Assembly: GCA_028697015.1 (NCBI GenBank)
Contig: JAQVFW010000005.1
Span: 1-42,110, forward strand
DNA from: Candidatus Paceibacterota bacterium
Lineage (GTDB): Bacteria > Patescibacteriota > Minisyncoccia > Minisyncoccales > GWA2-38-27
DNA length: 42,110 nucleotides
Reading direction: 5' to 3'
Shown in pieces: positions 1 to 42,110 of the stretch. A program made the position numbers and the translations under genes. Under the pieces are notes generated by a model, which worked only from the letters and a program-made list of their open reading frames with translations, did not search any database and was not told the origin of the DNA. Within the stretch, counting starts at the first letter, position 1, and each line of letters begins with the position of its first letter.

Positions 1-44
1 GACCTTGAATAATTTTTAAAATATAGAAATTAAAAAATAATAAA

Positions 45-3000
45 ATGTTAAGCCGAACAAAAAAAAGAAAAATATTCAAAGGTTTTACTCTTATTGAGTT
101 TTTAATAGTAACTGCAGTTATTGGAATAATGTCTTCAATGGCTGTCGGGTATTTGTCTAGTTCAAGAGAACAAACCAAAGATACAAGAATTGCTCTTGCA
201 ATAGCTCAGATAGAATCGATAGCGGAGATAGTGCATCTTAATGACGGAAAGTATGATGCTCTTTGCTCTAGCGAAACATCTTTATCAACTGAAAGAGGGC
301 TTGATGTTATTCAAAATGATATAACTGCAAACGAAGGAACCGTTGCCTGTTTTGCTAAAGATGACAATTACTGCATTTCGGCATTGTTAAACAGCGGCCT
401 CTATTTCTATATCAAAGACAATATAAGCGCTAAATTTGGAAATCAGGGATGTACAAGCGCTACGGTTGGCGGAGATGAAGACGATGACGATGATGATGGT
501 GATGATGATGGAAACGGAGTAATAATTGATACAGGATGCTATACGGAAGAAAGCTTAATTCTTCAAATCGGAGGAAGCGATCATACTTTGTCTCTTAGAG
601 AAGACGGCACGGTATGGGCTTGGGGAAGAAATAATTACGGACAAGTTGGAGACAACAGTGTTACGGAAAGACATACCCCAGTCCAAGTAAAAGGAGTTGG
701 AGGAGTTGATTATTTAACAAGTATTATTGAAGTTACAGGAAGGGGCTGGCATTCTTTGGCCCTAAAATCAGACGGAACAGTTTATGCTTGGGGAAGAAGC
801 TTGTATGGAGCTCTTGGAGACGGAACTACAATTACAAAATATGCTCCCGTCCAAGTAAAAGGAGTCGGAGGAACCGGGAATTTAACAAACATTAAAGGAA
901 TTGGGACAGGATGGTGGCATTCTCTTGCGATAAGAGAAGACGGCACCGTTTTTGCATGGGGAGGCAATCAGTACGGACAGCTTGGAGACAATAGTACTAC
1001 GGATAGCAATACTCCCGTTCAAGTAAAAGGAGTTGGAGGAAGCGGTTATCTTACCAATGTCTTGCAAGTTGCAGGAGGAAACGAACACACAGTTGCCTTA
1101 AGAGAAGACGGAACTGTTTATGCTTGGGGTAAGAATGAACATGGCCAGCTTGGAGATAATAGTACTACGGATAGATATACTCCAGTCCAAGTAAAAGGAG
1201 TTGGAGGGGAAGGATTTTTAACTAATGCTATAAGTGTTGCTGCAGGAAGCGCATATTCTCTTGCTCTTCTTGAAGACGGAACCGTTTATACTTGGGGAAA
1301 TAATTGGTACGGCCAGCTTGGAGACAATACTACAGAGCATAGTTCTGCTCCCGTCAAAGTAAAAGGAGTAGGAGGAGTTGATTATTTAACTGATATTGTT
1401 GCTATTGCAAGCGGATGGTATCATTCTCTTGCTCTAAAATCAGACGGAACCGTTTATGCCTGGGGAAGCAATCTTTATGGCGGTTTGGGAGTAGGAGTTG
1501 GATCTGATTACATTTCTACTCCTGTTGAAGTTAAGGGAATAGGCGGAGTTGGAAGTTTAACTGGAATTGAAACAATTGGGACGGGACATAGAAATTCCTT
1601 TGCTGTTGGAAGCGACGGGGCAGTTTACGCTTGGGGGCTAAATGATTACGGAGAATTGGGAGATGATACGGTAGAAAGCAGATTTACGCCGGTTAAAATT
1701 TGGAATTTAAGTCCTGGGCTTGTAGTTGAAATTGAAGCTGGAGCTTATCATTCTCTTGGTATTAGAGCAGGCGGCACTGTTTTTGCCTGGGGTTACAATA
1801 GCGCAGGACAGTTGGGAGATAATACTACTCTTGAAAGACTTAGCGGAGTTCAAGTTAAAGATTCAACAGGAGATGATTTTTTTGAAAATGCAGAAGGAAT
1901 TGCCGCCGGAGCTTATCATTCTCTTGCTCTAAAATCAGACGGAACCGTTTATGCCTGGGGGTTTAACGGAGGAGGACAACTGGGAGACGATAGTACGACA
2001 AACAGTTCTCTTCCAGTCCAAGTAAAAGGAGTCGGAGGTTCCGGCAATTTGACCAATGCTACAAGTGTTGCTGCGGGATATTTTCATTCTCTTGCTCTAA
2101 AATCAGACGGCACGGTCTACGCTTGGGGATACAACAATTATGGCCAGCTTGGAGATAATAGTACGACAGAAAGGCATGTTCCAATTCAAGTTAGCATAAC
2201 TAGTGTTTCTGCTATTGCTGCAGGAGATTATCATTCCCTTGCTCTAAAATCAGACGGAACCGTTTGGGCTTGGGGAAAAAATGACAATGGCCAGCTTGGA
2301 GATAATAGTACCACTGAGCGTCTTGTTCCTGTCCAAGTAAAAGGAGTCGGAGGAGAAGGAAATTTATCCGATATTATAGACGTATCTGCCGGAGTTTGGT
2401 TTTCCCTTGCTCTAAAATCAGACGGAACCGTCTATGCTTGGGGATATAATAATTACGGACAGCTTGGAAATGATGATTCTGTAGATAGCTCTGTTCCAGT
2501 CCAAGTAAAAGGAGTCGGAGGAGAAGGAAACTTATCCAATATTTCTGCAATTTCCGCAGGAGGATCTCATTCCCTTGCTCTAAAATCAGACGGAACTGTC
2601 TATTCTTGGGGAAGAAACAATTATGGCCAGCTTGGGGATGCAAGCATAACAACAAGAAGAACTCCCGTAAAGGTAAAGGATGAGGGAGGAGAGAATGAAC
2701 TTACAAATGTTTCTTCAATTTCCGCAGGAATAGACAATCATTCTCTTGCTTTAAAAGAAGAAGGAATTGTTTATTCTTGGGGAAGAAACAATTATGGCCA
2801 GCTTGGCAATGACACGATTACAAATACCGCTGCCCCTTCAAGAACGTGCGATCTTCCGGCTGTTGGAGAAGAGGGAGAACCTCCTGTTCCTGTTGAAGGA
2901 TGCACGGACGAGAATGCTGTAAATTATAATCCGGAGGCGGTAACAGATGACAATTCATGTGAATATTCGTATAGCAGGCCCTCTCAAATTGCGGCTGGAT

Positions 3001-6000
3001 TTTTGCATTCTCTCGTTGTAAGAGAAGACGGAACCGTTTATGCTTGGGGAAGAAATAATTACGGCCAGCTTGGAGATAGCAGCACAGTAGATTGGACTAC
3101 TCCGGTTCTTATTCCCTCCAAAGTAAAAAGCTCAATGAATTATTTTACTGATGCTTTGGACGTTAAGGCAGGATATTATCATTCCCTTGCTCTAAAATCA
3201 GACGGAACCGTTTGGGCTTGGGGATATGGCAATTACGGCCAGCTTGGGATTAATTTTACGACAAGTTACACTCCTATCCAAGTCAAAGGAGTTGGAGGAT
3301 CGGGTTATTTAACAAATATTATAGCAATAGGGATAGGCAATGATTATTCCCTTGCTCTAAAATCAGACGGAACCGTTTATGCCTGGGGAAGAAATTATTA
3401 CGGCTATTTAGGAGATGATACTACGACAAACAGAAGTACTCCCGTCCAAGTAAAAGGAGTGGGAGGAGAAGGATATTTGACCAGTATTACGGACATTGCT
3501 GCAGGGGTTTATCATACTCTTGCCCTAAAATCAGACGGTACGGTTTACTCTTGGGGATATAATGGTATTGGCCAGCTTGGAGACGGAACTACGGTAAATA
3601 AGCATACTCCCGTCCAAGTAAAAGGAGTGGGAGGAGAAGGATATTTGACCGATATTGTCGCAATTGCCGCAGGAGATTATCATTCCCTTGCTCTAAAATC
3701 AGACGGAACCGTTTGGGCTTGGGGAGAAAACGTAGTTGGCCAATTGGGAGATAATACTACGACAAATAGAAGTACTCCGGTCCAGGTAAAAGGAGTGGGA
3801 GGAGAAGGATATTTAACAAATGTTGCTAGCGTTGCCGCAGGGAACGCATATTCTCTTGCTCTTCTTGATGACGGCACGGTTTACGCTTTGGGGTATAATG
3901 GATCAGGGCAATTAGGAGATAATACTACAACAAACAGAAGTACCCCCGTTCAAGTTAAAGGTCCTTTTGGAATAGGATATTTGACCGATATTGTCGGTAT
4001 TGCGGCGGGATGGAAACATTCTCTTGCAACAAGAGAAGATGGCACTGCTTGGGCTTGGGGATATAACGGATGGGGACAATTAGGGGATAGAACTACAACA
4101 GATAGGCATTTTCCTGTCAAAGTTCTTTTTGAAGATGAGCCGGTTTTTGAAGGATCAATTGCTCAAATTTCATCAGGAAAGGAAACCGGAGCCGGAAATC
4201 ATACTGTTGCTCTTCTTGACGATGGAACGGTTTATGCTTGGGGATATAATAATATTGGACAGCTTGGAGATGGAACTCAGACAAACAGGCGCATCCCTGT
4301 ACAAGTTAAAAGCACAGACGGAACAATAGGCCTAACTAATATTATAGAAGTTGCAGCCGGGGGGAATCATTCTCTTGCGCTTGCAACAGGCGGAACAGTT
4401 TATGCGTGGGGATGGAATGCCTACGGCCAGCTTGGGGATAATACTACAACAAGCAGAGTTGTTCCTGTAGAGGTTAAAGGTCCAGGAGGAGCCGGACTTT
4501 TAGAAAATGTTATAAACATCGCTGCAGGAGGTCGTTTCTCTCTGGCTTTAAAAAATGACGGAACCGTATGGGCTTGGGGAAGAAATGGTTCGGGCCAGCT
4601 TGGAGACGGTACTACGACAGATAAGCTTACTCCCGTCCAGGTAAGAGGAGTAAGTGGAAGTGGCTATTTAACCGATATTGTCGCAATTGCCGCAGGAGGC
4701 CTTCATTCTTTAGCACTAAAATCCGATGGAACGGTTTATGCTTGGGGAGAAAACGTAGTTGGCCAATTGGGAGATGTTGATACTTATCAAACAAACAGTA
4801 CTTCTCCTGTAAAAGTTAATGGAGTAGGAGGAGAAGGATATTTAACAAATGTTGCTGCTATTTCTGCGGGATACGTTCATTCTATGGCTTTAAAAGATGA
4901 CGGAACCGTTTTTACATGGGGAAGAAATTATAACGGCCAGCTTGGAGACGGATCAGGCCTTATAGAAAAGCAAACCCCGGTTCAGGTTAAAGGAGTAGGA
5001 GGAGTAGATTATTTAACTGACATTGAAGAAATTTCAGGCGGTCATTCTCATTCTTTGGCCCTAAAATCAGACGGAACCGTTTTTGCCTGGGGATGGAATT
5101 ATAACGGCCAGCTTGGGGATGATACCACTTCAAGCAAGAGTACTCCCGTTCAGGTAAAAGGGAAAGACGGGATTGGTTATTTAACCGATATTATTTCAAT
5201 TGCCGGAGGTTCTTATCATTCCGTTGCTTTAAAAAGCAATAGCACTATTTGGACTTGGGGATATAATATATATGGACAGCTTGGAAATAACACTACGACA
5301 AACAGCGATACTCCCGTTTTAGTACTGTGGGGAACAGATCCGATAATTTACGGATGTACGGATCCGGAAGCGAATAACTTTAATCCTGATGCTGAAATAG
5401 ACGATAGCTCTTGCACGTATCCTGATCCGGTTTTCGGATGCACCGACTTTGAAGCTTTGAATTATAATCCTGTTGCGGATACGGATGATGGTTCTTGTGA
5501 ATATCACCTTGATCCTCTTGTTCAAATTGATGGAGGAGCTTATCATTCTATTGCTGTTACAAACAGCGGAGTGGTTTATACTTGGGGATCAAATACAAAT
5601 GGACAGCTTGGAGACGGAACAACAGTGAGTAGAACTGTTCCTATTCAAGTAAAAGGAGTCGGAGGAGTAAATTATTTAACCAATGTCAAAAGTGTTGCTG
5701 CAGGAGGTCGTTTCTCTCTGGCTTTAAAAAATGACGGAACCGTATGGGCTTGGGGAGATAATTGGTCGGGCAAACTTGGGGACGGAACTACTACTTCTCG
5801 TCTTACTCCTATCCAAGTTAGAGGACCTGGAGGATCCGGTTATTTAACAAGTATTACTTCAATTAGTGGTGGATGGTATTCTGCAACTGCTCTAAAATCA
5901 GACGGCACTGTATGGGCTTGGGGATATAACATACATGGAATGCTAGGAGACGGAACTACAATTACAAAATACACTCCTGTCCAGGTAAAAGGAGTCGGAG

Positions 6001-7862
6001 GATCTGGTTATTTAACAAATATTATAGCAATTGACAGTAATGATTGGCACTCTCTTGCTCTAAAATCAGACGGCACTGTATGGGCTTGGGGAGCAAATCA
6101 TGCTGGGCAATTAGGAGATAATACTACTACAGAAATGCGTCTTACTCCTGTTCAGGTAGTAGGCCCAAATGGATCTGGCTATTTAACGGATATTATTAAA
6201 ATTTCTGCGGGTTATCATCACTCTCTTGCTCTAAAATCAGACGGCACTGTATGGGCTTGGGGAGAAAATAGTCTTGGACAACGAGGAGATGGAACAACTG
6301 TTTTATATAACTATACTCCTGTCCAGGTAGTAGGTCCCGGAGGAGTTGGTTATTTAACAAATATTACCGATATTGCTGCCGGTTTTAGACACTCTTTTGC
6401 TCTAAAATCAGACGGTACTGTATGGGCTTGGGGGGGAAATTGGTATGGTAACTTGGGAGATAATACTATAACAAATAGACGTACTCCTGTTCAGGTTAAG
6501 GGCCCCGGAGGAATTGGTTATTTCTTAAATGTTATAAAAATCGGCGCAGGATTTCATCATTCTCTTGCAATAAAAAGTGATGGAACCGGATGGGCTTGGG
6601 GAGCAAATTATTCTGGACAACTAGGAGATGACACAACTATAGAGAGACATACTCCTGTTAGAATTGGAAGCCCTGAGGATCCGCCTGTTGTTTCTTCAGA
6701 GGTTATTCAAATCTCAGGAGGATATGAACATTCTCTTGCTCTAAAAGAAGATGGTACGGTTTATTCCTGGGGAAGGAATCATTATGGCCAATTGGGAATT
6801 GGTACTACGGTAAACGAGTATAGTCCAATACAGGTAAGAGGTCCTGCTGGTGTTGGTTATTTGACGAACGTTGAAAATATTACCAAAGGAGGTCGTCATT
6901 CTCTTGCAGTAAAGGACGACGGAACCGTATGGGCCTGGGGATGGAATAATGCAGGTCAGCTTGGGGATGGTACTTTAACAAATAGATATACTCCGGTCCA
7001 AGTAAAAGGAGTTGGGGGAACTGGCTATCTTACTAATGCTACAAGCGTTGCAGGCGGATATAGTTTTTCTCTTGCCCTAAAATCAGATGGAACAGTCTAT
7101 GCATGGGGATATAATGTAAATGGTCAATTAGGAAACGGGACTACGACAGATAGTGTTACTGTTCCTGTCCAAGTAAAAGGAGTCGGAGGAGTCGGGTATT
7201 TGACTGATATAACAAGTATTACGGCGGGAAATTATCATGCTCTCGCTTTAAAATCAGATGGCACGGTCTACGCTTGGGGAAGAAATTATAACGGTGAGCT
7301 TGGAGATGGGACTCAAACAAATAAATATACTCCAGTCCAAGTAAAAGGAGTCGGAGGAACAGGGTATTTGACAAATATTGAAAGTTTTATTGGAGGTGCT
7401 TCTTATTCTCTTGCTTTAAAATCAGATGGCACGGTCTACTCTTGGGGAGCAAATTATTCTGGACAACTAGGAGATGGAACAACGACAAACAAATATACTC
7501 CAGTCCAAGTAAAAGGAGTCGGAGGAGTTGATTATTTAACCAGTATTGTTCATGTTGCAGCAGGTTATCATCATACTCTTGCTTTAAAATCAGATGGCAC
7601 GGTCTACTCTTGGGGATATAATGAATATGGTGCATTAGGAGATGGAACAACAACAAACAAATATACTCCAGTCCAAGTAAAAGGAGTTGGAGGAGCAGGG
7701 TATTTATCGTCAATTGAAAATATTTGGGCAGGATCTGTGTTTTTTTCAATGGCCCTTAAAGATGATGGTACCGTTTGGACTTGGGGAAGCAATGAATATG
7801 GTCAGCTTGGAGACGGAACTACAACTACAAGATATACTCCAGTCCAGGTACTTGGGCTTTAG
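45..7862 (+). CDS. Giant type IV prepilin-like protein with 42 RCC1 repeats
   Basis: This 2605-residue protein begins with a class III (type IV pilin) signal: a basic leader ending in KG (residues 12-13), then FTLIEFLIVTAVIGIMS with Glu at mature position 5. A short pilin-like domain with several Cys runs to about residue 142, followed by an Asp-rich tether (about 145-157). The rest is RCC1 repeats of about 50-55 residues with the core DGTVYAWGxNxYGQLGD. I count 42. Breaks in the pattern fall after repeats 7, 14, 21, 28 and 35, so the array reads as six seven-bladed propellers (about 173-551, 564-933, 983-1358, 1373-1758, 1827-2205, 2220-2605). Two linkers carry Cys/Asp motifs of the type GCTDxxAxNYNPxA..DDGSCEY. 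The pilin start predicts membrane insertion and possible assembly into, or display by, a type IV pilus. The RCC1 region is probably a surface binding array. No eukaryotic Ran role is implied. The function is unknown. Confidence 0.93.
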   Translation: MLSRTKKRKIFKGFTLIEFLIVTAVIGIMSSMAVGYLSSSREQTKDTRIALAIAQIESIAEIVHLNDGKYDALCSSETSLSTERGLDVIQNDITANEGTVACFAKDDNYCISALLNSGLYFYIKDNISAKFGNQGCTSATVGGDEDDDDDDGDDDGNGVIIDTGCYTEESLILQIGGSDHTLSLREDGTVWAWGRNNYGQVGDNSVTERHTPVQVKGVGGVDYLTSIIEVTGRGWHSLALKSDGTVYAWGRSLYGALGDGTTITKYAPVQVKGVGGTGNLTNIKGIGTGWWHSLAIREDGTVFAWGGNQYGQLGDNSTTDSNTPVQVKGVGGSGYLTNVLQVAGGNEHTVALREDGTVYAWGKNEHGQLGDNSTTDRYTPVQVKGVGGEGFLTNAISVAAGSAYSLALLEDGTVYTWGNNWYGQLGDNTTEHSSAPVKVKGVGGVDYLTDIVAIASGWYHSLALKSDGTVYAWGSNLYGGLGVGVGSDYISTPVEVKGIGGVGSLTGIETIGTGHRNSFAVGSDGAVYAWGLNDYGELGDDTVESRFTPVKIWNLSPGLVVEIEAGAYHSLGIRAGGTVFAWGYNSAGQLGDNTTLERLSGVQVKDSTGDDFFENAEGIAAGAYHSLALKSDGTVYAWGFNGGGQLGDDSTTNSSLPVQVKGVGGSGNLTNATSVAAGYFHSLALKSDGTVYAWGYNNYGQLGDNSTTERHVPIQVSITSVSAIAAGDYHSLALKSDGTVWAWGKNDNGQLGDNSTTERLVPVQVKGVGGEGNLSDIIDVSAGVWFSLALKSDGTVYAWGYNNYGQLGNDDSVDSSVPVQVKGVGGEGNLSNISAISAGGSHSLALKSDGTVYSWGRNNYGQLGDASITTRRTPVKVKDEGGENELTNVSSISAGIDNHSLALKEEGIVYSWGRNNYGQLGNDTITNTAAPSRTCDLPAVGEEGEPPVPVEGCTDENAVNYNPEAVTDDNSCEYSYSRPSQIAAGFLHSLVVREDGTVYAWGRNNYGQLGDSSTVDWTTPVLIPSKVKSSMNYFTDALDVKAGYYHSLALKSDGTVWAWGYGNYGQLGINFTTSYTPIQVKGVGGSGYLTNIIAIGIGNDYSLALKSDGTVYAWGRNYYGYLGDDTTTNRSTPVQVKGVGGEGYLTSITDIAAGVYHTLALKSDGTVYSWGYNGIGQLGDGTTVNKHTPVQVKGVGGEGYLTDIVAIAAGDYHSLALKSDGTVWAWGENVVGQLGDNTTTNRSTPVQVKGVGGEGYLTNVASVAAGNAYSLALLDDGTVYALGYNGSGQLGDNTTTNRSTPVQVKGPFGIGYLTDIVGIAAGWKHSLATREDGTAWAWGYNGWGQLGDRTTTDRHFPVKVLFEDEPVFEGSIAQISSGKETGAGNHTVALLDDGTVYAWGYNNIGQLGDGTQTNRRIPVQVKSTDGTIGLTNIIEVAAGGNHSLALATGGTVYAWGWNAYGQLGDNTTTSRVVPVEVKGPGGAGLLENVINIAAGGRFSLALKNDGTVWAWGRNGSGQLGDGTTTDKLTPVQVRGVSGSGYLTDIVAIAAGGLHSLALKSDGTVYAWGENVVGQLGDVDTYQTNSTSPVKVNGVGGEGYLTNVAAISAGYVHSMALKDDGTVFTWGRNYNGQLGDGSGLIEKQTPVQVKGVGGVDYLTDIEEISGGHSHSLALKSDGTVFAWGWNYNGQLGDDTTSSKSTPVQVKGKDGIGYLTDIISIAGGSYHSVALKSNSTIWTWGYNIYGQLGNNTTTNSDTPVLVLWGTDPIIYGCTDPEANNFNPDAEIDDSSCTYPDPVFGCTDFEALNYNPVADTDDGSCEYHLDPLVQIDGGAYHSIAVTNSGVVYTWGSNTNGQLGDGTTVSRTVPIQVKGVGGVNYLTNVKSVAAGGRFSLALKNDGTVWAWGDNWSGKLGDGTTTSRLTPIQVRGPGGSGYLTSITSISGGWYSATALKSDGTVWAWGYNIHGMLGDGTTITKYTPVQVKGVGGSGYLTNIIAIDSNDWHSLALKSDGTVWAWGANHAGQLGDNTTTEMRLTPVQVVGPNGSGYLTDIIKISAGYHHSLALKSDGTVWAWGENSLGQRGDGTTVLYNYTPVQVVGPGGVGYLTNITDIAAGFRHSFALKSDGTVWAWGGNWYGNLGDNTITNRRTPVQVKGPGGIGYFLNVIKIGAGFHHSLAIKSDGTGWAWGANYSGQLGDDTTIERHTPVRIGSPEDPPVVSSEVIQISGGYEHSLALKEDGTVYSWGRNHYGQLGIGTTVNEYSPIQVRGPAGVGYLTNVENITKGGRHSLAVKDDGTVWAWGWNNAGQLGDGTLTNRYTPVQVKGVGGTGYLTNATSVAGGYSFSLALKSDGTVYAWGYNVNGQLGNGTTTDSVTVPVQVKGVGGVGYLTDITSITAGNYHALALKSDGTVYAWGRNYNGELGDGTQTNKYTPVQVKGVGGTGYLTNIESFIGGASYSLALKSDGTVYSWGANYSGQLGDGTTTNKYTPVQVKGVGGVDYLTSIVHVAAGYHHTLALKSDGTVYSWGYNEYGALGDGTTTNKYTPVQVKGVGGAGYLSSIENIWAGSVFFSMALKDDGTVWTWGSNEYGQLGDGTTTTRYTPVQVLGL

Positions 7863-7868
7863 GAAAAT

Positions 7869-7897
7869 TTGACAAATCCTCCGTATTTTGCTATTAT
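7869..7897 (+). promoter_or_regulatory. Sigma-70-like promoter of small RNA 1
   Basis: A consensus TTGACA (7869-7874) and TATTAT (7892-7897) are separated by exactly 17 bases. It lies just after the stop codon of the giant RCC1 gene. The predicted start is about 7904, only about 30 bases before a strong terminator, so the product should be a short RNA and not an mRNA. Confidence 0.65.
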
Positions 7898-7903
7898 TTT
7901 CAT

Positions 7904-7960
7904 AGTGAGTGTAATACTTATCTAAGTCGGCACAAAGCCCTACTGCAGCAGGGCTTTTTG
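7904..7960 (+). ncRNA. Putative small RNA 1 (about 57 nt)
   Basis: This is a short transcription unit bounded by a good promoter upstream and a Rho-independent terminator (stem AAAGCCCT/AGGGCTTT, 7934-7941 with 7950-7957, then T-rich). There is no ORF of useful length. The 5' part contains TAGTGAGTG (7903-7911) and TCTAAGTC (7921-7928). Each is exactly complementary to a segment of the second small RNA about 100 bases downstream. The unit could also be only the terminated 3' region of the giant gene's transcript. I do not recognise a known RNA family. Confidence 0.4.
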
Positions 7961-7969
7961 CTTTTTTAT
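7934..7969 (+). terminator. Rho-independent terminator after the RCC1 gene
   Basis: An 8-bp GC-rich stem (7934-7941 with 7950-7957) has its loop rich in CTGCAG and is followed by a T-rich tract. It ends both the giant gene and small RNA 1. Confidence 0.8.
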
Positions 7970-7979
7970 TTCACTTTGA

Positions 7980-7985
7980 TATAAT
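7980..7985 (+). promoter_or_regulatory. Putative -10 box of small RNA 2
   Basis: A perfect TATAAT lies 7 bases before the start of the 10-bp stem that begins at 7993. The -35 region is weak (TTGCTT at 7958-7963, 16-bp spacing) and sits in the T-tract of the preceding terminator. Confidence 0.45.
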
Positions 7986-7992
7986 AAATTTT

Positions 7993-8053
7993 GAGCTGGG
8001 AGGCACGCACTCACTAAAGACTTAGAGGAGTAAACTCTCCCGGCTCTTTTTTT
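7993..8053 (+). ncRNA. Putative structured small RNA 2 / murB leader attenuator
   Basis: This compact element has a closing stem of 10 pairs (7993-8002 with 8037-8046, GAGCTGGGAG against CTCCCGGCTC, one G-U). Inside it is a second hairpin: ACTC and CTAA (8009-8012, 8014-8017) pair with TTAG and GAGT (8022-8025, 8028-8031) around an AGAC loop. A run of seven T follows at once, so the outer stem doubles as a terminator. A TATAAT lies 7 bases upstream. It could be an independent small RNA of about 60 nt, or an attenuator in the leader of murB, which begins 52 bases later. I do not recognise the family. It is not an SRP, 6S or tmRNA by sequence. Confidence 0.5.
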
Positions 8054-8105
8054 ATTTCCTGCAAATGGTATTATTAACTAAAGATAATAAATTTTGATTT
8101 TGAAA

Positions 8106-9023
8106 ATGAAAAAAAATATTTCAATAAAAAGATACACTACTTTTAAAATCGGAGGAAAGGCCAAGTATTTTATAAAACTGAGAAAAAAGGAGAAAATAAA
8201 AGAAACAGTACAGGAAATAAAAAAGAAGAAGCTTCCTTTTTTAATTATCGGAGGAGGAAGCAATATCCTTGCAGATGATAAAGGATACAGCGGAGTTATT
8301 TTAAAGATAGACAACAGAGAACTGCAAGTAAAAGACAGCAAGATTTTTATCGGAGCCGGAGCGCCTCTTTCTCTTGCGGTTGGTGCTTCTTTAAAAAATT
8401 CTTTAACCGGACTTGAATGGGCTTCCGGAATTCCAGGGACAGTCGGCGGAGCCATTTATGGGAATGCCGCCGCTTTTGGATTTTCTGTAAAAGATTGTCT
8501 TGAAAGCGTTGATGTTTTTAATATTAAAAAGGAAAAATTAGAAACTGTTTCTGTCTCAAAATGCCAATATGGAAACAAGGAAAGCTTGTTTAAAAAAAAC
8601 AAAGACCTGATTATTGTTTCAGCCGTTTTTAAATTGAAAAAAGGGAGAAAGGAGGAAATTGAAAAGAAAATGAAAGAGCTTATTTCAAAAAGAAAAAAAA
8701 GCCATCCTAACACTTTGCCTTCTGCCGGATGCATATTTAAAAATTACGAAGGAAAAATATTGGATAAAAAAATAATTGAGAAATTTCCCGAGCTTGAAAA
8801 ATTCAACAAGTGGGGAATGATTCCGGTTTCATATCTGATAGAAAAATCAAATCTTAAAGGGAAAAAAGTCGGAGGAGTAAAAGTGTCAAACAAGCATGCG
8901 AACTTTATTGTCAACACCGATAAAGGAAAAAAGAAAGATGTTTTGGAGCTGATTAAGATTATAAAAAAAGAAGTTAAGAAAATTTTCGGCATAAAAATCG
9001 AAGAAGAAGTGCAAAAATTGTAA
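8106..9023 (+). CDS. murB: UDP-N-acetylenolpyruvoylglucosamine reductase MurB
   Basis: MurB is the FAD- and NADPH-dependent enzyme that reduces UDP-GlcNAc-enolpyruvate to UDP-MurNAc, the second committed step of peptidoglycan synthesis, in the cytoplasm. The 305-residue protein shows the family pattern: TTFKIGGKAKYF near the start, the FAD-binding IIGGGSNIL (about 47-55), ASGIPGTVGGAIYGNAAAFG (about 107-126), PSAGCIFKN (about 203-211) and a C-terminal IEEEV. In the position of the usual catalytic Ser (AGS-F) it has Cys (AGCIF), a substitution also found in other MurBs. I chose the ATG at 8106 over an in-frame TTG at 8094 because homology begins here. No Shine-Dalgarno is evident. It stands alone, preceded by the structured small RNAs. 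Confidence 0.93.
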   Translation: MKKNISIKRYTTFKIGGKAKYFIKLRKKEKIKETVQEIKKKKLPFLIIGGGSNILADDKGYSGVILKIDNRELQVKDSKIFIGAGAPLSLAVGASLKNSLTGLEWASGIPGTVGGAIYGNAAAFGFSVKDCLESVDVFNIKKEKLETVSVSKCQYGNKESLFKKNKDLIIVSAVFKLKKGRKEEIEKKMKELISKRKKSHPNTLPSAGCIFKNYEGKILDKKIIEKFPELEKFNKWGMIPVSYLIEKSNLKGKKVGGVKVSNKHANFIVNTDKGKKKDVLELIKIIKKEVKKIFGIKIEEEVQKL

Positions 9024-9158
9024 TTCACACTTGACACATTTTTTAAAAATGAAAAAATAGATAGTAGAAAAGGAAAAATAAAAAAAAGCGCATTGAAAAT
9101 TTAAAATATTTTTAAAACAGCAGTGGTCGGCTGCTGGAAGTCAAAAATTTTTAGAGTA

Positions 9159-9251
9159 ATGGCCAAAAAAAAGAAAGCGGCTCCTAAGAAAAAAGTCGCT
9201 AAAAAGAAAGCGGCTCCTAAGAAAAAGACCGCTAAAAAGAAAAAGAAATAA
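9159..9251 (+). CDS. 30-residue Lys/Ala/Pro-rich basic protein
   Basis: A very short ORF encodes two near copies of KKKAAPKKKVAKK followed by a poly-Lys tail. About 20 of 30 residues are Lys and there are no acidic or aromatic residues. The composition matches the C-terminal tails of bacterial histone H1-like and AlgP-type proteins, so DNA or RNA binding is likely but inferred. It is supported as a gene by a start codon with no upstream in-frame extension, a purposeful repeat at the protein level, and a strong terminator 6 bases after the stop. Its leader contains a CAGCAG/CTGCTG hairpin (9118-9123 with 9131-9136). Confidence 0.7.
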   Translation: MAKKKKAAPKKKVAKKKAAPKKKTAKKKKK

Positions 9252-9257
9252 GGTACA

Positions 9258-9287
9258 AAAACAACTCCTCGCTAAGGAGTTGTTTTT
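9258..9287 (+). terminator. Rho-independent terminator of the basic small protein
   Basis: The stem AAAACAACTCCT pairs with AGGAGTTGTTTT (9258-9269 with 9275-9286) around a 5-base loop and continues into T. It isolates the 30-residue gene from hpf. Confidence 0.85.
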
Positions 9288-9337
9288 ATCAGACGGTTTT
9301 AATCTTTGGTTGTTTAAATTCTAAAAATAGTTTAATT

Positions 9338-9739
9338 ATGAAAATAACAATTAAGCCAAAAGACATAAAGGTTACAAAAGAAATTGAAAAGCACATTGAA
9401 GAAAAAGCAGATTCTCTTGAAAAATTTATCAATCTTTCAGCCGGAGAAAAGGAAAGAAAAACATTAAAAGAAATTATTGTCGAGATTGAAAGAGAAACCA
9501 AGCATCATGAGAAAGGTCCTGTCTTCAGGGCTAAAATGCAAATGCACCTCCCCGGAAAATTTATTTACGCAGAATCGGTTTCTGAAAATTTAAATCTTTC
9601 AATAAATGAAGTTAAGGACGAAATTGAGAAAGAAATAAAAAAATATAAAACAAGAAAAATTTCCTTGAGAAGAAAAAATGAAAGGAATCTTAAGGAAAAA
9701 ATAAAGTTAGCCTCGGCTGCAAAGAAAGAGGGGTTGTAA
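9338..9739 (+). CDS. hpf: Ribosome hibernation promoting factor (short HPF/RaiA type)
   Basis: HPF/RaiA proteins bind the decoding centre of the 30S subunit and inactivate ribosomes during slow growth. The 133-residue product starts MKITIKPKDIKVTKEIEKHIEEKADSL, typical of the beta-alpha-beta-beta-beta-alpha S30AE domain. It ends in a Lys-rich helix with KYKTRKISLRRK. It has no C-terminal dimerisation domain, so it is of the short type. It lies between the 30-residue basic protein, separated by a terminator, and the speD leader. Confidence 0.88.
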   Translation: MKITIKPKDIKVTKEIEKHIEEKADSLEKFINLSAGEKERKTLKEIIVEIERETKHHEKGPVFRAKMQMHLPGKFIYAESVSENLNLSINEVKDEIEKEIKKYKTRKISLRRKNERNLKEKIKLASAAKKEGL

Positions 9740-9753
9740 GATTTTTCAAAATG

Positions 9754-9902
9754 TGTTAAAACAGCAATGTTGGTGTCAGTAGTATTTTAACAAAGTAATC
9801 GCTTTTTGTTTCTCTCTTTGTTTTTAGTTCATATCCTATCTAAAGGAATGGACAAATTAGCCCAAAAACGAAAGTTTTAGGGTAAGTGATTACTTCAAAA
9901 AT
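9754..9902 (+). promoter_or_regulatory. Structured 5' leader of speD, candidate riboswitch
   Basis: The 163 bases before speD contain no gene but several consistent helices. P0 is TGTTAAAA (9754-9761) with TTTTAACA (9785-9792). Directly abutting it is P1, AAGTAATCGCTT (9793-9804) with AAGTGATTACTT (9884-9895), 12 pairs with one G-U. Inside P1 are P2, GTTCAT(a)TCCT (9827-9837) with AGGAATGGAC (9844-9853), and P3, CCC-AAAAC (9861-9869) with GTTTT-GGG (9874-9882), closed by a GAAA tetraloop. The 3' strand of P1 ends 7 bases before the speD ATG and would cover the ribosome-binding region. This looks like a multi-helix junction RNA controlling translation of the polyamine operon. The ligand, if any, is unknown. 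Confidence 0.5.
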
Positions 9903-10313
9903 ATGGTTTACAAAACAAAGAGATCCGATTTAAGGGTCCAAAATTATGAAGTTGAAAACTTCAAAAAAAATGGTTATGCAGGCAAACATATTCTAGCTGA
10001 TTTTTGGTTTGGAAAAAAAATAGAAAAAAAAGAAAAACTTGAAAGAATTCTTCTTGCAGCGGCAAAAAAAGCGAAAAGCAATCCTTTAGGTATAAATATC
10101 TATCAGTTCGAGCCCCAGGGATTAACCGGGGTCGTTTTGCTTTCCGAATCCCATATTGCTATTCATACCTGGCCGGAGATAGGGTATATCGCAATTGATA
10201 TTTTTACCTGCGGCACAGAGTCAATGCCAAATAAAGCTCTTGATTTTTTAAGGAAAGAAATTTCTCCCAAAAAGGAAAAAATCAAAGAGATAAAAAGAGG
10301 AGAGGAATTATGA
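9903..10313 (+). CDS. speD: S-adenosylmethionine decarboxylase proenzyme (SpeD, bacterial/archaeal short type)
   Basis: SpeD makes decarboxylated S-adenosylmethionine, the aminopropyl donor for polyamines. The 136-residue proenzyme contains LLSESHIAIHTWPE. Family knowledge places the self-cleavage between Glu82 and Ser83, with Ser83 becoming the pyruvoyl group, His88 aiding processing and Cys103 (FTCG) the catalytic Cys. The length fits the class 1B enzymes, about 120-140 residues. Its stop overlaps the bpsA start by 4 bases (ATGA), so the two are translationally coupled. The start at 9903 lacks a Shine-Dalgarno and lies just after the structured leader, which suggests translational control. 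Confidence 0.95.
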   Translation: MVYKTKRSDLRVQNYEVENFKKNGYAGKHILADFWFGKKIEKKEKLERILLAAAKKAKSNPLGINIYQFEPQGLTGVVLLSESHIAIHTWPEIGYIAIDIFTCGTESMPNKALDFLRKEISPKKEKIKEIKRGEEL

Positions 10314-11272
10314 GAAAAAAAGTAATTGGAATTCTGCTTAAAAAAAACGGCATTGATTTTTGGGAACTTTCTTCTGTAATAGGCCATATGGTTTCTTGTG
10401 TAAGAGCTCTTAAGAAAATGAAAAAAGAGGGTCTTGTTGTTTTCAAAAAGAACAAAATTATTTTAACTGAAAAAGGGAAAAAAGAAGCTGAAAAAATTAA
10501 TGCGGTAAAAATAGAGATGCCACTCAAAGGAAAGATAATTTTGAAAGAAAACAAATCTCTTCTTAAAAAATTTAAAGAAGTCAGAAAGAGTTTTGTCGGT
10601 AAGGTAGAATACGACCAGTTGCAAGTAAAAGCGGAAAGCGTTATAGACAAGATTGAGCTGATGGATAAAAAAGGGGATATCAAAGGGAAAAAAATAATAT
10701 GTATTGGAGACGATGATTTTGTCGGAATAGCTCTTGCTATTAAAGGAGGAGCTGAAGAAATCGCAGTTCTTGATATAGACAAAGATATTTTAAATTACGA
10801 AAAGGAATTCTTTAAAAAAAAGAAAATTAAATTTAAAACAATTTTACATTCTTTGACAAATCCGCTTCCAAAAGAAATAAAAGGGAAGTATGACGTTTTT
10901 ATAACCGAACCGCCCGATACGGTTTCAGGAAACACGCTCTTTTTTTCAAGAGGAGTAGAATCTTTAAAAGAAGAAGGAGTCGGATACTTGGGAATATCCC
11001 AAAGCACTCTTGAAAAAGAAAAAATAGCAAAGATACAAAAAAACATTCTTGATATGAATATGGTAATTACCGATGTTTTTGACAGGTTTTCATTGTATGA
11101 TAATGCAAAAGACGAATTTGAATGGGTTTTCGGCCTTCCTGAAGAAATTTCTCTTCCTGAAAGTTCTTGGTTTAATTCAACCCTTGTCAGGGCGGAGAAC
11201 TTTAAAAAACCAAAACCTCTTATAAAAGGCAAATATAGCAAGGCGATACTTGAAACAAAGTTTTATTGTTAG
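10310..11272 (+). CDS. bpsA: BpsA-like branched-chain polyamine synthase (aminopropyltransferase)
   Basis: BpsA (DUF43 family) transfers aminopropyl groups from decarboxylated SAM to the internal nitrogen of spermidine, giving N4-branched polyamines. It is best known from hyperthermophilic archaea and bacteria. The 320-residue product has an N-terminal winged-helix-like region (about 1-65, DFWELSSVIGHM), then a Rossmann-type core. The core carries the family motif IICIGDDDFVGIAL (about 129-142), VLDIDKDIL (about 153-161) and TEPPDTVSG (199-207). The ATGA overlap with speD, which supplies the co-substrate, strongly supports the assignment. Whether the product is branched or linear cannot be read from sequence. 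Confidence 0.85.
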   Translation: MRKKVIGILLKKNGIDFWELSSVIGHMVSCVRALKKMKKEGLVVFKKNKIILTEKGKKEAEKINAVKIEMPLKGKIILKENKSLLKKFKEVRKSFVGKVEYDQLQVKAESVIDKIELMDKKGDIKGKKIICIGDDDFVGIALAIKGGAEEIAVLDIDKDILNYEKEFFKKKKIKFKTILHSLTNPLPKEIKGKYDVFITEPPDTVSGNTLFFSRGVESLKEEGVGYLGISQSTLEKEKIAKIQKNILDMNMVITDVFDRFSLYDNAKDEFEWVFGLPEEISLPESSWFNSTLVRAENFKKPKPLIKGKYSKAILETKFYC

Positions 11273-11278
11273 GGCGGT

Positions 11279-11306
11279 TTGACATCATTTTTTAGAGGGA
11301 TATAAT
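11279..11306 (+). promoter_or_regulatory. Promoter giving a leaderless mRNA for the 71-residue protein
   Basis: A perfect TTGACA (11279-11284) and TATAAT (11301-11306) are separated by 16 bases. Transcription starting about 7 bases after the -10 would begin at about 11313, two bases before the ATG at 11315, so the mRNA would be essentially leaderless. Confidence 0.7.
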
Positions 11307-11314
11307 GGAATCGT

Positions 11315-11530
11315 ATGAAAAAGAAAAATATTACGATTGATGATCTGGCAATGATGATTAAAAAAGGATTTGACGAAACTGCCAAAAAAAGCGAGGTTAG
11401 CAGACGTTTTGATGTTATTGAAGGACGCCTGGAAAAAATAGAAAAGTTAATCCTTGCGGATCATAAAAGAAGAATAGAAAAGCTGGAAATGGAAATAAAA
11501 GAATTGAAAGAATTGTTTGCCGTAAAATAA
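11315..11530 (+). CDS. Small coiled-coil protein of unknown function
   Basis: The 71-residue protein is soluble and highly charged. Its second half (about 28-68, RFDVIEGRLEKIEKLILADH through KLEMEIKELKELF) has a heptad pattern of hydrophobic residues and should form a coiled coil, probably dimeric. The N-terminus, ITIDDLAMMIKKGFDETAKK, resembles short helical proteins common in CPR genomes. I know no function. It has its own consensus promoter and a terminator, so it is a stand-alone unit. Confidence 0.75.
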   Translation: MKKKNITIDDLAMMIKKGFDETAKKSEVSRRFDVIEGRLEKIEKLILADHKRRIEKLEMEIKELKELFAVK

Positions 11531-11555
11531 TAAGAAAAAAGAAAAAATGATTGAT

Positions 11556-11580
11556 GGGGGATAATTCCCCCTCTTTATTT
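11556..11580 (+). terminator. Terminator between the coiled-coil gene and secA
   Basis: A six-pair stem, GGGGGA (11556-11561) with TCCCCC (11566-11571), has a TAAT loop and is followed by TCTTTATTTT. It is short but GC-only except for one pair. Confidence 0.6.
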
Positions 11581-11609
11581 TAAAGCAGAAAAGTTGTAAT
11601 ATAACGTCA

Positions 11610-14108
11610 ATGTCAATAATTACAAAAATTTTCGGAGATCCCAATGAAAGAGAGATTAAAAAATTAAAACCCATTGTTGAACAAATCGGTATTTTTGAAA
11701 ATGAGCTTGTTAATCTTTCAAACGACGATTTAAAAAAAGAAGCCGATAAACTGAAGGAAAAGCTTAAAAACGGAGCATCTTTGGACGATATCTTACCGAG
11801 GGCCTTTGCGCTTGTTAGAGAATCAGGAAAAAGGACTTTGGGCCAAAGGCATTTTGATGTCCAGCTTATAGGAGGGATAGTTCTTCATCAGGGGAAAATT
11901 GCGGAAATGAGAACAGGGGAAGGAAAAACTCTTTCGGCTACTCTTCCCGCTTTTTTGAATTCTCTTACAGAAGAAGGGGTTCATATTATAACGGTTAACG
12001 ATTATCTTGCCAAAAGAGACGCTGTTTGGATGGGGCAGATTTATGACCTTCTTGGAATTTCTGTTTCTTGCGTTGTTCATGACGGCTCTTTCCTTTATTC
12101 TTCAGCTGAAAAGGAAAAAGACAAGGAAAGGGATATTAAAGGAGGATTCAAGGTTCTTGAAGATTTTTTGCTTCCGGTTTCAAGAAAAGAGGCGTATAGC
12201 GCCGATATTGTTTATGGAACAAACAACGAATTTGCTTTTGACTACCTAAGAGATAATTTGGCTTATGACATTGATAGCAAAGTTCAAAGAGGTTTTAACT
12301 TTGCCATTATCGACGAGGTTGACTCTATTTTGATAGATGAAGCCAGAACTCCCCTTATAATCTCCGGTTCTACCGAAGAATCAACGGAAAAATATTATCA
12401 TTTTGCCAAATTGGCGCTGGTTTTAAAAAGAGACGAGGATTATGAGCTTGATGAAAAACTAAAAGCGATAACAATCAATCAAAAAGGGCAAGGTACGATT
12501 GTAAACCGTCTTGGACTTGATCCTTGGGCGGAAAACGACATAGACACGACTTCTCATATTGAATCGGCTCTTAAAGCAAAAGAATATTTTAGGAGGGACA
12601 AGGAGTATGTAGTAAAGGACGGGGAAATAATTATCGTTGATGAATTTACCGGACGCATGATGCCGGGAAGAAGGTGGTCTCACGGCCTTCATCAGGCAAT
12701 TGAAGCAAAAGAGGGGCTAAAAGTTAAGCCGGAATCAAAAACATATGCCAATATTACTTTCCAGAATTATTTCAGAGGATACAAGAAGCTGTCTGGGATG
12801 ACCGGAACGGCTCTTACTTCCGCAGAAGAGTTTGACAAGGTTTACGGTCTTGAAGTTGTTAAAATTCCAACCAACAAGCCAATGAAAAGAATTGATATGG
12901 ATGATTTGGTTTTAAAGACGGAAAGAGGAAAGTTTGCTGCCCTTGTCAAAGAAATAAAAAAAAGATATGAGAAAGGCCAACCGGTTTTAATAGGAACGGT
13001 CTCAATAGAAAAAAACGAATATTTAAGCCGTCTTCTTGAAAAAGAAGGAATACCTCATCAGGTCTTAAACGCAAAACATCACGAAAGAGAAGGGGAAATA
13101 ATAGCCCAGGCAGGAAGACCCGGAGCTGTTACAATTGCAACCAATATGGCAGGAAGGGGAGTTGATATAATTTTGGGCGGAAATCCTCAAAATGAAGAAG
13201 ATGCCAAAAAAGCTGTTTTATCGGGAGGCCTTCATGTAATCGGTACGGAAAGGCATGAAGCAAGGAGAATAGACAATCAATTAAGAGGAAGGTCCGGCAG
13301 ACAGGGAGATCCCGGTTCAAGCCAGTTTTTTGTTTCTCTTGAAGACGATCTGATGAGAATTTTCGGAGGAGATAAGATAAAATCATTAATGTCTTTTTTA
13401 AAGGTTCCTGAAGATGAGCCAATTGAAGCGAAAATGGTTTCAAAATCCATTGAGTCGGCCCAAAGTAAAATAGAAGGCCATTACTTTGACGCCAGGAAAC
13501 ATATTCTTGACTATGATGATGTTGTTAATAAGCACAGAGAAGTTTTTTATAAAAAAAGGGAAACGATACTTCAAAAGCATAAAGAAGGAACTTTGAAAGA
13601 TTATTTGCTTGAACTAATAGAATCTGCAGGTTTTTCAAAAGACGATTATTTGAAAAAAGAGGAAATATTGGGAGAAGAGCCACTGAGAGAAGCCGAGAAA
13701 TATGTTTGTCTGCAAACTCTTGATTATTTCTGGATGGGGCATCTTGACGCTATGGATTTATTGAAAGATCAAGTTCGTCTTAGGGCATACGGCCAGCAAG
13801 ACCCTCTTGTGGAATATAAAAGAGAAGGACACAGGATGTTCAAGGAACTTTTGTTTGGAATTGAAAATACGATTGCCGATTCTCTTTTAAAGCTTGAAAG
13901 AAAACCGCAAATAAAAGTTGTTAGGACAAAAGAAGAAAGCAAGATAAATTTATCTCCCTTTAAAAGAGAAGAAAAAACAGAAGGAAGAATAAGAGAAGAG
14001 AAAAAAGAAAAAATTGGCAGGAATGATCCTTGTCCTTGCGGAAAAAAAAATAATATAACTGGCAAACCGATAAAATATAAAAAATGTTGTTATCCTAAAT
14101 TTGGATGA
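11610..14108 (+). CDS. secA: Protein translocase ATPase SecA
   Basis: SecA drives preproteins through SecYEG using ATP. The 832-residue protein has the expected order: Walker A MRTGEGKT (about 98-105), the DEVD Walker B with the following DEARTPLIISG (about 235-250), GRMMPGRRWSHGLHQA, TGTALTSAEEF, the motor-2 segment NMAGRGVDIILGG, GTERHEARRIDNQLRGRSGRQGDPG (split across about 550-575), and the helical scaffold WMGHLDAMDLLKDQVRLRAY. The C-terminus is a zinc-binding SEC-C motif, CPCGKKN through KKCC. Its length is slightly short for the family, about 840-900. The ORF starts at ATG 11610 with no clear Shine-Dalgarno. Confidence 0.98.
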   Translation: MSIITKIFGDPNEREIKKLKPIVEQIGIFENELVNLSNDDLKKEADKLKEKLKNGASLDDILPRAFALVRESGKRTLGQRHFDVQLIGGIVLHQGKIAEMRTGEGKTLSATLPAFLNSLTEEGVHIITVNDYLAKRDAVWMGQIYDLLGISVSCVVHDGSFLYSSAEKEKDKERDIKGGFKVLEDFLLPVSRKEAYSADIVYGTNNEFAFDYLRDNLAYDIDSKVQRGFNFAIIDEVDSILIDEARTPLIISGSTEESTEKYYHFAKLALVLKRDEDYELDEKLKAITINQKGQGTIVNRLGLDPWAENDIDTTSHIESALKAKEYFRRDKEYVVKDGEIIIVDEFTGRMMPGRRWSHGLHQAIEAKEGLKVKPESKTYANITFQNYFRGYKKLSGMTGTALTSAEEFDKVYGLEVVKIPTNKPMKRIDMDDLVLKTERGKFAALVKEIKKRYEKGQPVLIGTVSIEKNEYLSRLLEKEGIPHQVLNAKHHEREGEIIAQAGRPGAVTIATNMAGRGVDIILGGNPQNEEDAKKAVLSGGLHVIGTERHEARRIDNQLRGRSGRQGDPGSSQFFVSLEDDLMRIFGGDKIKSLMSFLKVPEDEPIEAKMVSKSIESAQSKIEGHYFDARKHILDYDDVVNKHREVFYKKRETILQKHKEGTLKDYLLELIESAGFSKDDYLKKEEILGEEPLREAEKYVCLQTLDYFWMGHLDAMDLLKDQVRLRAYGQQDPLVEYKREGHRMFKELLFGIENTIADSLLKLERKPQIKVVRTKEESKINLSPFKREEKTEGRIREEKKEKIGRNDPCPCGKKNNITGKPIKYKKCCYPKFG

Positions 14109-14233
14109 AATTACTTAAGTATTGGCTAAAAATTTTTAACAAGGCGAAGCCAAAATCCATAAGTCCGCAGTAAAAACTAATTTCGTAATTCAAAGTGATA
14201 TAGTTAAGATATAAAATTATTTTTTAATAAAAC

Positions 14234-14944
14234 ATGATTGTTCAGCCAATTAAAACCAATGTTTTTCGGGAAGGCGAGAATCTTTTTTCTTTTATTGTAA
14301 ATCACTTCAAAAAGATTTCAGAAAAATCTATTATTGTTATTACTTCCAAGATAGTTGCTTTATCAGAAAGACGGACAGCTGTTATTCAGAACGAAATAAC
14401 AAAAGAAAGATTGATTAAAAAAGAGAGCAGGATTGCCATACCAACAAAATATGTTTGGCTTGCCATTAAAGATAGAATGGTTATGGCTTCTGCTGGAATT
14501 GACGAGTCAAACGCAAACGGCAAACTTATTCTTTTGCCTAAAGATAGTTTTAAAACAGCAGATTATCTTCGTAATACTTTAATGCGTAGATATAAACTGA
14601 AGAATCTTGGGATTCTTATTACGGATAGCCGGACAGTGCCGCTTCGGGCTGGCGTTGTTGGTGTTGCGCTTGGTTATGCGGGTTTTCGTGGCTTAAAAGA
14701 TTATTGTGGCAAATTAGATATTTTTGGCAGAAAATTTAAATTTTCGCGTAGCAATATAGCTGATAGTCTTGCTACAGCAGCAGTATTAGTTATGGGTGAA
14801 GGTAAAGAACAACAACCTTTGGCAGTTATAAAAAAAGCGCCTGTGGAGTTTTGCGATAAAATAAAAAAAACGGAACTATGTATTGATATAGAAGATGATA
14901 TGTATTGTCCGTTTTTCTCAGAAATTATTAAAGCAAGAAAATAG
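14234..14944 (+). CDS. CofE-like coenzyme F420-0:L-glutamate ligase family protein
   Basis: CofE/FbiB-type enzymes add gamma-linked glutamate to F420-0 using GTP. This 236-residue protein has the family pattern: VITSKIVALSE (about 35-45), AGIDESN (about 92-98), ITDSRTVPLRAGVVGVALGYAGF (from about 133), a DIFGRKF segment, and NIADSLATAAVLVMGEG (about 177-193). Related stand-alone proteins occur in CPR bacteria with no known F420 pathway, and no other F420 gene is visible here, so the true substrate may differ. Codon choice (CGT, CGG, GGT, GCG in the central part) is unlike the AGA/GGA-rich neighbours and may mean horizontal acquisition. It is flanked by non-coding stretches of 125 and 250 bases. 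Confidence 0.8.
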   Translation: MIVQPIKTNVFREGENLFSFIVNHFKKISEKSIIVITSKIVALSERRTAVIQNEITKERLIKKESRIAIPTKYVWLAIKDRMVMASAGIDESNANGKLILLPKDSFKTADYLRNTLMRRYKLKNLGILITDSRTVPLRAGVVGVALGYAGFRGLKDYCGKLDIFGRKFKFSRSNIADSLATAAVLVMGEGKEQQPLAVIKKAPVEFCDKIKKTELCIDIEDDMYCPFFSEIIKARK

Positions 14945-15194
14945 AGGTTTGCGCATAATTATGACTACCTCGTGGTGGCGCTCGAAGAATTCTTTAGTTT
15001 TCAGTTCAAGTTAACCTTAACAGGATTTATGGATATTCTTTGCAAGAAAAAAAAGAAAGCAAGTTTTCAGGTAAGAAAAAGCGTATCTTCTGAGTATTGA
15101 ACTGGAAGTTATTATATTAGTACGATAAGAAAAATTGAGATTACTTTGAATTACAAAGCTAATATGTGTAATTCAAAGAAACAAAAAACAAAAA
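14945..15194 (+). other. Non-coding stretch before the HD-domain gene, with a 12-bp hairpin
   Basis: These 250 bases hold no credible ORF. Just upstream of the next start is a perfect 12-bp inverted repeat, CTTTGAATTACA (15144-15155) with TGTAATTCAAAG (15167-15178), with an 11-base loop. It has no T-tract, so it is not a terminator. An 8-base pair of complementary segments, CAGTTCAA and TTGAACTG, lies further apart at about 15002 and 15096. The 11-mer GTAATTCAAAG of the hairpin also occurs at 14188, before the CofE-like gene. A long structured leader is possible. Confidence 0.35.
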
Positions 15195-15812
15195 ATGGAT
15201 AATAAGAATAAAAAAATAAATAAAAGAGACGTTGAACTACTCTTTGAAATTGGCTGTTTGCGTCATATGCAAAGGTCATGGAAAAGGTTTTTCAATCCTG
15301 ATGTTGCCAATAATACGGAACATATATTCAGAGTTGTTTGGACTTCTTTGTTAATTTCAGAATACGAAAATGCAGGAGACAAGGAAAAAATACTTAAAAT
15401 GGCAATAGTGCATGATATTACGGAAAGCAGAACGGGAGATGTTGATTATCTTTCCCGTCAATACGTTGAAAGAAAAGAAGATAATGCGATAAAAGACATA
15501 TTAAAAGATACCGTTTTTGAAAAGGAATTTATTTCTATTTGGAAAGAATATGAAGAGAAGAAAACTATTGAAGCAAAAATAGTGAAAGATGCTGACAATA
15601 TTGACGTGGAGCTGGAACTTTCGGAATTGAAAGCAAAAGGGCATCCTCTCGGAAAAATATGGACAACCCAAAGAAAGAAGCTTGTTTATACCAAGCTTTA
15701 TACAAAATCGGCAAAGAAGCTCTGGGAAGAAATACACAAATCAAAAGTAAGCGATTGGCATCTTAAGGGAAATAATCGCTTTAATGCCGGTGACTGGAAG
15801 AAGAAAAAATAG
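15195..15812 (+). CDS. HD-domain metal-dependent phosphohydrolase (YfbR/HD_3-like)
   Basis: The 205-residue protein has the HD signature: His43 (NTEHIFRVV), His73-Asp74 (AIVHDITES) and Asp132 (IVKDADNID). The layout matches the HD_3 family that includes 5'-deoxynucleotidases of the YfbR type, so removal of phosphate from (deoxy)nucleotides is the best guess. The substrate cannot be read from sequence. The tail is Lys-rich. The next gene starts 7 bases downstream, so the two are probably co-transcribed. Confidence 0.8.
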   Translation: MDNKNKKINKRDVELLFEIGCLRHMQRSWKRFFNPDVANNTEHIFRVVWTSLLISEYENAGDKEKILKMAIVHDITESRTGDVDYLSRQYVERKEDNAIKDILKDTVFEKEFISIWKEYEEKKTIEAKIVKDADNIDVELELSELKAKGHPLGKIWTTQRKKLVYTKLYTKSAKKLWEEIHKSKVSDWHLKGNNRFNAGDWKKKK

Positions 15813-15819
15813 ATAAATT

Positions 15820-16485
15820 ATGGAAAACATAGAACAGAGAATCAAAAAAATTGAAGATAGAAATCAAAAGGTTGAAGATGATAAAAAATGGGAAATAAGC
15901 ATAACAAGGAGGGGACTATTAATGCTGTTTACCTATCTTGCAATTGGAACTTACATGAGAGCAATTGATATTGAAAGGCCTTGGCTAAACGCCGTAGTGC
16001 CAGCGGTTGCATTTATGCTTTCAACTCTTACTATGCCGTTTTTTAAAAGAATGTGGCTGGGAAGCAAAAAAACTGCAAAAAGTATTGAATTATTTGAAAA
16101 AGTAAAAAAATTAAAATTGCCGATTGGAAAATATGCCCTATTTGGAAGCGCTCAACTTGGGATAAGAGGACTTAAAGATTGCCATGATATTGATATTATA
16201 ATCTTTGATGATTTATGGGAACAGTATAAAAAGAAGAACTGGAAGAAAGGGCTTCTACACGAAGAGGAATATCTTTTCAATGAAGGAATTGAGCTTTGGA
16301 AAAGCTGGGGGCCTGGAGAATGGGATATCAAACAACTAATAGAAGAGGCGGAAATGATTGATGGATTGCCGTTTGTAAAATTGGAAAAGGTTCTAGAGTG
16401 GAAGAAAATAGCAATGAGGGAAAAAGATATAAAGGATATTGAGATAATTGAAAATTTTCTAAATAAAAGTATAATAAAAAAGTAG
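15820..16485 (+). CDS. Membrane-anchored nucleotidyltransferase-like protein
   Basis: The 221-residue product begins with a short charged coil (1-30). Two hydrophobic segments follow (about 32-49 and 57-74) that look like a membrane hairpin. After this comes a domain with FGSAQLGIRG (108-117) and HDIDIII (122-128), the Gly-Ser and Asp-x-Asp pattern of the polymerase-beta nucleotidyltransferase fold. A helical end, EWKKIAMREKDIKDIEIIENFL, is typical of AbiEii/MNT-type relatives. Fusion of a membrane hairpin to such a domain is unusual. The substrate is unknown. It is probably co-transcribed with the HD hydrolase. Confidence 0.65.
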   Translation: MENIEQRIKKIEDRNQKVEDDKKWEISITRRGLLMLFTYLAIGTYMRAIDIERPWLNAVVPAVAFMLSTLTMPFFKRMWLGSKKTAKSIELFEKVKKLKLPIGKYALFGSAQLGIRGLKDCHDIDIIIFDDLWEQYKKKNWKKGLLHEEEYLFNEGIELWKSWGPGEWDIKQLIEEAEMIDGLPFVKLEKVLEWKKIAMREKDIKDIEIIENFLNKSIIKK

Positions 16486-16518
16486 AGAGTTTATTTAAAA
16501 AATACATTAAATTTAAGA

Positions 16519-16962
16519 ATGTCTAAAATTAAAATAGTTTATGGAACTTGCGGGGGAAATACGGAGTTGGTTTGCTTGAAAGTGGCTGAAATTTTATCAA
16601 AGAAACACGATGTAGAATTAAAAAAGGCAAAACTTACTGAACCTGAAAAAATAGGGCAGTATGATTTATTAATACTGGCAAGCCCGACTTACGGACATGG
16701 GCAATTGGAGGAATATTTCAGAATTTTTCTTAAAAAATTAACAGGAGAAAACTTAAAAGGAAAAAACACCGCTGCTATAGGACTGGGAGATTTAAAATAT
16801 GACAATGATTACCATTTGGAATCTGGAAAAATAATAATGGATTTTTTTAAAAAAAAGGAGGCGAATATAATTTGCAGCCCTTTGCTAGTTTCAAAATCGC
16901 CTTTACCTTTTTTAGATAAGCATGTTTCAGATTGGGCAGAAAAATTATCAAATTTAATATGA
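16519..16962 (+). CDS. Flavodoxin-like protein
   Basis: The 147-residue protein has the flavodoxin fold pattern. Beta1 and a phosphate-binding loop read KIVYGTCGGNTELV (5-18), where the TCGGNT replaces the usual T/SGNT. These are followed by LLILASPTYGHGQ (about 51-63) and TAAIGLGDLKYDND (about 85-98). Flavodoxins carry one or two electrons at low potential. The gene overlaps the next one, an oxidoreductase alpha subunit, by ATGA at 16959-16962, which makes it the likely electron partner in place of ferredoxin. Confidence 0.85.
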   Translation: MSKIKIVYGTCGGNTELVCLKVAEILSKKHDVELKKAKLTEPEKIGQYDLLILASPTYGHGQLEEYFRIFLKKLTGENLKGKNTAAIGLGDLKYDNDYHLESGKIIMDFFKKKEANIICSPLLVSKSPLPFLDKHVSDWAEKLSNLI

Positions 16963-18701
16963 ATAGATTACGCATAAAAGTGGCAGGTCAAAGCGGTTCG
17001 GGTCTTCTTAGTGTTGGTGAAATCTTAATAAACTCTTTCAAGGAACTTGGATATAATGTGGTTGCAGATAGAGAATATCCATCCCTTATCAAAGGAGGCT
17101 ATTCTTGTTTTTCAATAAACGTAAGCGATAAAGAAATTAAAGGGCTTTCAAACAAAGCGGATATTATGCTTTCTATAGATAAAGAAAGCATGGAGGCCTA
17201 TTTTGACACCCTTGAAAAAGGAGGGATACTTGTTCATGGATACGAAAGATTATTTGGAATAAAGGATTTGATTGAAAAGGCAAAAAAGAGGGATATAAAA
17301 GTTGTTCATCAAATGGTAAGAAGCATTGCTAAAGAAAAGGGAGCAAGCATACTGATGACCAATGTTATTTTAACCGGAATATTTTGGAAAACATTGGGAT
17401 TGGATTATAACGTCTTGAAAAAATCAGTTGAAAATAAATTTAAAAGCAAGCCGGAACTTTTAGAAATTAATTTGCGCTGTTTAAGAGCCGGTTATGAATC
17501 TGTAGATAAAATAATAAGTATTGAAGATTTTAAAATAAAGTTATTAAAAAATAAAGAAAAAAAGATTGTCATAAACGGAAACAAAGCCCTGGCTCTTGGA
17601 GCAGTTCATGCCGGATGCAGATTTTACATTGCTTATCCGATGAGCCCTTCAAGCAGTATTTTAACCTATTTTTCCGAAATGTCCGAAAAAACAGGAGTAA
17701 TGGTAAAACAGGGAGAAGATGAAATTACTGTCGCAAATATGGCTCTTGGAGCGATGTTTATGGGAACAAGAGCTCTTTTTGCAACTTCAGGAGGAGGATA
17801 CGATCTTATGACCGAAACCGTTTCCTTGGCCGGAATGATAGAAAACCCTCTTGTGGGAATAATAGCCCAAAGGCCTGGGCCAGCAACAGGTCTTCCTACA
17901 TGGACATTGCAGGCGGATTTAAACTTGGCAATATATTCTTCTCACGGGGAATTTCCAAAAGTCGTAATATCAATAAGCGATCCAGAAGATGCTTTTGATC
18001 TAATACAGCACGCTTTTAATATTTCGGAAAAGTACCAGATTGTCGTTCTTGTTTTGACGGAAAAAAACATTTGTGAGAGCGAAATGACAATATCTCCTTT
18101 TAAACAGGGGAAAATCTCAATTGAAAGAGGGCTTGTTAAAGAAGGAGATCTTCAAAACTTGAAAAATATTGACAGGTTTAGAATAACAAAAAACGGCTTA
18201 TCCAAAAGGTGGATTCCGGGATCAACTGACAAGGCCTATTATTTTGCAAACGGAGACGAGCATGATGAGGACGGCTCTTTGACTGAAGACGGAGAAAAGT
18301 GTGCCTCTATGTATGAAAAGCGAATGAGAAAGATGGATTTAGTTTCAAAGGCATTACCGGAGCCGGAAATTTACGGAGTAAAAAAGGGAGCGGATATTTC
18401 TTTTGTCGGTTGGGGAAGCAGTAAAAATATAATGAGAGATGTCATTGCGATTTACAAGAATAAAGGAATAAAAGTGAATTATCTTCATTTTTCTTATCTT
18501 TTTCCTTTAAAGACAAAAGTTTTGGAAAGATTTTTTAACGAAAATTCATCAGTTAATTTAATAGAAGGAAATTACCAAGGGCAATTGGGAAAAATGATAG
18601 AAGCAGAAGTAAAAAAGAAATTTGCAGGCAAGCTTTTAAAATACAATGGAAGGCCTTTTTTCCTTGAAGATTTGGAAAAATTCATAAATAAAAGAACATG
18701 A
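16959..18701 (+). CDS. korA: 2-oxoacid:acceptor oxidoreductase, gamma-alpha fusion subunit
   Basis: This subunit belongs to the CoA-dependent 2-oxoacid:ferredoxin (or flavodoxin) oxidoreductases, which convert a 2-oxoacid and CoA to acyl-CoA, CO2 and reduced carrier. From ATG 16959 it is 580 residues. A gamma domain (about 1-190) begins RIKVAGQSGSGLLSVGEIL. The alpha domain (from about 200) contains AYPMSPSSSILTYFSEM, VKQGEDEITVANMALGA, FATSGGGYDLMTETVSLAG and RPGPATGLPTWT. An in-frame ATG at 16932 would add nine residues inside the flavodoxin gene. I prefer 16959 because it makes an ATGA overlap and the gamma domain starts there. The substrate is uncertain; the KorA type (2-oxoglutarate) is the nearest match. 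Confidence 0.88.
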   Translation: MNRLRIKVAGQSGSGLLSVGEILINSFKELGYNVVADREYPSLIKGGYSCFSINVSDKEIKGLSNKADIMLSIDKESMEAYFDTLEKGGILVHGYERLFGIKDLIEKAKKRDIKVVHQMVRSIAKEKGASILMTNVILTGIFWKTLGLDYNVLKKSVENKFKSKPELLEINLRCLRAGYESVDKIISIEDFKIKLLKNKEKKIVINGNKALALGAVHAGCRFYIAYPMSPSSSILTYFSEMSEKTGVMVKQGEDEITVANMALGAMFMGTRALFATSGGGYDLMTETVSLAGMIENPLVGIIAQRPGPATGLPTWTLQADLNLAIYSSHGEFPKVVISISDPEDAFDLIQHAFNISEKYQIVVLVLTEKNICESEMTISPFKQGKISIERGLVKEGDLQNLKNIDRFRITKNGLSKRWIPGSTDKAYYFANGDEHDEDGSLTEDGEKCASMYEKRMRKMDLVSKALPEPEIYGVKKGADISFVGWGSSKNIMRDVIAIYKNKGIKVNYLHFSYLFPLKTKVLERFFNENSSVNLIEGNYQGQLGKMIEAEVKKKFAGKLLKYNGRPFFLEDLEKFINKRT

Positions 18702-19594
18702 GAGATAAAAAAGATCTTCATAAATTATCAAAATTAAGTGGCGATTACTTAAAGTACGAAACAAACAAGGTTTTAACTTGGTGCGGTAATTGCGGAAATT
18801 ACGGAATTCAAAATGCATTAAAAAGAGCGCTGGTTCTTGAGGGGTATAAAAAAGAAGATTTTTTAATGTGCTTTGATATTGGATGCAACGGGAATGGTTC
18901 TGATAAAATAGAAGGATATACTCTTCACGGCTTGCATGGAAGAGTTCTTCCTGTCGCATCTGGCTGCGCATTAGCTAATCCAAAAATGAAAGTAATAGCT
19001 TCGGCAGGGGACGGGGGCACATTTAGCGAAGGAATAAATCATCTTGTTTGTGCAATAAGAAACGATTATCCCGTCCTTTTTATCCATCACAATAATGAGA
19101 ATTACGGTCTTACCGTTGGACAGGCCTCGTCTTTAACAAGATGCGGAGCAATCATGAATGGTACTCCGAAAGAAGTTACGATAGACCCTATAAATTCTTT
19201 GGATTTTGTTTTATCTCTTAATCCTTCTTTTGTAGCAAGAAGCTTTTCCGGAGAAATAGGCCATATTACGGAGATGTTTCGTTTAGCCCTAAAACACAAA
19301 GGATTTGCTTATGTTGAAATTCTTCAAAGTTGTCCAACTTATAATAAAATGACTCCCGACATTTGGTATGCAAAAAGGATAAAAATGATAGAAGATAAAA
19401 AGGACTATGATAAAAGCGATATTTGGCAGGCAAGACGTATTGTTAGGGATATGGAAAATGAAATTTGGCTGGGACTTTTATATGAAAATAAAAAGAAAAG
19501 TAATTTTTTTGAAACTTATCCTTTTAGGAAAGGAGTTAAAACTGCTCTTGTTGAAGAAGTAAGGCATAAGGATATAAGCCAATTTATGCAATGA
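18698..19594 (+). CDS. korB: 2-oxoacid:acceptor oxidoreductase, beta (TPP-binding) subunit
   Basis: This is the thiamine diphosphate subunit that partners the preceding alpha/gamma chain. The 298-residue protein has TWCGNCGNYGI (27-37; Cys29 and Cys32, where many homologues have WCPGCG), then DIGCNGNGSDK. The TPP motif follows: AGDGGTFSEGINHL from about residue 104, with HHNNENYGLT about 25 residues on. It has no ferredoxin domain, which fits use of the co-encoded flavodoxin and of clusters bound by the Cys motifs. It overlaps the genes on both sides by 4 bases (ATGA), so the four-gene run is translationally coupled. Confidence 0.9.
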   Translation: MRDKKDLHKLSKLSGDYLKYETNKVLTWCGNCGNYGIQNALKRALVLEGYKKEDFLMCFDIGCNGNGSDKIEGYTLHGLHGRVLPVASGCALANPKMKVIASAGDGGTFSEGINHLVCAIRNDYPVLFIHHNNENYGLTVGQASSLTRCGAIMNGTPKEVTIDPINSLDFVLSLNPSFVARSFSGEIGHITEMFRLALKHKGFAYVEILQSCPTYNKMTPDIWYAKRIKMIEDKKDYDKSDIWQARRIVRDMENEIWLGLLYENKKKSNFFETYPFRKGVKTALVEEVRHKDISQFMQ

Positions 19595-20076
19595 ATAAAA
19601 TTGCGATTATATCAGACACTCATAATAATTATGCTATTGCCAAAAAAATTGTAGAAATCCTTAAAAGTGAAAAAATCAATTTTATTATCCATTGCGGAGA
19701 TATAGGGGAGCCGGACTATTTAAAAGAAGCATTTAAAGGATTTAAGGTAAGAGCCGTTTTGGGCAATATGGATGAAGGCTACGGTTCTATCAAAGAGTAT
19801 CAAAAACCGCCTGAAATTATAGTTTGTGAAAAGACAAAAGAAGAGGAAATAAACGGAAAGAAAATTGCTTTCAATCATTTTCCAAAAGAAGCGAAGGAAT
19901 TGGCGAAAACAGGAAAATACGATTTTGTTTTTTACGGGCATACCCATAAGCCGTGGGAAGAGAAAGTTGGAAGCTGCATTCTTTTAAATCCGGGAAACGC
20001 GACAGGAACTTTTTACAAAGCCACCTTTGCTATTTACGATTTTAAAAGCGGTCTTTTCACTTTAAAAATACTTTAA
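19591..20076 (+). CDS. YfcE/MJ0936-type metallophosphoesterase
   Basis: The 161-residue protein carries all metal ligands of the small calcineurin-like phosphodiesterases: Asp9 and His11 (SDTHNN), Asp37 (HCGDIGE), Asn59 (LGNMDE), His96 (FNHFP), and His117 and His119 (YGHTHKP). It should hydrolyse phosphodiesters with Mn or Ni; the natural substrate is unknown. The ATGA overlap with the oxidoreductase beta subunit puts it in the same transcript, though no functional link is known to me. Confidence 0.88.
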   Translation: MNKIAIISDTHNNYAIAKKIVEILKSEKINFIIHCGDIGEPDYLKEAFKGFKVRAVLGNMDEGYGSIKEYQKPPEIIVCEKTKEEEINGKKIAFNHFPKEAKELAKTGKYDFVFYGHTHKPWEEKVGSCILLNPGNATGTFYKATFAIYDFKSGLFTLKIL

Positions 20077-20152
20077 TTTTTGTTTTTAAAATTTTCAAAC
20101 TCTTTTCAAGGGATTTTTTTTATGCTATGGTGTAGTACAATAAAAGAAAGGA

Positions 20153-21547
20153 ATGACAAAAAAAAGAATAAAATCAATATTAGGACTGATTCTGCTTTTC
20201 GGCCTTTTGGCAGGGATAATAGCTTACCCTTCTCCGGTAAATAAGGGAATTTCTTTTTTAAATGAAAAAACGGGGCTTGACCTTCCTTCTTTTTGGAATA
20301 TTTCTTTTAAGCTGGGGCTTGACCTTCAGGGAGGAACGCATCTGGTTTACGAAGCTGATACCTCTGGAATTTCTTCAGAAGAGAAAAACTCGATTATGCA
20401 GGGCTTGCGGGATATTATAGAAAGAAGGGTTAATCTTTTTGGAGTCCAGGAGCCGGTAGTCCAAGTTCAGGAAAGCGGAGAACATACGCGCCTCATTGTA
20501 GAGCTTGCCGGAATAAAAGATCCTTCAGAGGCGATAAGAATGATAGGGGAGACGCCTTTTTTGGAATTTAGAGAAGAAAGAGAAGAAGAAGATAGGGAAA
20601 AAATTCTTGATGCAATGGAAAGATTTGAACAAAAAGAAGACAAAGATCTTCTTCAGTTTGAAGATTGGGCTCTTCTTTTTGAAGATCCTTATTTTCAGCC
20701 GACCTTGCTTACGGGAAAATATTTAAAGAAAGCTGACCTTGATTTTGATCAAGTGACCTATAGGCCTATTGTTGGGCTTCAATTTAACGATGAAGGAAAA
20801 GATCTTTTTAAAGAAATAACTTCAAATAATATAGGCAAGCAAGTGGCCATATATATAGACAATGTTCTTCTTTCGGCTCCTGTCGTTCAAGAAACAATTT
20901 CAGAAGGGAGGGCCCAAATTACGGGCGATTTTACGATTGAATGGGCAAGAGAACTTGTAAGAGGACTAAATGCAGGAGCGCTGCCTGTTCCAATCATTCT
21001 TATTTCCCAGCAATCTGTCGGTCCGACTCTCGGAGCTATATCTTTAAATCAAAGCTTGTATGCGGCGGTTTACGGATTTTTGGCAATTATTGTTTTTATG
21101 ATTATTTTTTACAGATTTTCAGGGCTTTTAGCTTCTTTTGCCCTTTTGATTTATATTGCAGTTTTTCTTTCTATTGTAAAAATTATCCCAATAACCTTGA
21201 CTTTAGCGGGAATTGGAGGATTGATTTTATCAATTGGAATGGCCGTTGATGCAAATATTTTAATATTTTCAAGAACCAAAGAAGAATTAAAAGGAGGAGA
21301 AAATCTTGATAGCGCTCTTGAACAAGGATTCAAAAGAAGCTGGCCGTCGGTTAGGGATGGAAATATTACTACCTTCATAGTAGCTATGATTTTATTTTTC
21401 TTTGGCACCAGCTTTATAAAAGGATTCGCCCTTACTCTTTCTGTTGGAATACTGCTTAGCATGGTTTCTGCTTTTTTTGTTACAAAAAATTTAATGCTTT
21501 TTTTCTCTTTTACAAGTTTGAAAAAATGGAAAAGAATTTGGCTTTAA
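20153..21547 (+). CDS. secD: Protein translocase subunit SecD
   Basis: SecD works with SecF at the membrane to pull exported proteins out using the proton gradient. The 464-residue protein has a first membrane helix (about 6-26) and the conserved FKLGLDLQGGTHLVYE motif (about 51-66). A periplasmic-type domain contains EPVVQVQESGEHTRLIVEL and LLTGKYLKKA. A C-terminal block of five helices starts near LSQSLYAAVYGF and includes GIGGLILSIGMAVDANILIF. The AGGA preceding the ATG is directly adjacent to it, which is closer than a normal Shine-Dalgarno. secF starts 2 bases after its stop. Confidence 0.96.
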   Translation: MTKKRIKSILGLILLFGLLAGIIAYPSPVNKGISFLNEKTGLDLPSFWNISFKLGLDLQGGTHLVYEADTSGISSEEKNSIMQGLRDIIERRVNLFGVQEPVVQVQESGEHTRLIVELAGIKDPSEAIRMIGETPFLEFREEREEEDREKILDAMERFEQKEDKDLLQFEDWALLFEDPYFQPTLLTGKYLKKADLDFDQVTYRPIVGLQFNDEGKDLFKEITSNNIGKQVAIYIDNVLLSAPVVQETISEGRAQITGDFTIEWARELVRGLNAGALPVPIILISQQSVGPTLGAISLNQSLYAAVYGFLAIIVFMIIFYRFSGLLASFALLIYIAVFLSIVKIIPITLTLAGIGGLILSIGMAVDANILIFSRTKEELKGGENLDSALEQGFKRSWPSVRDGNITTFIVAMILFFFGTSFIKGFALTLSVGILLSMVSAFFVTKNLMLFFSFTSLKKWKRIWL

Positions 21548-21548
21548 T

Positions 21549-22439
21549 ATGATAATAAAATACCGCGCAATTTACATTCTTTTTTCTTCAATTGCCATAA
21601 TAGCAAGCGTTGTTATTCTTTTTATTTTTGGAATAAAGCCGGGAATTGATTTTACGGGGGGAAGCATTCTTGAGGTTGAATATAAAGAAGAAAGGCCAGC
21701 AAATGCTCAAATTTCTGAAAAATTAAAAGAGCTTAATCTTGGCAATACCGTAATTCAAATGGCGGGAGAAAAAGAGGTCCTGATTAGAATGGGAGATATT
21801 AATGAAGAAACGCACCAGGAGATATTATCTCTTTTAAGAGAAGAATCTGAAGTTGAAGAAAAAAGATTTGAATCAATAGGGCCTGTTATAGGAAAAGAGC
21901 TTAAGGATAAGACCAAAATTGTTGTTATCTTATCCTTACTATCGATGATTGCATATATTGCTATAGCTTTTAATAAAATTAAAAAACCAATCAGTTCATG
22001 GATTTACGGGATTATCAGCGTTTTTGCTCTTTTCCATGATTCTCTTATTCCTCTTGCTGTTTTTTCTGTTCTTGGATATCTATATGGCGTTGAAATTTCA
22101 ATACCGGTTATAACGGCATTTTTGGCCGTGTTGGGATATTCTATAAACAACACGGTTGTAGTTTTTGACAGAGTAAGAGAGAATTTAATAAGGCAAAAAG
22201 GAACTTTTGAAGAAGTTGTCACAGAGAGCATAAAACAGACCTTTGTAAGACAGATAAATACGTCTCTTACAACTCTGTTTGTGGCATTTTCAATTTTCTT
22301 TTTTGGAGGAGAAACATTGAAGTATTTTTCATTGGTTTTGATACTTGGAATTTTCGCCGGGACATATTCTTCAATATTTTTAGTTGGCCCTCTTCTTGTC
22401 TTCTGGAAGGGATTGACATTGCGCTCCAAAAATGTTTAA
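21549..22439 (+). CDS. secF: Protein translocase subunit SecF
   Basis: SecF is the partner of SecD. The 296-residue protein has a first helix (about 5-27), then GIKPGIDFTGGSILEV (about 29-44), a small outer domain, and five C-terminal helices. These carry ITAFLAVLGYSINNTVVVFDRVREN (in two parts, about 197-221) and RQINTSLTTLFVA. The size is normal for a separate SecF. It lies one base after the secD stop codon, so the pair is one operon. No yajC is present nearby. Confidence 0.96.
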   Translation: MIIKYRAIYILFSSIAIIASVVILFIFGIKPGIDFTGGSILEVEYKEERPANAQISEKLKELNLGNTVIQMAGEKEVLIRMGDINEETHQEILSLLREESEVEEKRFESIGPVIGKELKDKTKIVVILSLLSMIAYIAIAFNKIKKPISSWIYGIISVFALFHDSLIPLAVFSVLGYLYGVEISIPVITAFLAVLGYSINNTVVVFDRVRENLIRQKGTFEEVVTESIKQTFVRQINTSLTTLFVAFSIFFFGGETLKYFSLVLILGIFAGTYSSIFLVGPLLVFWKGLTLRSKNV

Positions 22440-22498
22440 ATTATATATTAGGTTCGTTTTATCTAGCAGGTTTATGTCAGCTTAATTAAGGATAAATA

Positions 22499-23497
22499 AT
22501 GGATTATTCAAAAAGAGTTTCAATCATTCTTAAAAAGATACCGTCCCGGGGCAAAGAAGTAATAGGGCGGAGATTTGGGCTTTCTAAAAACGGCAGAAGA
22601 GAGACCCTTGAAGCGATTGGAGAGAGTTATAATATTACAAGAGAAAGAGTAAGACAGATAGAAAGAGAAGGAATTTCTTTGGTTAAAAAACAGGAGATAG
22701 GAGATATTTTCAGCCAATTTGAAAAAGCTATTACTACTTTTGGAGGAATTAAAAAAGAAGACCTCCTTATTTCTTTTTTGGGAAAAGGGGGATTTTATAA
22801 CGAAATATTTTTCTTTTTGTCGCTCAATGATAATTTAAAGAGAAATTTGGAAAATAAATTTTCCTATTCTTTTTGGTCTGTAAAAAAAACGGAATCTGAA
22901 AATCATTTGAAGTTTATAAACAAGGCCATTGAGTATCTCAAAAAAACGAAAGAGCCTCTTTTTATAGAAGAGCTTTATAACAATTTGAATATTAAAAATA
23001 TAACTCTTCCGGTTTTTCAGTCATATATCGAAGTATCAAAGCAGATACAAAAAAACCACAAAGGAAAAATAGGGTTAAAGGACTGGGTGGAAATTAATCC
23101 TCGGGGAATAAAAGACAAGGCCTATTTGGTTTTGAAAGAAGCCGAAAAACCGCTTCATTTTAGTGAAGTTGCCACTCTTATTAAAAATTCTTCTTTCTTT
23201 TCTTCTCCAAGCATCCATACGGCAACGGTGCATAACGAGCTTATTAAAAATGAAAAATTTGTTCTCGTGGGCAGGGGACTTTACGCCCTTAAAGAATGGG
23301 GATATGAGCCGGGAGTTGTAAAAGAAATTATTACAAAAGTTTTAAATGTTGCAAAAAGCCCCTTAAGCAAAGAAGAAATTTTAGAGGAAGTTCTCAAAAA
23401 AAGAATGGTTAAAAGGCATACGGTTCTTTTGAATCTTCAGGATAAAAACAGATTCCAGAAAGACAATCAGGGAAGATATATAATAAAAGAAGCATAG
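22499..23497 (+). CDS. Sigma-70 region 4-like HTH protein with HARE-HTH domain
   Basis: The 332-residue protein opens with a region resembling sigma factor region 4: IPSRGKEVIGRRFGLS (about 14-29), then ESYNITRERVRQIEREG (about 42-58), the helix-turn-helix that contacts -35 boxes. No regions 2 or 3 are present, so it is not a complete sigma factor. The C-terminal part contains a HARE-HTH-type winged helix (about 205-265, AEKPLHFSEVATLIKN through GRGLYALKEWGY). A second related winged segment follows (to 332). HARE-HTH domains occur in RNA polymerase delta subunits and chromatin proteins. A transcription-associated DNA-binding role is likely but inferred. Confidence 0.75.
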   Translation: MDYSKRVSIILKKIPSRGKEVIGRRFGLSKNGRRETLEAIGESYNITRERVRQIEREGISLVKKQEIGDIFSQFEKAITTFGGIKKEDLLISFLGKGGFYNEIFFFLSLNDNLKRNLENKFSYSFWSVKKTESENHLKFINKAIEYLKKTKEPLFIEELYNNLNIKNITLPVFQSYIEVSKQIQKNHKGKIGLKDWVEINPRGIKDKAYLVLKEAEKPLHFSEVATLIKNSSFFSSPSIHTATVHNELIKNEKFVLVGRGLYALKEWGYEPGVVKEIITKVLNVAKSPLSKEEILEEVLKKRMVKRHTVLLNLQDKNRFQKDNQGRYIIKEA

Positions 23498-23539
23498 AGA
23501 TTCGTATTTTATTTTTAGAACGTTAATTGTTTTTACGTA

Positions 23540-24919
23540 ATGGTTGAACAATATTTGGAATTTTTAAATAATCTTGCTCCCTGGCTTATTCCTGGCGCTA
23601 AAGCGGTTTTTTCCCATAAAATAACAATTGGAGTTTGGAGTTTTATCAAATCATGGTGGTGGATACCACTTCCTTATTTTCTATGGAAGTGGTTTCTCTT
23701 TTTTTGGGGATGGTGGAGAACTTTGCATATATGGGTTCCCGGGCAAAAGCCGATTGTTTTGGATATAAAGATTCCGGCTTCCGGCGTAAAGCCGATAAGG
23801 GCGATGGAAATTGTCATGTCAGAGCTCTATCAGGCAATTTACAGGCCTCCGGATACTTGGGAAAAATGGATAGAGGGGCAGACCCAGCTTTCTTATTCTT
23901 TTGAAGTTGTTTCAATCGAGGGAGAGATTCACTTTATAATAAGATTAAGGGGAAGACAGATGAGAAATGCAATAGAATCGGTGATTTTTTCCCAATATCC
24001 CGATGCTGAAATTGCCGAAATTGACGACTATGTAAAAAATATACCTTCGGATATTCCCAACAACGAATGGGATCTTTGGGGTTCAAATTATGTTTTGGCA
24101 AGGCCAAGCCCTTATCCGATAAGGACATATGATTTTTTTGAAACGGAAAAAGAGCCCACTGAAGAAAAAATAATAGACCCGATGTCTTCTTTGCTTGAAG
24201 CGATGGCAAAAATCGGCAAAGGAGAACAGCTGTGGTTGCAAATAATTGCAAAGCCGATAAGCGAAAGAGATTTTCCAAATATGAAGTACTGGTCCGAGAT
24301 TAAAGAAATAAAAGAAGAATTATCCAGAAGGAAAAAGATTACTCCTCCTTCCCGTCCGATAATTTTGGAAGTTATCGATTTTCTTCTTACGGGAAAAATG
24401 CCGGGAGTTAAAAAAGAAGAAGAAAAAGAAATTGTTCCTCCTGAAATGAAGCTTACTCCGGGTGAAAGAGACATTCTTGCCGCTGTTGAAAAAAAAGAAT
24501 CAAAGCTTTCTTTTAAAACAGTTATTCGTTTTATTTATCTTGGAAAAAAGGATTTTTTCTTCAAACCGCATGGAAGAATAATTTTCAGCTATTTTGCTTC
24601 TTTTTCTTCTCCTACGGGAAATTCTCTTGTTCCCAAGGGCCAGCCGATAATGACTAAAATAAAAAAGAGCTGGTTTTTGCCTATTAATCTTTTTGCAAAA
24701 AGAAGGCTTTATTTAAGAAAAAGAAAGCTTTTCCGCTTTTATAAATGGAGAGAAGACCCTTTTTATCCGAGAGCGACCGAAGAGGGGACTTTTGTTCTCA
24801 GTACGGAAGAACTTGCTACGATATTCCACTTTCCGGCGAAAGGAACAACTCTTGCTCCTCTTGTTCCTAAAACGGATATGAAAAAAGGCGAAGCTCCTTC
24901 TTCTCTTCCATGGGAATAA
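23540..24919 (+). CDS. Conserved membrane protein next to the VirD4-like ATPase (unknown function)
   Basis: The 459-residue protein has a Trp-rich hydrophobic region (about 30-60, GVWSFIKSWWWIPLPYFLWK onward) forming one long or two short membrane segments. A large soluble domain follows with no motif I recognise. The stretch QLSYSFEVVSIEGEIHFIIRL (shortened here) and the later EIAEIDDYVKNIP look like alternating beta and alpha elements, and a Pro-rich C-terminus ends the chain. Proteins of this kind sit beside HerA/VirD4-like ATPases in many CPR genomes, which suggests a membrane partner for that ATPase. That link is inferred from position only. Confidence 0.6.
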   Translation: MVEQYLEFLNNLAPWLIPGAKAVFSHKITIGVWSFIKSWWWIPLPYFLWKWFLFFWGWWRTLHIWVPGQKPIVLDIKIPASGVKPIRAMEIVMSELYQAIYRPPDTWEKWIEGQTQLSYSFEVVSIEGEIHFIIRLRGRQMRNAIESVIFSQYPDAEIAEIDDYVKNIPSDIPNNEWDLWGSNYVLARPSPYPIRTYDFFETEKEPTEEKIIDPMSSLLEAMAKIGKGEQLWLQIIAKPISERDFPNMKYWSEIKEIKEELSRRKKITPPSRPIILEVIDFLLTGKMPGVKKEEEKEIVPPEMKLTPGERDILAAVEKKESKLSFKTVIRFIYLGKKDFFFKPHGRIIFSYFASFSSPTGNSLVPKGQPIMTKIKKSWFLPINLFAKRRLYLRKRKLFRFYKWREDPFYPRATEEGTFVLSTEELATIFHFPAKGTTLAPLVPKTDMKKGEAPSSLPWE

Positions 24920-24936
24920 AAAATGCCTTTCTGTCT

Positions 24937-24965
24937 TTGCAATTTGTCCTTAGCCCTGATATAAT
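24937..24965 (+). promoter_or_regulatory. Promoter of the VirD4-like ATPase gene
   Basis: TTGCAA (24937-24942) and a perfect TATAAT (24960-24965) are spaced by 17 bases. The predicted start at about 24972 gives a leader of about 25 bases. Confidence 0.6.
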
Positions 24966-24996
24966 AATGGTGGTTTTTAATTTTTAATCAAAAAGG

Positions 24997-26586
24997 ATGG
25001 GAGATATAAATTTATTCGGAGAAACTACATACAGAAATACCAAAAGGAGATTTGGGATAAAGCTTGACGATAGAAGGCGCCATATGTATGTGATTGGAAA
25101 AACAGGAATGGGAAAAACAGCCATGCTTCAAAATATGGCTGTTCAGGATATTAGAGAAGGAAGAGGAATAGGATTTGTAGACCCCCATGGAGAAGCGGCC
25201 GAAGAATTATTAGATCATATTCCCAAAAGCAGAATAAACGATGTTATTTATTTTAACCCTGCGGATTTGAATTATCCGATTGCTTTTAATGTTATGGAAA
25301 GAGTCAGTGTCGAGTATAGGCATCTTGTTGCAAGCGGTCTTATGGGTGTTTTTAAGAAAATATGGCCAGATGTATGGTCGGCGAGAATGGAATATATTTT
25401 GAATAATACTATTCTTGCTCTTCTTGAATATCCGGGGGCAACGCTTCTTGGAGTAAACAGAATGTTTTCGGATGCCGAATTCAGAAAGAAAGTCGTATCA
25501 AGTGTTACGGATGTTGTCGTTAAGGCCTTCTGGGTCAAGGAATATGCAAGCTATGCTCAGAAATACGAAACGGAAGCGACGGCGGCGATACAAAATAAAG
25601 TAGGACAATTCATATCAGCTCCTCTTATCAGAAATATAATAGGTCAGGTAAAATCTACTATTGATATGAGAAAAATAATGGATGAGAGGAAGATTTTAAT
25701 ACTTAACCTTTCAAAAGGAAGGATAGGAGAGGATAATTCCACCCTTCTTGGAGCCCTTCTTATAACCAAAATACAGCTTGCTGCAATGTCGAGAGTAGAT
25801 ATACCGGAAAAAGACAGAGAGGACTTTTTTCTTTATGTTGATGAGTTTCAGAACTTTGCCACCGAGTCATTTGCAACTATTCTTTCGGAGGCAAGAAAAT
25901 ACCGCCTTTCCCTTATACTAGGCCATCAGTATATCGCTCAAATGCAAGAAGAAGTAAGGGATGCTGTTTTTGGTAACGTCGGAACTCTTGTTTCTTTCAG
26001 AGTCGGGGCCGAAGACGCGGAATTTTTGGAAAAAGAATTTATGCCGGAATTTCTGGCAAATGATATTGTCAATTTGACGAAATATAATATATACTTAAAG
26101 CTGATGATTGACGGGATGGCTGGAAGGGCTTTTTCGGCCAAAACGCTTCCGCCGCCTATTGCGCTTGAGGATTCAAACAGGGAGAAAATAATCAAAGTTT
26201 CAAGAGAAAGGTATGGCGTTTCGAAAGAAAAGGTGGAGCAGAATATAATTGATTGGTGGAACCTTTCGGAAGAAAACTTTTCTTCGGAAGCTTCCCAGTC
26301 CGTTTTATACGACGCCAAGTGTTCTTCTTGCGGAAAAGACACAAAAGTTATTTTTCCTCCTGATAAATCAAAGCCGATTTATTGCAAAAAATGCTTGAAA
26401 AAGAAAAAAGAAGGCGCTTTGCCTTTAAAAAAAGAAACAGCATTACCTGTTTTAGAAAAAGAAGAGAATTTAGTTCTTCTTAAGAAGAAAGATGATATTT
26501 TAAAAAAGAAAGGCAAACAGGTTGACATTGATAAGTTAAGGGAACTTTTAAAAGAGACATTAAATAAAGAAGAGAAAGATAAATAA
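24997..26586 (+). CDS. VirD4/HerA-like ATPase with C-terminal zinc-ribbon
   Basis: This 529-residue protein belongs to the TraG/VirD4-HerA branch of hexameric P-loop ATPases. It has Walker A GKTGMGKT (34-41), GFVDPHGEAAEELLDHIP (about 58-75), Walker B FFLYVDEFQNFA (about 275-286), and a sensor segment LSLILGHQYIAQMQ (about 305-318). Near the C-terminus four Cys (442, 445, 463, 466) form a CxxC-x17-CxxC zinc-ribbon, followed by a Lys-rich tail. Unlike classical VirD4 it has no N-terminal membrane helices. The membrane protein encoded just upstream may supply the anchor. Likely roles are DNA or protein transfer across the envelope. No relaxase or other conjugation gene is present here. Confidence 0.82.
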   Translation: MGDINLFGETTYRNTKRRFGIKLDDRRRHMYVIGKTGMGKTAMLQNMAVQDIREGRGIGFVDPHGEAAEELLDHIPKSRINDVIYFNPADLNYPIAFNVMERVSVEYRHLVASGLMGVFKKIWPDVWSARMEYILNNTILALLEYPGATLLGVNRMFSDAEFRKKVVSSVTDVVVKAFWVKEYASYAQKYETEATAAIQNKVGQFISAPLIRNIIGQVKSTIDMRKIMDERKILILNLSKGRIGEDNSTLLGALLITKIQLAAMSRVDIPEKDREDFFLYVDEFQNFATESFATILSEARKYRLSLILGHQYIAQMQEEVRDAVFGNVGTLVSFRVGAEDAEFLEKEFMPEFLANDIVNLTKYNIYLKLMIDGMAGRAFSAKTLPPPIALEDSNREKIIKVSRERYGVSKEKVEQNIIDWWNLSEENFSSEASQSVLYDAKCSSCGKDTKVIFPPDKSKPIYCKKCLKKKKEGALPLKKETALPVLEKEENLVLLKKKDDILKKKGKQVDIDKLRELLKETLNKEEKDK

Positions 26587-26621
26587 TTTATTGTTTTTAA
26601 AAATAAATAAACTTTAAAACT

Positions 26622-27800
26622 ATGATAAAGAACCTTGAAGATTTTCAATTAAAAAGCAAAAGAGTTATTGTCAGGTGCGATTTTAACGTTCCCATTGATG
26701 AAAAAGGGAATATCAGCGACAATTACAGAATTAGAAAATCTTTGCCGACAATTGATTATCTTATCAAGGAAAAAGCCAAAGTCATTATTTTAACTCATTT
26801 TGGCGATTTTGAAGAAAAAGCGGGACTTTCTCCTGTCCAAAAAGAACTGTCAAATCTTCTTAAAAAAGAAATTAAAAAAACGAATGATTGCGTGGGAAAA
26901 GAAGTGGAAAAGGAAATAGAAGCAATGAAAGAAGGGGACGTTATTCTTCTTGAAAATGTAAGAAAACACAAAGAAGAAAAAGAAAATGATTTGAAGTTTG
27001 CAAAAGAACTGTCTAAATTGGGAGATATTTTTATTAACGACGCTTTTGCTTCTTCTCACAGGAATCATGCTTCTATTGTCGGAATAACCAACTATCTTCC
27101 TTCGGGTGCAGGATTTTTACTGAAAAAAGAATTGGCGGTTTTGTCAAAAATTATGGATAATCCATGGAGGCCTTTTGGTGCTATAATCGGAGGAGTAAAA
27201 TTTTCAACAAGGATTAATTTAATAAAGAACCTTATAAACAAAGCGGATCATATTCTTTTTGGAGGAGAAATAGCCAATAATATTTTAATGGCCAAAGGAA
27301 TATGCGTTAATAAAACATGGGAAGGAGATAAAGACAGCACATCTGAAATAAGGAAGATTGATATTACTTCTCCAAAAATTCATCTTCCCATTGATGTTGT
27401 GGTTTCCGGAGACAAGAAAGGAGAAAGTTACGTAAGAAGTACCGGTCCTGGGGTTGTCAAAAAAGAAGAATTTTTGCTTGATATAGGCCCGGAGACAATA
27501 AGGGTTTTTTCCGATGTTTTAAAGGATATGAAAACAATTATTTGGGCAGGCCCTCTTGGACTGTTTGAAGAGCCGCTTTTTGAAAAAGGAACAAGAGAAA
27601 TCGGAGAAAGAATAGCCAGAAATCACAGGGCCTACAAAGTAGCCGGAGGAGGGGATACTGTTTTTTCTATTTTTAAATTTAACCTTGAGAGGGGATTTGA
27701 CCATATATCAACGGGAGGAGGAGCGATGCTTAGTTTTCTTTCCGGAGATAAGCTTCCAGGGATAGAGGCGCTTGAAAAAAATGGAGATAAAAAATCTTAA
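26622..27800 (+). CDS. pgk: Phosphoglycerate kinase
   Basis: PGK transfers phosphate from 1,3-bisphosphoglycerate to ADP in glycolysis. The 392-residue protein has VIVRCDFNVP (about 14-23), LLENVRKHKEEKEND, NDAFASSHRNHAS, GGVKFSTRI, and the nucleotide-end motifs AGGGDTVFS and STGGGAMLSFLSG near the C-terminus. Two canonical motifs are altered. SHLGRP reads THFGDF, losing the Arg that normally contacts the substrate phosphate, and GGAKVxDK reads GGVKFSTR. The rest is intact and the length is normal, so it is probably active. Its last 20 bases overlap the next gene. Confidence 0.92.
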   Translation: MIKNLEDFQLKSKRVIVRCDFNVPIDEKGNISDNYRIRKSLPTIDYLIKEKAKVIILTHFGDFEEKAGLSPVQKELSNLLKKEIKKTNDCVGKEVEKEIEAMKEGDVILLENVRKHKEEKENDLKFAKELSKLGDIFINDAFASSHRNHASIVGITNYLPSGAGFLLKKELAVLSKIMDNPWRPFGAIIGGVKFSTRINLIKNLINKADHILFGGEIANNILMAKGICVNKTWEGDKDSTSEIRKIDITSPKIHLPIDVVVSGDKKGESYVRSTGPGVVKKEEFLLDIGPETIRVFSDVLKDMKTIIWAGPLGLFEEPLFEKGTREIGERIARNHRAYKVAGGGDTVFSIFKFNLERGFDHISTGGGAMLSFLSGDKLPGIEALEKNGDKKS

Positions 27801-28923
27801 AAAAGCGGCCAAGAGAATTCTCAAAGCGGCAAAAGAGAAGGAGAAATTTCTTCTTTTTAGCGATTCAGATCTTGACGGTGTTGTTTGCGCTATTTTAATG
27901 GAAGAAACCATTAAGAACATAAACGGAGAGATAGCAACTATTTATTTTCCCGACAGAGAGAAAGAAGGATATGGAATAAGCGAAAAGGCTCTTTTAAATC
28001 TAAAAAAATACGCTCCCGCTCTTTTTATAGCGACCGATCTTGGCATAGGCAATGTGAAAGAAGTTAAAATTGCCAAAAAGCTCGGTTTTGACGTTATAAT
28101 AATCGATCATCATGAGATACTTGATAAAGTTCCTTCGCCCTCGATTGCCGTTGACCCAAAACAGGAAAAAGACAATTATCCTTTTAAGAATTTTTCCGCC
28201 AGCGGTCTTGTTTTTAAACTTTCAAAAGAAATATTAAAAGAGAAAATGGGCGAGGCCCTAAAAAAAAGCTTTCTGGAGCTTTCCGCTATTGCGACTATTG
28301 CCGATATGATGCCTATAAAGGAAGATAATAAAGAGATTGTTTCAGAAGGCCTTTGTTCAATTGAAAATACATGGAGGCCGGGATTAAAAGTTTTGCTTGA
28401 AATAGAAAATTCCGATTCTTTAAATCTAATGCAAAGGATTTCCAGAATAAATTCTTTGTTAAATATCAGGGATTTGGAAAGCAAAATTCCCCTGGCTTAC
28501 AGAATTCTTGTTTCAAAAGGAGAAAGTGAGGCCTATGCCCTTGCAAAAGATTTAATAGCCCGCAATATTCAAAAAAAGAGGGAAATTGAAAAAATAAAGG
28601 AGGAAGTTGAGCGGCGCGTTGCCTTAAAGGATGAATCTGTTATTTTCGAAGGAGATGAAAATTGGGACTTGATTCTGCTTGGCAATGTTGCCGGATCTTT
28701 GTCTCAAAAATATCAAAAGCCGGTATTTCTTTATAAAAGAAAAAAAGATGAAAGCCAGGGAGCAATAAGAGCTCCTTTGGGATATAACGTGGTGGAAGCA
28801 ATGAAATCCTGCAATAATTTGTTTATTACTTACGGAGGTCATCCTCAAGCAGCTGGGTTTCGCCTTAGAAGTGAAAATATTGAAAGGTTTAAAGATCATC
28901 TACTTAATTATTTTAAAAAATAA
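27781..28923 (+). CDS. DHH/DHHA1 phosphoesterase, RecJ-like
   Basis: The 380-residue protein has the DHH superfamily motifs: FSDSDLDGV (Asp28, Asp30 and Asp32), ATDLGIG (Asp86), DHHE (Asp109-His110-His111), ATIADMMP and a C-terminal DHHA1 motif GGHPQAAGF. This is the catalytic core of RecJ, a 5'-3' single-strand DNA exonuclease, but it is shorter than full RecJ (about 550 or more) and could instead be a nanoRNase-type enzyme. I chose the ATG at 27781 over a TTG at 27772. It overlaps pgk by 20 bases and its TAA shares an A with the rnhA ATG. Confidence 0.83.
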   Translation: MEIKNLKKAAKRILKAAKEKEKFLLFSDSDLDGVVCAILMEETIKNINGEIATIYFPDREKEGYGISEKALLNLKKYAPALFIATDLGIGNVKEVKIAKKLGFDVIIIDHHEILDKVPSPSIAVDPKQEKDNYPFKNFSASGLVFKLSKEILKEKMGEALKKSFLELSAIATIADMMPIKEDNKEIVSEGLCSIENTWRPGLKVLLEIENSDSLNLMQRISRINSLLNIRDLESKIPLAYRILVSKGESEAYALAKDLIARNIQKKREIEKIKEEVERRVALKDESVIFEGDENWDLILLGNVAGSLSQKYQKPVFLYKRKKDESQGAIRAPLGYNVVEAMKSCNNLFITYGGHPQAAGFRLRSENIERFKDHLLNYFKK

Positions 28924-29363
28924 TGAAAAAAATTATCATATATACCGATGGCGCTTCAAGAGGGAATCCTGGAAAAGGAAGTGCGGGTTTTCTTTTTTGC
29001 AATGAAAAGGGTCAGGTTATTAAAAAGTATTCCCAGTATTTAGGAGATAAAATAACAAATAATGAAGCGGAATATACCGCTCTTATCCTTGCCTTAAAGA
29101 AATTCAAGGCTGTTTTTGGTAAACAACTTGCAAAAACTGCCGAGGTGGAGGTGAAAAGCGATTCGGAGCTTATGGTAAAACAGCTTTGCGGGGAATATAA
29201 AATAATAGAGCCAAATATCCAGCAGCTTTTTCTGGAGATCTGGAATTTAAGAATTGATTTTGGAAGAATGAAATTCAAGCTTATTCCTCGAGAAAAAAAC
29301 AAAGAGGCGGATAAGCTCGCAAACGAGGCGCTTGATACTCAAAGCCAAGGATTTCTTGTTTAA
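28923..29363 (+). CDS. rnhA: Ribonuclease HI
   Basis: RNase HI cuts the RNA strand of RNA-DNA hybrids. The 146-residue protein shows the four catalytic acids: Asp9 (YTDGASRGNPG), Glu50 (NNEAEY), Asp80 (KSDSELM) and Asp130 (KEADKLAN). The sequence is of the short archaeal/Gram-positive type, without the basic protrusion of the E. coli enzyme. It overlaps the DHH gene by one base (TAATG) and ends at a terminator shared with RNase P RNA on the other strand. Confidence 0.93.
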   Translation: MKKIIIYTDGASRGNPGKGSAGFLFCNEKGQVIKKYSQYLGDKITNNEAEYTALILALKKFKAVFGKQLAKTAEVEVKSDSELMVKQLCGEYKIIEPNIQQLFLEIWNLRIDFGRMKFKLIPREKNKEADKLANEALDTQSQGFLV

Positions 29364-29367
29364 TTTT

Positions 29368-29394
29368 AAAAACGCTCTTTTTAGAGCGCTTTTA
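29368..29394. terminator. Bidirectional terminator between rnhA and RNase P RNA
   Basis: CGCTCT (29373-29378) pairs with AGAGCG (29383-29388) around a four-base loop. A/T extensions on both sides give a T-tract in either direction. It should end rnhA on the plus strand and the RNase P RNA on the minus strand. Confidence 0.75.
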
Positions 29395-29768
29395 AAACTT
29401 TGGCAAGCCAGTAAGCCGAATTCTGTTCTCTTCTTAAAAAGAAGATAAACGGCCATTTATCTGGCCCCTCAATTGCTTTCGGGGTCAAGCGAACTACTTT
29501 TTTTCTGCGTAAAACGCAGAATTTGTTCTTGCGCCCGGGTAAGCATTTAGCCGTTTCACCCCTTTGATTACCCAAAGGGCTTATCCCAAGAAACTTGGGA
29601 TACCTTTGTTTTTTCAAACAAAAGGCGTCTCTGTTCGCAGCTCTCGCGTTGCCGCGTGCGGGAGTTACCCGCTACCTTTCTCCTTGTTAAAAACAAGGGG
29701 GCGTTCGGACTTTCCTCTCCGGTTTTCAAAAAATGAAAACAAGAGCGGCCGTTCGACTTGCCGAAGTT
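29395..29768 (-). ncRNA. rnpB: RNase P RNA
   Basis: This is the catalytic RNA that matures tRNA 5' ends. Read on the minus strand it has the conserved 5' block GAGAGGAAAGTCCGAACG (29699-29732 region), the central GGGGTGAAACGGCTAAATG, and the 3' block ACAGAATTCGGCTTACTGG. P1 is formed by CTT-GGCAAGTC at the 5' end and GGCTTGCC-AAG at the 3' end. Length is about 374 nt, normal for bacteria. The ends are set from P1 and the promoter and may be a few bases off. It lies between a bidirectional terminator and a divergent promoter pair. Confidence 0.95.
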
Positions 29769-29773
29769 TTGAT

Positions 29774-29803
29774 ATTATACCAAAAATATTCATTGTTTGT
29801 CAA
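29774..29803 (-). promoter_or_regulatory. Promoter of RNase P RNA
   Basis: On the minus strand a perfect TTGACA (29803-29798) and a perfect TATAAT (29779-29774) are spaced by 18 bases. The predicted start is about 29767, matching the first paired base of P1. Confidence 0.85.
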
Positions 29804-29810
29804 ATTCTAT

Positions 29811-29839
29811 TTGACTGGATTTTTTGTTTTTCGTATAAT
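29811..29839 (+). promoter_or_regulatory. Promoter of the 780-residue coiled-coil gene
   Basis: TTGACT (29811-29816) and TATAAT (29834-29839) are spaced by 17 bases. The -35 box lies only 7 bases from the -35 box of the divergent RNase P RNA promoter, so two polymerases could not bind both at once. Confidence 0.8.
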
Positions 29840-29887
29840 TAAAAAAGCAGTTTTTTATACGTAAGAATAAAAATATAGCTAAAAATT

Positions 29888-32230
29888 ATGAAAAATTTTG
29901 AAAACCCGCCGGAGAAGAAAGATTCTCGGGAAAATAGTCCCGGTTTTGTTGTTCCTGAGAGTTTTGGAGAGAAAAGAACTTCCGAGGAAGTCGAAGAGAT
30001 GAGAAAAATAAGGGAGGATTTAGATAGAAAAAAAAGTATTAGGGAGAGAAAAAAAGCAGGGGAAATACTTACTTCTAGTGAACTTGCTTCTTTGGATTTG
30101 AAAGAAGAAAAAAAGGAAACGGGAGAAGGCCCAGAAGTTTTAGGTAAGGAAGAGAAAGATAATGATAAGCAAAAAGATACATATAAAGAACCTGTTTTAG
30201 AGGGTGATTTAAAAGAAAAACTGCAAGAAACTCCAAAAATCATAGTTTTTGAACAAATCGGGGAAAAAAGAACAAAAGATGAAGTTGAAAAATATCAAAA
30301 GACAAGAGAGGCGTTAGAGAAAAAAGAAGATTTAAGAAGAAGAAAAAGAGAGGGGGAAATACTTACTTCTAGTGAACTTGCTTCTTTGGATTTGAAAGAA
30401 GAAAAAAAGGAAGAAGGGGAAATAAGCAAAGAGCTTTTGGAATTTGCTAAAGAATTGAATGATATTGGCAAAGAATACAGAGATGCTGATAAGCCAAAAG
30501 AAATGACAAAAGAAAGGGAAATTTTTAGAGAAAAGGCGCTTTATGAAAAAGGAGCATTTGTTTTAATAGAAAAAATAACAGGAGAGGAGAGAAAAGACAT
30601 TACAAAAGAGGTAAATGAAAAAAGAAATAAGGATCTCAGGGAGAAAGAATCACAGGGAAAGATAAAAAAAGTATGGAAGCAAGGGGAAGAAAAAGAATTT
30701 ATAGAAGCAAATAGAAAAAAGGAAGCAGAAAAACAAGAAAGAGAAATCAGAAAAGTTTTATTTAAAGATTATTTTGGACAGGATAAGGAAGGGGATGTTG
30801 ATGAATTTTTTGCCGAAAAAACTAAAGAATTAGCGGAGCTTGCAATGAGGTCTAAAAATGAAAAATTAACTCCAGAAGAAGTGGAGGTTCTTTTAATTTC
30901 GGGAAAGCACACCATAAAAGGACTTGAAGAATTAGAAGAAAAGAAAAAAGGACTTTTAGCCGGAGTTGGAAGATTTTTCGGAACGGAATCTTCTCTTAAA
31001 AAAGACGTAGAGGAAGCAAAGGAACTGATAAGAAAAAGAGATGAAGAAATAGAGGGCAAAATGAAAGAAAAATGGAATAAACTATTTGCTCGCGCAGTTT
31101 CAGAACGCGAACAAATTGTGGAAGGAGAAGTTCTAAAAAGAGCAGACAGAGCCGGGGTTGAGCCGGAAGAAATGATAAAAGAAGGAATTGAAAGAAAATC
31201 CAAAAAAGAACAGCAAAAAAAGGAAAAGAATAAAGAGGAAGAAATAATAGATATACCGAAAGATGCGATTGTAGAAAGTAAAGAAGACATGGAAAAGAAA
31301 GTTAATCTGGAAAGAAAAGAGAATATTAGAGAGATTATATCGGAAATATGGGAAAACGGCCCTTTTGATGAAGACCAGAAAGATTTTTACCAAGAAGAAT
31401 TTCTTCATGACGAAAAGCTTTTGAATTGGAATATTTCAGAAGAAGAAAGGGAAGGTTATATGAAAAAATGGAATATTGGAAACGGAGATGATTTTTTCAA
31501 AGTTCTGCAAGAAGAATCAAAGGGTAAAATAAAAGGGGAAGAAGAGGAGTTTGAAGAAAGATTTTACGCTCTTCTTTCTAAAGGATACAGGCCCGATAAA
31601 ATTAGAACAACCGGATTATTTTGGCAGAAAATGGAAATAACGGATATGCAAGGGAATAGGGGAAGCTTGCCACTTGATAAAGAAAATGATTTTTTGAATC
31701 ATTTGGTTGAGGAATTTAAAGAGGGTAATATTGAAATTATAAAGAGGAGAGATAAAGACAAAGAAGAAGAAAAGAAAGATAGTAGCCAAGCGGAAAAAGA
31801 AGAGCCAAAGAAAAAAGAAGATGATTCTGAGACAAAAAATCCCCAAAGACCTCCTTTAGAAAAAGAAGAAGAAAAAGTAGAAGAAGAACAAAAAAAGGAG
31901 GTTAATGTAGAAGAAGAAGTTAAAAAACTGGAAGAAAAATATCAGAAGGAATTTGAAAACTGCAAAAGTCTTGATGAAATTTATATAAAGATAGAAAACC
32001 TTTTTAAAGAAGGTTCTAAAAAAGCTGTTGATAAAATAAAAGAACTGATGCACGAATCTACTTATGCTTATTATAATATGGATGCAAATGGTCTTGTAAT
32101 GATGATAAAAGATGTAAAAGAAGCTAAAGAGGAAAATAAAAAAGAGAATGAAGATATATTATTGAGTTATGATATATCCGATATTCCGACATGGGCAGGA
32201 TTAAGGAAAAAAGTGGAGGAATTATTATAA
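29888..32230 (+). CDS. Glu/Lys-rich coiled-coil protein of unknown function
   Basis: The 780-residue protein is extremely rich in Glu, Lys, Arg and Asp, with no signal peptide, no membrane segment and few aromatic residues. Long stretches should be helical or disordered. Two copies of a module lie near the start (about 21-80 and 115-178). Each has EKRT-x-EVE near its beginning and GEILTSSELASLDLKEEKKE at its end. The DNA of the second half is identical over 60 bases (30059-30118 and 30353-30412). A more ordered segment with Trp and Phe lies at about 480-600 (DEDQKDFYQEEFLHDEKLLN and WQKMEITDMQGN). The C-terminal 100 residues look helical. I recognise no family. A scaffold or cytoskeletal role would be a guess. 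Confidence 0.8.
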   Translation: MKNFENPPEKKDSRENSPGFVVPESFGEKRTSEEVEEMRKIREDLDRKKSIRERKKAGEILTSSELASLDLKEEKKETGEGPEVLGKEEKDNDKQKDTYKEPVLEGDLKEKLQETPKIIVFEQIGEKRTKDEVEKYQKTREALEKKEDLRRRKREGEILTSSELASLDLKEEKKEEGEISKELLEFAKELNDIGKEYRDADKPKEMTKEREIFREKALYEKGAFVLIEKITGEERKDITKEVNEKRNKDLREKESQGKIKKVWKQGEEKEFIEANRKKEAEKQEREIRKVLFKDYFGQDKEGDVDEFFAEKTKELAELAMRSKNEKLTPEEVEVLLISGKHTIKGLEELEEKKKGLLAGVGRFFGTESSLKKDVEEAKELIRKRDEEIEGKMKEKWNKLFARAVSEREQIVEGEVLKRADRAGVEPEEMIKEGIERKSKKEQQKKEKNKEEEIIDIPKDAIVESKEDMEKKVNLERKENIREIISEIWENGPFDEDQKDFYQEEFLHDEKLLNWNISEEEREGYMKKWNIGNGDDFFKVLQEESKGKIKGEEEEFEERFYALLSKGYRPDKIRTTGLFWQKMEITDMQGNRGSLPLDKENDFLNHLVEEFKEGNIEIIKRRDKDKEEEKKDSSQAEKEEPKKKEDDSETKNPQRPPLEKEEEKVEEEQKKEVNVEEEVKKLEEKYQKEFENCKSLDEIYIKIENLFKEGSKKAVDKIKELMHESTYAYYNMDANGLVMMIKDVKEAKEENKKENEDILLSYDISDIPTWAGLRKKVEELL

Positions 32231-32265
32231 TTTTTTAACTTAAATCCTATGCCAAAGATAAGTAA

Positions 32266-32292
32266 GAAAAAAGAGGGCCATCCTCTTTTTTC
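32266..32292 (+). terminator. Terminator of the 780-residue gene
   Basis: GAAAAAAGAGG (32266-32276) pairs with CCTCTTTTTTC (32282-32292) around a five-base loop: 11 pairs with a T-rich 3' side. Confidence 0.8.
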
Positions 32293-32394
32293 ATTTTTAA
32301 ATATATGTTATAAAAAGGAAGAGACGGCTAAATAATCTATTTTGCCGCAGTAGTTCTTTGAATTTTATCATTTTTAACTGTAAAGGAGGGCTTT

Positions 32395-32940
32395 ATGAAT
32401 ACCATTCTTATTTGTCTTTCTATTTCTTTTTCTGCTTTTAACGGAGAGGAAACTCTTTTTGAAAAGGAAATCCAAGTTTTAATTGAAAAAATGGGGGATG
32501 ATGATTTTGAAATAAGAGACAAAGCGTACAATGATCTCATTCTTTTAATTAAAAAAGATGACGGGTATCTTTTATTTCCACTTCTTGAAAAGGCTATAAA
32601 AAACAAAGATCCGGAAATTTCTTACCGAGCCGGAATGGTCTTGAAAAAATATTACTATATATTGCCGAAAAATTATCCTTACATACCTTGGATTGATATG
32701 CTTGATGACGATACTCCAAATAAAAAGGAAATCGTCAAAAAATATCTGGATATGGCTCCAAATAATATTGAACATTCCTCTTCTGTGGCATTCCGTTATT
32801 TTAATTACCGCATTGCCACTATGTTTTATTGCGTTGACCTTCTTAAAAGCGGAATGAAACGTTCAAAAGTACAGGAAATTTTAAACGAAATGGCCGAAAA
32901 AGAGAAAGAATGGTGGAAAAATAATAGAGGTAGAAATTAG
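32395..32940 (+). CDS. Putative secreted alpha-helical (HEAT-like) protein
   Basis: The 181-residue protein starts with a short hydrophobic segment MNTILICLSISFSAFNG that could be a signal peptide cut near residue 16. The body contains repeated helix pairs such as DDDFEIRDKAYNDLILLIKK and NKDPEISYRAGMVLKKYY, reminiscent of HEAT repeats. It ends in EKEKEWWKNN. It has one of the few strong Shine-Dalgarno sequences in the window (AAAGGAGG, 32382-32389, 5 bases before the ATG). Strong terminators stand on both sides, so it is monocistronic. I know no function. Confidence 0.7.
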   Translation: MNTILICLSISFSAFNGEETLFEKEIQVLIEKMGDDDFEIRDKAYNDLILLIKKDDGYLLFPLLEKAIKNKDPEISYRAGMVLKKYYYILPKNYPYIPWIDMLDDDTPNKKEIVKKYLDMAPNNIEHSSSVAFRYFNYRIATMFYCVDLLKSGMKRSKVQEILNEMAEKEKEWWKNNRGRN

Positions 32941-32967
32941 AAAAGGATTCTTTTCACAGTTATACAG

Positions 32968-32992
32968 GGCGGGAAATTTCCCGCCTTTTTTT
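32968..32992 (+). terminator. Perfect-palindrome terminator after the HEAT-like gene
   Basis: GGCGGGAAATTTCCCGCC (32968-32985) is a perfect 18-base palindrome followed by seven T. Confidence 0.88.
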
Positions 32993-32997
32993 AAAAA

Positions 32998-33026
32998 TTG
33001 TATTTTTCTTTAAAAAATACTATATT
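32998..33026 (+). promoter_or_regulatory. Promoter of murJ (near-leaderless)
   Basis: TTGTAT (32998-33003) and TATATT (33021-33026) are spaced by 17 bases. The start predicted at about 33033 leaves about 4 bases before the murJ ATG. Confidence 0.6.
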
Positions 33027-33036
33027 GAAATAGAAA

Positions 33037-34677
33037 ATGCTTAAGAAAATTTACAACAGCAAAACAAAGACAATCACTTTCACCGCTGCTCTTCTTGCTT
33101 TGTCGGGAATATTAAGCCGTGTTTTGGGTCTTTTAAGAGACCGTCTTTTGGCTGGCAATTTTGGAGCAGGACAGCAGCTGGATATATATTTTGCCGCTTT
33201 CAGAATTCCTGATTTTGTCTATGGTATACTTATTGCCGGAGGAGTGGGAGCGGCCTTTTTGCCTGTTTTTTCAAAGTACTTCAAAGAAGAAGATGAAAAG
33301 TGGTCCAAAGAATCTCTTGAACTTGTGAATAATGTCCTTAATTGTTTTTTTCTTATCCTTATTGCCGTTTGTTCTATTATTGCCTTATTTGCTCCTTTTT
33401 TTGTTTCTCTTGTAATTCCTGGATTTGAAGGCGAAAGCAGAAAGCTTACGATAGACCTTACAAGGATTATGCTTTTCTCTCCTATTCTTTTTGGCCTTTC
33501 AGGAATCTTTTCGGGAGTATTGCATTATTTTAACAGATTTTTTGCTTATTCTCTTGCTCCTATTCTTTATAACCTGGGAATTATTTTTGGAATTGTTTTT
33601 CTAGTTCCTATTTTTGGAATTTTCGGGCTTGCTTACGGAGTTATTCTTGGAGCTTTTTTTCATTTAATTGTTCAAGTGCCGGCTGCATTTTCATCAGGGT
33701 ATAGGTATATTCCGGTTTTTAATTTTAATTTCCCCGGGCTTAGAAAGATATTTTTTCTGATGATTCCAAGAATGGCGGCAGTTGCTGTTTCTCATATAAA
33801 CTTGATAGTTATTACTGCCATTGCTTCAACTCTTGCTGTAGGGAGCATTGCTGTTTTTAATTTTTCAAATAATCTTCACTATTTTCCCGTTGGAATAATC
33901 GGTTTTTCTTTTGCTATTTCTTCTTTTCCTACATTTTCCAAATTCTGGGCGAATGGCCAAAAGGCAGAATTTTTCAAGAACCTTTCCTCTTCAGTAAGAC
34001 AGATTCTTTTTCTTATAGTCCCGGCTTCTTTTTTAATGTTTTTATTAAGGGCTCAGATAGTTAGGGTTGTTCTTGGAACAGGGCAGTTTGGATGGCTGGA
34101 GACCCGTCTTACCGTAGCGTCTTTGGGAATTTTTTGCCTTGGTATTTTTGCAAGCGGTCTTGTCCCTCTTCTTAGCAAGGCCTTTTTTGCTCTTCATGAT
34201 ACAAAGACCCCCTTGATTATTGGTTTTTTTTCAGTTATTTCCAACATATCTTTTTCTTTATTTTTCGTCTTCCTTCTTAACGGAAGCAATTTTTTCAGTT
34301 TTTTTATGAGAGATATTTTAAAACTTTACGGCATTGAAAATATAGAAGTGATAGGGCTTCCTTTGGCTCTTTCTATATCCGCTGTCTTCCAGTTTTTTTT
34401 ACTTTTTTTCTTTCTCTATAAAAAGATAGGGGATTTTGGAATGAAAGAAATATATGATTCTCTTATGAGAATAATGTTCGGGTGTATTTTCATGTCAGTT
34501 ACAGTGTATTATTCTCTTTGGTTTTTAAGCAGTTATGTTGATATGAGAACATTTTTTGGAGTTATGTCCCAAGCCCTTATTTCGGGAGCATTGGGAGGAG
34601 TTGTTTATCTTTCCATTCTTGTTATTATAAACGCCCCTGAAATTAAAAGTATTAAAAGAATGCTTTACTTAAAATGA
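33037..34677 (+). CDS. murJ: Lipid II flippase MurJ (MviN)
   Basis: MurJ moves lipid II across the cytoplasmic membrane for peptidoglycan assembly. The 546-residue protein is hydrophobic throughout, with about 14 membrane helices. It carries the family hallmarks near the N-terminus, ALSGILSRVLGLLRDRLLAGNFGAG (about 22-46) with the conserved Arg and Asp, then DIYFAAFRIPDFVYG and GVGAAFLPVFSKYF. A central cavity region contains the FFALHDTKTPLIIG segment. It overlaps lepA by 4 bases (ATGA). No Shine-Dalgarno is present, in keeping with a near-leaderless mRNA. Confidence 0.94.
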   Translation: MLKKIYNSKTKTITFTAALLALSGILSRVLGLLRDRLLAGNFGAGQQLDIYFAAFRIPDFVYGILIAGGVGAAFLPVFSKYFKEEDEKWSKESLELVNNVLNCFFLILIAVCSIIALFAPFFVSLVIPGFEGESRKLTIDLTRIMLFSPILFGLSGIFSGVLHYFNRFFAYSLAPILYNLGIIFGIVFLVPIFGIFGLAYGVILGAFFHLIVQVPAAFSSGYRYIPVFNFNFPGLRKIFFLMIPRMAAVAVSHINLIVITAIASTLAVGSIAVFNFSNNLHYFPVGIIGFSFAISSFPTFSKFWANGQKAEFFKNLSSSVRQILFLIVPASFLMFLLRAQIVRVVLGTGQFGWLETRLTVASLGIFCLGIFASGLVPLLSKAFFALHDTKTPLIIGFFSVISNISFSLFFVFLLNGSNFFSFFMRDILKLYGIENIEVIGLPLALSISAVFQFFLLFFFLYKKIGDFGMKEIYDSLMRIMFGCIFMSVTVYYSLWFLSSYVDMRTFFGVMSQALISGALGGVVYLSILVIINAPEIKSIKRMLYLK

Positions 34678-36449
34678 TTAAAAACTTTGTTATCATAAGC
34701 CACATAGATCATGGAAAATCCACTTTGGCGGACAGGTTTTTGGAAATAACGGGAACTGTTTCTTCAAAAGAAATGAAGCCCCAGTTATTGGATTCAATGG
34801 ATATTGAGAGAGAAAGAGGGATAACCATAAAAATGCAGCCGGTAAGAATGGATTATGTTTTTAATTCAACTCCGTATATATTGAATTTAATAGATACTCC
34901 CGGACATGTTGATTTTTCTTATGAAGTTTCAAGAGCTCTTGCCGCCGTTGAAGGAGCTGTTCTTCTTGTTGACGCTTCAAAAGGAATTCAGGCCCAAACC
35001 ATTGCCAATCTTGACCTTGCTAAAAAACAAGGTCTTGTTATTATCCCCGTTGTAAACAAAATAGACCTTTCTTTTGCAAGGGTTGAAGAGACCGTCAAGG
35101 AGCTTGCTGATTTGCTTTCTATTGAAAGAGATCAGGTGATTAAAATATCGGCCAAAAGCGGACTCAATGTTGATTTGGTATTAAAAGCCATTATCGAAAA
35201 AGTTCCTTCTCCGAAAGAAGAAAAAGAAGAAGATTTTCAGGCCTTGATTTTTGATTCTGACTATGATTCCTATAAAGGAGTTATTGCCTATGTCAGGGTC
35301 AACAGCGGAAGTATTTCTTCAAAAGAAAGCATTGAATTTGCTGCCGAAGGATTTAAAACCGAAGTGAAAGAAGTTGGTTATTTTCTTCCCAAGGCAACTG
35401 TAAAAAAAGAGATTAAAAGCGGAGAAGTTGGATATATCGCCACGGGGGTAAAAGAACCGGGAAAAGTGAAAGTGGGAGATACGATAATAAAATCAAAAAG
35501 TACTGCAAAGCCCTTGCCCGGATACAAAGAGCCCCAACCGGTTGTCTTTGCCAGTTTTTATCCTGAAAAAGCGGATGATTTTAATTTATTAAAAGATGCT
35601 CTTGGCAAGCTAAGGTTGAGCGATCCGGCTTTGATTTTCGAGCCGGAGAGCAGGGAGGCGCTAGGCAGGGGATTTCGCTGCGGTTTTCTTGGGACCCTTC
35701 ATATTGAAATTGTTTCAGAACGGCTTAAAAGGGAATTTGGATTAAATTTGGTAATTTCCACTCCTTCTGTTGTTTATAAAATAAAAAATAAAAGAAAAGA
35801 AGAAGAATTGATTTATTCTGCAAGCGATTGGCCGGATCAATCGGAAATTTTGGAAACTTTTGAACCGTGGGTTTCTCTTGAAATTGTTCTGCCTTCTGAG
35901 TATTACGGAGCTCTTATGGATGTTTTGCAAAACATCCAAGGTAATTATGTCGATACGAAGTATTTAGGCCAAGAGAGAATGATTCTCTTTTATGAAGCTC
36001 CTCTTTCTGAAATTATAGTCGGATTTTACGATAAAGTTAAAAGCTCTACCAAGGGATATGCGTCAGTAAGTTATAACTTAATAGGATTTAGAGAAGGAGA
36101 CCTTGTTAAGATGGAGGTTTTTATAGCAGGGAACAAGGAAGAGGCATTTTCTAAGATTGTTTCAAAAGAAAAGATTTTCAGCGAAGGAAAATCATTGGTT
36201 TTGAAATTAAAACAATTTTTGCCTTCCCAGCAGTTTGCTGTTGCTCTTCAGGTTTACCTTCACGGCAAGGTTATTGCAAGAGAAACGATAAGCGCAAGGA
36301 GAAAAGACGTTACAGGAGATTTATACGGAGGAGATTACAGCAGGAAGAGAAAGCTTTTGGAAAAGCAGAAAAAAGGCAAAAAAGCCCTTAAAGAAAAAGG
36401 GAGGGTTAAGATTCCCTCCAAAGTTTTTCTTGATGTGTATCGCGGTTAG
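34674..36449 (+). CDS. lepA: Elongation factor 4 (LepA)
   Basis: LepA is a ribosome-associated translational GTPase. The 591-residue protein has G1 SHIDHGKST (9-17), the switch I RERGITIK, G3 DTPGHVDF, G4 NKID, and G5 near KISAKSG. It lacks EF-G domain IV and has the LepA-specific C-terminal domain ending in GKVIARETISARRKDVTG (about 535-552). The length is typical, near 600. It is coupled to murJ by an ATGA overlap. Confidence 0.97.
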   Translation: MIKNFVIISHIDHGKSTLADRFLEITGTVSSKEMKPQLLDSMDIERERGITIKMQPVRMDYVFNSTPYILNLIDTPGHVDFSYEVSRALAAVEGAVLLVDASKGIQAQTIANLDLAKKQGLVIIPVVNKIDLSFARVEETVKELADLLSIERDQVIKISAKSGLNVDLVLKAIIEKVPSPKEEKEEDFQALIFDSDYDSYKGVIAYVRVNSGSISSKESIEFAAEGFKTEVKEVGYFLPKATVKKEIKSGEVGYIATGVKEPGKVKVGDTIIKSKSTAKPLPGYKEPQPVVFASFYPEKADDFNLLKDALGKLRLSDPALIFEPESREALGRGFRCGFLGTLHIEIVSERLKREFGLNLVISTPSVVYKIKNKRKEEELIYSASDWPDQSEILETFEPWVSLEIVLPSEYYGALMDVLQNIQGNYVDTKYLGQERMILFYEAPLSEIIVGFYDKVKSSTKGYASVSYNLIGFREGDLVKMEVFIAGNKEEAFSKIVSKEKIFSEGKSLVLKLKQFLPSQQFAVALQVYLHGKVIARETISARRKDVTGDLYGGDYSRKRKLLEKQKKGKKALKEKGRVKIPSKVFLDVYRG

Positions 36450-36452
36450 GAT

Positions 36453-36548
36453 TTAAAAAAAGGCGACAAAGGAAGTCAAAATCATGCTTAGAGCTATAAG
36501 GAAGACCAGAACAACCCAAACCGTCTTTACAAATTTGTTGTTTTTCAT
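36453..36548 (-). CDS. 31-residue single-pass membrane peptide, opposite strand
   Basis: On the minus strand, ATG at 36548 opens a 31-residue ORF with a basic N-terminus (MKNNKFVKT). One continuous hydrophobic helix of about 20 residues (VWVVLVFLIALSMILTSFVA) follows and ends in FF. It fills almost the whole gap between lepA and the DivIC-like gene. Its composition, with N-in positive charges and a single helix, is what a real small membrane protein looks like. Short proteins of this form are frequent in CPR genomes. Function unknown. I see no clear promoter. Confidence 0.45.
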   Translation of the reverse strand: MKNNKFVKTVWVVLVFLIALSMILTSFVAFF

Positions 36549-36569
36549 AAATTATGAGTTTTTAAAAAT

Positions 36570-36974
36570 ATGATAAAAAAGAAAAATAGAGACAGATTTT
36601 CTCTTAAGAATTTCTTTATTTCAATAATACTCTTTTTTGTCTTTTTGGCAATAACCTTTTCTTTAGTTGTTGCGAATATTAAAATAAAGCAAAGGAGGGC
36701 TGAGATTATTTCAAGGACTGAAATTGCAAAAAAAGAACTGGAAGCTCTTAGAGAATTAACGAAAATGCTGGAAACTGAGATAACAACAATTGATGATGAT
36801 GAATATTTGGAACTTGTGGCAAGAGAGAGATTAGGATTGAAGCTTGAAGGAGAAGAAGTTGTTTTTATAGCAAGAGAAAAAGAGGAAACAGATAATATGG
36901 AAAATGAAGAAGAAAAAAAAGAAGAAGAAGGATGGTTTTTGAAAATAAAGGATTTTTGGAATCTTTTCAAATGA
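36570..36974 (+). CDS. DivIC/FtsL-like septum formation protein
   Basis: The 134-residue protein has a basic cytoplasmic start and one membrane helix (about 15-36, FISIILFFVFLAITFSLVVA). A coiled coil follows (about 38-72), then the motif DDEYLELVARERLGLKLEGEEVVFI (shortened; about 76-99), which matches FtsB/DivIC proteins of the divisome. The end is acidic with WFLKIKDFWNLF. It should act with FtsL/FtsQ partners at the septum. It is followed after 6 bases by tRNA-Gly. Confidence 0.82.
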   Translation: MIKKKNRDRFSLKNFFISIILFFVFLAITFSLVVANIKIKQRRAEIISRTEIAKKELEALRELTKMLETEITTIDDDEYLELVARERLGLKLEGEEVVFIAREKEETDNMENEEEKKEEEGWFLKIKDFWNLFK

Positions 36975-36980
36975 TATAAT

Positions 36981-37051
36981 GCGGGTATGGTTCAATGGCA
37001 GAACGTGTCCTTCCCAAGGATACGATACGGGTTCGATTCCCGTTACCCGCT
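36981..37051 (+). tRNA. tRNA-Gly(CCC)
   Basis: The acceptor stem GCGGGTA/TACCCGC is 7 pairs. The anticodon loop TTCCCAA gives CCC, and the T-arm is CGGGTTCGATTCCCG. No CCA is encoded. A TATAAT directly abuts the 5' end and so is unlikely to be its promoter. Confidence 0.95.
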
Positions 37052-37078
37052 CATTGATAAAAAAAGATTTAAAGAAAA

Positions 37079-37114
37079 TACCCGCAAGATTTAATTTCTT
37101 GCGGGTAATGTTTT
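37079..37114. terminator. Terminator between tRNA-Gly and dapA
   Basis: TACCCGCAAGA (37079-37089) pairs with TCTTGCGGGTA (37097-37107): 11 pairs with a 7-base loop. It is followed on the plus strand by ATG and seven T, and on the minus strand by TTTTCTTT, so it probably works for both converging units. The first seven bases repeat the 3' acceptor strand of the tRNA just upstream. Confidence 0.85.
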
Positions 37115-37163
37115 TTTGGGATTATCCTAAGACAATCCCTTAAAGGATTAATAAAATCTTTTT

Positions 37164-38045
37164 TTACGGCAGAAGATTGAAAGTTTCCATCATTTTTCTT
37201 ATCCTTTCCTGGCTCTCGCAAGAAGGCGGCGTCATTGGAGACCGCCATATTGGATTCAATAAACCCATCATTGCCATTGCAAATTTTACGGGGATGGGAT
37301 TGGTTTCAATAAACATAATCTGAGAGAGGGGAAAAAGCTTAAGATGAATTTCTTGCGCGCTATTCCATTCTCCTTTTAGGGCTTTATCAACCATTTTTTT
37401 GACTTGATTTGGCAAAATATTTGAAACAACGGAAATGACTCCGTGCCCTCCTACGCTCATAAGCGGAAGAGTAAGAGTATCGTCTCCTGAAAGATAAGTA
37501 AATTTTTTTCCGCAAAGCAAAATATCCATTGTCATTTGCTCTAAATTGCCGGTTGCTTCCTTGATGCCGACGATATTTTCATGCTCTGATAATTTTGCCA
37601 TTATTTCCGGCGTGATATTAACGCCGGTTCGTCCGGGAATATTGTAAACAATTAAAGGAAGCCCGATATCGGCAATAGTATTGAAGTGGGAAATAAGGCC
37701 GTTTTGAGTCGGCTTGTTGTAATAAGGAGAGACAACCAAACAGCCGTCTGCTCCCGCTTTTTTGGCATGTCTTGTCAGTTCAAGCGCTTCTTTTGTATTA
37801 TTTGACCCTGTGCCTGCGATAACTGGCACTTTTCCGGCAGCTTGATCAATTACAATTTCAATGGCTTGTTTATGCTCTTTAAAAGTGAGCGTGGGGCTTT
37901 CGCCTGTCGTTCCGCAGGGCACCAGGAAATCAATACCCTCTTTAATTTGCCAGTCAACAATATGGCAAAGAGATTTTTTATCCAGCGACAAGTCCGCCTT
38001 AAAAGGCGTAACCAGCGCGGTTCCGCATCCGATAAAAGATTTCAT
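37164..38045 (-). CDS. dapA: 4-hydroxy-tetrahydrodipicolinate synthase (DapA)
   Basis: DapA condenses pyruvate with aspartate semialdehyde in the lysine/diaminopimelate pathway. From ATG 38045 the protein has 293 residues with GTTGES (45-50; Thr46 and Thr47), Tyr134 and Arg139 (YNIPGRTG), and the Schiff-base Lys162 (GIKEATG). The ORF could extend 21 codons upstream, but the ATG at 38045 has a good Shine-Dalgarno (GGAGGA, 5 bases away) and starts at the family N-terminus MKSFIGCGTALVTPF. It is the only sizeable minus-strand gene here. No other lysine gene is nearby, and it has an elaborate leader. Confidence 0.95.
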   Translation of the reverse strand: MKSFIGCGTALVTPFKADLSLDKKSLCHIVDWQIKEGIDFLVPCGTTGESPTLTFKEHKQAIEIVIDQAAGKVPVIAGTGSNNTKEALELTRHAKKAGADGCLVVSPYYNKPTQNGLISHFNTIADIGLPLIVYNIPGRTGVNITPEIMAKLSEHENIVGIKEATGNLEQMTMDILLCGKKFTYLSGDDTLTLPLMSVGGHGVISVVSNILPNQVKKMVDKALKGEWNSAQEIHLKLFPLSQIMFIETNPIPVKFAMAMMGLLNPIWRSPMTPPSCESQERIRKMMETFNLLP

Positions 38046-38146
38046 TTTAATCCTCCTTTGTTCTTGCCGCTCTTCGGAAACGGCTTGAGTCAAAGAGCTC
38101 TTAGGCACAAATCTTTATTGTGCTTGCACCGAAGAGACTTTGCCTC
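38046..38146 (-). promoter_or_regulatory. Structured dapA leader with alternative pairings
   Basis: Between the leader terminator and the dapA start the minus strand can form a long imperfect hairpin (38146 down to about 38087): GAG-CAAAG, CTCTT and GCACAA on one side pair with TTGTGC, AAGAG and CTTTG-CTC on the other. The segment CTCTTCGG in its 5' arm is also exactly complementary to CCGAAGAG nearer the Shine-Dalgarno. The two folds exclude each other, as in regulatory leaders. I do not recognise a lysine riboswitch or T-box. Confidence 0.35.
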
Positions 38147-38180
38147 AAAAAAAATACCGCCCGCTTCCGGGTGGTATTTT
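38147..38180 (-). terminator. Terminator/attenuator inside the dapA leader
   Basis: On the minus strand AAAATACCACCCG pairs with CGGGCGGTATTTT (13 pairs, one G-U, GAAG loop), followed by further T. There is no minus-strand gene upstream for it to end, so it is best read as an attenuator or the end of a short leader RNA. Confidence 0.7.
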
Positions 38181-38202
38181 AATTTTTAATTAATTCAAAA
38201 CC

Positions 38203-38265
38203 TTACCGCCAGGAAAACGGGGAAAGTAAGGATTTTTTAGAAAATTCAATTGAATTGATATTCAT
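38203..38265 (-). CDS. Possible 20-residue leader peptide upstream of dapA
   Basis: On the minus strand an ATG at 38265 opens a 20-codon ORF, MNINSIEFSKKSLLSPFSWR, ending at TAA just before the attenuator hairpin. It contains two adjacent Lys codons (AAA AAA). It lies about 8 bases after the predicted start of the candidate promoter and has no Shine-Dalgarno. Size and position suit a leader peptide, but two Lys codons are a weak signal. Chance is possible. Confidence 0.25.
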   Translation of the reverse strand: MNINSIEFSKKSLLSPFSWR

Positions 38266-38279
38266 GTTAGTGCAGAAAC

Positions 38280-38308
38280 ATGGTAGTAAAATTTTAAAAT
38301 TATGTCAA
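38280..38308 (-). promoter_or_regulatory. Candidate dapA promoter
   Basis: On the minus strand a perfect TTGACA (38308-38303) and TACCAT (38285-38280) are spaced by 17 bases. Transcription from about 38273 would give a leader of about 230 bases holding the attenuator. Confidence 0.45.
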
Positions 38309-38409
38309 ATATCCTTAAGTTATTAAAATCAAATTATTATTTTAAATAATTTTTATAAAACTATGCAAAACTTCAATTTTTTGCTAAATTAATATAAGCT
38401 AGTTTTTTT

Positions 38410-38481
38410 GCCGATGTAGCTCAGTGGTAGAGCAAACGCTTCGTAAGCGTTAGGCCGTCGGTTCAAATCCGACCATCGGCT
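38410..38481 (+). tRNA. tRNA-Thr(CGT)
   Basis: The acceptor stem GCCGATG/CATCGGC is 7 pairs. The D-arm is GCTCAGTGGTAGAGC, the anticodon loop TTCGTAA gives CGT, and the T-arm is GTCGGTTCAAATCCGAC. No CCA is encoded. Confidence 0.96.
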
Positions 38482-38524
38482 CTGTATTCTTTTTAAAAAA
38501 TGTGTTAGAATTTCATAAGAAATT

Positions 38525-39629
38525 ATGGCAGATATTGTTTTAAAAATGAAGGAAGTTAAACAGCGGCTTTACCATTTGGCCGACTGTCTTTGACATTGAA
38601 AAGAAAAAAAAGAGATTGCTGGCAATTGAAGAAGAATCTCAGAAAAAGGATTTTTGGGAAGATAGTGAAAGAGCAAAAGAAATAAGCAAAGAAATTGCCG
38701 ATTTGAAAGAAGAAATTGACCGCTTTGATTTCTTAGAAAAGAAGATTTTGGAAATTGAAGAAGCCATGCCTCTTTTTTCAGACAGGGAAATTGCTCTTGA
38801 AGCGGAAGAAAATCTGTCATCTTTAGAAAAAGATTTAGAAGAAGAAGAATTTAAAGCATTTTTGTCGGGAAGATATGATAAAAACAATGCTGTTTTACAA
38901 ATATATTCCGGGGCCGGGGGAGCGGATGCTCAGGATTGGGCGGCAATGCTTTTTAGAATGTACGAAAGGTATTGCTCTTACAAGGGATGGAAAGCAGTAG
39001 TTATCGACCAGTCATTCGGGGAAGGAGTTGGTCAAGATAATAGAATAGGATTAAAATCGGCAACAATTGAGATAAAAGGAAAATATGCCTACGGATTTTT
39101 GAAAAAAGAAACGGGAGTTCACCGCTTAGTAAGAATTTCTCCATTTTCGGCAAAAGATCTCAGGCATACTTCTTTTGCCCTTGTCGAGGTCTTGCCGGAA
39201 ATAGGGACCAAAGATAGAAAAGATTTTGAAATTAAGGATACTGACATCAGAATTGAAACATTGAGGTCTTCGGGCCCGGGAGGGCAGAATGTTAATAAAA
39301 GGGAAACGGCGGTTAGAATTATTCATATTCCCACTAATATTTCAGTTTCCTGCCAATCGGAAAGGACTCAAGGATTAAATAAAGAAAAAGCTCTTAATAT
39401 TCTTTATTCCAAGCTTTTGCAAAAAAGAGAGGAAGAAAGAAAAAAGGAGATGGAAAATCTTAAAGGAAAGCAGGTTTTGGCAGAATGGGGAAATCAGATA
39501 AGAAGCTATGTTATTCATCCTTACAAACAAGTTAAAGATTTGCGGACAGGAGTTGAAACAAGCAATGTTGAGGATGTTTTAAATGGAAAAATTGACAAGT
39601 TTATTGCTGAAGAAATAAAATTAATATGA
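38525..39629 (+). CDS. prfB: Peptide chain release factor 2 with programmed +1 frameshift
   Basis: RF2 releases the chain at UAA and UGA. Translation starts at ATG 38525 (MADIVLKMKEVKQRLYHLAD) and runs 22 codons to CTT TGA C (38588-38594). There a +1 shift past the first T of the TGA (38591) continues as DIEKKKKRLLAIEEE in the second frame (38592-39629), giving about 367 residues, the usual RF2 length. The anticodon-like SPF falls at 205-207, as in E. coli RF2, and the catalytic GPGGQ ends at Gln254. The site is the classical autoregulatory frameshift: low RF2 favours shifting. The usual purine-rich stimulator just upstream is not seen. The gene overlaps ftsE by ATGA. Confidence 0.95.
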
Positions 39630-40321
39630 TATCTTTTGAATCACTAACTAAAATTTATCCGTCGCGTTCTTTAGGAAGTCCTACTGTTGCTCTTGATAAC
39701 GTTTCTTTCAGGATTAACGGCAAAGAATTTGTTTCCGTTGTTGGAAAGTCGGGAGCTGGAAAAACAACTCTTCTTAAGATGATTTCCGCAGAAGAGGCCC
39801 CGACAAGCGGAAAGATATTCTTTGACGATGAGGATGTTAGTAAAATAAAGAAGAACAATCTTTTCACCTTAAGAAGGAGAATAGGAACCATTTTTCAGGA
39901 TTACAAGCTTCTTTCTTCAAAGACGGCCTATGAGAATGTCGCCTATGTTATGGAAATTATGGGGAAAAAAGACGAAGAGATAGCAAAAGACGTTGGCAGG
40001 GTTTTTAATCTTGTCGGGCTTACAAAATGCTCTCATAATTTTCCAAATGAGCTTTCAGGAGGTGAAAAACAGCGCCTTGCCATAGCAAGGGCCCTTATTC
40101 ATAAGCCGGAGGTTATCTTAGCTGATGAGCCGACAGGAAACCTTGATCCTTACAATACCCTTGAAATTATCCGTCTTTTGGTTAAAATTTATGAGCTTGG
40201 GACAACCGTTATTTTAGCTACTCACGATAAAGAGCTTATCAATATATTAAAAAAAAGGGTTATCACTCTTAATGAAGGAAGAGTGGTTAGGGACGAAGAA
40301 AGAGGAAGATTCGTGTTATAA
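39626..40321 (+). CDS. ftsE: Cell division ATP-binding protein FtsE
   Basis: FtsE is the ATPase of the FtsEX complex, which activates cell wall hydrolases at the septum. The 231-residue protein has Walker A VGKSGAGKTTLL (39-50), signature LSGGEKQR (143-150), Walker B VILADE (163-168) followed by PTGNLD, and the switch His200 (LATHD). Its start overlaps the prfB stop (ATGA), and ftsX follows after 17 bases, the common prfB-ftsE-ftsX order. Confidence 0.95.
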   Translation: MISFESLTKIYPSRSLGSPTVALDNVSFRINGKEFVSVVGKSGAGKTTLLKMISAEEAPTSGKIFFDDEDVSKIKKNNLFTLRRRIGTIFQDYKLLSSKTAYENVAYVMEIMGKKDEEIAKDVGRVFNLVGLTKCSHNFPNELSGGEKQRLAIARALIHKPEVILADEPTGNLDPYNTLEIIRLLVKIYELGTTVILATHDKELINILKKRVITLNEGRVVRDEERGRFVL

Positions 40322-40338
40322 ATAAATAAAATTTAAAA

Positions 40339-41244
40339 ATGAAATCTTTTTTAAAAAGAGCAGCAAAATCCGCCTACAATTCTTTTATAAGAAACTTAGG
40401 TTTGAATTTGGCTACAATGTTTGTAATGTTTTTAGTGATTATAATAATAACTTTTCTTTTCCTTCTTAATCCTGTTTCCCAAGTCCTTATTTCAAACATT
40501 GAAGAAAAGATAAGCGTTTCCGTTTATTTTGAAGAAGGAGTAAAGGAAGAGGAAATTTTAACTATAAAAGAAGAAACGGAAAAAGCTATAAATCTTAAAG
40601 AAACAGAATACATTTCAAGCGAAAAGGCTCTTGAAAGGTTTATTGAAAGGCATAAGGATAATCCTGTCATAATGGGTTCTTTGGCTGAAATCGGGATGAA
40701 TCCTTTCCTTGCTTCCCTTAATATTAAGGCGCTTCAAATGGGCCAGTATGAAGAAATCAGCTATTTTTTGGAAAATGCTCCTTTTTCGGGATTAATAAAT
40801 AAGATTGATTATCAGGAAAGAAGGCCGGTGATTGAAAAGATATTTTCTCTTACTTCAAGCGCTAAAAAAGCCGGATCTTTAACAAGCGTTATTTTAGGAA
40901 TTATTGCTCTTCTTATTGGCTTTGGAGCGATAAAATCGGCTATTTACAATTCAAAAGAAGAAATATCAATAATGCGCCTTGTTGGAGCGTCAAACTGGTT
41001 TATAAAAGCCCCTTTTCTTATTCAGGGAGCGATTATTGGGTTTCTTTCCGCTTTTCTTGCTTTTACTTTAACATTCCTGTTTTCTTTTCTTTTTAACGCT
41101 AGGATAGAGGCGTTTGCTCCGGGAGTAAGCATGCTTGCCATATTTACATCCAACATTGGAATGATTATACTTATCCAATTCGGGGCGGGGATAGTTTTGG
41201 GAACGGTTTCAAGCTTTGTTGCCGTAAAAAGATATCTTTCTTGA
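40339..41244 (+). CDS. ftsX: Cell division protein FtsX
   Basis: FtsX is the membrane half of FtsEX. The 301-residue protein has a first helix (about 22-45), then an extracellular domain (about 50-170, starting ISNIEEKISVSVYFEEGV). Three C-terminal helices follow, with KSAIYNSKEEISIMRLVGASNWFI (in two pieces, about 209-232), the segment that couples to FtsE. Length and topology (four helices) are normal. Confidence 0.94.
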   Translation: MKSFLKRAAKSAYNSFIRNLGLNLATMFVMFLVIIIITFLFLLNPVSQVLISNIEEKISVSVYFEEGVKEEEILTIKEETEKAINLKETEYISSEKALERFIERHKDNPVIMGSLAEIGMNPFLASLNIKALQMGQYEEISYFLENAPFSGLINKIDYQERRPVIEKIFSLTSSAKKAGSLTSVILGIIALLIGFGAIKSAIYNSKEEISIMRLVGASNWFIKAPFLIQGAIIGFLSAFLAFTLTFLFSFLFNARIEAFAPGVSMLAIFTSNIGMIILIQFGAGIVLGTVSSFVAVKRYLS

Positions 41245-41259
41245 TTTAAAAAATTACTT

Positions 41260-41330
41260 TGCCGGGTGATGCAATGGTAACATGCGAGTTTCTGGCACTC
41301 GTCATCTAGGTTCGAATCCTAGCCCGGCAG
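41260..41330 (+). tRNA. tRNA-Gln(CTG)
   Basis: The acceptor stem TGCCGGG/CCCGGCA is 7 pairs with discriminator G. The anticodon stem CGAGT/ACTCG closes a TTCTGGC loop giving CTG, and the T-arm is CTAGGTTCGAATCCTAG. No CCA is encoded. Confidence 0.9.
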
Positions 41331-41366
41331 CAATATTGGGAAGTATTGAGTGATCTAGTCCTTTTT

Positions 41367-41400
41367 AAAAACATCTTTTTATAAAAGATGTTTTTGTTTT
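41367..41400 (+). terminator. Terminator after tRNA-Gln
   Basis: AAAAACATCTTTT (41367-41379) pairs with AAAAGATGTTTTT (41383-41395): 13 pairs with a 3-base loop, followed by GTTTT. Confidence 0.8.
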
Positions 41401-41457
41401 ATGTAGATAGATAACTATCTATTAAAATGACGATAACTGCGATTATTTTTGAATAGC

Positions 41458-41466
41458 TGTGGATAA
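41458..41466 (-). promoter_or_regulatory. Single perfect DnaA box (TTATCCACA)
   Basis: The minus strand reads TTATCCACA, the consensus DnaA box, 8 bases before the lexA -35 box. There is only one and no AT-rich unwinding cluster next to it, so it is not an origin by itself. It could be chance or a regulatory DnaA site. Confidence 0.3.
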
Positions 41467-41473
41467 GTCAGTA

Positions 41474-41503
41474 TTGACAACTGACCAATTGGTCAGTTAA
41501 AAT
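41474..41503 (+). promoter_or_regulatory. lexA promoter with overlapping 20-bp palindromic operator
   Basis: TTGACA (41474-41479) and TAAAAT (41498-41503) are spaced by 18 bases. Between them lies AACTGACCAATTGGTCAGTT (41479-41498), a perfect 20-base palindrome. It fills the whole spacer and touches both boxes. A repressor dimer bound there would block RNA polymerase, which fits LexA autoregulation. It differs from the E. coli and Bacillus SOS boxes. Confidence 0.75.
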
Positions 41504-41511
41504 ATCTTAAT

Positions 41512-42110
41512 ATGAAGAAGAAGGTTGTAACAAAAAGACAAAAAGAGGTTTTAAAGATTATCTATGATAGTTTGATTACTGCCGGCTTTCCTCCGTCTTT
41601 CAGTGAGTTTAGAGAGAGGTTAAAGATTTCTTCCAATCAAGCTCTTTTAGATATTTTTTCCAGGTTGGAAGAAAATAATTTTATTCGCAGAGAAGAGGGT
41701 TCGGCTCGTGGAATTAAAATTCTTCGTAGGGGATACGAGGCAATAAATGTTAGGCCTCTAGCTCCTATAGTTGGTACAACTTCTGCTGGTAGTTTTACTG
41801 AAGCAATTGAGGAGGTTGGTGCGTGGCAACCGTTATCAAAAGATGTCGAAACTATTGCTGACAATGTAATGGTTGTTAGGGTTATGGGTGATTCAATGAT
41901 TAACGCCGGTATAAATGACGGAGATTTAATTTTGATTAAGAGGGATACCAAATTTATATCCGGTGACATAGTTTTAGCTCAAACGTCTGACGGGACTACT
42001 GTCAAGCGATACATTTCTCAAGATAAACCTCCGTATAAATTTCTAAAACCCGAGAATCCAAAATATTCAGTTATACCTATTACCAATGAAACTCAATTAA
42101 TAGGTAAGTT
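41512..42110 (+). CDS. lexA: LexA repressor (3' end cut by the window)
   Basis: LexA represses SOS genes and inactivates itself by RecA-stimulated cleavage. The visible 199 residues have an N-terminal winged helix (about 6-70, TKRQKEVLKIIYDSLITAGF, SSNQALLDIFSRLEENNFI). The S24 peptidase domain follows, with the cleavage pair Ala92-Gly93 (TSAGSF), catalytic Ser128 (MGDSMI) and Lys165 (TTVKRY). Only a few residues can be missing, as the chain is already near family length (about 200). Codons such as GGT and GTT are somewhat more frequent than in its neighbours. The promoter carries a perfect palindrome. Confidence 0.93.
   Translation, partial: MKKKVVTKRQKEVLKIIYDSLITAGFPPSFSEFRERLKISSNQALLDIFSRLEENNFIRREEGSARGIKILRRGYEAINVRPLAPIVGTTSAGSFTEAIEEVGAWQPLSKDVETIADNVMVVRVMGDSMINAGINDGDLILIKRDTKFISGDIVLAQTSDGTTVKRYISQDKPPYKFLKPENPKYSVIPITNETQLIGK

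Follow-up and report, generated by a model that had tools for sequence, protein, structure and literature searches.

In the window, by which we mean the whole stretch of 42,110 nucleotides that was analysed, there is one giant modular pilin gene close to the contig start, at positions 45–7862 (+). The gene is a single unbroken frame that codes for 2605 residues, and an in-frame TAG at 24–26 leaves the ATG at 45 as the earliest possible start. The protein, as defined by its open reading frame and Pfam matches, has a mass of ~271 kDa without the leader and a pI of 4.8. Positions 1–12 (+), at the very start of the contig, read DLE followed by a stop codon in frame 1 and are a candidate for the 3′ terminus of a preceding RCC1 gene. 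Both this ending and the A/T-rich stretch after the stop resemble those of a paralogous pilin-RCC1 gene on contig C11 (..KDVVE-stop), so that the giant may be directly preceded by a further RCC1 gene. The GC content of the giant gene is raised (43% versus 35%), while its GC3 of 0.26 is on a par with that of its neighbours (~0.24–0.41), indicating that the GC excess reflects amino-acid composition and ruling out a recent horizontal gain as its source. Elsewhere in the window, a protein with a branched-chain polyamine synthase (BpsA) domain (10310–11272 (+)) adjoins S-adenosylmethionine decarboxylase, which is unusual for a very small genome, and a VirD4/TraG-like coupling ATPase with a zinc-finger domain (24997–26586 (+)) adjoins phosphoglycerate kinase. 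Two further proteins, of 780 and 459 residues (29888–32230 (+) and 23540–24919 (+)), have no Pfam or NCBIfam match.

The N-terminal segment of the giant comprises a prepilin leader, a complete pilin domain and an Asp-rich tether. The preliminary description had recognised a type IV pilin N-terminus and an Asp-rich tether between it and the propellers; both are borne out, and the pilin part extends beyond the methylation motif to a whole domain. Specifically, residues 1–13 (45–83 (+)) form the leader, MLSRTKKRKIFKG, matched by PF07963 and TIGR02532, with predicted cleavage between G and F (KG↓FTLIE). F+1 and E+5 are both present, so that the giant has the [GA]-[F/M] cut site and the Glu at +5 of a class III leader and lacks the non-canonical N-terminus of PilX-like proteins. 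The PF07963 N_methyl match at residues 11–33 scores 23.0 bits against a cutoff of 21.2, and TIGR02532 (NCBIfam), with residues 1–172 alone as query, scores 27.1 bits against a cutoff of 16.3. The pilin domain proper (residues 14–140, 84–464 (+)), composed of the alpha1 helix and a small beta domain with Cys, is recognised by its identity to the genome's own pilins, at 44% for the major pilin (129 aa) and 58% for the C11 paralogue (136 aa). In the AlphaFold2 model, the pilin part consists of a helix (16–63) and strands (100–132), with low confidence at residues 31–105; sequence identity and this partly low-confidence model together place a globular pilin domain after the helix. The tether, GGDEDDDDDDGDDDGNG, occupies residues 141–166 (465–542 (+)) and is probably flexible, as pLDDT is below 50 over residues 137–174, which span it. 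At the matching position, the C11 paralogue carries a Glu-rich tether.

Pfam detects 42 discrete RCC1 stretches in the 2605-aa protein, which constitute a non-pilus-specific extra domain joined to the pilin. The blades are spaced 55–58 residues apart, except at five junctions, those after blades 7 (52 residues), 10 (49), 14 (89), 21 (61) and 28 (109). The standard linker is absent at eight of the 41 junctions (7, 10, 14, 15, 21, 22, 28 and 35), a set that contains all five multiples of seven (hypergeometric p ~7e-5), precisely where pattern breaks had been noticed before; the irregular junctions 10, 15 and 22, absent from the preliminary description, are internal to propellers. None of the other periods tried, from 4 to 10 blades, fits. 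The earlier count of 42 repeats in six sevens is therefore upheld by the Pfam stretches, the junction pattern, the in-register alignment, the AlphaFold2 models of propellers 1 and 2 and the Foldseek match to UVR8, whereas the block length, given as 370–386 residues, has to be corrected to 383–398 aa. Blade-to-blade identity within the giant is 31–81% and the longest exact DNA repeat within the gene is 60 bases, which makes a misassembled repeat count unlikely. Structural glycines are retained in essentially all 42 blades, while variation is greatest at positions adjoining the GxxHS and WGxNxxG motifs, the pattern expected of a constant scaffold with changing loops. Blades at matching positions of different propellers are 0.557 identical, compared with 0.537 for blades at other positions, a weak signal of growth by whole-propeller duplication.

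AlphaFold2 prediction of residues 1–945 gave a mean pLDDT of 80 in the best of five models (80.2, the remaining four 36–53), with propellers 1 and 2 mostly above 85. Propeller 1 (blades 1–7, 543–1709 (+), pLDDT mostly 80–95) and propeller 2 (blades 8–14, 1710–2858 (+), pLDDT mostly 85–97) are each composed of exactly 28 strands, arranged as seven four-stranded blades. In a Foldseek search against the PDB, the top match is the seven-bladed UVR8 (TM 0.9 of target, E 3e-33; TM ~0.9 for propeller 1), followed by HERC2, RCC1 and RPGR, with BLIP-II (3qhy, 3qi0) lower down. The remaining blocks, propeller 3 (blades 15–21, 2979–4154 (+)), propeller 4 (blades 22–28, 4155–5348 (+)), propeller 5 (blades 29–35, 5514–6686 (+)) and propeller 6 (blades 36–42, 6687–7859 (+), up to the C-terminus), align in register with the other blocks, and phmmer relates propeller 4 to UVR8 (6e-62) and propeller 6 to the HERC2 RLD (1.7e-63). 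From this alignment and these sequence matches, we infer that propellers 3–6 would likewise close as seven-bladed discs. A model of propellers 4 and 5 from a five-row alignment reached a pLDDT of 36, and no claim is built on it. The forecast that structure prediction would give six discs thus holds in the model for the first two, and for the other four by register and homology.

The propellers are separated unevenly. Between blades 14 and 15 lies an insert with one Cys mini-motif, CTDENAVNYNPEAVTDDNSC (2859–2978 (+)), and between blades 28 and 29 lies an insert with two, CTDPEANNFNPDAEIDDSSC and CTDFEALNYNPVADTDDGSC (5349–5513 (+)). The mini-motif has the form CTDxxAxNYNPxAxxDDxSC; a DNA pattern search of the whole genome matched only the two copies between blades 28 and 29, and Pfam, NCBIfam and a literature search returned nothing for it. 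Positioned after blades 14 and 28, the Cys-rich inserts divide the propellers into three pairs of 2×7 blades, and the linkers within pairs are shorter than those between pairs.

The genome comprises 20 contigs with a total of 676,467 bases and has a completeness rating of 100%. A search for ribosomal protein L30 gave no match in it; Patescibacteria are known for the absence of this protein, and small size and missing L30 together agree with a patescibacterial genome. The pilus machinery that the preliminary description had asked for is found on contig C12, where PilB, PilT, PilC and PilD are clustered with three major pilins that are nearly identical to one another and with a number of smaller, minor ones. 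Neither of the outcomes that the preliminary description had named as refuting it, other blade numbers or a genome lacking prepilin peptidase or pilus machinery, was encountered. The giant gene is not adjacent to this operon. A second PilB-like ATPase is encoded on contig C6 (4716–6020 (−)), near a ruvB-like gene, yet the whole genome contains one PilC, which speaks against a second pilus system.

RCC1 repeats occur at three places in the genome, namely the giant and two frames on contig C11. The first of these, the pilin-RCC1 paralogue (2504–3835 (−)), has 443 residues and five blades, which are not enough to make up a standard disc of seven; it may be a truncated form or may associate with a second chain. 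The second (2–2491 (−)) has 830+ residues, a fn3-like domain and RCC1 repeats with no pilin part, and contig C11 terminates inside its RCC1 array; the protein is predicted to be secreted or membrane-anchored. Upstream of the C11 pair, 4631–8517 (−) encodes a TPR-containing protein that resembles O-antigen ligases (Wzy_C), along with a polysaccharide synthesis protein, and a link of this neighbour to pilin glycosylation is possible.

To follow the distribution of such proteins, we surveyed overlapping samples of the family, order, class and phylum, in which RCC1 was found in 1/14, 8/246, 18/384 and 26/380 genomes, respectively, amounting to ~49 distinct RCC1-bearing genomes. Within the family, RCC1 is confined to this genome (0/13 of the others), none of which belongs to the same genus, so that this sample gives no evidence for conservation of the giant; where the carrier domain has other matches in the family, these are short pilins of the ordinary kind, in frames of 135–196 residues. 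As for the combination of a methylation motif with RCC1, which the preliminary description had suggested looking for, the N-termini read in at least 10 of the ~49 RCC1-bearing genomes place a pilin-type start ahead of the RCC1 part. Four of these starts are canonical (this genome, G503/L078, G691/L089 and G728/L092) and six, assigned by eye, are PilX-like (L060, L068, L073 with two genes, L081, L083 and L085). The related fusions have 5–13 blades, with some arrays ending at a contig edge, and six propellers on one canonical pilin are the largest array among the surveyed fusions. Longer arrays elsewhere, in a 26-blade Chloroflexi MAG, a 21-blade Bacteroidetes MAG and a 21-blade relative of the class, have no prepilin motif, and when named genomes were scanned for near relatives, all that came back were RCC1 proteins with no visible prepilin motif, from Bacteroidetes, Chloroflexi, Corallococcus, Polyangium, Cohnella, Omnitrophota and further groups. 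Further RCC1 proteins of the phylum have a plain N-terminal hydrophobic segment in place of a pilin part, indicating that RCC1 cargo can do without a pilus. A PHROGs comparison of the giant detected long RCC1 arrays and RCC1-bearing tail proteins in phage families phrog_4219, phrog_7220, phrog_16766 and phrog_20500, where the propellers may serve in binding.

The reading that we favour, with a probability of about 0.6, takes the giant for a minor pilin of modular build, through which the C12-encoded type IV pilus would display a multivalent adhesin. In such a pathway, the giant, as a paralogue of the major pilin of the same genome, would be exported by Sec, its leader would be cleaved by the prepilin peptidase PilD, and the mature protein would be loaded as a rare subunit into the sole type IV pilus of the cell. 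Its location would most likely be at or near the pilus tip, because a cargo of ~255 kDa would be too bulky for packing into the shaft; the Asp-rich tether could also permit a shaft position or mere membrane placement. Six sticky seven-bladed discs, grouped two by two and carried by a flexible acidic tether, would then bind a presumed ligand on another cell, possibly the host of an episymbiont, and would give avidity and perhaps several specificities. This reading is based on the 44% identity to the major pilin, the leader with E5 and the C12 cluster with its single PilC; on the second pilin-RCC1 gene of the genome and the occurrence of such fusions in further lineages of the phylum; and on the 7×4-strand models, the UVR8 match at TM 0.9 and the combination of conserved scaffold glycines with variable loops. 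Furthermore, it draws on the PilX2 deletion phenotype (PMC12206443) and on the tip modelling of Streptococcus sanguinis PilB (PMC8179133), and by analogy with these an adhesin role is plausible. The distance of the gene from the pilus operon, the low-confidence alpha1 model, the other placements that the tether would permit, the absence of RCC1 from the 13 other family genomes and the pilin-free RCC1 proteins of the phylum count against it. More tentatively, the three propeller pairs might be rigid units joined by Cys-stapled hinges, whose diversified loops grip different host surface molecules; a multi-specific adhesin of this kind is possible, and, if real, would exceed all known pilin modules in size and act as a determinant of host range in an episymbiont.

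The same facts can be arranged differently. With the giant gene outside the pilus operon, a 2605-residue subunit that would be extreme in a filament, and other RCC1 proteins of the phylum that use a plain N-terminal hydrophobic segment, the prepilin helix might simply anchor a surface adhesin in the cytoplasmic membrane, its propeller chain crossing the envelope with no entry into a pilus. We consider this unlikely, since the entire pilin domain is kept, with E5, the Cys positions and the identity to the major pilin, and since the C11 paralogue retains its pilin domain too. Alternatively, the giant might cap and start the pilus, like PilY1 with minor pilins, or regulate its length or retraction, with binding secondary. 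PilY1 likewise bears a propeller, and deletion of pilX2 altered the diameter and length of thick pili (PMC12206443), but six propellers would be superfluous for a primer, the genome has its own small minor pilins, and the Pfam matches include no PilY1/PilC domain, making such a role improbable. It is still less probable that the giant is a sensor, decoy or inhibitor with phage or soluble proteins as its targets, in the manner of the secreted RCC1 propeller BLIP-II, which binds beta-lactamases: BLIP-II is among the Foldseek matches and within the RCC1/BLIPII group (PMC9218822), whereas presentation on a pilus indicates surface contact, and nothing points to a soluble partner. Finally, RCC1 blades are known for amplification and the C11 paralogue has five blades, short of a standard disc, but a functionless blade number arising from slippage or assembly artefact is very hard to reconcile with exact multiples of seven, with diverged blades sharing no exact DNA repeat above 60 bases, and with scaffold glycines retained across them.

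A multivalent pilus adhesin, as favoured here, has precedents. RCC1 and BLIP-II belong to one group of often recently amplified propellers (PMC9218822), and the giant has the seven-bladed RCC1 fold in common with BLIP-II, RCC1, UVR8 and HERC2, of which UVR8 matches best in structure (TM 0.9); BLIP-II and the RLD proteins of eukaryotes are soluble or cytoplasmic single RLDs (several in HERC2) with no pilin. The tip adhesin PilY1/PilC resembles the giant in displaying a propeller on a type IV pilus, but PilY1 is a non-pilin with the IPR008707 domain, which was not detected in the giant, and the propeller domain of Neisseria PilC/PilY1 is absent from the giant's Pfam matches. Closer in design are the modular pilins, for which PMC8179133 gives >1,200 proteins in 264 architectures, among which RCC1 may already figure, and models the bulky modules of S. 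sanguinis PilB at the pilus tip. Like the giant, S. sanguinis PilB and PilC combine an N-terminal pilin module with a grafted binding module (PMC8179133); their grafts are vWA or lectin, whereas the graft of the giant is RCC1, in a protein of 2605 residues with 42 repeats. The most extreme modular pilin quoted in the same paper has 860 residues and 12 repeats, so that the giant extends the reported size range ~threefold.

The closest known counterpart comes from an oral relative, Nanosynbacter lyticus TM7x, whose minor pilin PilX2 has a single hepta-bladed RCC1 propeller. When pilX2 was deleted, the proportion of host cells bound fell from 10.6% to 4.6%, and the authors proposed PilX2 to be a type IV pilus adhesin (PMC12206443). 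In view of PilX2, the preliminary claim of an architecture not yet described has to be corrected; a search for RCC1 together with pilin in the main texts of freely accessible journals found no six-propeller case. The principle is thus already known from PilX2 and the modular pilins, and what is new is the scale and the canonical, major-pilin-like carrier. Both PilX2 and the giant are patescibacterial pilins with C-terminal RCC1 propellers, and the giant may work like PilX2, with no claim of orthology. Compared by description, PilX2 has one propeller and no predicted PilD signal, whereas the giant has six propellers and a canonical prepilin leader, along with a major-pilin-like carrier domain, a tether and Cys inserts that set it apart. 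The joining of RCC1 propellers to pilins recurs in the phylum and reaches six discs. For the question of how Patescibacteria find their hosts and stay attached to them, the RCC1 pilins offer, beyond PilX2 alone, a concrete family in which host specificity and avidity can be studied.
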